Assembly: GCF_000003815.2 (NCBI RefSeq)
Contig: NC_049995.1
Location: 8,875,802-8,939,801, forward strand
Direction: 5' to 3'
Source: Branchiostoma floridae
Taxonomy: Eukaryota; Chordata; Leptocardii; Amphioxiformes; Branchiostomatidae
Length of the DNA: 64,000 nt
Positions within the stretch are counted from its first letter, which is position 1. Each line of letters opens with the position of its first letter. This document shows, one piece after another, positions 1 through 64,000 of this stretch. A model generated the notes under the pieces. That model saw only the letters and a list, made by a program, of their open reading frames with translations, ran no database searches and was not told the origin of the DNA. Made by a program: the position numbers and the translations under genes.

Positions 1-291
1 AATGATTGTCAACATAACAAATTATTTCTACATGTATATTCACAAATATGAAGCAACATTCTTTGACGGTAAAAAAGTTATGCATGGTCAAGCATTTTAA
101 TTGAAAGCGTTCCAAAGGATGATATCTGTACGTATATACCTATACAGTACTTACACTCAAGTATATGTAGCATATACGTATCTGTTAATGTAGAATAGTT
201 GAGGTTGAAATATTTAATACTTCATGAGAATGTGATTTAAAAAAAATATTTTTTCATTGTAACACGAAGATGTGGGTATAAATGCCGTCAT

Positions 292-1185
292 TACCTTCGC
301 CAAGAAGGTTATATTTTGGGTAGCGTTTGTATGTTTGTATGTATGTATGTATGTAGAAGACCAGGATAACTCAAGAACGCCTGGATGGATTGTATTGATA
401 TTCGGTATGTGAGTAGGTCTTGGTGAGACCTGGAAACGATTAGATTTTGGGCCCCCTAGCAGCCTGTTATGGTACTGCAGCAGAATTTCCTGGTTTGATA
501 TCTCAAGTTCTGAACATGCTACGGCCATGATTTTTTAGTGGTAGACAGCTCTTGATGCCGAGAATAAGTGGTGTATGTTTGGGCTCCCTAGCGGCTTGTT
601 TTGGAACTGCAGGGCAGGTTTAGTGTCAGACTTTAAAAGGGAATAACTCAAAAAGGGGTTAACGAATTGTTATCATTTTTGGTATGTAGATAGCTTAAGC
701 GATGCTTCATATAATGACATATTAATTATGCAAATTTGTATCTAATTTGCATAAATAATTATGAAATTTTATGAACACGCTCAGTTCCATTATGGGACCA
801 TTGCAACATGTGACACCTGTAACTGATAAGGAGAAGAATATTGATTGATATATATTATGCAAAATAAATACCTAGTTTGCATAATTAATGAGAAAATGAT
901 ACAATTTCATTGTGGTAAATGACAGTAACTTCTTACTTGTAGCATTTGGAAGTTATGTACAGGTGAACATCGTTGAACATTAATTATGCAAATGAACCCT
1001 CATTTGCATAAATTATCAGAAAATGCGATAAAAGTCTTCTTTCTTAACATAGATTGTGTACGTCTGGTGTCTGGTAGAGGAGATGATCAACTGATACAAT
1101 TTATGCAAATAAGAACCTTATTTGCATAATTAATGATAAACAATTAAAACAGCAGTTGTAAAGAAAGGATTATTTGGCGAAGGTA
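292..1185 (+). mobile_element. Non-autonomous DNA transposon, TACCTTCGCCAA ends
   Basis: Terminal inverted repeats TACCTTCGCCAA and TTGGCGAAGGTA. The 5' part carries a GTAT microsatellite (about 328-356). The 3' half holds four related units of about 117-129 bases, each with ATGCAAAT followed by ATTTGCAT. Degenerate relatives of the 5' part recur near 20155-20445, 27420-27590, 29220-29400, 31810-31990, 39158-39365 and 44313-44480. Confidence 0.75.
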
Positions 1186-1479
1186 TGGGGTCGTGGAACT
1201 CTAGTTTGCTAATGAAATAAGCCAAAAAATGCTGATATGGTCAATAGCAAATGGCCCGATAGACAATACATTAATATTGTTGTAAGAATGTGTTATTAAA
1301 TCATAGCATAGTAATATCATAATTTTCTTTGTATCTATACCAACTCGTGCATGATTTTGCAATTGAATTCATTGCCATAAGCATAATTTGTGCGTGGCAT
1401 TATGGTTAGAATTATTAATTAGTCTTTACAACACGACTCTAAAATCCGCTCAGACATCTGCTTGAAAATTTTTTATTTT

Positions 1480-1609
1480 TATTTTTTATTCACATTTCTT
1501 TAAAGAGGATGAGACAGAAAGCAGACCCTGCTTATCGAGGTCTTCTCCTCATGTACGAAATCCGCAATTCAGCCAAACAGGCTGCGAGTGATTTTTTACC
1601 AATAAACCA

Positions 1610-1641
<32 letters not shown>

Positions 1642-1642
1642 A
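1480..1642 (+). mobile_element. Probable LINE 3' end with CAT tail
   Basis: Sequence ending AATAAACCATT followed by a perfect (CAT)n run at 1612-1641, the form of a non-LTR retrotransposon 3' terminus. No reverse transcriptase sequence is attached. Confidence 0.45.
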
Positions 1643-2631
1643 AACAAAATAAAGACACACATACAGGACTACAAAACGCTAAATAACAAAGGCAAGAGAT
1701 AATGATAACGACATGAAATAAAACAACAAGGAATCAAATAACAAAGTGACATGTAGCTGGCATACAAACTTAGAAGTAATCAAATAAGGTTATAAATCGA
1801 CTTAAACAACCTGTCTATTGAACACAAGACATAACTACATGAAAATAAACAAGGAATCAAACAACAGAGTGACATATGGCTGATAAACAAACTTAGAAAT
1901 AATCAAATAAGGTTCAGCTAAAACGATCTGTCTGTTTGATGAACTTAAATACAACATCAAATAAATGACAGTTCTGAATGGTAGATAGTACTGGGTTTCC
2001 CCTGAGTAAGGTTGAACATAAAATATTTCAGTGGTGTGCTTGAAAATTGCGAGGTTTCACGAGAGTGACGCACTTCTTACCCCTCAGGTATACTGGAGAC
2101 CTCCAAGTAGTGTCGGGGCAAATATTTGGAAGAGGGGGAAATTGGGCTTGACACTGGGTCAACCATTTCAACTCTACCAACCCAAACACGCACCAAACAA
2201 CACACGTTTGGCGCCAATATGGTACTTACAACACAGTATTACTGAGAAAATATTAATTGCGAAAGGACTGTATGTACAATGACCAACATGACGGGTATGT
2301 GTCGCGACATGCTAGCAATGGTCTACCATTGCCAAGAAACCGACTTCAATAACATATAGAAAGATCCGGAAAAGAGTTGCAAATTTACAGCTTAATTGCC
2401 GAATTCCGTTCGTAGAAAACAAACCATGTTATAAAAACAAATACTCCCGAAAATGACTTCCAATATTGGTACATGTTTTATTATATTTGCTCGCTTCTTT
2501 CGCTCGTTATCACTGAAACAACATTGGACGTACATGTACGATGGCATATATTGTTATTAGTGCCTATAGGTAAATAGTGGATTGTTCACTGCAAATTGGT
2601 ATTGCCAATGCTTAGTACGTGTAGATCTTGT

Positions 2632-2852
2632 ATTGCCTTGGGGTACCTGTGCGGCACTGCGGGGTTCGAAAGATTACTCAACGAATTTCAGAGATAAAGA
2701 ACGAACTTTCCTACGTTTTGTGTACTTTTGGTCTTCTAAGACAAGCAATATTGCAATATCTATATTATGAACAATCGGCGAAAATAACACAACAATGTCC
2801 CAGTTAACGAATCCCGCAGTGCCGCACCAGTGCCCCAAGTTCAGTGAGATAC
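2632..2852. mobile_element. Palindromic MITE, GGCACTGCGGGGTTCG family (copy 1)
   Basis: Ends related to CACTTGGGGCACCGGTGCGG are inverted. The interior contains the family's CAACGAATTTCAGAGATAAA and TTTTGTGTA..TGTCTTCTA segments. No coding. Confidence 0.8.
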
Positions 2853-2861
2853 CACCCTAGC

Positions 2862-2990
2862 CGAGATGCCAGAATCGAACCAGATTTTCCCAGTTACAAA
2901 ATGATTGGAACCAGGAGCTCAACTGTGAAGCTGCTACCAGTTGCGCTACAGCGACATACCCAAACGAAGTCGAGACAACTGAATCAATTT
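2862..2990 (-). mobile_element. tRNA-derived SINE fragment
   Basis: Minus strand has TAGCGCAACTGGTAGCAGC (box A) and GGTTCCAATC (box B-like). A close relative lies at 51478-51540 and a weaker one near 30685-30740. Confidence 0.55.
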
Positions 2991-3049
2991 TATATAAGAA
3001 TGAACCAAATTTCCCCAAAGGCTTGGGTTTTTCTTCTGAGCTTCTGTAT

Positions 3050-5280
3050 CTAGACTTTAAAGCTTATCAAACTTCGTCTACTCGTGTCATTAATTTTTGC
3101 TTATTTTCTGTTTCAACTCTTTTTTGTGCACGTGCTTTTATGCCATTGGTTATAGATGACATTGAAGATCAAACAGATGACTTAAATGGCCCTAAACCTT
3201 TCCCATAAAGCAATCTACTTCAATAGCGTCGATTAAAGCTAGACATCCGGATAATAAAATACGCCCCAAAGCAGTTGCTACAAACAACTGAATGTGGTTT
3301 TGGAAATGGTCAGACGTTTCGGGCAGCTCTCCAACAGATTTTGCTCCATGTCACTGACGAAAGGTACTGAATGCTACCTAACCGTTTCCAAAATCATGTC
3401 CAGTTGCTTGAGTAACTGCTATTTTGGCATCATTTACTTTACAAATATTCTATTCAGTAATTCCCTGTCGTCGTTTTCTCATTGTTATGAAGAATGGAGC
3501 CAAAGCATATGGCAATGACAGCGTACATAGCGTGCGAGCAGCGGATTAGAGAAAGGGACACATCTGGTGTTACCAGCAATAGAAGGACTCTCAAGCACAC
3601 CGGGCCTTTCTGGTGTGCACTGTTAAAAATAGTAAAATTGGCCTACAAGATTTTTTTCTTTTATTTCCCAAGAAGTCTAGCAGATTATTTGCTTCTACAC
3701 TGCCTCGCAGTCTAGAGAATTCTCGATCTAACTCTCTAGCAATGAATTAGTCAATTCTGACCAATTTTGACTTTTTTTCCTAGTCCTTCGAAGGGTTTGC
3801 TTGAGACAAGAATCGAAAAGTTCAAACGCGACCATAACCTTAAGGCCTTTTACACGAGTGGATCAGGTAAAAAAACACTACTTCATGCGTGACATTTGCA
3901 GACGCATTGTGTACCGTTCGGGTGAAATCCTCAGCAAGGTAAAACATGCCACCCACGCAAGAAATCGCACAAGACCGTAAAAACAAAAAAACCGTCTCGT
4001 CTGAATGTTTTCCCTCGAGGCATTTGCTTTGTGCGAGCTGTACCGTACACAAGCGACTGGTAGTCTTTGGGTCTCAGACGAGATTTGCGTAAAGGGCAAC
4101 TGTGCGTAACGTACAAAGCAAAGAAGGGGATATCCGAAACCTATTTCTTTGATTTAACTATATGGTAATGGTAGGTTTGGTTGAAGATAATTGCTAGCCT
4201 CTCTCGTGGATGAGAAATAGTCAGGAAACAATCCTTAATTTGTTGCAGCTCCAATTATCATTTTTAAAAGTACGGGGTTCTGGATTATATATAATTTTCG
4301 CATTGTATATTTAGTTCTAAAATGTTGGATTTGGCTGAAGATTATTGTTGTCGTTTCTTACGGATGGATGTTCACAAAATAGTCAGGAAAGATTCGAGAT
4401 ATCCTCCTCTGTTTTAGTACACACCGAGCATTTTAAACTATAGTATAGGGTTTCTGATTATATAAATGAACAACAATTGTACATGGTACAATGTATATGG
4501 CAACAACCATTTCACAAAGTACAATATGGCACTATATACAATATGGTCGCATTGTGCTTATATCAGGTTCTGAAATTTTGCCAGAACGGCCATGAGATCG
4601 CGACAAGCAATACGAATTCAGTTCTAATAAGAAAATTTCACGGTAGTTAGAAATGGATGGCAGGGTCTATATGTTATAATGACGAGTAAAATTCTATACT
4701 GTATGTCATATGTGGATGTTTGGTATATTTCATAACAGGAATACCGAGTGTATGTGTAACTTCAATTCTAATTGGTATGATATATGTGAGATGGTGCACT
4801 GTTGCCTGGGCCAACCAGTCAACTGCGTCGTTACAATTTCAATCAAATAACAATAAAAACAAACAAAAGCCTGAAGCTCTATGTCTTAATGATGTTGGTT
4901 TGAAATCTTCTAAATAATCACGCGTGTACTGTGAAAGAGTTTGCATCTTACAAACATTGAAATTGAGAGAGGGTGATTTTGGCTTGATAACTAGCACGGT
5001 TTTATTTGACAAACGCTGAGTTTGGAGTTCAGTCGACGCCGCAAATAAAATCTTTCCACGAACAAGTTTCGATTATTCTTTAAATGCTTCCTCCCGTTTC
5101 TTACGTTTTCTATTAACATGTCTTGAACCTTGTGGACAATGGAAATCGCTCACATTTTAGAAGCTCTATAAGAAGGATGCAAGAAAACAATCTTCTGTAA
5201 CTCATTTGTGCCAGGTCAGAAATATTACAGCGTATACATCTTCAAAATTATGTTTTTTCTTGACGTTTTGATCTTTTAAA
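3050..5280. other. No gene recognised
   Basis: AT-rich; short frames only, none with a recognisable protein. Two related segments near 4145-4260 and 4320-4450 (GGTT..GGTTGAAGATAAT, GTCAGGAAA) look like a diverged duplication. Confidence 0.5.
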
Positions 5281-5297
5281 TAAATCGTTCAACTTAC

Positions 5298-6780
5298 CTG
5301 CATTTCTTGAGTTAGCCTTGTCAGTGCTGTGTGCCAGAGCAGCTTACTCTTCACCGCTTTCCGACCCATGCTGGTCAGCTCCGGGACCCTGTCGGCCGCC
5401 TCGCCGCGAGAACTCTGAGTATCCTCCGTCCAGCCGCTGAAGAGCGGCCCGGTGGAAGCAACGCTCTCTTGCCGGGAGTCCCACCTCAGCGAGAGCTGCT
5501 CGGAAGTAGCGCTACCATGCCGCGAGTCGTCCCACCTCAGCCGATCGTACGCGTCCGACGCGAGGCTGTCATGCCTCCAGGTGGGGCGGCTCTGCGCAGG
5601 TGCGACCCCGGAGCCCGGATGTAGGGACGACGCGGGCGATTCAAGCAAAGGATCCTGGGAACACTCCGACCCCTCCTCTTGGATTACTACTTGACTCCAA
5701 CTGTTGATTGGCAATTCACTAGTAACTTCATGCCTCAATTTAGTAATATGATTATCTCTGTCTCTTGGGAGTTTGATACTCTCTTCGTGTTTCGATTTTT
5801 CGGATCCTGTCCTTATGTCAAATTCAGGTATATCTGAACAACTTTCATTGCCGATGGTTCTATCGGGACTGTCTTTCTGTGGGGTGCCTTCTCTGGTTTC
5901 CACGGAGCGGGTACTATTGTTAGTCTCTACAGAGTTTGAGCGGAGGTTGCGTAGATGCCGCGCCCCTTTTCTGCGTAGATCCCGCACGTCCTGTGGCCAG
6001 AGTTGTCCGGGCTGCTCTAGTCCCAGCATTGCATCATAAGTTGAGTTACCTGCTACTTTTGCAGCAAGATCTCCTTGCCCTAAATGTTTCGTTTCGGAAG
6101 GTTTATTTGTATTTGTCTCTATGGCTGAAACAGTAGATTTTTTGTCTGAATGGTCTTTTACGTGCTCTTTATCGTCACGCGTATCTTCTGGGGTAACAGT
6201 TTCAGCTTCCTGTTTCAACCGGGGTGGGTTTGAATTTTCGTCGGGCTCAACCCCACTGCTGCCCCGACAAAAGGTTTGGCCAGCCGCGGTGTCGATGTCA
6301 TTCGGACTCGGGCTCGATCTGCCTTGCAGTTTGTACGCCTGCCTCCTCTCTCTTACCGAACCCCTGGGGCTAGTTGACAACTCGGCCATGTTGTCATGAC
6401 ACCCGTTTCTGTGGTACAAGTTTGTCACATCCGACGCGTCGTCTGATCCAGCGGTTTGATTGCGCGCTCTCGCACCTGATTCCCTGTCGGGGGAATTTGC
6501 AATGACGTCACCGTTTGCGCGGGAATCCGTTGTCCCTGGCTCTATACCAGCCTTAGGTCCCTGACTCTCTGGTTCAACAAGGATTATATTGGTGGGTGTC
6601 TGTGACCGACGTTTCTGCACAGAATCGTCACCATTTGCCACCGTATCCAACGAGGCGACACAAATTTCCTCAGGACTGTCGTTTGGCAAGATGCCTGAGA
6701 TCGTGTTTGAATTTTCACTCAGGGGGATTTTCCCGCCATTTCCAGCTTGCGATAAACTCATATTTTCCGCCTCATAAAAC
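5298..6780 (-). CDS. Large coding exon of an unrecognised disordered protein
   Basis: Open for 488 codons from ATG at 6761 to a strong donor, CAG|GTAAGT, at 5298. A consensus acceptor (CATCTACAG) precedes base 6780, so this is an internal exon or the first coding exon; the frame stays open to the acceptor, so the true start may lie upstream. Composition is polar and low complexity (Ser, Asp, Glu, Arg, Asn), with no membrane segment or signal peptide. Residues 394-436 repeat a W-and-R-x-x-S theme three times: TWRHDSLAS, RWDDSRHGSATS, RWDSRQESVAS. The C-terminal end (465-484) is basic and amphipathic, GRKAVKSKLLWHTALTRL, perhaps the edge of a folded domain encoded by the next exon, which was not found in 1-5297. 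No family was recognised. Local GC content is clearly higher than in flanking DNA, consistent with real coding sequence. Confidence 0.8.
6758..6775 (-). promoter_or_regulatory. Five-codon upstream ORF overlapping the ATG
   Basis: In the leader of the 488-codon ORF, ATG AGG CGG AAA ATA TGA ends so that its TGA shares two bases with the main ATG (ATGA). It is relevant only if the main start is the ATG at 6761. Confidence 0.5.
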
Positions 6781-7450
6781 CTGTAGATGATGCAGCAGCT
6801 TTGGACGCCATTACATGGCTATGTGATTCCAGAAGTTGTGGTCTTTGTACTTTATCGACAATCCCCCAAATGGAGTAGTCGCGAGCCGATAGCTACCGAA
6901 CACGCCGTATCGTCTGATTCTGACGTAATCCCAGTGGGCACGACCGACTGGTCGCCAAGCAACGGCGTTGGACGTGAATCTATGTAAAATACCCCAAAGT
7001 CCGCTACATCCTCTCGTAACGCCCCCATAAAGCCACCTCCTTGAAGGGTTGTTTGGGGTGACGTTCTGTTTTTTCACGTCAACATGTGTACGCTGTTTTC
7101 AAATCATCCAATGGAAGAAAAATCCGCTCACAACACACTTTGCTAGACGGTTGTTCGGATTTCAATGACAGAAAATCGTCCAACGTAGTTTTTCATAGAG
7201 GGAAGTTCCATTGATGCTGTAGTGGTGGAGTCACCAGCCGTTAGGTTTCCTGAGGCAAAACAGGGATGGTCTATTCGATAAGTAAAAGGGAAGCCTTGTA
7301 ACATTTTAAGCATCTAAGTTAATAATCTATTGCAATTAAAAGATCGTAAAATGCCATAATTGGCAGTTAGTATGAATTACCATAAAAATGACGACTGAAT
7401 TGTCTAAATACTGTCATCACTAATCAGCTGTAGTAACATCGATTTCCGGG

Positions 7451-7789
7451 GCTACAGAGCCCGACCGGAGCTACAGAGCCCGACCGGAGCTACAGAGCCC
7501 AACCGGAGCTACAGAGCCCGACCGGAGCTACAGAGCCCAACCGGAGCTACAGAGCCCGACCGGAGCTACAGAGCCCGACCGGAGCTACAGAGCCCAACCG
7601 GAGCTACAGAATCCAGCCGGAGCTACAGAATCCGGCCGGAGCTACAGAGTCCGGCCGGGGCTACAGAGCCCGGCCGGAGCTACAGAATCCGGCCGTAGCT
7701 ACCGAGCCCGACCGGAGCTACAGAGTCCGGCCGTAGCTACCGAGCCCGACCGGAGCTACAGAGCCCGGCCGGGGCTACAGCCCCGACGG
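7451..7789. repeat. 19-bp minisatellite, about 18 copies
   Basis: Unit GCTACAGAGCCCGACCGGA in head-to-tail copies with a few substitutions (CCAACC, TCCGGCC). The right end is slightly more diverged. Confidence 0.95.
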
Positions 7790-7811
7790 AATCCGGCGCA
7801 ATTGTGACTGT

Positions 7812-7888
7812 AGCAATATCAGGGTTTCAAACCATGACCTCAGGTTCTGAACCAAACACCCTACCAATTACGCTACGCGATGCTACTT
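7812..7888 (-). mobile_element. tRNA-derived SINE head
   Basis: Minus strand shows a box A-like TAGCGTAATTGG and a box B-like GGTTTGAAACC with tRNA-like spacing. No complete tRNA fold is claimed. Confidence 0.5.
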
Positions 7889-8990
7889 TATCTTGTCCCC
7901 AAAAAATGACAGAGAATATGCTACTCAATACTTTCATGGCGTTGACAGGTCCAGTATTCCTATTCATAGATTTCATGAAATTGCAGAATGCTATTTCAAG
8001 GAAGAATGGATTCCTTTGACACACGCTGCCAAGCTTCGGGGCATGACATGTCAGTTATGTAGACAGGAAATTGTATGGAGGGGGGAGGGGGCTCAAAGTC
8101 AACCACATAAAGGAACTAGTATAAGCCAATTCTATTGAATACAAATAGTACAAAGCTATACGTTACCGGCACACTGAGAATATGGTGGCAAGAAATCTTC
8201 GTTTTAGAATAGATAGAACGACATAGGAAAGTCAGAGTGGACCATTTGAAAAATCATGACATCTGGTGTGTTTTTTTCACCACACGGAAAATGCGACCAA
8301 AATTGGATTTATGCAACCCTGGATTTCATAATTTTGGAATATCATACAAAATGTAAACATATGACTGAAAAGACAACAAATCACACATACCGAAAAAGAC
8401 ATTCGTTCTTATCTTTGGAATTCGTCGAGCGATCTGTAAGATTTTACGCCGTAGCGCAGACGCAGCGAAGCACCCCCCCCCCCCTCCACCCCGAAATAGG
8501 GGATTCGGCGACCAGCAAGTACATATACGAGTCATTGAAAACTGTTTTAAATATTATATAAAACCTAGTACCTCTGAGATTACCGCTAGAACCCGGCAGT
8601 ACCGAACGTTACTTTGATATTAGATAGCTTATAACTCACCTGTATATGACCATGTATGTAGAAGCCTTTTAAGTAAGGTCGTATCGCACATGAGACACGG
8701 GATACGCTTCCACACCAGTTACGCATACACTCACGGCTGCTACAATGCTGTATCATATGTCACCTTTTATGTATGGGAAGAATAGGTCACCCCAACAAAG
8801 CTGAAGTTGAAGAATTATCGTAGAGTGGAAACCATAGTCTAGCATAGAAGGACAGTGGGGATATCATTGCGGCGTAGGCTTCAATCATGTTTAGGGATAG
8901 ATGTGCAAAGGTTAGGTGTGACAGGTCGTTCCGAGTGTAGTATAGTTACATGTAACTGCTACCACGCAGCGTGCCTGCGAAAGCTAATGT

Positions 8991-9234
8991 GGTATCTCAC
9001 TGCACTTGGGGCACCGGTGTGGCACTGCGGGGTTCGAAAGATTAGTCAACGAATTTCAGAGATAAAGAACGAATTTGTTTTACATTTTGTGTATGTTGTT
9101 GTCTTCTAGTTTAGTTATAGTTTTACATATTACACAATTTCTAAGTCATTAAAAAAAATCGGCGAAAAAAACACAACAGTACCACGGTAAACGAACTCCG
9201 CAGTGGCGCACCGGAGCCCCAAGTGCAGTGAGAA
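8991..9234. mobile_element. Palindromic MITE, GGCACTGCGGGGTTCG family (copy 2)
   Basis: Starts GGTATCTCACTGCACTTGGG and ends with the inverted form CCCCAAGTGCAGTGAG. About 240 bases. Confidence 0.85.
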
Positions 9235-10063
9235 AAATGACAATATTGCAATCAGACAGGCATTTTCATTTATCCTCCAGCTAAGTTAATTTTTGGTTTT
9301 CCCCTATCCATAAAGCAAATACAATTTTCTAATTCTTAAGTAAACACACTAAATTGTACCCACTTAGTGTCATTCTATGGTATTTATTATTGTGATATTT
9401 TGTGTCCACAACGTGATAAATTGGTGTAATAAAACACGAAGACCGTTGCACCTGTTCGGTTCAGTATTGACAAAACGACATAAAGAAGTAAATGGTTGAA
9501 ATAGCCCCAAAGCCTTTGACTTTATTGGAATTGCAACAGTTACAATACAGTGTGAACACTAGGCAGCTGCCTAGCTGATAAAAGCCTTTATGAAGCCAAA
9601 AATGGCAGTGGGTTGTTATCCACTGTGTATAGGGCATGGAATTTAAAGGTGGAGACCCCCCCCCCCCCCTCTTTCACCGCCTTTTACCTCCTCAACCGAA
9701 GTCACGTACCCATTTTTACACCTGAGTGAGTCAGAAAAGCCATGTAAAGTGCATATATTGAGGTCACAGCGTGTGGAATCAAACTCATAACCTCCCGATC
9801 TTATGTCCACTGGCATTGGCTACTCGATATTTTGTTTTTGCTTATCACTGGTAATATACGTGAAAAGGGACAACGACCCATCTTCTCAATATACACACAT
9901 AATTTCAACTTTTGATAGATCGCTTAAATGTACACAAACATTTCGTGAGTCCAATTTTGGTGTTGGAAATTACAGCTCAACTATTTCAAAAATGTTCAGA
10001 AAATGGACAGCCTTGTGTTCCTTAGCCAAGACGCAGTGGATAACAACCCACTGTCTTTAAAGC

Positions 10064-10335
10064 CGGGTTCACACGTGCGTATGTTTAAGTCCGTATGAGT
10101 TCCGTATGGAACTCTTAGCCTCTACCAGGCACCACAGGTCGCTGGAAAAATAGTAGAAATTGGAGAAATATGTACAGATAACATGCCAGAGGAGTTAGCT
10201 GTCCGAGGAGTATGATACGAGCCGATTCCACTGGCATGTTATTTGTCCTATTTCCTTTGTTCTTGAGTCGGGTAGAGGCTACGACTTCCATACGGACCTC
10301 ATGCGGACTTAGATATATACGCATGTGCGAACCCA
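10064..10335. mobile_element. Palindromic MITE, GGGTTCACACGTGCGTAT ends
   Basis: GGGTTCACACGTGCGTAT at the left and ATACGCATGTGCGAACCC at the right are inverted repeats, with further arm pairing inward (TCCGTATGGA, TCTACCAGGC). About 272 bases. Confidence 0.85.
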
Positions 10336-10839
10336 CCTAAGATCTTATGAAAGGCTATGAGACTACCTTGACTTTTACCGAATGATTCGTGATGCGTACT
10401 TTATCTAACGGTTGCCAGGTTCCGTTTGACATGTGTGCTGTTGAGGTGAGGGCCTGCCATCCTACGTGACAAACATGACTCCTGTTGTCATGCACACGCA
10501 CTTACGCTACGCTGCTGTGCTGTTATTACACGACATAGCCTTTTAGTGGGTCACTTGAACTCATAACCCGTCTGTAGTGCGTTTGGACGTGACACCACAG
10601 CCGCGGCACTGGTTGGTTCATGGGTTCTGGAAGAGTTATATCTTTACGTTACGTTTGCATGTGTATATGCAACCTTTTGGTGTGATATGGTAGCAAGGTA
10701 GTCTCTACAGTTGTTGACTTAGAATCCGATGTTACGTAAGGTTCTGGGTTCGAACGCCTGGCAGGCCCCAGAAGAACTATACATTTTTCAGCACCAAGGT
10801 CAGGCATGCCTATGACACAATGTGGTGCAATCGACAGGG

Positions 10840-10930
10840 CGTTCGATTCATAACGCTGAGATTTTGGGGTCGAATCCGTTGATGTGCCACCGATATTGTG
10901 CTTTTGGGAAAGGCACTTGGCACCTATTTC
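10840..10930 (+). mobile_element. tRNA-derived SINE
   Basis: Box A-like TGGTGCAATCGACAGGG, box B GGGGTCGAATCC, then the family's TTGTGCTTTTGGGAAAGGCACTTGG tail. A related fragment precedes it at about 10690-10760. Confidence 0.6.
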
Positions 10931-11339
10931 ATTACTAGACACAGGTAAAAAGAGCCGCTAGCTACGGTTAGGGACGTCCTCTAAAATGGGATGTATTGCC
11001 GGATGTCCCGTGAATAAGAGACGCCACACCTCAGACTTGATAATAACCTACCATACTTATCGAAATGAGTAGATGCCCATGCCCCTCCCCGATCTCAGCT
11101 CGGTAGATTTAACCTTGCAATTTGATATTCGGCTTGGTACTTTGAAAAGTGATATTCAACTGTCAATCCTTTTACGAATCTTGTAACTCTCAGGAAATTA
11201 AGATAAACGAGTAGCTTGCATGATGAAAAGAAGAACAGCTACGTACGTTTTCAGTACCAAAGACATGTGCTACTAGGAAAGTGTACATTGTCGTAGTACT
11301 AAAAACACGGTTGTGCTTCTTCAAATCATACAAGCTACA

Positions 11340-11460
11340 ATACTATAGGTGTTGCAGTCACGTGACTATGACGTATGTGTTATCCGCCATATTGGATGGT
11401 TAATGGTGGAAGCTGTCGGGTAAATTTGTCGGGTAAATCTATAGTTGTGTATATAATGAC
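11340..11460. repeat. Dispersed repeat shared with 19060-19165
   Basis: Both contain GT/CTCACGTGACTATG, a CCATATTGGATG/CCATGTTGGATG string and a GGTAAAT segment. Family unknown. Confidence 0.55.
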
Positions 11461-12197
11461 AGCCATGCACGCACACGTGATTTTGTGCACATGCAAACCT
11501 ACCTTGCTGATTCTTCCATGTCCAAGAGGATAAAAAGGTACATATTGGAGTAATCACCCTTCTAAATCGGGACTCCCTTTTGATAACAGTTCTTACGGAG
11601 CACGGCTGTATCGCTTGATTTTTTAAACCCAAATGCATGCATTGCCGCAAAATATGGGTTGATTTTACTTAATTGTGTTAACTTAGATTGTATTAAACTA
11701 GTTCAAAAGGCCTTTTTTTACGACAGCCATGTTGAACGACAGTACACCAACCTGCTTGTAGAGGTTGTTAACCCTGACCAAAATACCCTCCATGTTAAGC
11801 CAGGAGGACTTACATAAAAGCATCCTTATCCTTTAAAGGTCGGATCGTATGGCCTTCTGTAAAAGGTGCATCGTATTACTAGTAGCTAAGAATAGCCATA
11901 TACAGCCTAGGTGGGGGTACAGTGTTGTGGTTTTGGTAGCACAAACGACTTAATAAAAAGTCTGCAGACACCATTTTTGTCGACTGCGGGAAAGAGAAAT
12001 ACAATTTTTAACTTGAAAGTTCATCTGTGTTAGTAGAAGTCATTCTTGAAATAGTTGGACTGTAATTTCCAAGACAAAAAATGGACTCGCCCAAATTTGA
12101 AAACTGGACAAAGTTGAAATCTTGGACACAGAACCAGACTTTTTTGCTAGAGGATTAAAGAAGCCATATACATCAGAGTTTTACAACCATCCCTGAA

Positions 12198-12385
12198 TAG
12201 AGACGGTGGGCGCCATAGACTTCTTGCAAACTATAATGCAATGCTCACTGAGTCACGTGTTCTATCTGCATAACGTGACGTCACGACAGCAGTGGATTGT
12301 TCATTCCTTGACAAAGACTGATGCTGTGCGGTCGAAAATTTGAGTGATTCCAATTTTTGTGTTGGAAATTGCAGTTCAACGATTT
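12198..12385 (+). repeat. Dispersed 170-base repeat, possible retroelement end
   Basis: Shares an AGAGAC..GGGCG(A/C)CATAGACTT start and a GAAAATTT end with 46684-46820 and 51643-51790. The tail TGACAAAGACTGATG..GGTCGAAAATTTG resembles the 3' ends of Penelope-like elements; this assignment is tentative. Confidence 0.5.
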
Positions 12386-13300
12386 ACATTTTATACTCTG
12401 TGTGGCAGTATTTCTTTCTATCGTCATTGTGACAACTGTAGTGCAAGGAGCAAAATCCAAACGAAAAAGTCAAATAAGCCCTAAATCCTACAGAATGATC
12501 CACCCCAAAGGGAAAGAAAAACTGTTAGAGCTAAACTTTATGTACAAAATAGTAAACAAGTCTGTGCGTTAAGAAAAACACCACATAACTGCCTCGAAAC
12601 GTTAAATACAACGAGGACAGAAAGTTTCAGTTTCATGAATACAGAACCGAGACTTTGAGATTTTTTTCTGTTTCTTAGCCACCGTACATTATCATTAGAT
12701 GCAAAACGTACCTCACCATTGTATAGATTGAAACCAATCAAACGTGAACAATACCGGGACAACGCACCTGCACAGGTGGCTTATTACGCCGAAATGTCTA
12801 TTGATTCTAGTGCACGTAATTAAAAGAAAAAGTACAAGTAACAGGATATATGCCCGATTATTAACCCAAATACATGTAGCTTTCACAAAAGCACGTCTTA
12901 CACTTATTGTGTGGCATTCATGCCACCTGACGTTAGTCTCCATATGTCATTACGCAAGGAGACAAAGAAGTAACCGTACTTATACTCATGCAAGTGTTTG
13001 ATCTTGCGTTCGCTATTCATTTCAACGTAGAATGGTTTCCCATTCAACATATTCAGAGTTATAGTACCTAGAGTCCACTTAAAAACACGTGCACGTGTAC
13101 ACGCGTGTGAATCGGACCACACGCGTCTACGCACAAGTACCAATAAGCCGTGTACTTAAAAACTTCTTGAATAATAAAGTATTTCATAAAGCTGTCCAGA
13201 TGTTCAACTTTTATGGGGATTGTGCCGTCAAAGCCACGGCATTACGTAAGTGACTTCCTGGTAACGTCTGGTAAAATGGTATTCGTTAAGGGTCTATTAT

Positions 13301-13774
13301 AGGTCATCCGCAAGCCATCCGCCATACAAATTGATGGTGTTTGAATGTAGTTCCGGTCCGGGTCTGAAACTGAAAGATTTCTTTCCTGGTCAAATGGGTA
13401 GAAATCCTGGCAGTTTTGAGGTGGATGTGACAGGGGAGGGTTTCTACTTTCTGATTAGGGCAGAAAAGCAGAGTTTTTGTGGTTATCAGGGGATACAAAG
13501 TTGGGACTATTTTGTCCTAGCACAGGACCTACTCACTAAGCTGTGGTGCGGTTTTGAGGTCAAGGGTCATTTCTTTAGTTTCCCGGAAGCCCGTGCCGTA
13601 AGATTCATGGTGACATTTGCTTTTTTGGACAGCTGAGATGGCGGGCTTTCTTATGAGGGTATACTTGTATGCCAATAACGTCAGAAAGTTGAGTTATTAA
13701 CAGTTGCTATCTCCTCTTTTTTGTATAGGAAACCATTGTTAGAGGCTGTATATTGAATGACTGGCGGATGCCCT
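13301..13774 (+). mobile_element. 470-base MITE, AGGGSATCCGCCAG ends (copy 1)
   Basis: Terminal inverted repeat of about 14 bases; colinear over its whole length with the copies at 26104-26573 (inverted) and 40152-40617. The open frame at 13331-13636 is fortuitous, as it is not kept in the other copies. Confidence 0.85.
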
Positions 13775-13990
13775 ACACATACAGTAAAGGCAGAAGGTAG
13801 CTTCCGCTCTATTCTCTGACAAGTGGTCCCAGATAACATACCGGAGACTACATCCGGATGACATACCGGAGACTACACGTGTAAGAAGGGGGATTTCTAA
13901 TGAGAACATTGGCACAGCTTGCAAAACTCTAATTGCCTTACTGCTAATGACCGACATGATGCTGGAAAGAGGGATAATAAGCATGGTCAC

Positions 13991-14212
13991 GGTCCCTAGT
14001 ACGCATGTGAAGCGACAGGAATTGTGGGTGATATGTCAAAGGTGAAGTTCCTTATATGTCAATATGTCAAAGGTGACTTTTGAATAGTTCTCTTCTCAAC
14101 CATTGTCCTCATTTGCATAACAATTTCTAGAAGGATTTCCCTATGTCTCCGGGCCTTCGCCTTTGACATATTACCCACAATTCTTGTCGCTGCACATGCG
14201 TATTCGGTACCG
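13991..14212. mobile_element. Palindromic MITE with about 50-base arms
   Basis: Left arm contains TACGCATGTGAAGCGACAGG and AATTGTGGGTGATATGTCAA; the right arm is the inverse with few differences. The loop holds ATTTGCAT. Confidence 0.85.
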
Positions 14213-15109
14213 TGTACGTGCTTATTGAAACACACAGTTATTATTTCTGTGGGTCTAATTTGTGATGGATTTCATAAAAGAGATAGTAATCTGTATCACA
14301 ATATTGTTACTATTTTACAGCAAATGAACAGAGATATTAAAATCATTGTTGCAAGTTATGATCTTTCAAGATCTTGTGGATTTGAATAGTCTACCTAAGG
14401 TGTTAAAGTTCTTTCCGCACCATATGGTGTATAAGGCTTCCGGGCCACCATTTCCTTAGCCTCTGGCTATACACCTGAGCAAGCTCTACAGCAGGGGGCT
14501 AGTTTTTGGTAGTTGTGTTTCAAGTCAAGCTGTTTGTTCAATCTCTATTTCTCTTCGCCAAATATCCTTAAGTGCTAGAAAGAAATGCCGTACTATAGTC
14601 ATAAGGGTTTTTCCGGCCAACCATATTTCTTGCACAGTATATCAAATACATGTAAGCAGTGCGAATAAAACAAGCTAAAAACACCATACTCATTTGAGCG
14701 GAATCCTCTGCGCCCAGCTGTCCTTAACGTATTAAGAGTAAGGACATTCTATCCCCTGAGAGTAAGGAAAATCCGAGCCGCTTTTTTTTACATAAGCCTT
14801 TTAGTTCTCGCTGTTTTAAGTGGGCATAAGCGATAGGTTTAGCAAAGTAATGGCACATCACGCCAACTAAGCCGATCAAGAATTTAAGACTTATGACTAA
14901 GCATACGTGACATGTAACATATGTTGCGTAAGACTCTAACAAAGTCTTATAACTTTAACATGGTGGCGAGGTGGTGTTGTTGACTTAAAATGTTTAAGGT
15001 TCTGGATTTCAATCGCTAGTAGTCCCTGATGTTGTCCCTTTGGGAAAAGCATTTTACTCCTATTTTTCCAGCCACTCTATTTAGGTGAAAATGAGTACCC
15101 AATTTTGGT

Positions 15110-15303
15110 TATACCCCTGTCACATTATCCATGATCTTCGGGCGTGTCGATGGAAGATCGGCCATATTGAAGATCGACAGAGGGTTGCACGTATTTATCA
15201 GCTGAAAACCGTCCCTGTCACATATAAGCCATACTTTGTACCTTGTACAATAAAGTTATTATCATAAGTGAGGCTCGGGCGATTGCAAATGTGACAGGGG
15301 TAT
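15110..15303. mobile_element. MITE with ATACCCCTGTCACATT ends
   Basis: ATACCCCTGTCACATT and AATGTGACAGGGGTAT are terminal inverted repeats. A relative with the same ends and ACTTTATTG/TGTGACAGGGGC internal motifs is at 60964-61200. Confidence 0.85.
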
Positions 15304-15313
15304 CATAGCTATA

Positions 15314-15496
15314 TAGGGCGCGGTCACTTCTAGGTCGTCGTACGATTTTGATACAATAGAATTTTTGAAGCAGGCCGTGACAGAGCCAACCATTGACATG
15401 CATCCGAAATAACATTTTGTGGACCAATACAGTTAAACTTTGCAGGAGACGTACATTTTTGGCCTCCAAAATGCCCAAAGCTATGTTACCGCGCTC
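15314..15496. mobile_element. MITE with GCGCGGTCAC ends, adjacent to the previous one
   Basis: AGGGCGCGGTCACTT at the left, ATGTTACCGCGCTC at the right. Contains GTCGTCGTACGATTTTG and the GCAGGAGACGTACATTT segment also found at 62070-62278. Confidence 0.7.
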
Positions 15497-15514
15497 TTTG
15501 GGACACCCTCTCAG

Positions 15515-15620
15515 ATTGGACGTGAGGCCGGAGTACCGTATTCAAGAAGATCCACACCACAAACAAGTTAACCCACAACAGTTGTCCAAAAGAGTGGGGA
15601 CTATCTCGGTGTGAATGGAT
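15515..15620 (+). mobile_element. SINE central-core fragment
   Basis: GACGTGAGGCCGG, GTTAACCCACAACAGTTGTC and AAAAGAGTGGGGACTATCTC match the GTTAAAGAACCCACC..GGTGTGAGTGGATCA core seen at 28010-28085, 36160-36215 and 57537-57590. Confidence 0.5.
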
Positions 15621-15634
15621 CAAACTTTACATGC

Positions 15635-15730
15635 ATTCATTTATTTATTTTTGTGTTCTTTGCCAGGGTAAGCTCCCATCAGTGACTAACACTGCTTTTC
15701 ATGGAGACCCTGGGTACACATACAAATAAC
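15635..15730 (-). mobile_element. LINE 3' end
   Basis: Minus strand reads GGGTCTCCATGAAAAGCAGT and CACTGATGGGAGCTTACCCT, then an ATAAATAAATGAATG tail, the form of a CR1/L2-type LINE terminus. Confidence 0.55.
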
Positions 15731-16820
15731 ACAGACATACAATACAATATTTGCATAGTACAACAAATCGTCAAAAACAAAAATCATGTCCCAAAACCTT
15801 ACAATCTGGTCCTACACAACTTGTTCATACATGCAACATTTGTTGCCTCACTACATTCATAGTGAGTTTGATAAAAGCCATTTTGTTTTCCCCATTGCAT
15901 ATCAGCACAATTTACGTCACTTTGCCGAGTGAAGAGTGCAGCAGAACGTAACAAAACACACGAGTCCATTAAACATCAGGCACTTAAAAGAAAACTATGA
16001 ACTGGAAAATACGTGTATCTCCCGTGATTTCATCTACGCTAGCCTTAAAACATTTTAGGACATTTGGGAATGACAACTTTATTCATGCGTTCTTAAAACC
16101 CATTACAATGAGTGACTAGCATTCACATCTGCTGAAGTGGTGCAATAAATTACTTTTTTTTAAAGTAAGGCTACGCTAATCTGATTATAAAGATGACATC
16201 CTCTGGGCATTCCAAAACCGATGCGAGCGGGCGAAAAAAAATAAAGTCGGGCCAAAAAAAGTTGCATTCATGATGAGCTTAGTAGTCGGAAACGAATAGT
16301 AGTAGAAGTTGAACGAATTACTTAACAAGAAAACGTTCAATATGCGAGAGTAGGTTTACAACAAAAACAGTACTTTTTACGATAGAAAATAAGGTATTTT
16401 TATTATAAGTATCTATTCTTCGATATTTTTGCAGTTTATGGCATACATTTGCTCATTTTGTAGCTTCTTTTTGAGGTATACAAAATGGTTGCAAACTCTG
16501 GAAAACAGACGAAAATGGATGCGCGCGAATACATTCGACTCGATGTGACCAGAATCTTGAATTATGGTTTCGAAGAGCAAGAGACGACAATGACTTAGAC
16601 TCTAAAGGTTATGGGTTCGAATCTATGACAGGCGCACCCTTGGAAATGGACCTCATACTCGAAGGAGAAGAAATTGACGACTTAGCTCTATCTACCTCTA
16701 GGATTGGACGTACTCCGATGGTCCTCTTCTTGAATAGGAGTCATATCTTGGCCACGGTTTAGAACCGTAACTACATATACTTATCCATGAGCATTTTGCA
16801 TTACCTAAAGGTGGTATGCC

Positions 16821-17060
16821 GGTATCTCACTGCACTTGGGGCACCGGTGCGGCACTGTGTGGTTCGTTAACTGCGGCACTGTTTTGCTATTTTCGCAATT
16901 ATTTTCTTATAATCTAGGTATTGCGTAATACGTAATAAGCAAGACTCAGAAGACAACAAAATACACAAAACAGGAGAAACTTTGTTCTTCATCTAGAATT
17001 CATTGAGTCATCTACGAACCCCGCAGTGCAGCACCGGTGCCCCAAGTACAGCGAAATACT
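16821..17060. mobile_element. Palindromic MITE, GGCACTGCGGGGTTCG family (copy 3)
   Basis: Same ends as copy 2, with the interior in the opposite orientation: the AATTCATTGAGTCATCTACG side is on the right. Confidence 0.85.
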
Positions 17061-17639
17061 TACCAGTTAAAACATAGAAAACCGGTTTGCCGATTAGCGT
17101 AACGGTTGAAAACAGTAATTTGCCCTGACGTGGCCCAACGTTCTATCTACAAAACATTGCTCGTGACTAATCGGCTGAGAGATGTGCGCTAAGTGCTCCA
17201 GCCCATGTTCGGCTTATCACTGGTGCGTACCTACCTCTTACATCACACTCACAGGCAGATAAAACCGGCTAGTACCGGAAACCGTATTCTCAATGACAGG
17301 TCCCTCATGATCACTGGATCGATAGACTCTCTATATATAGGAGAGACCCTTGAGAAATGGTTTATTGCCATTGACATTAAAAACTCTTGCAGCACATTTA
17401 CAAAAGGCTGAATTGTCGTTTTTTTAACAGTCAGTATTTCAACCTCTAACTAGTTAACACAATTAAAAGGATCGAGTGACAAAATAACATCTACTTACAA
17501 TAACTGATCAGTTATTACACAAAGAAACATTCACTACTGTTCACAAATTACCCGTCTTGGTTCAGGAGCTTTACACAGTACGGTAATGTACTATTAGCGA
17601 AACGAGCAGTTCTACACCGGAAGTGAGAGAATTTGTCAT

Positions 17640-18750
17640 TGTTTCTTGTACATCATTCCGCCACCCATAAATGAAAGAAATAACGATGAGCTACGTATAC
17701 AAACAAGCCTAAATATTAAAAACTAAGTGATTATAGATACAGAAAGCACTGGAAACCAATTTTCTAGTTGAAGTTCTTCATTTTAGCTAAGTACTTGTTG
17801 TAGAGAACCTTCTTTCTCATTCTGCCACCCACAAAAGAAATGAATAAGCCTAAATCTCGCAAGCTACGTGATTATCGATGTAGAAAACACAGGAAACCAT
17901 GCAAAGTCAGTTTCGTAGTTGGACCTTCTAAGCAGAGAATCTTCTCTCTTATTATACCACTTACGAAAGAAAGGAAGATGTGTTATAAACAAGCCTAATT
18001 CTTACAAGCTAAGTGATTATAGATGTACAAAGCCAGGAAACCATGCATAGCCAGTTTCCTAGTTGGGATTTTTAAGTAGAGAACTTTCTCTCTTTTTATA
18101 CCACTCACGAAAGATGGAAAGATGGGCTATAAACAAAACTAAATCTTAAAATTTAAGTGATTATAAATGCAGAAAACAAAGGAAACCATAGCAAGTTTCC
18201 TCGTTGGACTTTCCGTTTAGCTCTGTAGAGGACTTTCTTTCTCATTCTGCCACTCACGAAAGAAAGAAAGATTGGCTATAAACAATCCTAAATCTTAAAA
18301 TCTAAGTGATTATAAGTGCAAAAAGCACCGGAAACCATAGTCAGTTTCCTATTGGGACTTTCTTTTTAGCAAAGTTTGTGTCATAGAGAACATTCTCTCT
18401 CATTCTACCACCCACAAAAGAAAGAAAGATTGGCTATAAACAAGCCAGAAAGCAGAGGAAATCATAACACGTCTTCCTTACTGGACTTATTTTTAGAAGA
18501 TAATGTGCCGTAGATATCCTTGTCTCGCATTCTGCCACCCACAAGAAAGAAAGATGACCTCTAAGTGATGACCAATGCCAAAGATACCGGAAACGACAGC
18601 AGACGTTCCTTTCTGGGCTATCTGTGATTTACTATGTGCTGTAGACACGTTATTTTTCTGTTTCTGTCGCCCACAAAAGATGCTAATGCCCAAAAGCACC
18701 GGAAACCCCTACAGACTTTAATTCCTAGACTATCTATCTGTCACCCACAG
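17640..18750. repeat. Satellite-like tandem array, 130-160-base unit
   Basis: About eight diverged units marked by ATTCTGCCACCCACAAAAGA, TAAGTGATTATA, CACCGGAAACCAT and AGTTTCCT..TTGG..TTT. Unit starts are near 17655, 17818, 17952, 18094, 18242, 18401, 18529 and 18660. Confidence 0.85.
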
Positions 18751-18865
18751 ACCCCCCCCCCCCATCTACCACAGTAGAAGTATAAATGACATGACACGTA
18801 ACCACATCCCTAGATAAAATCCTACGATAGCATAGGCCCTTGGTCCCACTACCAATGATTTTATT

Positions 18866-19024
18866 ACAGAATTTCCACGTGTTCAGTACCAAGGACAGGT
18901 ACTGCACCAGGACACATTACAGAATTACCACGTGTTCAGTACCAAGGACAGGTACTGCACCAGGACACATTACAGAATTACCACGTGTTCAGTACCAAGG
19001 ACAGGTACTGCACCAGGACACATT
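18866..19024. repeat. Three 53-base tandem repeats
   Basis: ACAGAATTACCACGTGTTCA starts each unit (18866, 18919, 18972). Nearly identical copies imply a recent expansion. Confidence 0.93.
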
Positions 19025-21149
19025 TGTACTATTATATGTCCATTGCACTGAAATTTTGGTGGCACTTCTTTGTATCGTACAAGCTACAGTGGCTACTCAC
19101 GTGACTATGGCATCAGTATCGTCCACCATGTTGGATGTTTAACAGTGAAAGTTCTCAGGTAAATCGGAAACAGCATACTGAAAATCTTGAAATGTTGGCG
19201 GCGGTTTAATTTTCACGTTTTTTTCTAGCGGTGACCCCTAGAACGAGGATTTATGACATATACCTTTCCAATCTTCTACAGAATTCATTTAAACACGAAA
19301 TGGACCATGACCACGAAATTGTAGCGAAATAGACCATAAATTAATTGAGTTTCGCTCATTCAGAAGTTTTCACAGATAATTAGGTCCAGGTTCAGGTTCA
19401 GGCCTGGAACTGATCCTCTGGACCTGGACCGTACCTGTACTTGAATTTTCTGTACCGCTACCCACCCCTAGTGCCTAGTACGAAATCTAGAGAGTTGACA
19501 TATACTGCTGTACAGAACTACTGAGATAATGTGGGCTAAGTGCCCCTGTCCATTCACGGCTTATCATAATGTACCTGCGCTTCGTACGTCAAGTACAGAG
19601 GCAGATAACGCATAAAGCACCGGAAACTAGAGAACAGAACGTCAGTCAAGGTTCCCCATTGTATATCAAGATATTGACGTCATGACTCAGATGTCACATC
19701 CGATGTAACGTTAAAAAATTTCATGTCCATAATTCCACCTGGTACCCTTTAACCGCCAAATAAAAATACCTGAAAAATGAAACATTTTTGTCATTTACAC
19801 AAAACTGCAGAATCTTTCCCCATAGTCTTCTGTCAAGCTATTCGCACACAAAACTGTACCATTAGGCTCGCCCTATAGTATTTGCGTGCGAGTACTAGAA
19901 AATTGAGTCACCCTAGACCAACTGTACTTGGTTTTTGGACCAGGTTACCTTACAGTATTGCAAACCTATGGTATTGCAAACCTAATATAAATATTGTAAA
20001 CTCATCGATCGCTATCGCAAACCTGTAATTCTTCGCACTTATGCACAGCTACTATGCTGTTGCAGTTCTAAGCTCTAATTGTCTCTGACAGAAGAAAAGA
20101 AGAAGAAATAGAACAAACACACAAGCAAAAATAATATGTTTTGTTTTTCTTATCGGCAAAAACATAATAAGTTGCTAGGGGGCCCAAACCTGCATCACTT
20201 CCTCTCTGTCCCAAGAGCTATCTATCACTTAAAAATCACGACCACAGCATGTACAGAACACGAGATATCAAAACCGAAAGTTCCACTGCAGTACCGAAGA
20301 AGGCCGCTGTAGTACCGTTGTTGGCCTTACGTTCCCACCACCCACCTACTATATATCATAAAGATACATCCACGACGTATTGAGATATGCTGTCCACAGA
20401 CACAGACGACTGAAACATAACCTTTCTGGTGAAGGATTTTTTTTTATGAATTGGGTCTTGATTCTTGAACATGTGGGCTGACACTACGTTAGTGAATGGT
20501 TTACCGAAATTCATTTTTCTTTCATGTAGCACCTGTAGGCTACCCGGAAGAATAATGAGGGCTTACTTTGATGCATTCTGGCAAAACGATAACGTTTCAA
20601 CATATCCAAAATGAGCCATGATGCACCATACCTCGCATTCTTCTTGATTTTGCAAAAGCCCACCTACACCTATTAAATCATGAACAGCCTAACATTGTCA
20701 AGTGCATGTAGTAAGAGGATTACGCTTGATAAGAAGATGAACATCTATATGCATGACAAATGACTAGAACTGTTTCTAACGTACTGGTGATATGCAGACT
20801 GAAAGCTGATTTGCAAGACTTTGCAAGACTTTGGCAGCACTAGCGTACTAAAAGTCTCATTTGTCTGTGTCGCTATGTTGTCTTTGTAGTTGTTTGAAAA
20901 ATACCAGACACAAGGGGCACTGCTACATCTGTGCAGTTTCTGCGTGATCTGGGGTGAAGGTATTATTTTGGGCTTTGTAACACCATCCCAAGGGAGTTAA
21001 TTACATTCAGTGTGTGAGTGTGTGAGAGTAAGTTTGTGTGTGTGTGTGTGTGTGTCTGTCTGTCCGTGTGCCTGTTTGTCTGTTAGTCTGCGTGTCTATG
21101 CTTTTGTGATGCCCAATACACAAAACATTGTTGCTATGCCGCCGCAACT

Positions 21150-21400
21150 ATTTCATGGACCTGGAAACGTCGCGAATCGGAAGCACTGATGGAGCGACTG
21201 CCTTGGATATGAACAATTTCGAATATACAATGGTTTAATTTTGGTGATTATGATTTGATATCTGGTCTGTTACCCGATACCGATTATGTTCCTGACGTTC
21301 TTTCATGTTATAATATCCTTTGTTCAATTATGATTTGTATCGTGTGTGTCTTATAAGCCCACGTGGGCTGGGCGTTCTAACGCATGACACGTTAATAAAA
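21150..21400 (+). mobile_element. LINE 3' end
   Basis: Sequence with TTATAAGCCCACGTGGGCTG ends GTTAATAAAATTCATTCATT and runs into a long ATTC repeat, the classic 3' tail of CR1/L2-like retrotransposons. No coding part was seen. Confidence 0.6.
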
Positions 21401-21469
21401 TTCATTCATTCATTCATTCATTCATTCATTCATTCATTCATTCATTCATTCATTCATTCATTCATTCAT
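21401..21469. repeat. (ATTC)n microsatellite
   Basis: Perfect tetranucleotide run of about 69 bases forming the LINE tail. Confidence 0.97.
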
Positions 21470-21849
21470 ATACAACATATGCGTATGTAACAGAGCAATG
21501 GTAGACAAACTAAAGGCAACTACAACACATAGGTGGATGAAAGTGGCATAGTATCTATTTTAGATAAAGTTCTATTTCTCTATCATGTATAAGAACATAT
21601 ATCAAAAGACACATCAAAAAGGGAAGCTCCACTGCAGTACAAAAGGTCATAAAATCTAATCATGTCGAGGTCTTATCGACACGTACCCGCCTACATGTAC
21701 CAAACATCAAGACCATCAGCTAGTTATCGTGTTGATCAACACATAACCATAGACACATGAGCGCTGACTAAAACACAACATTCATCGCTAAGGTAATGAC
21801 AACATAGTATTACATACATATTGAAGACCTTGTATGAGTGGTCACTCAC

Positions 21850-22065
21850 CGTTGCGAGTTGTAAGATATACAAGGCTTAGCTGTTCAGCAGCAGTCTTCA
21901 GACACTCCAGGTTTCTTGAAGACGTCCTTCAACTCTCTAAGAAATCTCTACATTATCACGTTAAAGAAAAGCAAGACGTGAGTCTTAAACATTCGAACAG
22001 TCATCTTCAAGAATCAGTTTGAGGACTACCAAGAATCCAGCGTGCGGTCTCCTAAAATGGCCGGT
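21850..22065 (-). promoter_or_regulatory. Weak candidate first exon
   Basis: Minus strand: TTATAAGT near 22097-22090, then an exon-like stretch ending CGCAACG|GTGAGTGA at 21850. No conserved protein; support is the donor and a TATA-like box only. Confidence 0.2.
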
Positions 22066-22381
22066 TTTTAAGTGCGCACGTATTAGAGTACGACTTATAA
22101 TGCTATAATTGTCTACAAGGATTTCGCAGGAAATATCTTACTGCGTCAAGTACTGGGTCCGGAATAAGACCTCAAGGACCCAACAGGAAGTTGCCAGAGG
22201 TTTAAAATAGCGCGTGCGTAACGGAGAGGGAGTGAGTGATAGTGTGAACTCGTCTAGCGGGATTTTGCAGGACCTCTATAGGCGTGATTCACAAAGCACC
22301 TGCAGTCTTATCTCGCACTTGGCGGGGGTATTATTTATAACGGTGCTGTGGGCGGATTGTGGGGACTGTCCTGATGCATGA

Positions 22382-23490
22382 CAGGGCTCGAAATTCGGGA
22401 ATAGGTTCGCTAGCTGGTGTATCAAAGCTACAATTAGAGCGCATAGGACAAATTGGTGCACAATATAGTAGACACTATTTACAACACAAATCTAATTGCC
22501 TCTTTCAGAGCTTCAATATTAAATTCTATGGCTTCACTTCAAAACAAAAAACCAGTACAACAAAGGATTACTGTCAATACTATGCTGTATACCATCGCAA
22601 TTTAACTTTGACCTATGCAAATATCAAGGTGTACCAGTGCACCCAAAGTACAATCAGGTGCACAACTCCAAGTTGTGCACATTTACCCAGCATTTCGAGC
22701 CCTGGCTGCATGTATAACAAATCACGACATAGATAGCTATATCGTCCCTGTAAGGCTTATACTAAGGGATCTAGACAGATATTACCCTATGGAGATGTCT
22801 AGGTGTACCAGTGCACCTACAGTAAGATTAGGTGCACAACTCGCAAATTTTGGGCGCACAAAAGTGCACAAATATCGAGCCCTGGATGCATGTATAACAA
22901 ATCACGACATAGACAGCTATATCGTCCCCGTGAGGCTTATACTAAGGAATCTAGACAGATATTACCCTATGCAGATGTCTATGTGTACCAGTGCACCTAC
23001 AGAAGATTTGGTGCACAACTCGCGAATTCTGGGTGCACAAAAGTGCACATATATCGAGCCCTGGATGCATGTATAACAAATCACGACATAAACAGCTTTG
23101 TCATCCCCGTATGGCTTATACTACTGGATCTAGACAAAAAGTACCCTATGTAAATGCCTAGGTGTATCAGTGCACCTAGAGTAATATTAGATACACAAAT
23201 CACAAATTTGGGGTGCACAACAGTGCACATATTTTGAGCCCTGAACGTATGTATAACAAATCACGACATAGACAGCTTTGTCGTCCCCGTATGGCTTGTA
23301 CTAATGGATCTAGACAAATATTACCCTATGTAAATGCCTAGGTGTACCAGTGCACCTAGAGTAATATTAGATGCACAAATCACAATATTTCGAGCCCTGA
23401 AGGCATGTATAACAAATCACGACATAGACAGCTATGTTGTCCCCGTAAGGCTTATACTAATGAATCTAGACAGATATACGATGAAGCCAT
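22382..23490. repeat. Tandem array of about 180 bases derived from a hAT-like MITE
   Basis: Begins with CAGGGCTCGAAATTC. From 22620 there are five units of about 178-180 bases, each GGTGTACCAGTGCACC..GTGCACAA..CGAGCCCTG followed by ATGTATAACAAATCACGACA and TCTAGACA. Each unit thus holds a MITE 3' end plus its flank. Open frames through it are repeat artefacts. Confidence 0.85.
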
Positions 23491-23639
23491 TGAATTGTAT
23501 AATGGCATTGGTGGACCGGAATTATGACATCCTGTCTTAACCCCCTTGTGTGTTGTTCTCTAATTTGTACAGCGGTAGTAGTTAATGGAAGTCGTGCTAA
23601 ACGTGAACGGCATCAGTGTCAAAGCTTCGTTTCTGGTCA

Positions 23640-23765
23640 CAGGTGGCATTGTGTGGCGCAATTGGCTGGGTGTTCGAGATCCAGAGGTTCTGGGTTCGAA
23701 TCCGTTGATGGTCCACTGACCGCGTGCCATTGGAAAAGCGATCATATTGATAGATTTGTATGAAT
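23640..23765 (+). mobile_element. tRNA-derived SINE
   Basis: Box A TGGCGCAATTGG (23653-23664) and box B GGTTCGAATCC (23693-23703) with tRNA-like spacing; a tail related to the other SINEs follows. Confidence 0.7.
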
Positions 23766-24099
23766 TTTGGGTTGTGGGTAGTTGTTGAAGTCTCAAAGAA
23801 ATATGGTGGATATTTCGGGCCGCCTAGCGGTATGTTTGGGTACATCAGCATGACAATAATGTGATGGCTACGACATCGGTAGTTAGACTAGATATTTCAC
23901 GAAGGTACAAAATATTTGATTTCTTGTTTAACTACACGTCAGTCGGCGACCTTAGGATATTTCTAATTCTGATATGTCCAAATTAGCTAGCATAGATTCA
24001 TATAATAACTCAACATTACTAGATAGTCTTTATACATGTACATAGATACCGTGGACTATATATACTAATATAACCACTTTAGTACCTAAGTCATAGTTA

Positions 24100-24590
24100 T
24101 TCACTATTTCTAAAATAAACTATATATTCATGATTCTGATTCCTATCTTCCAAAATAACATGCATACATCCACGTGATAACTAAACATTCTAGATAGTCA
24201 TGGTACATTGCTACTGTGGTTTATCTCCAAAACGTAATTCTTTACTTCCCTACTTTAGACGACGAGCTTAACATGGTTACTCAGTCTTTATAATAAATTA
24301 TATTTCATGATTCCTATTCTCCAAAATGACTTGCATACATTCACGTGAATACTGTACATTCTATAGATAGTCATGGTATATTGCTACTATGGTTTCTCTC
24401 CAAAGCGTAATTCTTTACTTCCCTACTTTAGACGACGAGCTTAACATGGTTACTTAGTCTTTATAATAAATTATATTTCATGATTCCTATTCTCCAAAAT
24501 GACTTGCATACATCTACGTTAATACTCGACATTCTAGATAGTTATAGTATATTGCTACTGTGGTTTCTCTCCAAGGCGTAATTTTTTCAC
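24100..24590. repeat. Tandem repeat, about 175 bases, nearly three units
   Basis: Units contain CATGATTCCTATTCTCCAAA, ACATTCTAGATAGTCATGGT and TTTACTTCCCTACTTTAGAC. The array ends about 25 bases from the candidate donor at 24615. Confidence 0.9.
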
Positions 24591-24614
24591 GTCGCTACGC
24601 ATGATAGTACTCAC

Positions 24615-24690
24615 CATATAACGAGAAGAAATATTGCACTGTCTCCCTTCAATCGTTCGTTCGCGTAGAATCTGAGCCCGCTTTTATAGC
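24615..24690 (-). promoter_or_regulatory. Candidate TATA promoter and first exon
   Basis: On the minus strand GGCTATAAAAGCGGG gives a textbook TATAAAAG (24688-24681). About 40-70 bases downstream is an excellent donor, TATATG|GTGAGTAC, with exon end 24615. The predicted transcript start is near 24660. An ATG falls exactly before the donor. Expression and the linked downstream exon are unknown. Confidence 0.4.
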
Positions 24691-26103
24691 CGTGGCTGCT
24701 TCGCTGACGCACACACACTATTCACCGCTCGCTATCAGTACATACGGTCCCATAGGAGAACTGTACCTCTAGCTGTGAGTTCTTGAAGCGCACGGCCCGG
24801 GGTATTTACCGTTTCAACTCGCCGTTTCCAATAGTTTCATTGTTACCGTCTCTCTTCTCAAAAGGTCGCGAGCCCCGCAGACAAAGATAGTCCATTATTC
24901 ACACACTTTGATTCAAAACGCGCGAAACAATACAATGTTTGCAGCCGTGTATAGAGAGTCAATGCATGTTACACATGTAACTGACAGTTATACAATGGAG
25001 AAATGTATATGGCTCGAAGAGACAATGTATATTTTTAGAAATGATTTCATTAGCGTGGTAAACCCATTTAGACAGGTGTGTAAATATTTAGCATTGTTTG
25101 ATTGACGTTAGTTTTGTTAGGCACAATTAGCCTACATGTTTGGTTAGGCATGAGAGAATAAATTTTGTGTGTAGGGTTTCCGGACGAACCCTGGCGAAAA
25201 CCTGGCGACCTGAGCTTGGGAGGAGGGCAACTTATAGCCAGTTAGGGGCATAAAATTTCGATCAAACCTCTCAATAAAAAAGCAATGCAAAATCGTTTTC
25301 CAACATGTCATCTCCCTTTCTGTTGAAATAGACAAGTATGTATATACAACGTATATTCGTATAACTGGAATAGTGAAGTCAAGTCAAAATATATTGCACA
25401 ACAATTGACAGGTGCAATCTAAGGTAATGTAATATACATTGTGTAAGACAAACGCCTACGAAGGAATATTAATCTAATGCAGTGCATATATATTCTAGTC
25501 TATATAATGTTGAAAGTCACAACGTACAGTTCAAACCAAATCATTACATGAGACATTTATCTAGTACAACGTACAAGTACTTTGTGCCATACCTTGGTAA
25601 ACTGTATCTCATGCGACACTTGAAAATCTAAGAAGAAAAAAAAGAGAAAAACCTACTGACCCTAATTTTGTCAGTACAGTAGTGGTAAACACAGCATCAT
25701 TTTACAGTATTGAAAAAAAATCCTGGTGGTGCATTTTACTCGTATTTCTACATTAATAAGCTGTATTTCATGGAACAATTCGGTTGACATCTAAGAAAAA
25801 AACTACTGACCCTAATTTTGTCGGTACAGCGGTTTTAAACACAATATCATTTTCCCCAGGCCATAGTATATATTGTAGGTGTAGTGTTGACAACTTCTGA
25901 TGGAGGGTCAAGTATGACCGTTGGAAAATCAAACAAACTTGCCGACGAAAAAAGGTTCCAGCCATAATGGCTTGAGGTCATAAGGTACGTGCAGCTTTTG
26001 AATGCTTTTTAAACATTTTTAGCTCATCTTTGAAGTACCCCGACGTTAAACTTAGGCCCCCTGCTGGGTACTTAACGTTTTTGTGCTTTCGGGCATGACC
26101 TGT

Positions 26104-26573
26104 AGGGTATCCGCAGGTGATTCAATTTGCAGCCTCTAAACAATGGTTCCCTATACAAAAAAGAGGAGAAAGCAACTGTTAATAACTCAACTTTCTGACG
26201 TTACTGGCACACAGACATACCCTCATATGAAAGCCCGACATCTCAGCTATCCGACAAACCACATTTCGGCATGAATCTAACGGTGAAAACTTCCGGGAAA
26301 CTGAAAGATTGACCCATGACCTCAAAACCGCACCACAACCCAGTGAGGAGGCCATGTGCTAGGACAAAAAATTCCCAACTTTATACCCCCTAAAAACCAC
26401 ACAAATTCAGCTTTTTGGCCCTAATCACAAAGAAGAAACCCTCCCCTGTCACACCCACCTCAAAACTGCCAGGATTTCTACCCATTTGACCAGGAAAAAA
26501 ATCTTGAAGTTTTAGGCCCTGAAGTATATTCGACAACCATCAATTTGCATGGCGGATTGACTGGCGGATCCCC
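26104..26573 (-). mobile_element. 470-base MITE (copy 2, inverted)
   Basis: Reverse-complement of the 13301 element, ending CTGGCGGATCCCCTGTA. A GC-rich repeat of a different family abuts it directly at 26574. Confidence 0.85.
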
Positions 26574-26810
26574 TGTACATGGCCGAGTGGGACACCTTGT
26601 GGCTCCCGGGCTATTTTTGGGGCCCGGCCGGGTGGAATTTAAGTCGGACTTACAATAAACCCGGGGCCCGGTAACAAATAGACGCCGTGACCTACCCGTG
26701 GGGAACACCGATGGGTACCCACCGGTATCCGGCAGTCTACCGGAGCAAATTTGAGGTTTTGGAGCCCGGCCAGGGTAACATTCCTGACGGGCACCGGTGC
26801 AATCGGGACC
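26574..26810 (-). repeat. GC-rich dispersed repeat (copy 1)
   Basis: Homologous to 57600-57830 (AATTTAAGTCGGACTTA, CCCGGTAA.AAATAGAC, GTGACCTACC) and, more distantly, to 31150-31490 (CGGGCACCGGTGCAAT at its outer end). Family unknown. Confidence 0.65.
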
Positions 26811-26969
26811 TAGGCTAAGTCTAAATTACTCCTAGGATGGTGATCAATGAGGGACTTGTGGAGAATCCTGTGTCATCTCACAGATAAGGCCTAGGGAAAA
26901 ATGTTGGAAAACGATTATACAACATCTGTATTTGTATCCATATAGCCGGTATAACCGCCGTTCGGCGTA

Positions 26970-27290
26970 AAGCTAAGGGCACAACCTGCCGTACTTGCAA
27001 TTTGTCCGTACGTTTTTTTGTGAGGCCACGTCCGCCACGTATTTCTAAAACGTTCAGGCTGTACAGGGCAGGCGCGTCGCCCGTACATGCACGTACAGGT
27101 GGCGAATGGCACACAAAGTTTTGCCTGTACGTAAAGTTCTACGGCGTGTCTGCGTGCTCCAAAATCCGTCAGATTCCCTACGAGTCCATACGGAGGCGGT
27201 ACTTACCACTTACGGATCCCAAAAGATTGCCCACGTTTTGGCACGTAGGCAGCATGTATTTGCACGTACGGTGGGTTGTGCCCTTAGCTT
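26970..27290. mobile_element. Palindromic MITE, AAGCTAAGGGCACAACC ends
   Basis: Left AAGCTAAGGGCACAACC..GCCGTAC, right GTACGGTGGGTTGTGCCCTTAGCTT. It is inserted in a CCGGTATAACCGCCGTTCGG unit like those at 60-61 kb. Confidence 0.88.
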
Positions 27291-28194
27291 AACACAACTT
27301 CTTCGCAGGCGCGCGGCGCGGCAGCAGCTGGTTATATTACACCGAACGACCCGTCACACCTAGCCGACCCGTCGCACATCACTGTTATTAATGTCAGATC
27401 AAAAAAGGAAAGCACGATCTTTTAAAACATTAAGTTCTGTTGCAGTACCAAATAAAAAACCGCCAGAGTGCTCCAAACCTATGACCACATACCGAATTTA
27501 ATGATACTCTATTTGTAGCTTTTTGACTTCATTTCCTTAACCACATACAAACGGTGCAAAAATAACTTTCTTGGCGAAGGTATACGTAATTGGTGAAAGA
27601 AAATCGTTATCGCAGTACTTCCTACCTGTCCCACTTAGCCTGTTTAGCCCCTTAACTGTATCATTATTTAGCTCACACCTGAAGGAATCTCACGATATCT
27701 TGTTATCTAACAAAGGAATCGTGCAAGGGACAAGAAAGAGTTTATTTTTCTAAGCCAGACAGTAGTGTATCTTGATTGATGTGAATAGAAAATAGAACGT
27801 TTTTATATAGAGCGAAGGGGTGAAAATAAGGCCAAGACAATAAATGGGAACATGTCAAATATATCATTAGAGACGCGTATCGTTTTGAAACTCTCCAAAG
27901 CTTCTAAGACGTATTTTATAACACTTTATAATCATGTTTTCCGTCGTTGACAAAGTGAACCATGTGCTTACGGTTGCTAGCCCCAAAATTGGCAATTGAG
28001 GAAAGTCACACCTCGAGCACGTTAAAGAACCCACCACGCTTTTTGAAAATGTAGGGGTCCTTCCCGGTGTGAGTGGATCACACTTTATAGTCTCTTGGTT
28101 GACATTTTGAAAAGGTGATAGACACATAGAAAGATGATACTTCCACCGCTGCGGTACATTTCAATAAATGAAAATGAAAGATAGTATCTCAAGG

Positions 28195-28400
28195 GATGTC
28201 CCTGTGGCCCAACTGGTACCATACCAGCCTCACGAGCAGTTGAGCCCCCATGATCCCATTACGTATAGTTAGTGACTGGGTAACTGGGCGACCCCGGTTC
28301 AATCCCGGACAGGGTGTCTACGAGGCTGCAGTTTTATTTCGGAGGGACGTAAACTGTGGAGGTACCTCGAGCACGTTAAAGGGGAAGGGCTAGTACCCCC
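28195..28400 (+). mobile_element. tRNA-headed SINE
   Basis: Box A-like TGTGGCCCAACTGG, box B CCGGTTCAATCCCGG, then the core GGAGGGACGTAAACTG..GGAGGTACCTCGAGCACG. The same core follows a 5S head at 41609-41866. Confidence 0.65.
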
Positions 28401-28702
28401 TCCCTGTAAAAATATACGGTTTTGTTATTCTGTTCGACCGGCAAGCCCAAAAACGCCTGGGGATATTTTCTAATCGGTACAAGATCCGGTCTACTGATTT
28501 TTTCAGGTCCGTTTTTTTCGGACCGGTCCAACACCAAAAAAAACAAAACAATTTTGTACCGATACGCTATACCAGTACCCACCCCTAGTCTGAACAAACG
28601 AAAAGTAGCTCAAACTACACGTGTAACTGTCTGCGCTGTGCGTGCCCATTCTGACCTTCATACTTACCGTGCAATCAAGCTATTCCTCAACTAAAAGCTT
28701 AC

Positions 28703-28732
28703 CGTCGCTCTCCTGGGAACAGCTGTCTTCAT
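28703..28732 (-). CDS. Candidate first coding exon, minus strand
   Basis: ATG followed by nine codons (MKTAVPRRAT), then a strong donor GCGACG|GTAAGC. It sits just left of a CRE/octamer/X-box cluster. Very short, with no downstream exon identified, so only a candidate. Confidence 0.3.
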
Positions 28733-28823
28733 CTCTCTCTATGATATGTGATTACGGAAGTTTCCGCTCGCTGATGAGAACGATCGCTTCTTTTCAAACG
28801 ATTCCCCTAACGAGTCCCAGGTG

Positions 28824-28894
28824 ATTTGCATAAGGCGAGTCATGACGTCATGATGAATGGACGACATCCCAGTTGCACCTGTCGCCATGGCAAC
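28824..28894. promoter_or_regulatory. Octamer, CRE and X-box cluster
   Basis: Within 71 bases: ATTTGCAT (28824-28831, POU octamer), the full palindromic CRE TGACGTCA (28843-28850) and GTCGCCATGGCAAC (28881-28894), a near-perfect RFX X-box. Candidate first exons with good donors lie on both sides and point outward, suggesting a two-way promoter. Confidence 0.5.
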
Positions 28895-29005
28895 GCCGGT
28901 GGAGGACTCATAAATGTTTTACCATGGTGTCCGGGAGGAACGGTAGGGTACCGCGCACATGGGATCGTAATGAGAGCTTCAAGCAGAGGTTTGAAGAAAA
29001 GATCG
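28853..29005 (+). CDS. Candidate first exon, plus strand
   Basis: An open frame from ATG at 28853 (MMNGRHPSCTCRHG...) runs to GATCG|GTAAGTT at 29005. The frame is cysteine- and glycine-rich and matches no family I know. It may equally be untranslated leader; the donor is the main support. Confidence 0.25.
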
Positions 29006-29439
29006 GTAAGTTAAAAAGGAAAGAATAATATATTGGAACGAATTGGGTCAGGTTTCGAATGATGTCGTGACTCCAATTCTGGTCGTGCAAAAATTTGGTT
29101 CGGTAGGTATGGGGGTTCTCTCTTTTGTCTTTTATTCATTCGTTTTAGATTTCAGGCGAAGTGACCATAGAAATGTGAAGCTGACATGTATCAGTACACT
29201 AATTTCTAGATACTTATAACTACCCTGACCACAATTCCACACTATGCCACCATCTAACAAAACCATAGCATGTGTAGGACAAAAGATACCAAAGAACGGA
29301 AGTTCTGTTGAAGTACTAAGAACAGCGGCCAAAATTGACCTTTACCTTCATTTTTCTCAGACCGATAGCCACAGACTCTACAGCAACTATCATAATCACA
29401 ATTCATCCCGAGGTTCTTAAGTTATGCAGACCACAAATA

Positions 29440-29655
29440 TCAGGAAACAAAACACGCACAACGACACACACACACACAAAGACACACACGAAGCAAATGC
29501 ACACACACACGCGCACGAGGTAAATATCCGTAAACACACACGCGCGCGCACACACGCGCGCACACACACGCACACACGCACGCACGCACACACACACACA
29601 CACGCGCGCACACAACAACAAAAAAACACACACTTATACATACACATACACACCC
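29440..29655. repeat. (CA)n-rich microsatellite
   Basis: ACACACAC with CGCGCG interruptions over about 200 bases. All open frames across it are artefacts. Confidence 0.95.
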
Positions 29656-31149
29656 AAAACAATACCCTAATTTTTCATGCAGGGAAAAAACTGCTATAGC
29701 ACAATGTTGGCTCTCGGAAACATCAAGGATGCTGCTATATACCCTCATTGGACATACTGATTCACACGACCCTTCAATGAAATGGTGGGCTGCGCAATAT
29801 AGCGTTTCCGCTTTCAGGAGTCTACGTTAGAATGACTCAGGCGATGGGAAATTGTGGAGGGCACATGTACTTCTAGTGGCAAAATTCGACTTAACGACGC
29901 TGATAATGACATGGGATTTCAAAGGAAGGGAATATGTGTTTGAAAGTGCTTTCTCTCTAACTTCTGAGAAAGTCTTAGTAATCTCTTACTTACTTACTTA
30001 GATTTAGGGGCTCCCGTGTCGTCCGACACGAGGCAGTCAGCTGTGCCCAGTAGGCTCTGTCGGTAGTAATATCGAACTAGTTTAAATCGATTGAACACAA
30101 TGAACAGAAGAGCTGCTCTTCAACTATTCGCGACAGAAAAGACAAACGCTATGTACAGTATTAACAGGTTCATTGTACCGGGGTTATTTCCCTAGCTCTT
30201 TTCGACTAGTACAATGAACGGTGGACTATGGCTTAACGTCTTGTCCTAAGTACAAGGACTGTAACTCCTTCTATCAGTGTGTATGTGGTAGTCCGTCTAC
30301 CAGACTGACTACGCTGCCTATTATAGGGAGAATAATTTGCGACCAGAAGAGTTGGTTGGTCGCGCAGGGAAACATGAACCTAAGCGTGGATTGACTCCCC
30401 TGGCTAATTTTCCCATTTAACATTTTATGATTTTAAATTCCCCCTTCCCAAACTTATTTGTGCCAGATACCGTGACAACTTTACGTACAAGGATGAACAA
30501 TAAAGATTACAAGTCATATATATTGGTGAATATGAATATGAATAGATAAATTGCTAGATATTTAGAACACAATTAATCTTTTTTATATTACATGTTATAT
30601 TCATCCATCAGGCATGATATTGTAATAAAAGTGTTATTGGTATATTGTAGTAAGTAAAGCTGGATATGGGATCCCCGTAGTTCAATAAGTAACAGCTTTA
30701 TCAGTTAAGCTCCTGGTTCCAATTAGAAGGTAAGGCTGCGATCCCAGTACATCTTTTCTCATGCGGCGGCCATGATAGATCGAAAGCGAGGTCAATGAGG
30801 CAAACAGACTGTCCATCCTAACTAGCAGTTCAGCCAATGAAAGCTTGGAAATACAGAAATAAGAGAATGGCTGCATGTCCGTCAACTATTTGCATTATCA
30901 TGTTTTCATTTTGCATCTCTTAAGGGACTTTGGGATCAATCCATGCTACTCTAAGTTGCATCATTTTTCGATTCGGTGCATAACACTAGTTATATCATTC
31001 ATTATTTGATCTTATATTGTGAAAGTTTGTGTGGTTTTGTGGAAACCTAAATGGGAGCTGAATTTAGAAATGATATTTGTCTGTTTGCCTCATTGATCTC
31101 GTTTAAGATCTATCAAGACATTCTTAGATCTGTCAAGACCGCCGCATGA

Positions 31150-31500
31150 AAAAGGTGTATTGCACCGGTGCCCGTCAGGGATGTAACCACGGCCGGGCTC
31201 CGAAGCCATAAAGTTGTCCCCGTGGACTGACGGATACCATGTAGGTGGTACCCCCCGGTGTTCCCCACGGGTAGGTCATGGCCGGGTGCCGGGACCATCC
31301 CGGTGCCCGGCCGTATTCAAATTTATCCCGGGAGCTGCAGGGTACCCCAGGAGGCCACGTAGGGGGCGCGCCCGAAAGTGCCGAAAACAGCCCATAATTT
31401 TTTTCAAAAGGGACGTGAAAAAATTGGCCCGGTTTCGTGTCGAGAAGGTGCCTCGAGCATGTTACGACATCCTCGTTACTCATATTGGTACCTACTGGCT
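31150..31500 (+). repeat. GC-rich dispersed repeat (copy 2)
   Basis: Contains GCACCGGTGCCCGTCAGG, CCCCACGGGTAGGTCA and GGAGGCCACGTAGGG, then a SINE-core-like GGTGCCTCGAGCATGTTACG and TTGGTACCTACTGGCTG. Confidence 0.6.
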
Positions 31501-32613
31501 GTAGTAATACAGCAAGGTGAATTATAACAGTGTGCCACAGAAAGAAGCACAACAGGAATAATGGTGGCTTATATGATATCAGATTACCAACAAGCTTTCG
31601 ATCAATCATCTGATCCTTTTCAAGTTGTAATGCCCCAAAGCATACGTCACACATCCAGACCGGGAGTGTGACGTCAGCAAAGGGTCAAATGTGCTTGAAA
31701 GTCGGTATCGACCCCCGTCTCAGACAGTTTGATGGACTCTGATGTAGATGCCCTCTTTTACTCCCCTGATACGTCACACTTCACGTCAAGTGATAAATTT
31801 TAAAATTGTATCATAAAATCAGTCCCCGCTAGTAAGCCCAGACTTACAACACTTTCTCTCTGTTCCAAGAGTCATGTACCACCCAATGATAAAGACAATA
31901 GCACGTCCAGAACACTAGACGTAAAAAATGGAAATTTCACTGCAGCTCATTAGAAAGTCACTTGACCTTCGACTTCACAAACCCTACCCACTTACTAAAT
32001 GTCATTAGGATGCACTAACAGCTTTCCCAGTTACGGGGTCCACAAATCAAAGGTTCGTGCGTTTTCGCATAGTGATTCGTGCGTATCACATAATGTTCGT
32101 ACGAATCTCACAGGGTTCGAATTCGTGCAAATGCTTAGGCACCCCTGTATATACATACAAGCTGCACTACCGAATTTTCACGTACCTCTCGTTATACTTC
32201 CCCTGTCCTCAGTTGACCCGAGGAAGTCCAGAGGACTGGTCAAAAGGTCAGCAAGTCCAATCTTACTGTTGGAAACTAGCTGAACTTTCTTCATAACGCA
32301 TATATATCTAGATCGTATCCAGCATGTCCAATATAAACAGTATTAAAGCCAACAGCACTTCCGGACTGTATCTCGCTAGTATCTTTGATACATTGGAGCT
32401 CCCCTATCGTAAAGTTTCAAACAAATGCGATAAGGCTTACCAGGTAATATAACCAGTACTTGCTTGCGAGGCCGATGTTAATTACGGCGATATGCTCAAC
32501 ATATGTTTTGTAACTTTTTCCAGTAGCCAGTATAGGGGGGAGGGCGGTTTCGCGACGGCTCACGTTTTTAGCCAAGCTCACCGCCGTGTCACATTTTATC
32601 TTCTTTGTAAAAG

Positions 32614-32915
32614 TGGGTTCAAACGTGCGTATGAGTTCCGTATGGAAATCTTATGAAGACTTATCCACTGCGAGGCTCCACATGTCATTTGAAAAATTGT
32701 AGAAATTGGAAAAATATAGATAGAGAACATGTCAAACGTGTTAGCTGGCCAATGGATATGGCTTGCAATCCACCGGTGCCCCTAACTCGCTGGCGTATTA
32801 TCTGTCTATATATTTGTCAAATCTATGCTATTTTCCCAGTGATCTGCAGAGCCTGGTAGAGGTTAAGACGTCCATATGGACTTGAAGTGTAATTGTGTTC
32901 TGTTCACGCGCAGAA
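32614..32915. mobile_element. Second copy of the GGGTTCACACGTGCGTAT MITE
   Basis: Shares the left end (GGGTTCAAACGTGCGTATGA), TAGAAATTGGAAAAATATA core and CCTGGTAGAGG right-arm segment with the copy at 10064. The right terminus is degraded. Confidence 0.75.
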
Positions 32916-32956
32916 CTTTGACAGCTCTCGCCCAGTCTGCATAGTTATGAAAACTG

Positions 32957-33065
32957 TCTAACACTAACCCTAACCCAACTCTAGCCCTAATCCTAACTCG
33001 AGCCTAAACCTAACCCCAATCGCTAGCCCTAACCCAAAACCAAGTCCCAACCCCAAAACGATCCC
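32957..33065. repeat. Degenerate telomere-type repeat
   Basis: CCCTAA-like hexamers (CTAACCCTAACCCAACTC, CCTAAACCTAACCCC, CTAGCCCTAACCC) with many substitutions. Confidence 0.75.
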
Positions 33066-33519
33066 ATGCAAGTGCACTGCCCAAAGGAGCAACAATCTGG
33101 CGGGGCAGAAATTTGACGCGACACCGCATGGCGAACGTTACCCGTCATCAGTTTCAGACGTGGGTAATCAAAACTCATGATTGATCAAAGGAGGGTGATG
33201 AAAAGGACATCTACGACATCGGTGGACATGAAATGAACACGTCAAGCACGGCTGTCTACACAAATACAGCTCACTGAAAAAATTACTCTGATGTTGTCTG
33301 CTCATGTCAGATATGATTTTTATGCTTAAAGAATTATGAAACTGACCAGTTTCTTTTGTTGAACTCAGAACCTCGTTGAATAGACGACGTATAGGTCTTT
33401 CGAAATATCTTAACATCACAGTGTCTGTTTATAGTGTCTAATATCATAAACTTGCAAAGAAAGATGAAACTTTTGAGTATGATAAACTACGTTATCCAAC
33501 ATGACATGATATTGAGTGT

Positions 33520-33625
33520 CACGCGTACCGTGTATGTAAAATTTGTGTATATAGACTTATAAGGACTTTAAATGATGTCAACTGTAGCTCTGTCATATAC
33601 TTTTCTGACCCCTGCCTTTATAATG
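33520..33625 (+). mobile_element. LINE 3' fragment
   Basis: TTGTGTATATAGACTTATAA and TTTAAATGAT..CTGACCCCTGCCT match the LINE tail at 58980-59160. Confidence 0.55.
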
Positions 33626-33689
33626 TTTTAGTGAGTAGAATTTTAAGATTTATTCTGTGTCCTTATTTTGATACCAATTATGCAAATAC

Positions 33690-34015
33690 ATCCTCAAACA
33701 CCGGACCGAGGGACGGCCCTAGCCGAAGCTTGATACAAGTTATTTACACCTGAGTAAAGTCGTGTAACGTCCCTTTCTCAAGGGGAATCCTTATTTTGAT
33801 ACCAATTAATGCAAATACATCCTCAAACACAGGACCTCCATTTAAGGTCCTATCCGAGGGACGGCCCTAGTCGAAGCTTGATACTCATTTACACCTGAGT
33901 GAAGTCGTGTAAAGTCCCTTTCCCAAGGGGACAACATAGGGTAAAATCAGCGGTTCGAACTCTTTATCTCTGGGGTCTGGGACAAACACCTCAACGATTG
34001 CGCCACACGATGAAG
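33690..34015 (-). mobile_element. tRNA-derived SINE with partial duplication
   Basis: Minus strand: box A TGGCGCAATCGTTGAG, box B AGTTCGAACC, then CCCTTGGGAAAGGGACTTTA. The distal part (GGGACGGCCCTAG..) is present twice, at about 33710 and 33850. Confidence 0.65.
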
Positions 34016-35015
34016 TTTAATGTCAACCATGCGAAAGTCTCTACTTTTTATCGTGTCAACTAAACTTCTTCCCATTGTAATAACCAAAGTCAAAGCAATA
34101 TTGGCCGGGGTTCATATATCTCCGCGTGCATATGCCAGATCTATTATTCATTTGACCCAAGATGACCTGAACAATTATGAAAGGGACAGAGCAGGGTACA
34201 AAGGGTCGTCGTGGTGATGATATGATTATTATCTTCAGTACCATTAGGCTATTTTGATTCTAATATATGTATGGCATCCGCGCCTCCGTGTCTAACAAAA
34301 AGTTACTGTAAATCCAAATTAGCTGCTACATCAGTAAGTATAGAAACGTATGCCGTAGATTTAAAAGAATGTCGGAAAACGGCTTCTCATGTCAAAGAAT
34401 GTCTCCTCTCCTATCGTAAAATGTGCTGATTTTGTCGTAAATTTACCCCTAGCGAGTTAGCACCAACATGGTTCGTGATACCAGTCTACCACACTAGTGT
34501 CGCTTCTACTACATTAGTGTACTTGTTAGATGCAGAAATGAATGCCTTGTTGGTTGTAATGCCATATTTTGACTTTTTGTCACTTCAGCTCTTTTATGGT
34601 GTCTATTTTGAAAATTTGCCATCTTGTTTGTTTATGACCCATCTTGTCTTTTTTTCGCCCTATCTCATTACTTTTGTAGAGAATGAATGTCATCCATAAA
34701 ATTTACTTGCTGTGGCCTAACGTTATCAATGACGTCAAACTATAACTAAATGTAGTAATTTTGGACAACATTCCCTTACAGTGACATCCCTACGTCATCA
34801 GGTATTTCCTGTCAAATATCATGTTTCCTCACTAAAACTGATGGGTTTCCGGCTGCCTAAACCACAGTCGCCAGTCCGTATGACCTTCAGAAACCTACAG
34901 GTACTATCGACACGTCGTTTGTCAACATTAATGTTTGATGAGACAAGGTCCCAGGTCAGGAAAGGTCCCAGGTTAAAACGGTCGTTTAGACCTGCTTTGT
35001 GATGACAACAACTAA

Positions 35016-35165
35016 AGGTGCACTTTGGGCACCGGCGCGGCACTGCTAGGTTAGAAAGACTACTCAATGAGATAAAGAACGAACTTTCTGACTTTTTGTG
35101 TATTTTGTTGTCTTCTAAGTCATACTTTTACGTATTACGCAATATCTAGATTATAAAATTTTCTC
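35016..35165. mobile_element. Truncated MITE, same family (copy 4)
   Basis: The left end GGTGCACTTTGGGCACCGG and the interior are present; the right arm is missing after the ATCTAGATTATAAAA segment. A further decayed interior is visible near 53900-53985. Confidence 0.75.
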
Positions 35166-35471
35166 AATTTTCTTGACCCCAAACCCGGCACAAGATTTCC
35201 GGGTTCGGGGTCAAGTACCCTACATTTACGCCACACGACTACGTATACCCATTTTTATTATAATTTTTAGGCATATGCAATACAATATCTTTTTCCTTGT
35301 TTTGAAGGTGAACTCAACAGTACCATATCGTGTGTTCTTATTCCCTGTACAGATTTCTCTACGCACAAAAATGTATATTTGATTAGCGTCACTAATTCAT
35401 GAATTCAAATGATAACAGTATTGTGTAAGCCTAGTATGATAGATAGAGAAGGGCAAAGATTACTTATAGGC

Positions 35472-35692
35472 GTGCGATAGACTACCCTGGGAGCCACCCC
35501 TGTAGCGCATCGGCAAGCCAGTTCCTTCGGTGACCCATGGCAGTATGCTCGCCGATCTAGTTGTCAGTCCCGGGTTGACAACACCCCGGTGTGTTGATCC
35601 AATTCGGCGGGCATACTGCCTTTGGTCACCGAAGGAACTATTTTGCCGGTCTGCTACAAGCCTGGCTCCCTGGGCAACGATAGACTTACGAC
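35472..35692. mobile_element. Long hairpin MITE, about 90-base arms
   Basis: GTTCCTTCGGTGACC, GCAGTATGC and CTGGGAGCCA at the left all recur inverted at the right. The central loop is CAGTCCCGGGTTGACAACAC. Confidence 0.88.
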
Positions 35693-36219
35693 AGCAAATT
35701 GAAGTTGTGCACGTATCGTGCAAAATTCAGCTATCTTGTGACTGAAAAGTTTGTCACAGACCAATTTTGACGGTAGGTTCTTTCATACATTTGCCGAAAA
35801 ATCCTTCAATAAAGGAAATTTTACGACGAATTTGTGTGTGTGCGTTCCATTACAAATTACGTCATGTTTTTGAAGTGCATTTTTGACGCACTGGTAAAAG
35901 TCCTGCGTACGCCAGCGACGTGTATTACGACAGGAAGTTAACAGTTAACAACGGTCACACCTTACCAAACAAACGTAAACACTTCAGGGTAAATGTTTCT
36001 CCACCCAGCAAATACGGGATCTGTCATGAGGTGATCAATCTTTCCCATCAGACATTAAATCATGCGATTATCTATGGTAAAGAGATCGCATCGTCCTTTC
36101 AGAGGGGAGGGGGCGTAAGGCTGGTGGCCCGAATATGAGAGAGCTTAAGCGCAAACGTCAAAACTTTACACGTTCAAGAACCCAACACACATATAGAGAA
36201 GAGTAAAGGTGAACCAGTG

Positions 36220-38400
36220 TGCATGACCAAAATCGAGAGCATGCGCGTGCAAAATTGACCATACAAAATGTTCAACATCGTAACATCTACTTACTCCCTA
36301 ACTCCTGTGGATGCCAATTTTTTGGTCTTATTCTAGGTCTTTTATCCACTATGCTCATTCCGACAACACCATAACTAACTGAATACTACAGTACTGAGAC
36401 TACATTTAATGAATGAATTAGACAAACCTGCACACCGACACTTTCTGAGGGTTTGGCTGTTAAGTTGTATTTGTTCGACAAATATCCCGTCCCTCTCACT
36501 GTGTGCAAAACCCCTTCACCAAAATGTCAACATACCTTGTTTATTATCCCTTACCTAGGACGGAAATTTGGCTTTATACATGTATAAGGACAAAATCATT
36601 TATCTAGTCAAGTATTACAATGGAATCATTCAAATAGATGCCGTAGATTTAAAGTCATATGTCTACCTAAAAGTCAAAAAACGTCATACGACATTTTAAA
36701 AAAGCTTTTGATAAATTCGAGATTCCGTGTATCGCTAATGTATTACGATGATTCCGGCTACAAATTGAATTGCAGATAACAGATAACAATTTAACACTCT
36801 CATATGTCCAAACATACAAACCATCAAACAAAAATATTGTTTGCCAGACTTTGTCATAAAGCAGTGATGTTTGCGTCACAAAGTAAACATGCTAATCAAA
36901 TAGATATCTTAATCTCAAGTAGTCGACGCTTTGAACAAAATGTCATATGTACAAGCAATTATCTACTCTTGACATATATTCATACGCGTGTTTTTGTTGC
37001 TAGGTAGTCACGCCATACACCACATGCTCGATAGAACCATTTTTAGCTATTGATGACGACTTTGTTTACGTGATATTTCAGCCACAAATTACAAAGTTAT
37101 TTCCTACGTTTGCTACGGCGATTTTACTTAATCCAACATTAGAAAATTCTATTTCTTGTTTACCTTGACCGTTTTTCAAACGTTTACGGGGGTCTTTTTG
37201 ACATATGATATTACGCACACTTATCAACAATGATACATTCAATATTCTATAATCATATTCGGTAAATAAAAATACATCGACACTATAACATCAGTCCATA
37301 TTCAGATCAGTCAAAGCTAGTTTTCCTGATTCTGCGAATTGTTCACGGTTTTCTCCCATCCTTAACACCGAATACTGTATATGTATAGTTTGCCAGGGGA
37401 AGATTTAGTTATACATTTATTACTAAAAATGAAATCGATAATTGTATATCATTAATAAATTTGGAATTCGTACACCCTACACCGCGAGCTCGACAAAATA
37501 TTGTCGTGCCATCAATATTTTTTATGAAAGTCAACTTTACGTATGCATTACGTGTGCTTAAAGATATTTTGTGTATATGTCCGTACATATTTGATCTTCC
37601 TCTCGCTGTCCCCAACACTATCTACATCTAATGCCTATGGAGAGTACACAGGTCGCTGTTGTACGAGCCATTAGCTTGTTGTTATATCGATGGTCGTAGT
37701 CCATATTTGTTGTTGAGACACAAATAATTACACACACATTTCCAGCAAGTGTATGATACAAAACTACGCAACAGGAATCATGAAAACTACACAAGAAAGG
37801 TTGTTACCTTGTCAGGCTGTTGGAGAAACGGTCGGTATATCCTCCTAGATCCTTCACGACGAGTTCGTCTGCTAGAGTCCTACAGGCGTTCATAGAGGCA
37901 AGGACCCATAGCCTTCCCTTTAAGATCCATGATGAGATGAGTTGAAATAGTACAAGGTCATTGATTCGATCACAGGGACAGGGTTTTGACTACAGCACTT
38001 CATAGATTTTAATGATGTCATTGCCAGACAACTACGTGCTCATAATGAAATAGTATATTCAGTGAACATTATGTTTCATAATGAAAAAATAGCCAGCTGC
38101 ATTAGTATTTATCATCCACTGTGTTACAGACAATGAGAAATAGTAGTATAAATAAGATGATTGATAAAAAGACGAAACACGTCCCCTGCTCGGATACGAA
38201 AAGGTCATGTGAAAATGTTTTGTTTTGTGTATTCATCACGCAATTCTGTTCAGGATATGGGGTCTTGATTTTTTTCAACTCAGCAAACGGTGCAATCTCG
38301 ACCTGTCATCAGCCTACGTCATCAGAACCTTTGTGTCGCCTCACCATGCTTGTCACTCAAAACATTAAAGGGCACCGCGAGCTCGACAAGGTTGAACAGT
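36220..38400. other. No gene recognised
   Basis: AT-rich, with fewer recognisable repeats than its surroundings. No splice-flanked conserved frame was found. Confidence 0.5.
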
Positions 38401-38410
38401 GTGTAAGGAT

Positions 38411-38802
38411 CAGGGCTCGAAATTCATATTCGGAATCTATAGGTGCACTGGTGCACCTTTATCAAAATGTAATTAACGAAGTTATAACGAAGATGCGCAC
38501 AGGAATCATTTTGGGTGCACATCATCAAATAGAGTAAAATATGTCCACAAAACCTAATTATCAACTGATCTTCTTCAGAGTTAGTGTCATAATTCAAACA
38601 AGAAATGCAATAGTTAGTTATCTTGTTTATTCTCGTTGTTACATGTTACGAGTGAATTGTATACAAATCTAGTACGATGTATGTACGTACGTAACCCTGC
38701 ACACATTTCTAGGTGCAACAGTGCATCCATTCTTCGGTCAAAAATTGGGTGCACAGCTTTCGGTGCACAACAGTGCAGATGCACCCAGTATTTCAAGCCC
38801 TG
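38411..38802. mobile_element. hAT-like MITE, CAGGGCTCGAAAT ends
   Basis: Left CAGGGCTCGAAATTC, right ATTTCAAGCCCTG, rich in GGTGCACxxxGTGCACC. No clear target duplication. Confidence 0.7.
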
Positions 38803-39584
38803 TAGAATTCTCAGTAATCACTGTGTAGATGAGCTGTATCATTATGGATGGATAATATATGTCATCCCTTAATTGATCATCTTGTGCCCCCTACATCTGA
38901 TGTTATTAGAGCGCTGATATACTTCCTGTTAGCAGGGTGCAATTAAGAAACTACAAATCTGAGATTAATCAGGGTCCAATTTCCACCCTGTCAATCATCG
39001 TATCTCGACCAATCGTTGCGCTCAATTGAAAACGAATTGCTTTCGTCGGAGTACGACACAAAACAAGGGAAGCATTTTGTGAATTTTACGAGAAAGCATT
39101 GTTATGACTTCGATTTTGTAGTTTTAATTTAACTGAATTTAGGCATGCTTTTGGATTACCTTCGCCAGATGGTTATGTTTTGTTTGGGCCGTTTGTTTGG
39201 ATGTTTGTCTGTATGTGTATTTGTTGCTAGCATAACTCAATAAGCTGTAAATGGATCCTTATGATATTTGGTAGGTGGAGAGGGGTCGGCAAAACACTGG
39301 TCACGTATGACAACCGTCGTCCTAGCGGATTTCTGCGGTACTGTAGTGTAACTTCCGATTTTTATTCCTCGTTTTCACGGTGACATCATGCAGATGCCAA
39401 AGTGTTTCATTTACAATATAAAAGGCAGGATATAAATCTAAAACCTACATAAAGCCTCAAACAAGCCAAAAAAGAGCAGCAAATAACCTAACAGCGTCAA
39501 ATACCTACCAAAAATGTCTTGTGCATTGAAAACGGTTTCCATAAAAACACACTAACACTAACAGAAACAGTAAGTCACTAATGG

Positions 39585-39830
39585 TGGTATCTCAGTGGAC
39601 TTGTGGCACAGGTGCGGTACCTCGTGGTTCGTCCCTTGCGGCACTAGCTGTTGTGTTATTTTCGACGATTTTTTTTTTACAATTTAGATATTGCATGATA
39701 CGTAAAAATATGACTTAGAAGACAACAAAATACACAAAACGTTAAGAAAATTCGTTCTTTATCTCCGAAATTCGATGAGTATCTTTCGAACCCCGCAGTG
39801 CCGCACCGGTGCCCCAAGTGCAGTGAGACA
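39585..39830. mobile_element. Palindromic MITE, same family (copy 5)
   Basis: Left GGTATCTCAGTGGACTTGTG, right CACCGGTGCCCCAAGTGCAG. The arms have diverged; the interior is AT-rich with a T-run. Confidence 0.85.
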
Positions 39831-40151
39831 TCATCTAAACACTACCTCCGTTGGAGGTGAACATCATTCCAGGAGATAATTGTTGACTCAAATTAATCCC
39901 CATATCCTGAAATGCCCACTAGAGGGTTGGCACGTATACGTAATTATTCTAAAGCATTGTTGACTAAACGTGATCATCCACAAATCATCGGGAAACATGA
40001 TTACATGTTTAATCAGAAGTCAAGTTGATTTATATGTCATATTCCCGTATAGTTAATCAATGACTTACAGAAGGTCGTAGCTAGGGGTAATCTACTGCGC
40101 CATTATCACAAACGTAGGGAGGAAAATGAGTTATAGACTTGGCGATGCATA

Positions 40152-40617
40152 CAGGGGATCCGCCAGCCAATCCGCCATGCAAATTGATGGTAGTTCAGGG
40201 TCTAAAACTTAAAGATTTTTCTCCTGGTCAAATAGGTAGAAATCCTGGCAGTTTTGAGGTGGGTGTGCATGTGACAAGGAGAGTTTCTACGTTCTGATAA
40301 GGGCCAAAAAGTTGAGTTTTTGTGTTTATTAAGGGATATAAAGTTGGGACTTTTTGGTCCTAGCACAAGGCCCCCTCTCTGGGTTTTGGTGCGGTTTTGA
40401 GGTCAAGGGTCAATATTTCAGTTTCCCGGAGGTCTGTGCCGTTATATTCATGGCGACATGTGTTTTTTGGATAGCTGAGATGTCGGGCTTTCATTTGAGG
40501 GTATGTTTGTGTGCCAGTAACGTCAGAAAGTTGAGTTATTAACAGTTGCTTTCTCCTCTTTTTGGTATAGGAAATCATTGTTAAGAGGCTGTATATTGAA
40601 TGACTGGCGGATGCCCT
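40152..40617 (+). mobile_element. 470-base MITE (copy 3)
   Basis: AGGGGATCCGCCAG at the left and CTGGCGGATGCCCT at the right. Body colinear with the other two copies. Confidence 0.88.
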
Positions 40618-40769
40618 ACAATGATGGTGATCTAGAATCAGTTTAGTCCACCGAAAGTTAGTCTATTTCCATATGCAGATGATCGCCTGTCCCCAATGTG
40701 TAGTGAGGATGCAACTAAACTGGGTTGAGGTTTCCATTTTTGTGGACACGGCCTCTTAAGAAGTTGTCA

Positions 40770-40905
40770 TCCAATCAAAGAAAGGAGTTTGCCTAAAGTT
40801 CTGGGTTCGAGTCCCTTGGCATGCTAACGATGCTATGCCCTTGGGAAAGGCACTTAAGACGACTTTCCTCACTCCATCCAGGTGTAAAAATGGGTACCTG
40901 ACATT
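40770..40905 (+). mobile_element. tRNA-derived SINE, 5' truncated
   Basis: Box B GGTTCGAGTCC (40804-40814), then CTTGGGAAAGGCACTTAAG, TTTCCTCACTCCATCCAGG and TGTAAAAATGGGTACC. Confidence 0.6.
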
Positions 40906-40929
40906 TTTTTTTTCTATTTTGCTTTTGGA

Positions 40930-41165
40930 CAGACGAGGACAATGTGGCACTGCACTCAAGTTTTGTAACTTATATTAACAGTGCCACATATACACGGTAC
41001 AGACAGAAGGTACCCATTTTTACACCTGGGTGAAGTGAGGAAGGTCGTGTAAAGTGGCTTTCCCAAGGGCACAACGTCGGGGTGGGGCACGGCGGAGATA
41101 AAACTGAGAACCTCTAGGTTCCGAGCCGAACGCTCTACCAGTTACGCCACGCCCGACGCCACGAA
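40930..41165 (-). mobile_element. tRNA-derived SINE, inverted
   Basis: Minus strand: GTGGCGTAACTGGTAGAGCG (box A), GGTTCTCAGTTTTATC (box B degraded), CTTGGGAAAGCCACTTTACA tail, ending in the GCACTGCACTCAAG segment. A relative is at 55425-55725. Confidence 0.7.
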
Positions 41166-41608
41166 ACATGTCATGTGACATGTTAGGGAGATAAAGGGCA
41201 GTGGAAGAAGAGGGATGGGCTCCACCTTCTTATACCGTCACAACCCACTGCCCCTTCGGCCTCAAAAAAGGCTATGGGAATGCCTTTATCTTTATCCATG
41301 TGTGGTTGCAGCTCAAGCTCTTACGACATTAATATTGTTCTCTATTAGGTAATGCTAGTTCGTCCTAATTTTTTTCTTTTCTATCTACTGGTGTCCAGTA
41401 TGGTGCTGTTCTTGTTATGTAATTTTGAGCTTTTCTTAGCAAACATTTTATCCATTTCCAGCTCTTGCTCCTATTGGTTGTTTCTTCACACATTATTGTT
41501 TGCAATTCGTTGTATAACTCCCTACTTGATGAAAAATATTGGGCTACAATATGCGCAGAATTTTCCGAAAAGCTCTAGATCTTGATCTAACATGTTGACA
41601 GTTTGTGA

Positions 41609-41866
41609 ATAATAATAATAATATCGGGTGTATTTTGCAGCCAGTAGGTACCCAAAGTGAGGTTAATGAGGCTGTTTAACGTGGTCGAGGCACCTCCTCG
41701 AGCACGGGACCCCCGTTTTACGTTCCTCCCGGAAGACGATTTCGTGGAAAACTTCGTGAGGCTACTTGGTTGGGAGGCTCCCATCCAAGTACTGTTCGGA
41801 CCGCGCGTTGCTTAACTTCCGAGATCGAGGGATCGGGTGTGCCAACGCGTCACGCGGCCGAAGCAA
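41609..41866 (-). mobile_element. 5S rRNA-derived SINE (SINE3 type)
   Basis: Minus strand reads GATCTCGGAAGTTAAGCAAC and CAGTACTTGGATGGGAG, the 5S rRNA box A/intermediate and box C promoter region. A body follows with GGGAGGAACGTAAAAC and GGAGGTGCCTCGACCACG, ending TACCTACTGGCTGCAAAATA and an (ATT)n tail. Confidence 0.85.
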
Positions 41867-43290
41867 TAAATAACGTTATATTTCCTTGTCATTCTCCAGC
41901 ATTCTGATCCATTTGCTATGTAGCAAAGCTGGTGGACAAAGTTGGTAAATCCGCGAATAACTATTCAATTGGAAAACCGCTGTTTGAATTTTATTTACAA
42001 CCAAGAGACCGAATTGTTAGCAGCGACCCCTAGCTGCAGTACTACATAGAACCAATCAGCATTGCCCAGAGGAAAGCTACAGATGGTCACCGAACGTCAG
42101 CTGTTGTTGTATTGCTTTGCTTGGACGGTTATCCAGCTTTGGTAAGTTAACGACTCCTAAATCATGTTGCTAGCCCCACAGTTATCAACTAGCACGAAGG
42201 ACTGGAATCAGCACCGACAAACCTGACGCAGTTTTATTTTGTTCTAAAGCTGCGCCCTCCCCACTCCTAAAAGATGGCGCGACGTTTGAGAATACAGCGT
42301 ATCCGAAGAAAATCTGACTTTACAGGCTGAGTTCGACACAATTGATCATGAATTTCGTTAGCGAAAAAACAGAAACAATACACTGTCACTGGAATTACCA
42401 ACGTTAACCTTACCCCGAACTGCAGCTCTCAGCTACCATTTCGTCAGCTCACTTGGCTCAGCACAGAATAAAGAATTTTTCAAACATGGCGGCAAACTGA
42501 TTACGTCACATCAGCTCTCGTGCCCAGGTTTTATTTTACTAAGTCGCCCCGTCCCCATCGCCTGCTGCAGTACGCCATTCCGCTAGATGGCGTTACACTG
42601 CCGGTCTGCTATACCGAATCGAAAAGAAGTATTCTGTCCTGGAACTTGTCAATATAGAGAACAAGATGGAGTAGAAATCACTCACGTCCACTCTTCAGCT
42701 GATCTCGGTACTTTCATGTTGGTTTAAAGAGACTATGACATTAGGAATTATACAAACAAATAATTTGTAGATGAATAAAGTTTGGCTTATTCTGCATGTG
42801 ACATTCACTCATGCAATTCTCGCTGTCTTTGACAAAGAAGTAAAAAATCACAAACGCAAAATATTGATGGAAAAAAACGCCTACAAGTATATCACCTGAA
42901 ACAGTTTTGACTTGACACTTTGCAATAATCGGCAACTTGACACTTCGAGTGTTAAAGAGTCTACGACATTGTGATAATATCACATTGGTCCTTGTTTATT
43001 GCGACACCAACTCAAGTGACAACCAACTTAAGTATTGTACTTTATTCTGGCTAATACTGTGTTGTAATGTCTTGGAATACATCAGATTTATTCTTCATAA
43101 GTCTGGAGTATGTTGTCATGGCGACACTCAACGCGCAGGTCACGTGTCTACAACAATAGCAACGTCATACATGTAAATAAATATATCTGCACCTTTTCTA
43201 TCAGTCAGAGCTTGGCTATTGGTCAGTTTAAATGGTCGTCGACCAATCACAGCGCAGTGCATGGCACTCATGTACTATCGACCTGCGATG
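41867..43290. other. Region downstream of the cyclase gene
   Basis: Two related segments (about 42215-42320 and 42525-42660; TTTTATTTT..GCCCC..CCCC..AGATGGCG) are a diverged repeat. 43113-43247 holds an X-box-like GTTGTCATGGCGAC, CACGTG and two opposed CCAAT motifs. Confidence 0.4.
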
Positions 43291-43296
43291 ACGTTT

Positions 43297-43458
43297 TCAG
43301 CCAACGACGTTGGGAAGGCTGATGTTGCTGACTTCCGGTTTCTCCCGCCCCTTCAGGAAGTACGTCATCAGTTCACCTTTCCCCTTGACCTTGACTACTC
43401 CTCGCTGTTCTAATTTGAAACCGAACTCCTTGAGTAGGTGGCTCGTTTCTTCAACAAC
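43297..43458 (-). CDS. ADCY3-like: Cyclase last coding exon (798-850 plus stop)
   Basis: Acceptor GTTTTCTAG. It encodes [14 protein letters not shown] and [18 protein letters not shown], then a short tail ending SLPNVVG and TGA at 43299-43297. Candidate poly(A) hexamers (AATAAA on this strand) lie at 43088-43093, 43041-43046 and 42995-43000. Confidence 0.95.
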   Translation of the reverse strand, partial: VVEETSHLLKEFGFKLEQRGVVKVKGKGELMTYFLKGREKPEVSNISLPNVVG

Positions 43459-46400
43459 CTAGAAAACAAAATGTCCAAGATATCTTAAAAACTGGTCATG
43501 CCAACAAGGTTAACAGTTTGTCGGTGACTGGATTTGAAATTGAATTGATACACTGTACTTGAGCATTGACGAATTTTGATGAGATTATATGTTTACCAGT
43601 TTATCTGTGTAAAATATGATTCTGGCATATACAAAGTAATTTACTTACGTCGTTGAATTATATATCTTGTATTATTTTCTTTAAGAATTAATGTCTTGTT
43701 TTTTTGTCTTCTGGAAGCTAAGGGGTGAACGTCTCAACAGAATTTTTTCATATTTAGTACAAAAACCATTATTAATATATGGTATCTGAAGGATCCTTGA
43801 TCAAAATTACGTCAGAATAAAGTTAACTGGCGTTGCATTGACTTCTGTTTGTATATCAGCCTATATACCGGATGGTATCCTTATATACGCGGTCATGGCC
43901 TTATATGATTACTACCATTACTGGCCGACAAGTACACCATTCTAGACCCCAACGAGACACATAATCTACCGAGGCCGACAAGTACAATTGTCTACGTCAC
44001 TGATTTACCTGCGTAAGACACCTCTGTAGCTGCGCAACACATCATGCTATGTGTGTGTTGCGCAGCTAAAGTAGTGACGTAAACAATTGTACTTATCGGC
44101 CACGGTACATTACGTTCCGGCGACGTGCTACCACGTTCCCGGTATATGTTCCGTACGTACCTGTATCTGCCCAGGTTGCCCCGTACTCTCCATCCGACTC
44201 GCCACGTTAACGGTGTTCCCCCAGATGTCATAGTGAGGCTTCCTGGCGCCGATGACCCCCGCCACAACAGAGCCTTGGTGGATACCTGCAAACGGATGTA
44301 ATTAGTTAAAGAATGATGTTAAAACCAGACGTTCTGTTGCAGTATCATAGAACGCTAATATATTCGAATGGGCCCCTCGTCTCGGCAATAGCTACCCAAA
44401 TGACAAATATTAACAGGTACCGCTTCATGAGTTTTGTTGTCCACAAACACACAAGCGTACAATTGACACACGAAAACAATCTTCTTGTCGGTGATAAAAC
44501 TGACCAGTACAAAGCTATTCCGGTACAAAACCAGTTTTTCGTCTTGGACCTGATAAAATCAGTGGACCGGACGTTGCACCTATTAGAAGATGAACAGATT
44601 ATATCGGCAGGCGTTCATAACCTAGTACCTGGACCTGGTCCTCTGGACCTGGATCGTACCTGTAACTGAATTTTCCGTATCGGTACCTACCCCTAGCTAT
44701 AGTGTGTATAGATTAAGACTTAATCACAGGAAATCAAAGACCTACCTATTCTCAAGAGGAAGTTGTTGAAGGACTGGTAGTTGATGTTCATCAGGGCCTC
44801 CTTTAGAGCGAGTGCAAAGTCGGCCAGATCCGCTAGGTGTTTCAGTCTCACCAGTCGGTCAGGGCTCTGTATGGAGGTATTAAAACAGAATCGTTACCAA
44901 CACCTTTCGGTGTATAAGACTCTGTAGTCCGTGAGCTACACATGACCACTACAGCAGAGGGTAGTCTACTGGTAATGGTGTATGTTCAACTTCCACAGTC
45001 TTTCCTAGATGCTGATCTTGAGAAGCAGTTTTTGAATACAGGAATGAACGTCATGCTGGCTGTGATATTTTGTCACTTCAAATCTTGTTGCGACGTTTAT
45101 GGTGTATCTCTTGAAAAATTACCCATCCTGTTTTTGCCATATCCCAGTATTTCTTTGCAGTCAGCAGAGGATTCACTTGCTGTGGCTGAAGTTGCAAAAA
45201 AAATCGAAAAAAGAACGTTTACTAATGTCGTAGAATACCAAGTCGTTCCCAAACTAATTATAAATGTACACACACACAAATGATGAATTGTTCGGTACAC
45301 ACATGTACATAGATCTTATAACGAAGACAGAGGATGCCACCGATATATTAGAATCCTAGGAGAACATTAGAACTTGTAGAAAAGAAAGCTATTATATTTT
45401 CAGAACCAAGGACAGGCATCCTCCTACGCAGGGACATCCAACAGCCAAACCGCCTATCTGGATGTACCCTGCTCTTTCAACCGTCACCCTTAGTTCCTGA
45501 CTGCCCTGCTTATGAATATTAATGAGCTTACTCTTACATATGCGAGACCCGTTTTGAAAACAGAAAGGCCTATTCTCTGATTGGCTGACAACTGGTTTGG
45601 AGGGGGGACGTCCACAGGAACTAAGAGCGACGGTTGAAAGAGCAGGGTACATCCAGACAGACGGTTTGGCTGTTGGATGTCCCTGCGTAGGAGGATGAGG
45701 ACAGGTGACAACATGATAAGTCCTGTGCAATGATGAACCTACATGCGCCATGTTGTCGTCAGGGTTGAGTCCCGAGGCGGCCATGTAGCAGCTGCCGATG
45801 GTTTTGATCTTAGTGATGCTGCGGAACTTCGGTTTACTCAGGAGCTGCAAAAAGAAAAAAAAAATGAAAGGAGCGTCATCACTAGGAACGGCCATCTCAA
45901 TTTATAAAGCGTATCAATAGCAATACGTGGCCGACTGTGTCTAATATCAACCCAAACATTATCAAAGTCGTTTTAAAAGAATGTGTATCACAATTAAACT
46001 GATACTAGAACTGGTACAAACCGAGAGGGGGCTCTGAATGCAGCAATCTAAATAACGGCACGTTGCGTTGTAAAAATGCCAAAGCATTACACGATAGGAT
46101 CATTTTGACGAACACCAAGAGCCATTGAGATACAATGGATGTCGTGTACAAGCTATTTCATGAGCGCTCTTTTTGATGTCTGGTGTCCTGGCCGGCCGAC
46201 TCCCCTAGCACACTATTCCCTCTATGTGTCTAATTTCTACTACTGTATTCCGCGGAGCCTGGAAGACGCTAGATGTTAACATACACAGTCCTAAGTGTGC
46301 CGTTGTATGATGTCCTGAATAGACATCACTGGAAACTAATTTGCTCAATGATGTATTAGACTGGTTAATGCCCATTACCGCATCAAAGTCGTAGATGATC

Positions 46401-49400
46401 TCGTTGAGGAATCTGAGACACTCAATGCCGGAGTTGTTCACGCTCTCCTCCGTGTAGAAGTCGGAGAAGTTCGGGATGGACGCGAACAGGACGCCAACTT
46501 CCTCATAGGACTGGCTATATAACTCCTGTGATATTAGCATGAAAGTTTATCTGTGTTGGTAAATGGCATTATAAAGACACCAAACCTAACCTAACGAACA
46601 CTGCGAATAGTTGGCACATTTTTGTATTTTGACTTTATCCAACGAAACAGAGCGTCCCGGATCGCGCGGAGAATATATGTGTAGAGATGGAGGGCGACAC
46701 AGGCTATCTGGCACCTACGACTCATTGCTGCAAGTCACGTGTCTCCAAGTCACGTTCCGGAAGCTGCAGCAGACCGCAGACGGGTCCATTCCGTCAGCTG
46801 AAAATTTGGGTAAGTCCCAACTATTCGCAGATAGCGTTGATTATGTAAAAGTTATTTTTTTCATAACACCTGCACAGATTTTTGTCTGTTGTCTTTTCTA
46901 ACAGCTTATAACATAGAAGATTCTCCTTGGATAATATATGGCGGAAGGTAATGTAAAATCGCTGAGATAACAGTATATTTCAATTGTTGAGAGTAAGTAT
47001 TCTCACATTGTTAACCCATTTGTTATATGCCTACGTATCTACAACATAGACTCACAGTTACCAGATCTTTCTTACATTGGCTTTGCACAATTTATTTCTA
47101 GCTTGCCGTCAGCGTTCATGAATGTATCAATAGTGGATAGAAAAGGTTAGATAATATTTTTGAGAATAAAATCACCTCGTCCTTCCGCTTGACCCCGATG
47201 AAGTGCGTTGACACGTGGGGAGGGAGGATGTTGTTCACAAGATCCTCGTTTTGTTTCCTGATCTGCCCGACCTCTTCACGCTGCTTAGTGGTCTAAAGAA
47301 ACATTTAGGCAGAGCAAAAAAATTCCACAGCGTCTATTATTGCGTATTCTTCTGACATGTAATAGCCTTTATTGCACATTGATGCCCTATCAAACTAAGT
47401 ACAGGTATATACATTTTAGATTTGATTTGATTTGAATACATTTTAGCTCGTTTCTTCGTAATGTTAAAAATGTAGCTTGAGATGTGTTTGTATAATTTCG
47501 TTTGATCAAAACTCATAAGAAAATGAATTTTTTCAACACTAGACAAAGATCAAGTGAGAGAACTTTCCTATAACATGGCTAAAAATATACAGCAGCCGAG
47601 ATTTATCACATTTATCTATCTATCTATTAAGAAATACACAAGTACATCTAAAACGAAACCTCAAGTTCCCAATACTCACCTCCATCTTCCACAGGAAGAG
47701 AAGCCGTGTCGCACTTTCCATCTGTCAGAATAAGAAATATTAATCTTTGATACGTATGATCCAATATTTGTCTGAAAATCAAAACGGTAATTTAGTGATT
47801 TGGAATGAAAGTGTTCTGGACAACTGTGTTGCAAGGCTAGTGTAAACATGTCATGTGTGGCGCACATGTTAATAAGTGCCGTGTGCAGGCATGTGTGCAC
47901 CGTGTGCAGGCATGTTCGTGTCGTGAGGAAACGTGCCGTGTGCAAAATCCCCTTTCCCACCTGTCTGCAGAAGAGAATGAGACAGATGATGACAACATAG
48001 AGTGGAAGTTGCGTGTCGTGTGCAAGTGTGTTTGCCGTGTGTGTGTGTGCCGTGTGCAAACATGTGTATCGTGTGCATAGACCCCCATCCCTACCTGTCT
48101 GCAAATGCGTAAGAGACAGATGGTGATTATGGAGAGACTGACGCAGTGTTTTGGATTTTGCGTGTCGTGTGCAAGTGTGTGTGTGCCGTGTGCAAGCATA
48201 TGTGTGTCGTGTGCACAGACCCCCTTCCGTACCTGTCTGCAGATGAGTAGGAGACAGATGGTGATGACGGACAGACTGACGCAGAGCTGCGCTGCAGGCG
48301 GAACAGGATCCGGGCTGTCCGTTGAGCTGAGAACCAAACAAGAGAAGAATACATGTTTATCAAATTCTATTACCTATAAACCAGAAATAATACGAACTAC
48401 ACTCGTAACAGATTTATCCAACACTACATATGGACAGTTTGTGCAATAAACTGATCCCATAGTCCCGTTCAACTCTTTTAAAACGTAAAAACTAAAACAC
48501 AAAAATTCAAATATTTGATTAATGCAATCACTCTCTCATTGGGAGAATCGATAATTGCTATTCTCTCATTGGTTGAACTGCTAATTGTGATTGACAGCAG
48601 GATTGGTCTATTGACGAAACTTACTTTCCCGTGAAGTTCTGATTGACACTTCTTGATATTCCGAGTCCGCCATTTTCCAGAACGAAACTGACAAGGCACG
48701 TGACAGTGGTGATGACGCACATCGTCAGAAACTTGGTCACGTGACTGATGTGCATCTGTTGAAAAAATGAGTCATGAAAATCATATCGTGATCAAACATG
48801 ATAATTTGGAGAAAAGCAACGTAACAATTCTGATATGTGATCATATGTGGTTATTCTATGCTATGATCGATGCAAGAAAGAANNNNNNNNNNNNNNNNNN
48901 NNNNNNNNNNNNNNNNNNNNNNNNNNNNNNNNNNNNNNNNNNNNNNNNNNNNNNNNNNNNNNNNNNNNNNNNNNNNNNNNNNNNNNNNNNNNNNNNNNNN
49001 NNNNNNNNNNNNNNNNNNNNNNNNNNNNNNNNNNNNNNNNNNNNTACCCATCTGAGTAATGAGTCTAATGTTGTAACGTGCTCGAAGCAACTGACCACTA
49101 CTCGAACAAGGCTCCCCTATTTTACGTCGTAGTGTATTCTAGTAATTCTTACTGCATTCCGGATATCCTTTGGCCACATTCGGGCAGGATTCGAAGTGGC
49201 TTGCCGTTTCGGTTCCCCATCGAATGAGATACGAATGTTTCGAATGATGTTGTAATGCCGCAGAATGCGGTCCTAATGCAGTTAGAATAGTTGGAATACA
49301 CTTAAAATACACTTTGAATGCCGTTCAATATTTCTCCACTTCAAATGCACCTCGACAGTTTTTAACATGTCAAAAACTTTCGCGCCAGCCAAAAGAACGG

Positions 49401-52400
49401 GCACGAATAGCTGGAATGCAGTAAGCATTTCTGGAACACACTAAGAATTGCCAGGAATTGCCAGGAATAGAAAAGAATTTTCATTCCGACGGCATTCCGG
49501 CTGATTCTTGCTCTCGTGTGAAGGGGGCTTAACGAAAGACAAATCAAGTTCCAAACAGGATGCCCTTCCCCTGATTTGAGCCTGGGTCTCTTGGTAACCA
49601 ACTAATATGAGCTAAACTTTGCAGCAGCTACCATGGTACCATTTGAGCTAACTGGATATTACAATTACTGATGTAATACATACCTGCATAGTGAGTCCAG
49701 ACAGCATGAGGACTATTGCGAAGACAAAGTACTGTGTGTAGGGACAGCTGAGGTCCAGTCTGTCCAGGGGCGGGGAGAACAGCACAGGTCCTGTCACATC
49801 ACAGGATAGCTAAAAAAAAAAGGCAACACAACATTTAACGGAAAATTATGCAGAGCGTTTTCATCGCTGACTNNNNNNNNNNNNNNNNNNNNNNNNNNNN
49901 NNNNNNNNNNNNNNNNNNNNNNNNNNNNNNNNNNNNNNNNNNNNNNNNNNNNNNNNNNNNNNNNNNNNNNNNNNNNNNNNNNNNNNNNNNNNNNNNNNNN
50001 NNNNNNNNNNNNNNNNNNNNNNNNNNNNNNNNNNNNNNNNNNNNNNNNNNNNNNNNNNNNNNNNNNNNNNNNNNNNNNNNNNNNNNNNNNNNNNNNNNNN
50101 NNNNNNNNNNNNNNNNNNNNNNNNNNNNNNNNNNNNNNNNNNNNNNNNNNNNNNNNNNNNNNNNNNNNNNNNNNNNNNNNNNNNNNNNNNNNNNNNNNNN
50201 NNNNNNNNNNNNNNNNNNNNNNNNNNNNNNNNNNNNNNNNNNNNNNNNNNNNNNNNNNNNNNNNNNNNNNNNNNNNNNNNNNNNNNNNNNNNNNNNNNNN
50301 NNNNNNNNNNNNNNNNNNNNNNNNNNNNNNNNNNNNNNNNNNNNNNNNNNNNNNNNNNNNNNNNNNNNNNNNNNGATGCGTGCACATCGTCTTGCTTGGT
50401 GAAACACGAACCATTCAAAGTTAGGTCATTCCGTTTTGAAAGCTGAAAAAAATTCCGTTTTGAACCAAGGGCGAACCAAGCTTCGCACAATGAAAGGAAG
50501 CGGAAATGAACTGAAGCGGAACCGGATATGATATACTAACCGTGTTGATGAGTATCCCGGCGATCACCATGGTAACAGCTACCAGTGTCCAGGTGTTCCG
50601 GATGTACCTGTTTCCGTCTAGCCAGTTGGACACCCTCACCAACATCGCAGGAAAGTTCTGTACAACATAACAGAATGTATTCTGTTATACTGTACGATAC
50701 AATCAAAAGATGAGTCAGTAATAACGTGTAATGTAGTATTTTGAGAAAGCCATTTCTATGTAATGTAAAATAAGTATAAATGTAATGTAAAAATAAATAT
50801 GATGTAAAATAAGTATACGTAATTAGCAGACATAAGTTTGTCCCATTACTCCCATAGCTTTACGAAAATTTAAAAAATGTATACGGACTCTAATCCATAT
50901 TTCGTTATTGTACACAGAGCAACTACTATGCTTTCTACAAGTATTACAATATCCAATATATGAGCTTTTAGTAGTTATAGTACGTCTTGTATGTACTGTA
51001 CCCTTTGGGCTCAAAGTGTGTGCTTTTCAGTGTCTGATCAAAGACACCAGTTCGTCTCATGCCATCCAACGTTAAACTCCAACACTGTTTCATCAATGAA
51101 CACAAGAACATGTTTTAAGATTGATACAACGTACCGTGTGGAAAATAGTGGCTGACGTCACGATCACCATGGAAACGATACCCACCAGACAGATGACGAA
51201 GGCGATAACCGCCATAATGGTCCTACATGTAGATGATCAAAGAGAAAGTGTCAGTTCATGTTGTAATCAATTTTGACGTTTTGATCACAGAATAACTCTA
51301 ATAGGGATAGTCCAAATATCTTGAGTTGGTATTTAATACTTGTTCAATGCATCCACGGTATAATACATATCCGTTGTTTTCAATGAAAGAGTTTTTAAGG
51401 ATATAAAGTCGACGGACGATGGTTTCAAACTGCAGTAGTTTCATGATATTGCAGTTTCAAACAACAGTTCCCAACTAATTGGAACCAGGAGCTCAACTGT
51501 GAGGCTGCTACCAGTAAAGCTACTTGGATATGCCCACACACTAAAAAACGTTCTTTGAACAAAGTCAAAATCCTCGATTCAGGATTTTTTTGCATCAGGC
51601 GTGAAGGAGGCAGTGTACTTCAGAGCCCACCGGCCCACCTTCAACAGAGACTGGGGGCGACATAGACTTTCTGGTACTTATGACCCTTTCATGCAAAGAG
51701 TGTTGTGTTCCTGACGTCACTGCTGGAGATATAAGGCTCATTCTGTGAACAAGGTCTACGGAATTCATCCGAAAATTTAGAAGGTAAGTCCCTATAGTGT
51801 TAATTCCAGTGTTGGTTGTAAAGTGTTAGCATTTGTCTGTAATGAATAAGAAAATATGTGATATAAAAGCCTCGGATTCAGGCTTACCGCGCAATAACTG
51901 TGATCTGGACCAGGAAGCAGAACACCAGGATCACAGCGAAGGCGACCAGGCAGACCGCGCACTGCTTCTCTCGTTCCTTCCCGAACTTCATCTCAAGGTC
52001 AGCGTCCTTGAATCTCAAGGTCACGGGGTTGACCTTGCCGTCAATCCTACGAGCGAAAAGAACTTCATTTCTAACTTTTTACCAGTACTGACGATACAAT
52101 AACAAGCTTGTAGAGAAGGTGTGGTGCAAACTGCAAACTGCATGTGTTGAAAAGTCTGCAACTACAGCAATTGCACACGTTGCAGTTTACACATGTGCAC
52201 GGGACAATAGTTCACAAGTGCACATGGCGCCAACGAAACCTTTGTCGGTAAGTGCGTTTCGTCTGCAAATCCCAAGCTCAATGTTTCTCTCATCTCCTAC
52301 ACTACATGTTCACGTTACGTTATGTTCATGCTCAACAGAACGCCACGCTTGCGTTTTGCATACGGCTTATACTTTGCACACCACCCTTATCAAGCACACG

Positions 52401-55400
52401 ACACACATTACAAAGTGACACTTTGCATACGACCTTGATCCTTTGCACAGCACTCGTATCTTGCGCTATGCACACGACACGCATTACACGGTGCGACTCT
52501 CACGCTTTGCACACAGTCTTGATCATTTGCACACCGCCACAACACATTACAAAGTGACACTCTCACGCTTTGCACATGGTCTTCATACTCTGCAAAATCA
52601 CGGCGCGTGCGACCCTTTGCACACGGTACTCTTAATCCTTTGCACACTGCCCACATCTTGCACACGGCACTCAAACATTTCAGAGTGAGGCTCTCACGCT
52701 TTATAATCCTGCTCCTCCAGTGTTTTTCTGACCAGGTTGTTGATCTCTTGCTCGTTTCGGAGTGCCCGAATGGCCAGACGTTGGAAGCACAGCCTCGCTG
52801 TTGGCTTCTTTCCATCGTCCTGTAACAATGTATCATTATTTAATCTGATACTTTTACATTGAAATACACACTCTTCTGCTTTGATATTTCTCCAGACTAT
52901 GTCGATTTTTTGCTACCTTTTGTGGAGCCATTTGGTGGTAATCTAAGTAAAATGCAATGAATGATGTACGAAAACGTTAAATTATTTACAGCAGCCACGT
53001 AATGTTAAGCCAACACACAAGTCAACTAACACTGGGACAACAGCACATGAGCACTACACTAACGGCACATAACAACGCATGCGCACTGTACCAACAGCAC
53101 ATGCGCAATGTCCACATGCTTCACGACACTTTTAATCGTTCTACCTGACCCACCACTTTCTTGACGCCGCCATTTTTTATCATTATGCTACTCCAGGCGG
53201 ACTTCTTCGGGAAAGAAGCCGCCAACTCCTGGTCAGCCGTGATTGAAGACAGAAGAAAGCATAAGAAAAGTGACAGTGATCTCAAACCAGTTTAGCTCCC
53301 TGAAGAGCTATTCTTCCACCAGGGCTCGAAATACTGGGTGCATGTGCACCCAGGTGCACCCAAAATTGGAGATGTGCACCCAATATTTTTCTGTGGGTAT
53401 TTTCTTAGGTTTGTGTATGTAAAGATATCAAAGTATACTAGTATACATCATATTCTTGACATCTAAGTGTTAGAAAGATAATAAAAATGTCTATCATTGT
53501 ACTTATTTAAGAATTTGATAACTTGTAACTTAGTTTTATTACTAGGTTATTACTTCAATTTATTAAATAAGTGGTGCACCCAAAAATGGTGCGCCCAATT
53601 TCTTAAGCTGGGTGCAGTAGTGCACCTAATCCCAAAAATGAATTTCGAGCCCTGTTCCACTGATCATGACATGAAAGACAGACAATATGCACAGTGGTTA
53701 GCTATAGGTTTCTTGTACAGGGGAAATTCTCATTAAGTGAAATGAACAGATGACCACTGCTTAACGTCCCGCTCTAGTAATATGGGCTGCGGCCTAGCTA
53801 TAGCTCCATGGATTCAGCTCTAAGTGAATCGTAATTTGATCACAATATTACTAACATTCCAGCCCATTAGCTATCGGGCACCGACTTCAATGCAACCTAA
53901 AATTTGACAAGGAGCTCAACGAATTTCATCGATAAGGAACTGAAATCTTTTTACGCTTTGTCTGTTCTGTTCTCTTTTCAATGAACGGTGTGGAGACAGG
54001 GATGTCGGTAGAGAAAGGGGTGAAGCCAGCACCTGTCCTTCAGTCCTTTGAAGGAATTTTGCATCTGGGGACTGAAAAAAGTTTTCCCCATTCCGTCCCC
54101 TGGGACAGACAAAATTGATATGTAACGATATAAAAAACTGAAACCCATGTGTTGACCTTTGTAAAAAAAAAAAGGCAAATAAATGGATGGCTTGTCCCTA
54201 CCCTTTTCTCTGTTCTCCGTTTGATGAGGAATGTCTTGATACCACGTGACTTGAGGTAGTCGTTCCGGGAAGCCCCGTTCCCCTGCTCCAGTTCAAACTC
54301 TCCATTCAGACAGTCGTGCGTGGCCTTGGAGATGTGAACTCTCCTACAGTACGAGAAACAATGTGCGTTCGGTTTCTTATCAAGGATAAAACATGAATCA
54401 GTACCAGTAGTATACATATGGATAAAACAATGAAACATGACAAATTTCTCTTCTTACCCATACAGCTTTGCAACCCTTATAGTCTCACAAAATATTAACA
54501 CTGAGGATGTGAGACAATACTGGATTGTGTATGTCACTAACTCCCTTTATAGTGTACGAAACTATATATTCTTTTCGTACAATTGTTCTTCCACATCTTC
54601 TTGGAACATTTGTAATAGAATGCGAAATACGTTTTGAACAATGAGTAGAACAAGGACAAATTTGCCACGTTTTACGATAAGAAAAGAGGCATTATATGGC
54701 ATAAGTACCTTCGTTCTGTTTTTCTTTGCAGTATATGGCCTACATTTGCTCATTTTGCAGACTCTTTGTACTATTCAGCGTATGATCGCAATCTTTTTTT
54801 TTAAAAACGTACATAAATTGATGCACTAACAGTTACCATCCACATAATTATGTCAGCGTGGCCTTGGGACTAAGTCATAAAGAGAAAAGGAGATTGACTG
54901 CAGCCCATAACAGCATTCAGCACCAAGGACAGGGGTGGGCAAAGGTTGGTGAACGGAGAAGGTCGCATCATGTTACCTTAGCAACCCTAGTAACCAACGT
55001 CGCTCTCATGCTCAACATGTCTGCACTCTTCATCACAACAGTTCAAGGTCATTTCAATGTCAGGTCAAGGTCCTTTCACACTTTACGGCTTCCACTACGA
55101 AGCAGTTTATCAAGATGCTCATAGTATTAACAACTAACAACAAAGATTATAGGATACACCTAGTGCTAATCTGCGGTGTTGAATAAATTATAGGGGATTA
55201 AAGGATTGCACGATATCAGATTAAAGGCGCTATAAGTACAAAAACCAAAAGATAGAAGAAGGCCACACATGCATAACAATTTAATACTTTAAAGCCTCCT
55301 CTAATGGTTTTACTAGGTGTATGTATACTTAAATCATCGGATCTTTTTAATAAAATCAACCACCTATATGCATGCCCTAGCATTTTTCTGAAGAAGAGCG

Positions 55401-58400
55401 CGGCTTGCAAAGTATTTTTTTATTTGCTTTGGGACAGACGAGAATATGTGGCACTGCACTCAAGTGTGTAACTCATTTTAACAGTGCCGCGTACGTAGTA
55501 CAGACAGAAGGTAAAGGTAGTATTTTACCTCTCCGACCGAAGTCAGGTCCCCATTTTTACACATGGGAAAAGTGAGGAAGGTCGTGTTAAGTGCCTTTCC
55601 CATGGCACAGCGTCGGGGGCACGGCGAGTATCAAACTCGGGACCTCAAGGTACCAAGCCCATCAAAGGACCTCTAGGTTCTGAGCCCAACACTCTACCAG
55701 TTACACCACACACGACGCCAAGTATCTATGAACAGCACTTACCCAGGCATCCCTCCGGACTCCATCTGGTTTGCAAGAGTGACATCTGTCGACCAGACGT
55801 CGAACTGCCACCGCTTCTGGCCCAGCACCCCCGCCAGAACCGCGCCCGTGTGGATCCCAACGCGCATGTCCACCGGAGATCTCGTCTTTTCTCGCACTTG
55901 CCTGCGAGAACAGGAGGTGTCGATCATGTACGTGAGTGAACGACATGGCCAAGCATATTTTCAAACACATTTTTCTCACGTGCTCGCCAACACAAGGCAG
56001 ATATATCTGCCATGTTTTTTATGACCTCAGAATTTTACTTTTTTTCCAATATTGCCTCTTATAGCTACTATTAACAAAACAAAAGTAACTATAAGAAAAT
56101 ATTACTTCACATATACAATCCAAAGCAATCCTTCCATTCTACGATCTAGTCATGGTAGCCATCTTTTCCTAAACCCTCATGTCCTAATTCGTATCAAAAA
56201 CATGCATACTTACGCAAAAGCTTCCACAATATTCAGTCTGATGCTAGAGTGTCTAACATATATACTAGTACTTACAAATACGATGCAGTATACCACGTCC
56301 CTTCTACGTACTTGTACAAAATTTTACGTTATATATGACACCATACTGCCCAAAATGTTACCAAGATGCAATTACTTTTGCACGGCAGCACTGCATGGCA
56401 CTACGACATAACGCTATCTCACCTTTTTCCGAGGGGTAACTTACATCCGTTGTGTTTGAAAACAGGGTACTTAGGAACATAAAGTCAACGGTCGGTGTAA
56501 TAGTTTGAAAATATAGTAATCTAAAGTCACCGTCCATTGACCCGATATCTCCTAAATACACAGTTTTTAAAACAGTATGTATACCCCGCAGATCTATGTT
56601 TATATGTTGGAATAGATAAAGGATGATGATGATAAAGGCGTTAGAGTTATTCAATATATGCATGTTCAAACAGTACTTACGCGATGGCGTCTACCATATC
56701 CAGCCCCATGTTGATGGAGCAAACAGCGTGGTCCTTTCTCGGCACAGGTACACCACAGATGCAGTAGTAACAGTCGCCCAGGATCTTAATACGCAACTGG
56801 TTGTTGATCTGTGTTCGCAAAACGTGGGAATTTATTGAATTCTACACATTTGGCATTTATTACACATGATTACTCCTAAACGATATGGCTAATGTGTAAA
56901 ATTTTGCCGTTACACTACGAGTCCGAGTTGTAAAAATACTTAGAGCATCTAGTTTCGAAGACGATGCAATGAATTATGGAAATATGCAAAAAGAGAAATG
57001 GAGAAAGCGACAGCCCTGGATAAGTTTCATTTGTTTTTTGTCTTGTCCAAACGTTCTACAAAACTATATCAATCATGTTGTTTCCCATGCCTAGGAGACT
57101 TTAGTGCCAGTTACTATGCACTGCAAGAAAACTCGAATGTCTGGGAATTTCTGGACCCTGACACGCCCGTGAAACTTTACATGTCCGTGATATATGTTCA
57201 GGAATGCACATAATGAGGTATGAAGGACTGGGACACACCAGATGGGGAAATTCCTGTACACGGCCCGGACGTGTCAAATTTCACGAGTGTCATGGTCTAG
57301 AAATGTGTCAATTCCCGGAAATTTGAGTTTCCGTGCAGTGATGACGTTATGCGTTTTGTTTGATGATCAGGTCATAGAAGATTTCCTTACATCGGCGAGT
57401 TTGTCGAAGCTGGCGAAGAGCTCGTTGAGAATCTTGACCAGTTCTTGAGCAGACACGGTGGTGGAGATCGCCGTGAAGCCCACGATGTCAGCAAACAGGA
57501 TGCTAGAAACGAAAGCAAAACATTAGGGAGGGCGTGTGTACGCAACAAAAGAACCCAAGAAAAGAGAAGAGTAGGAGTGAGCCGGTGTGTTCGACTGAAA
57601 ACGCTAAGCCTTAGGTCCCAATTGGAAAAAGAGTCCCTGCCGGGGAGTTCACGGGCTGTTTTGGCACTTTCGGGCTCGACCCCTACGTGGCTCAGCGGGA
57701 CATCTTGCAGCTCCCGGAGTATTTGTGGACACCGAATTGAATTTAAGTCGGACTTAAAATCAACCCGCAACCCGGTAAGAAATAGACTTTGTGACCTACC
57801 AGTGAGGTACACCTTGAAAAAGCGTCATGTAGGTGCTTCGTTTTTGATCTTACGTCAAAGGTTTCCTTTTGGTTTCATGCAATTACCACCATTAAAATGT
57901 AGTCACACACGCAACAAATCTTATGGTCTCATGCCAACGTTATCGTGACGTTTCAAGGTCTCTTACCTGACGTTTTCGTGCCGTTTGATGTACATCTGTT
58001 GGAACTGCCTGTCCTCTGTGTCCTTCCTGCTCATGCCCCTCCGCATGTCCTCCGCCACGTGACGCGGCAGGATGGACATCAGCAGCTGCTCCTGTAGGAC
58101 ACAAGAAAGTCGCTAGGCTTTAGGATTTGTGGTCGTCGTAGAAAGCTTAGTATTGAAACTAGTATTGTTTTTTTAATGAAAATGTATACAAAAATATTCA
58201 TGTAAAGCGTTGACAGAGAGGCAGACAGCCATAGGAGCAAAAGCAAAACTCCACATCTTTCAGGTTAAGTAAAAACGAGGAAAGTAGACAAACTAATGCA
58301 GATGATACTTTTTCAGCACCAAGGACAGGCAAGCAACGTTTGGTAAAAAAAGACCGTAAATGGAGAGGGTCGGTTGCCTTTCAGCATCGATGAGGCTTCA

Positions 58401-58864
58401 CTAGCTACCTGTAGTGTATCGAAAACTCCCCAGAGGGCGCGCAATGAAAAAAGAATCAATCTAGTGACATCGATCTCCAAGCAGATGCATGGTTCAGCTC
58501 AGCTCATCCATCTCAGACAGCGTTTTACTCGTAGGTTTTACGTACATTTTTGTAACATTTAGTCTCTTTTCTAATGATGCACTTTTAACGGTTCGTATCC
58601 TTGTTACAAAAGTACAATTCTGCAGAAAAGAGGACTAAATGCTGTCAAAAAGAGAGTAAAACACAAAGACTGTACCGGATCCTTACATCTGCTTGAAGAT
58701 TAGGTTTACGGTACCTGATGTTGAGTCTGTTCCTGCAGATGAACTTTGACCTCCAGGGACGACCTGGTGTCCAGAAACGACTTCCGGTACTTCCGGTCCA
58801 CCAACAGGTAGAAGATGACCCCCAGGGTCACGGCGCATGCGTAGAGAAGGCCGTTGCTGATAAG
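43297..58864 (-). CDS. ADCY3-like: Adenylate cyclase type 3-like, 21 exons, 5' end missing
   Basis: Integral membrane class III adenylyl cyclase that makes cAMP from ATP under G-protein control. The spliced exons give 850 residues, about 295 fewer than vertebrate AC3, with TM1-5 missing. Order: TM6 (1-22), linker helix, C1a (about 51-272), short C1b, TM7-12 (about 370-579), C2a (about 594-835). C1 keeps both metal aspartates (D97 in [10 protein letters not shown]141 in ILGDCYYC). C2 has Ser in the first metal position (VLFASIPNF) but keeps K695 (KIKTIG), D775 (HYDIWG), N782 and R786 (NTVNVASR), as expected for the adenine and transition-state sites. Subtype rests on AC3-like strings such as [31 protein letters not shown] and [14 protein letters not shown]. 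All 20 junctions have GT/AG borders and matching phases. The 5' exons are either beyond 64000 or partly in the gap at 61258-62045. Confidence 0.96.
43973..44102. mobile_element. Nested palindrome (MITE) in a cyclase intron
   Basis: The outer arms GGCCGACAAGTACAATTG and CAATTGTACTTATCGGCC are inverted repeats. A second hairpin inside pairs TAGCTGCGCAACACA with TGTGTTGCGCAGCTA around 44030-44069. It is about 60 bases from the donor of exon t. Confidence 0.75.
44161..44285 (-). CDS. ADCY3-like: Cyclase exon t: C2a catalytic Asp/Asn/Arg (756-797)
   Basis: Acceptor TTTGCAG, donor ATACAG|GTACGT. It encodes [20 protein letters not shown] and [10 protein letters not shown], carrying D775, N782 and R786. 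Confidence 0.96.
44746..44866 (-). CDS. ADCY3-like: Cyclase exon s: C2a helix (716-755)
   Basis: Acceptor CCATACAG, donor AGAATAG|GTAGGT. It encodes [20 protein letters not shown] and [10 protein letters not shown], as in AC3. Confidence 0.95.
45417..45697. mobile_element. Palindromic MITE in a cyclase intron
   Basis: Two arms of about 70-80 bases, starting CATCCTCCTACGCAGGGACA and ending with its reverse complement, are nearly identical inverted repeats around a short unique core. There is no coding capacity. It lies 45 bases downstream of the 5' splice site of exon r. Confidence 0.85.
45743..45844 (-). CDS. ADCY3-like: Cyclase exon r: adenine-binding loop (682-715)
   Basis: Acceptor TTTTTGCAG, donor GCGCAT|GTAGGT. 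It encodes [21 protein letters not shown]695 is the expected adenine-contacting lysine. Confidence 0.95.
46379..46525 (-). CDS. ADCY3-like: Cyclase exon q: C2a, aspartate-less metal loop (633-681)
   Basis: Acceptor TATCACAG, donor GATGCG|GTAATG. It encodes [20 protein letters not shown] and [20 protein letters not shown]. Ser replaces the metal Asp found at the equivalent site in C1. Confidence 0.96.
47176..47292 (-). CDS. ADCY3-like: Cyclase exon p: start of C2a (594-632)
   Basis: Acceptor TTCTTTAG, donor GACGAG|GTGATT. It encodes [20 protein letters not shown], the C2 counterpart of exon b. Confidence 0.94.
47680..47721 (-). CDS. ADCY3-like: Cyclase exon o: 14-codon micro-exon (580-593)
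   Basis: Acceptor TTCTGACAG, donor ATGGAG|GTGAGT, phase 0 at both ends. It encodes [14 protein letters not shown], corresponding to the post-TM12 LFLWK segment of AC3. Confidence 0.92.
47961..48005 (-). pseudogene. Third, diverged copy of the TM12 exon end, with donor
   Basis: Encodes [14 protein letters not shown], hydrophobic and in the same frame as exon n, followed by AGACAG|GTGGGA. No clear acceptor is seen. It is more diverged than the second copy, but hydrophobicity and the RQ end are kept. Confidence 0.65.
48095..48145 (-). pseudogene. Second copy of the TM12 exon end, with donor
   Basis: Encodes [17 protein letters not shown], nearly the same as exon n, followed by AGACAG|GTAGGG. 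No polypyrimidine-AG acceptor precedes it; the upstream sequence is GTGTGCA-type repeat. It is either a decayed tandem copy or a cryptic alternative exon. Confidence 0.7.
48233..48326 (-). CDS. ADCY3-like: Cyclase exon n: TM12 (548-579), first of three copies
   Basis: Acceptor GGTTCTCAG, donor AGACAG|GTACGG. It encodes [13 protein letters not shown], then the TM12 helix [18 protein letters not shown]. The junction with the previous exon makes an Asn codon and a second sequon (NST). Two further copies of the 3' half of this exon, each with a donor, lie at about 48095-48145 and 47961-48005. Confidence 0.9.
48530..48605. repeat. Dispersed repeat shared with 63400-63465
   Basis: CTCATTGGTTGAACTGCTAA with TTGTGATTGACA occurs here and, inverted and nearly identical, at 63400-63440. 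Confidence 0.7.
48625..48755 (-). CDS. ADCY3-like: Cyclase exon m: TM11 and glycosylated loop (505-547)
   Basis: Acceptor TTCAACAG, donor GGAAA|GTAAGT, ends two bases into a codon. It begins [10 protein letters not shown], matching the AC3 TM10/11 turn, and ends with an NFT sequon in the loop before TM12. Confidence 0.92.
48883..49044. other. Assembly gap
   Basis: 162 N. It lies inside the intron between cyclase exons l and m, whose phases join, so no coding exon need be hidden. Confidence 0.99.
49107..49532. mobile_element. Probable MITE rich in GGAATGC/GCATTCC
   Basis: AAGGCTCCCC at the left versus GGGGGCTTAA at the right, with repeated inverted GCATTCC/GGAATGC and AGAATT motifs inside. 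Boundaries approximate. Confidence 0.5.
49684..49809 (-). CDS. ADCY3-like: Cyclase exon l: loop and TM10 (463-504)
   Basis: Acceptor is a T-run followed by AG, donor ATGCAG|GTATGT. It encodes LSCDVTGP, an acidic loop with Cys, and a [16 protein letters not shown] helix. Phases fit neighbours on both sides, so the 502-base gap at 49873-50374 is entirely intronic. Confidence 0.92.
49873..50374. other. Assembly gap
   Basis: 502 N, inside the intron between cyclase exons k and l. Confidence 0.99.
50541..50657 (-). CDS. ADCY3-like: Cyclase exon k: TM9 (424-462)
   Basis: Acceptor TTGTACAG, donor AACACG|GTTAGT. It encodes [20 protein letters not shown] and IAGILINT. The RNTW motif aligns with AC3. 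Confidence 0.93.
51135..51222 (-). CDS. ADCY3-like: Cyclase exon j: TM8 (394-423)
   Basis: Acceptor CATGTAG, donor CACACG|GTACGT. It encodes the almost wholly hydrophobic [20 protein letters not shown]. Confidence 0.92.
51888..52046 (-). CDS. ADCY3-like: Cyclase exon i: pre-TM7 and TM7 (341-394)
   Basis: Acceptor GCTCGTAG, donor GCG|GTAAGC inside an Arg codon. It encodes [14 protein letters not shown], then a hydrophobic [19 protein letters not shown] helix. Confidence 0.93.
52380..52697. repeat. Intronic array carrying donor-junction copies
   Basis: TTTGCACAC-rich tandem repeats next to the donor of exon h. The minus-strand string AAAGCGTGAGAG, which is the true exon-intron junction, recurs near 52497-52508 and 52561-52572, together with about 15-20 further intronic bases. 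A fourth unit near 52410-52425 has lost the donor bases. Confidence 0.75.
52698..52819 (-). CDS. ADCY3-like: Cyclase exon h: C1b (301-340)
   Basis: Acceptor GTTACAG, donor AAAGC|GTGAGAG, ends two bases into an Ala codon. It encodes [20 protein letters not shown], a polar helical segment comparable to the AC3 stretch before TM7. The same donor junction is copied in the adjacent intronic array. Confidence 0.85.
53145..53228 (-). CDS. ADCY3-like: Cyclase exon g: C1b linker (273-300)
   Basis: Small 28-codon exon, [20 protein letters not shown] then GVKKVVGQ. Acceptor ACCAG after a pyrimidine-rich CTTTCTTCTGTCTTC with no intervening AG, and donor CAG|GTAGAA. Phase 0 at both ends fits its neighbours. 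The region is not conserved between species, so support comes from splice signals and phase only. Confidence 0.7.
53320..53654. mobile_element. hAT-like MITE in a cyclase intron
   Basis: CAGGGCTCGAAAT at the left, ATTTCGAGCCCTG at the right, flanked by identical TTCCAC (53314-53319 and 53655-53660). The interior has several GTGCACCCA motifs. It lies about 90 bases upstream of exon g. Confidence 0.85.
54202..54343 (-). CDS. ADCY3-like: Cyclase exon f: end of C1a (225-272)
   Basis: Acceptor ACTGTAG, donor AAAAGG|GTAGGG. It encodes [20 protein letters not shown] and [13 protein letters not shown], closing the first catalytic domain. Confidence 0.95.
55425..55725 (-). mobile_element. tRNA-derived SINE, inverted, in a cyclase intron
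   Basis: Minus strand: GTGGTGTAACTGGTAGAGTG (box A) near 55700, TGGGAAAGGCACTTAAC and TGTAAAAATGGGGACC tail. It contains an internal repeat of the GGTCC..AGGTTC segment. It stops about 20 bases from exon e. Confidence 0.7.
55743..55901 (-). CDS. ADCY3-like: Cyclase exon e: C1a core (172-225)
   Basis: Acceptor CTCGCAG, donor CCTGG|GTAAGT. It encodes [18 protein letters not shown] and [20 protein letters not shown], among the strings closest to type 3 cyclases. Confidence 0.96.
56681..56808 (-). CDS. ADCY3-like: Cyclase exon d: second metal aspartate (130-171)
   Basis: Acceptor AACACAG, donor GC|GTAAGT. It encodes [18 protein letters not shown], with D141 as the second metal ligand, then [19 protein letters not shown] as in AC3. 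Confidence 0.96.
57119..57343. mobile_element. Palindromic MITE in a cyclase intron
   Basis: Left GCACTGCAAGAAAACTCGAA and GGGAATTTCTGGACC pair with right GGTCTAGAAATG and GAGTTTCCGTGCAGTG. It lies about 50 bases from the donor of exon c. Confidence 0.75.
57391..57502 (-). CDS. ADCY3-like: Cyclase exon c: first metal aspartate (92-129)
   Basis: Acceptor TTTCTAG, donor GAT|GTAAGG. It encodes [13 protein letters not shown] and [19 protein letters not shown]97 is the first Mg-binding residue of C1. Confidence 0.96.
57600..57830 (-). repeat. GC-rich dispersed repeat (copy 3), in a cyclase intron
   Basis: Colinear with 26574-26710. Preceded at 57537-57590 by the AAAGAACCCAAGAAAAGAG SINE-core motif. 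Confidence 0.6.
57967..58091 (-). CDS. ADCY3-like: Cyclase exon b: start of C1a (51-91)
   Basis: Acceptor CCTACAG, donor TCAG|GTAAGA, ends two bases into a Ser codon. It encodes [16 protein letters not shown] and MYIKRHENV, the usual entry into the first catalytic domain. Confidence 0.94.
58715..58864 (-). CDS. ADCY3-like: Cyclase exon a: TM6 and signalling helix (residues 1-50)
   Basis: Acceptor TTTTCCACAG, donor CAG|GTACCG, 50 codons, phase 0 at both ends. It encodes a hydrophobic helix followed by the basic [18 protein letters not shown] segment that leads into C1, a stretch highly diagnostic of type 3. It is the most 5' coding exon found in the window. Confidence 0.93.
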
Positions 58865-58979
58865 CTGTGGAAAAGAGAATTTGGATTTTGAAAATGAAAA
58901 AATGTAGAATCGAATATTATCCGCACAAATGCCAATTAATTATTGTCCATGCACACAAACTATCATCAGCTCTCACTAT

Positions 58980-59165
58980 TATGTATTTTGTACTATGTAT
59001 GTTAAATTGTGTATATAGACTTATAAGATCCATTGGCGCTTTAAATGATATATGTATATTCGTTGTCTGACCCTTGCCTCTTCCCTCATGACCTCAATGA
59101 AAAGCGGCCTACAGGCCGATTTGAGCTTTCATGAATGAACAAACAAACAAAACAAGCAAGTATCA
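58980..59165 (+). mobile_element. LINE 3' end
   Basis: GCGGCCTACAGGCCGATTTG, AGCTTTCATGAATGAACAAA and an (ACAA)n tail, as in CR1/L2-like elements. It is in the intron or flank 5' of exon a. Confidence 0.65.
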
Positions 59166-60064
59166 ATATACGTGCCCAGTGTGCCTTTTGTGAAGAGACC
59201 ATTGTACGAACAAGTGTGCTGTCTAGTAGAGCCATGAAAAACAATCATATCAATACACATTTACGTGCATTTCAAACTTCAAATCTTTGCTCTAACTGTA
59301 AAGTTTGACTTGTCCAGTTTGTTTGGGCGAAAAAAATGGGAGGGCAACCCAATTTTAGCATTTCAGTTCAACAGTCAGAAGATTGGACTGACACGATGAT
59401 TTCACCCCATGTCTTAATGGTTCCGTCCAACCAGTGAAGAAGTATTCAGGGGTCAATCACTGGGCAACCGTCACAAATTTTGATGAAATTTTCAAACTAA
59501 TTGATATTCTTTTGTCCTACAGAAAACCGTGCGTTCTGAGCAACATTTGCCGGGGAAAAGAAAAGAAAAACTTCTGTAAAGCAAATATAAATGCACTATG
59601 GGCTCAACTGCGCAACTACGCTAAGACTGGTCCCTCCCCTTTTTACGTCACTGCGGCGGATTTCAAGGATTCTAAGCGTGAAACCGCATTGAAATAGATC
59701 TAAGGGTGTCATTGATGGTAGCTGCATCGTTGTGAAATATAACCTTGCCTGTGGTGTCACAAATACCGACCCTTCACAAGCTAACGTAACAACGCCTCTT
59801 GGGACATGCTTTGCGAGATTAAGGGAAGACTAACTTCTGAAAATCCTGTCAAAAGCCTCGCCTCTAGTACAATCGGCTTTCAGGCTGAGATTGCTTTACT
59901 AATCATGCTTCTTCAAGGCTTTGGTATAGGCTTACACGTGTCGGCGGTTTACAACGGGGTACGGTTTTCAACAGTGATTGATATTCAATATGTTAAGATT
60001 TTGTTATCACTATCGGTGAAATAAGATTTACCCCAAGACGTGTTTATTTAACGTTACGCGCTTT

Positions 60065-60960
60065 CATGTAGCCGGTATAACCGCCCTTCAACGTACCACA
60101 CCAGCTTCTGTGTCTGTATCTGTATCTGTATAGCCGATATTACCACCTTCAGTGTAAAACGCCAGATTTGAATTCTGCATCTGTATATATCTGTATAAAC
60201 CGCGCTTCGGCGTAACACAGCAGCTTCTGTATCTGCATAGCCGGTATAACCGCACTCCGGTGTAACACAGCAGCTTCTGTATCTGTATAGCCTGTATAAC
60301 TACCCTTCAGTGTAACATACAAGCTTCTGTACCTGTATAACCTGTATAACCACCATACGGCATAACACACCAGCATGTGCATCAATATCTGTATACTTTA
60401 TAGCCGGTATAACCTCCCTTTGGTGTAAGACACCAGCTTCTGTATCTGTACATGTATGGCCGATATAACCGCCCTTCGGCGTAACACACCATCTTCTGTA
60501 TCTGTATCTGTATAGCCGATATAACCGCCCTTCGGCGTAACACACCATCTTCTGTATCTGTATCTGCATAGCCGATATAACCGCCCTTCGGCGTAACACA
60601 CCATCTTCTGTATCTGTATCTGTATCTGTATATCCGATATAACCGCCCTTCGGCGTAACACACCAGCTTTGTATCTGTATCTGTATATCCGATATAACCG
60701 TCCTTCGGCGTAACACACCAGCTTCTGTATCTGTATCTGTATCTGTATGGCAGGTATCTTGGCAACCATCATTCGAGTCTGATGCATTTCAGTTGTACAT
60801 TATTAAACTATCAATCTAATCACTTCGGTCGGAATATCTAAAAAATTCTAATAAAAGAATTCAAAAGAGTCCATCCCTACCCAGCATGATTATATTACGT
60901 GTAACACATTAACTTCTGTAGTTGTATCTCCATAACAGGCATAACCACCGATAGGTGTGT
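60065..60960. repeat. Minisatellite, 50-65-base unit
   Basis: At least ten units of GCCGATATAACCGCCCTTCG, GCGTAACACACCA and (TGTATC)n. Regular from 60065 to 60752, then sparse. Pieces reappear at 61201-61245 and 62046-62070 on either side of the gap. Confidence 0.92.
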
Positions 60961-60963
60961 TAA

Positions 60964-61200
60964 TACCCCTGTCACATTTGGCGAAAATCGATCGGACGAC
61001 GATTCTGCGGCAATCGCCCGAGCCCCGCCTATAATTATAACTTTATTGCACAACAATTGTACAAGGTACAAGGTATGGCTTATATGTGACAGGGGCAGTT
61101 TTCAGGTGAAAAATACGCGAAACCCTCTGTCGATCTTAAATATGGCCGATCTTCCATCGATATGCCCGAATGTGACATGTGGATAATGTGGCAGGGGTAT
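60964..61200. mobile_element. MITE with ATACCCCTGTCACATT ends (copy 2)
   Basis: Same terminal repeats as 15110-15303. It is embedded in the CCGGTATAACCGC minisatellite region next to the gap. Confidence 0.8.
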
Positions 61201-61257
61201 AAGCACACCAGCTTCTGTATCTGTATAGCCGGTGTGACAGCGGGGGGGGGGGGGGGG

Positions 61258-62045
61258 NNNNNNNNNNNNNNNNNNNNNNNNNNNNNNNNNNNNNNNNNNN
61301 NNNNNNNNNNNNNNNNNNNNNNNNNNNNNNNNNNNNNNNNNNNNNNNNNNNNNNNNNNNNNNNNNNNNNNNNNNNNNNNNNNNNNNNNNNNNNNNNNNNN
61401 NNNNNNNNNNNNNNNNNNNNNNNNNNNNNNNNNNNNNNNNNNNNNNNNNNNNNNNNNNNNNNNNNNNNNNNNNNNNNNNNNNNNNNNNNNNNNNNNNNNN
61501 NNNNNNNNNNNNNNNNNNNNNNNNNNNNNNNNNNNNNNNNNNNNNNNNNNNNNNNNNNNNNNNNNNNNNNNNNNNNNNNNNNNNNNNNNNNNNNNNNNNN
61601 NNNNNNNNNNNNNNNNNNNNNNNNNNNNNNNNNNNNNNNNNNNNNNNNNNNNNNNNNNNNNNNNNNNNNNNNNNNNNNNNNNNNNNNNNNNNNNNNNNNN
61701 NNNNNNNNNNNNNNNNNNNNNNNNNNNNNNNNNNNNNNNNNNNNNNNNNNNNNNNNNNNNNNNNNNNNNNNNNNNNNNNNNNNNNNNNNNNNNNNNNNNN
61801 NNNNNNNNNNNNNNNNNNNNNNNNNNNNNNNNNNNNNNNNNNNNNNNNNNNNNNNNNNNNNNNNNNNNNNNNNNNNNNNNNNNNNNNNNNNNNNNNNNNN
61901 NNNNNNNNNNNNNNNNNNNNNNNNNNNNNNNNNNNNNNNNNNNNNNNNNNNNNNNNNNNNNNNNNNNNNNNNNNNNNNNNNNNNNNNNNNNNNNNNNNNN
62001 NNNNNNNNNNNNNNNNNNNNNNNNNNNNNNNNNNNNNNNNNNNNN
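61258..62045. other. Assembly gap
   Basis: 788 N. The left edge is a poly-G run, and both edges carry pieces of the CCGGTATAACCGC minisatellite, so the gap probably falls in a collapsed array. Confidence 0.99.
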
Positions 62046-62069
62046 GTCACACCGGTATAACCGCTATTC

Positions 62070-62278
62070 TGCCTAAGGTCACTTAGGTCGTTCGATCGTC
62101 GTACGATTTTGAAGGACAGAAATGTACGTCTCCTGCAAAGTTCAACTGTCTTGGCAAACAAAAAAATTATGCTGCTTTGGATCCATATGAGTGGTTGGTT
62201 CTGTCACGGCCTGCTTGAAAATCCTACATGGCATCAAAATCGTACGGCGATCGCCCGACCTATGTGACCGCGCCCTAA
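62070..62278. mobile_element. GCGCGGTCAC-type MITE (copy 2)
   Basis: GTCGTACGATTTTG and CAAAATCGTACGGCGATCG are inverted near the ends; the right end is TATGTGACCGCGCCCTA. The interior matches 15314-15496. Confidence 0.75.
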
Positions 62279-62745
62279 CACATCGGCTTTGACGGCACGC
62301 GGCGCGGCAGCCACTGACACAGTTTCCCCCAACGGAGTGCACTCTGCCACGTGAACGCTTCGATCATCAAAAGGTTGTCAAGCCTACATTAGGAGTACTA
62401 ACGTGATATATCGGGGCTTGCTTTGAAACAGGTCACCGCAAATATATCACTCTGCGTGTGCTTACTTTGATGTTATGCCGTTGCTAGGGAACACGGTCAT
62501 GATATCATAACCGAGGCTATAAAAGATAAAATCTGATTTTTACCGAAAGTTCAAACGATTTTCAGTATAACATAAATAGATTGTATCAAATGAAATGAAG
62601 AAACACAGTGCATTTATTTAGGGCGTATCTAGGTTACTTCTTTTCGAAATGTTTTCGGGGGGGGGGGCTAGGAAATATTTCGCGAATTCCATTTGTTTGG
62701 ATTTCCAGTGTGTTGATGAACTGAACTGAACCGAACTGATGGATA

Positions 62746-62818
62746 CAGTAGAAGCCGTTTAATTGCACACCCCATTTGCCGGCGTATTTCGTGCAATAAT
62801 CTGAACTGGCTTCTACTG
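62746..62818. mobile_element. 73-base pogo/Tigger-type MITE
   Basis: CAGTAGAAGCC at the left and GGCTTCTACTG at the right, flanked by TA on both sides, with inverted TTGCAC/GTGCAA inside. CAGT termini and TA duplication are typical of the pogo branch of Tc1/mariner. Confidence 0.75.
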
Positions 62819-62829
62819 TACATTGAAGT

Positions 62830-64000
62830 ATCTTTTTACGTTCTTACCCACAATGGCTAAATGCGGTGGTCCTATTTCTTCATCAAAGACTGAAGGTGAA
62901 ATATCATTCCTTGCAGTGACCAGTCTTACTATGGAAGAAACGAAACAACGCTATACTACCCTTTTCCGTCGCAATAGGAAACTGTGCTTGTAAGTGCACA
63001 CCCGTTTAATTAATATATGATGCTGAAAATTACAGTGTTCTGATGCAATTCAAATTTCCATGTTAAACTGCATTTGTTGAATTACTTCGACAGAAATCTT
63101 TAACACAAGACAGAATCACTACCTACCTACACGGCGTAAGTTTACATGGCATAGTCGGAAAAGCCACATTTATTTTCCTTAGGCCTCAGATATATTCACA
63201 TTACCTACTTTGTGAAGAGCGGGTCTATTATAACAAGAACTAGTTGGTGCGCACTCATATAATATTGGGTAAAGGACGAGAAGAGGGGCTATACGTTTTG
63301 TTTGCGGGGGATGTTGTGTTCTGGTAGGGACGATACATATGCATACGTGGGGCGCGTGTGCGCTGGCAAATGAAAACGCAAGATTGGACCGATCGTGACT
63401 GTCCATCACAATTAGCAGTCCAACCAATGAGGGCGTGACAATTATCGGCTCGACCAATGGGAGAGGAGCTGCGTTTACGTTGAAAATTCGCATTTTTATG
63501 CTTTTACTTTTCTACGTTTTGAGAGGTGGGCTGGGCTATGGGATCGGTCCAACGATTAATTATCTCTTTCTATGATAATTGATAAATGTATTAGAGTAAA
63601 ACTTGCGTTCATGTTATTGTAACAATCATTCAAATAATTACAGGTCGAGCTACCAAGTACCTGTTCTAAGCGTATTTGCGAAACAGCGAAAAAAGTCAAA
63701 GGAATCTATAAAAAAACGAAGACTCGTATCAGATACGATTGTGTTATTGCTTTCCAGTAGAATTTTATCGGAAATTGTTCAATTGCATACTGACAAGCTT
63801 AGCCTATTTGCCTACCCATTGTACTTGTCTATCAACAAAGTCTATGAAAAATCAACAAAAGACTATCATTATTTCGTTGCACCGCAATTTTACCTAACAT
63901 ATCTGATAGCATATCTTATTGAATAGTATTGTTATCTTCCTGGAAAAGACATGCTTGCTCATCTATGCAGGTCTTTCCATTGGCGAGATGATAAGAATAT
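62830..64000. other. No exon recognised at the right edge
   Basis: A minus-strand frame near 62840-62950 (ISPSVFDEEIGPPHLAIVG before GTAAG) is exon-like but matches no part of a cyclase. The frame at 63603-63926 (plus) is AT-rich with no recognised protein. Confidence 0.35.

Follow-up and report, generated by a model that had tools for sequence, protein, structure and literature searches.

Tandem duplications that span an exon-intron boundary are known from disease, as in human MSH6, and have also given rise to new introns, as in a potato RdRp gene and the cases cited with it (PMC9818763; PMC4974935). As described in the first of these accounts, the MSH6 variant c.3936_4001+8dup adds one extra copy of a 74-bp segment, 8 bp of which are intronic, and is classed as pathogenic. 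The downstream donor is used, outnumbering exon skipping 7:1 in one carrier, and the carrier data in that account contain no normal transcript from the duplicated allele (PMC9818763). The potato account, which also cites the AGGT model of Rogers, describes an intron gained by tandem duplication across an intron-exon boundary, with RNA-seq support (PMC4974935).

Here we describe an array of this kind in a membrane adenylyl cyclase gene of the amphioxus Branchiostoma floridae, located within a 64,000-nucleotide stretch of contig NC_049995.1 (positions 8,875,802 to 8,939,801), which we call the window. Measured against these published accounts, the array is a three-copy, donor-side case of the known boundary-spanning duplication. 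As in MSH6, part of an exon together with its donor and the adjoining intron start is duplicated in tandem; the amphioxus unit, however, is about 138 bp long, is present in two extra copies that have diverged, leaves the modeled part of the gene intact, and follows its first donor with about 84 nt of intron rather than 8 bp (PMC9818763). It shares with potato RdRp and the AGGT model the property that a duplication across a boundary plants ready splice signals in the copy, although the potato event duplicated the 3′ side of an intron and the amphioxus array, as read in the DNA, the 5′ side (PMC4974935). A third likeness is to Drosophila ratchet points with RS-exons, wherein acceptor-like sequence adjoins a donor and is followed by a stretch ending in another donor. 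Those described in PMC8605326 lie mostly in long introns and were demonstrated with RNA, whereas the amphioxus example is a sequence-level arrangement in a 511-nt intron, and its best acceptor-like CAG sits four bases from the donor. No cyclase with a tripled TM12 exon end appeared among the literature matches listed.

Exon organization of the host cyclase

The host gene occupies the minus strand of the window and appears to encode a membrane adenylyl cyclase, as single exons of both catalytic halves match Pfam family PF00211. The matching exons, at 57391-57504 for C1 and at 46379-46525 and 44161-44274 for C2, point to two class III cyclase catalytic domains in a single gene. A nine-exon spliced translation running from TM7 to the start of C2 is alignable to both references used, matching AC8 (8buz) with E = 2.3e-51 over TM7-C2 and AC5 (8sl3) with E = 6e-42, chiefly from TM10 onward. 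The second six-helix membrane block of the protein matches AC8, the modeled portion of the gene being the TM7-C2 part.

The exon whose end is repeated, here called exon n, precedes the RL.FLW helix in the alignments to AC8 and AC5, and its first base completes an Asn codon opened in the TM11 exon. It is flanked by introns of 298 nt and 511 nt, and the two further copies of its end sit in the latter. The coordinates of these features are collected in Table 1.

Table 1. Features of the repeated exon end and neighboring parts of the host gene, in window coordinates
Feature	Position	Strand	Length	Remarks
Previous exon (TM11)	48625..48755	minus		last residues NQNFTG, then AA opening the next codon
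Exon n	48326..48233	minus	94 nt	last outer loop and TM12; ends ICRQ, phase 0, CAG/GTACGG
Copy 1 of exon end	48233..48286	minus		taken as functional; donor GT at 48232
Unit 1, intron half	48149..48232	minus	84 nt	CA-rich
Copy 2 of exon end	48095..48148	minus	18 codons	donor CAG/GTAGGG, GT at 48094
Unit 2, intron half	48003..48094	minus	92 nt	matches unit 1 at 72/79 aligned bases
Copy 3 of exon end	47961..48002	minus	14 codons	donor CAG/GTGGGA, GT at 47960
Unit 3, intron half	47870..47960	minus	91 nt	matches unit 1 at 57/76 aligned bases; more decayed
Exon n+1	47680..47721	minus	42 nt, 14 codons	phase 0 at both ends
Exon n+2	47176..47292	minus	39 residues	
Exon n+3	46379..46525	minus		start of C2 catalytic domain; PF00211, E = 1.6e-09
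Extension of exon n via donor 2 (hypothetical)	48095..48232	minus	46 codons	open in frame
Latent cassette (hypothetical)	47961..48098	minus	138 nt, 46 residues	from acceptor-like CAG of copy 2 to donor of copy 3

Two further features of this region were recorded. A run of 162 Ns (48883-49044) interrupts the intron preceding the TM11 exon, approximately 560 nt from exon n, and the intron separating the TM10 exon from the TM11 exon contains imperfect inverted repeats (40 nt, 83%; 28 nt, 82%) at 49127-49446. When viral contigs were scanned with the exon n+3 peptide, 14 pattern matches emerged, none of which was confirmed.

A tandem duplication across the exon-intron boundary

The initial annotation had reported three tandem copies of the TM12 exon end, each with its own donor. 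This holds on the minus strand, where ACAG followed by GT occurs three times, with the last exon-like bases at exactly the positions given there (48233, 48095 and 47961). The annotation treated the repeat as an exon end only; the three copies stand, yet the repeated unit is larger and also includes 84-92 nt of CA-rich intron start, with unit spacings of 138 and 134 nt. The units are adjacent and in direct order, each with an exon-derived and an intron-derived half, and the array is therefore a three-copy tandem duplication across the exon-intron boundary.

Several comparisons set this junction apart from others. When the 40-nt donor junction of exon n is searched within 1500 nt, further matches of 35/40 and 33/40 are found. 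Our controls were drawn from 14 donor junctions (one of which, C1d, was placed one base off) and 8 acceptor junctions of the host gene. Among the 13 control donor junctions, 12 top out at 20-22/40 and one at 27/40, and the 8 acceptor junctions top out at 18-22/40. Random 40-mers (five of 60 were dropped because Ns lay nearby) reach at most 25/40 in 52 of 55 cases, and three reach 33-37. The only other match to the unit in the window is a weak one at 52615-52680. Alignment scores likewise exceed the maximum of 500 shuffles, clearly for the exon halves of units 1 and 3 (52.5 versus 38) and for the intron halves of units 1 and 2 (119 versus 66), and by thin margins for the intron half of unit 3 against unit 1 (70.5 versus 63.5) and unit 2 (71.0 versus 65.5).

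Units 1 and 2 are the closest pair. Their identity is 0.87 in the exon half (47/54) and 0.91 in the intron half, whereas either unit compared with unit 3 gives 0.74-0.79 (exon halves 33/42 for units 1-3 and 31/42 for units 2-3; intron halves of units 2-3, 63/83). This pattern suggests that the duplication step producing unit 3 is probably the older. We envision that a segment of about 138 nt, reaching from the interior of exon n across the donor into the CA-rich intron start, would have been duplicated in two steps, an older one giving unit 3 and a later one giving units 1 and 2, with slippage or unequal exchange as the likely route.

It is very improbable that the copies are merely errors in a draft scaffold. 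Gaps do lie nearby, namely the 162-nt N run noted above and one of 502 nt at 49873-50374, but there is no N inside the array, and corresponding halves diverge by 9-26% over aligned bases, which is a great deal for sequencing error or allelic collapse.

Splice signals carried by the copies

All three donors resemble working sites. Using a human donor and acceptor matrix, whose scores differ in kind from MaxEnt scores, donors 1, 2 and 3 score 8.1, 8.9 and 8.3, respectively, within the range of eight other donors of the host gene (4.1-11.5). Predicted pairing with U1 gives -7.3, -11.2 and -10.3 kcal/mol (other eight donors, -5.1 to -12.7). In predicted RNA structure, the unpaired fraction is 0.24 at donor 1, 0.13 at donor 2 and 0.16 at donor 3 (mean 0.45).

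Acceptor-like signals are also present. Only copy 1 had been credited with an obvious acceptor, and it is correct that the AGs offering in-phase replacement of exon n are weak; every copy, however, has a pyrimidine tract and a CAG four bases before its donor. These CAGs score 6.1, 5.1 and 8.5 as acceptors in copies 1, 2 and 3, where eight true acceptors of the host gene score 2.1-6.4. For the AG that abuts the donor, the scores are 3.2, 2.2 and 5.6 in the same order, such that the AG/GT of copy 3 rates 5.6 as an acceptor and 8.3 as a donor, and those of copies 1 and 2 are weaker acceptors.

The copies could therefore be imagined to act as paired acceptor and donor sites, either delivering the 138-nt latent cassette into the mRNA or allowing recursive removal of the intron through AG/GT points. 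The CAG scores accord with such a role, as does the cassette itself, which is in phase 0 at both ends, lacks a stop codon, and could be inserted after exon n. Moreover, the order of acceptor-donor, exon and donor is the layout of ratchet points with a cryptic exon as described in PMC8605326. However, 49% of shuffled cassettes are open as well, the ratchet points of that account were described for long introns and the host intron spans 511 nt, and the acceptor-like signal is a product of the pyrimidine-rich helix code that comes free with the duplication. We consider this use of the copies quite improbable.

Reading frames and possible products

From the true acceptor at 48326, splicing at donor 1 yields the expected protein, whose alignment with AC8 and AC5 continues across TM12 into C2. 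The proposal that any of the three donors would splice in frame is borne out for donors 1 and 2 only. Use of donor 2 adds 138 nt that are open and in frame (+46 codons), but donor 3 adds 272 nt, causing a frameshift that meets a stop in exon n+2. Similarly, each copy ends in phase 0 when read by itself, as had been proposed, yet copy 3 does not when read from the true acceptor; because the second spacing is 134 nt, frame is not kept across the array.

The openness of these frames weighs little as evidence of use, given that shuffles of the donor 2 extension are open in 44% of cases and those of the cassette in 49%. A Pfam search at E up to 1 gave no family for either 46-residue insert.

Sequence constraint and hydropathy

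If the copies were retained for their coding capacity, their exon halves might be expected to outlast their intron halves. No such excess is seen, either between units 1 and 2 (47/54 versus 72/79, Fisher P = 0.57) or between units 1 and 3 (33/42 versus 57/76, P = 0.82). All three copies agree over at most 11 consecutive nt, at the splice core, a length that is unremarkable by permutation (P = 0.10). Copy 2 carries three amino-acid changes, including L>H and L>R in the helix, and simulations without constraint in which the frame stays open give as few changes in 13-20% of cases (P = 0.13-0.20). For the five changes of copy 3, the corresponding proportion is 42-55% (P = 0.42-0.55).

The initial annotation further held that hydrophobicity survives the base changes. 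Copies 2 and 3 do exceed base-composition shuffles (P = 0.004 and P < 0.001, respectively), but this is expected from their descent from copy 1. Compared with open unconstrained simulations, copy 2 is indistinguishable from drift (P = 0.74-0.77) and includes His and Arg, and only copy 3 offers marginal agreement with the claim (P = 0.036-0.040, for 14 codons tested after copy 3 had been seen). Because copy 2 behaves as drift and the result for copy 3 is borderline and post hoc, we rejected kept hydrophobicity as a sign of function. Mean Kyte-Doolittle (KD) hydropathy is 2.27 for copy 3 and 2.12 for copy 1. In a 19-residue KD scan, the peaks are 1.32 for copy 2, 1.80 for copy 3, 2.43 for TM12 and 1.39 for TM10, and insertion-scale sums over the same windows are 6.9, 5.8, -0.8 and 4.3, respectively. 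Since TM10 itself peaks at only 1.39, hydropathy alone cannot exclude copies 2 and 3 as helices.

These results bear on the proposal that the copies serve as mutually exclusive alternative TM12 exons. It is true that the copies end in RQ in local phase 0 and possess donors, that copy 3 is still as hydrophobic as noted above, and that splicing to the AGs at 48137 and 48090 would replace exon n in phase by open exons of 43 nt (ending in copy 2) and 130 nt (ending in copy 3). Yet these AGs score -6.0 and -4.8, below all eight true acceptors, and the better-scoring AGs at 48098 and 47964 leave 4-nt exons without a helix. Furthermore, copy 2 places His and Arg in the helix, copy 3 spans only 14 codons, and coding constraint was not detected. 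The proposal fits the data poorly, and we hold out hardly any prospect for it.

Donor choice and the status of the copies

The three units, their divergence, their resemblance to splice sites and their frames are read directly from the DNA. That the modeled part of the cyclase is intact and that the copies have diverged favors the interpretation that the array is a passive, decaying duplication in which donor 1 is in use and the spare sites are latent, a reading to which we assign a probability of roughly 70%. It corresponds to the decayed duplicates or decoy donors considered in the initial annotation, which fit best among the three options offered there. Definition of exon n would still rest on the acceptor at 48326 and on the closest donor, at 48232, presumably the one in use, so that the mRNA and TM12 would be unchanged. 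Copies 2 and 3 would then be intron sequence in decay that carries latent splice sites.

Published work on human donor choice bears on this assignment from both sides. In the portion of PMC9225289 concerned with exon definition, a class with flanking introns longer than 250 nt, near-equal donors favor the upstream site, and five minigenes with identical donors used the upstream donor exclusively. The 298-nt and 511-nt introns around exon n exceed that limit and so would place it in the exon-defined class as delimited there. Donor 1 is also predicted to be less paired than donors 2 and 3. Counting against donor 1, both other donors outscore it in U1 pairing and by matrix. The same human study reports that the stronger donor was dominant in 86% of events and that, without the equal-strength filter, most events in all four intron classes prefer the downstream donor (PMC9225289), findings that, as reported there, speak for donor 2. 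The MSH6 case, in which the downstream donor is used and the account lists no normal transcript, is a warning by analogy against assuming use of donor 1 (PMC9818763). In addition, copy 3 is more hydrophobic than approximately 96% of open simulated drift, which counts against a passive reading.

If donor 2 (48094) were instead used in some or all transcripts, 46 residues would be inserted after TM12, ahead of the helix that leads to C2, comprising a His/Thr-rich linker and a weak hydrophobic stretch. The extension keeps an open frame and has a length divisible by three, donor 2 outranks both other donors in U1 pairing and in matrix score, and the published MSH6 duplication provides a precedent for use of a downstream duplicated donor (PMC9818763). 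These points must be balanced against the 44% of shuffles that are open too, the missing Pfam match at E up to 1, and the prediction that donor 2 is more paired than donor 1. Its use would also enlarge exon n from 94 to 232 nt, contrary to the nearest-donor tendency between long introns, and the added helix would contain His and Arg and peak at a KD of 1.32 versus 2.43 for TM12 (though TM10 reaches only 1.39). On balance, we regard use of donor 2 as unlikely. A regulated choice among donor 1, the 46-residue extension from donor 2 and the 138-nt cassette, placing an in-frame spacer between TM12 and the C2-leading helix, likewise seems unlikely to us.

Under the favored interpretation of passive decay, the unused copies would be a natural case of an exon-edge repeat that leaves spare splice sites the cell must ignore, and would allow donor choice to be tested where three sites are nearly equal. 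Were the copies used, duplication of a pyrimidine-rich, helix-coding exon end would have planted a donor together with an acceptor in a single step, and the resulting spacer would be placed at the joint between the membrane and catalytic parts of the cyclase as a splice-born hinge.

Other repeats in the window

A minus-strand segment at 56214-56243, in the intron that follows the C1c exon, matches that exon's end and donor at 27/40; among random 40-mers, 52 of 55 reach at most 25/40 and three reach 33-37. We rejected this site as a second duplicated exon end at 56243, as the wider DNA alignment scores 24 (shuffle 95% point 22, maximum 32) and the protein alignment, also at 24, falls short of its 99% point of 28.

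Four tandem arrays were also observed. One at 17846-18443 has 3.4 copies of units of about 144-149 nt. Another, at 22695-23390, consists of 3.9 copies of 180-nt units with 89% matches; its period is a multiple of three, and plus-strand open frames extend up to 154 aa. At 7446-7780, the 19-bp unit CCGGAGCTACAGAGCCCGA is repeated 17.6 times, and all three plus-strand frames are open over most of its length. Finally, a 56-nt unit that contains CTGTAT sub-repeats recurs about 12 times at 60069-60742, approximately 500 nt from a 788-nt gap at 61258-62045.
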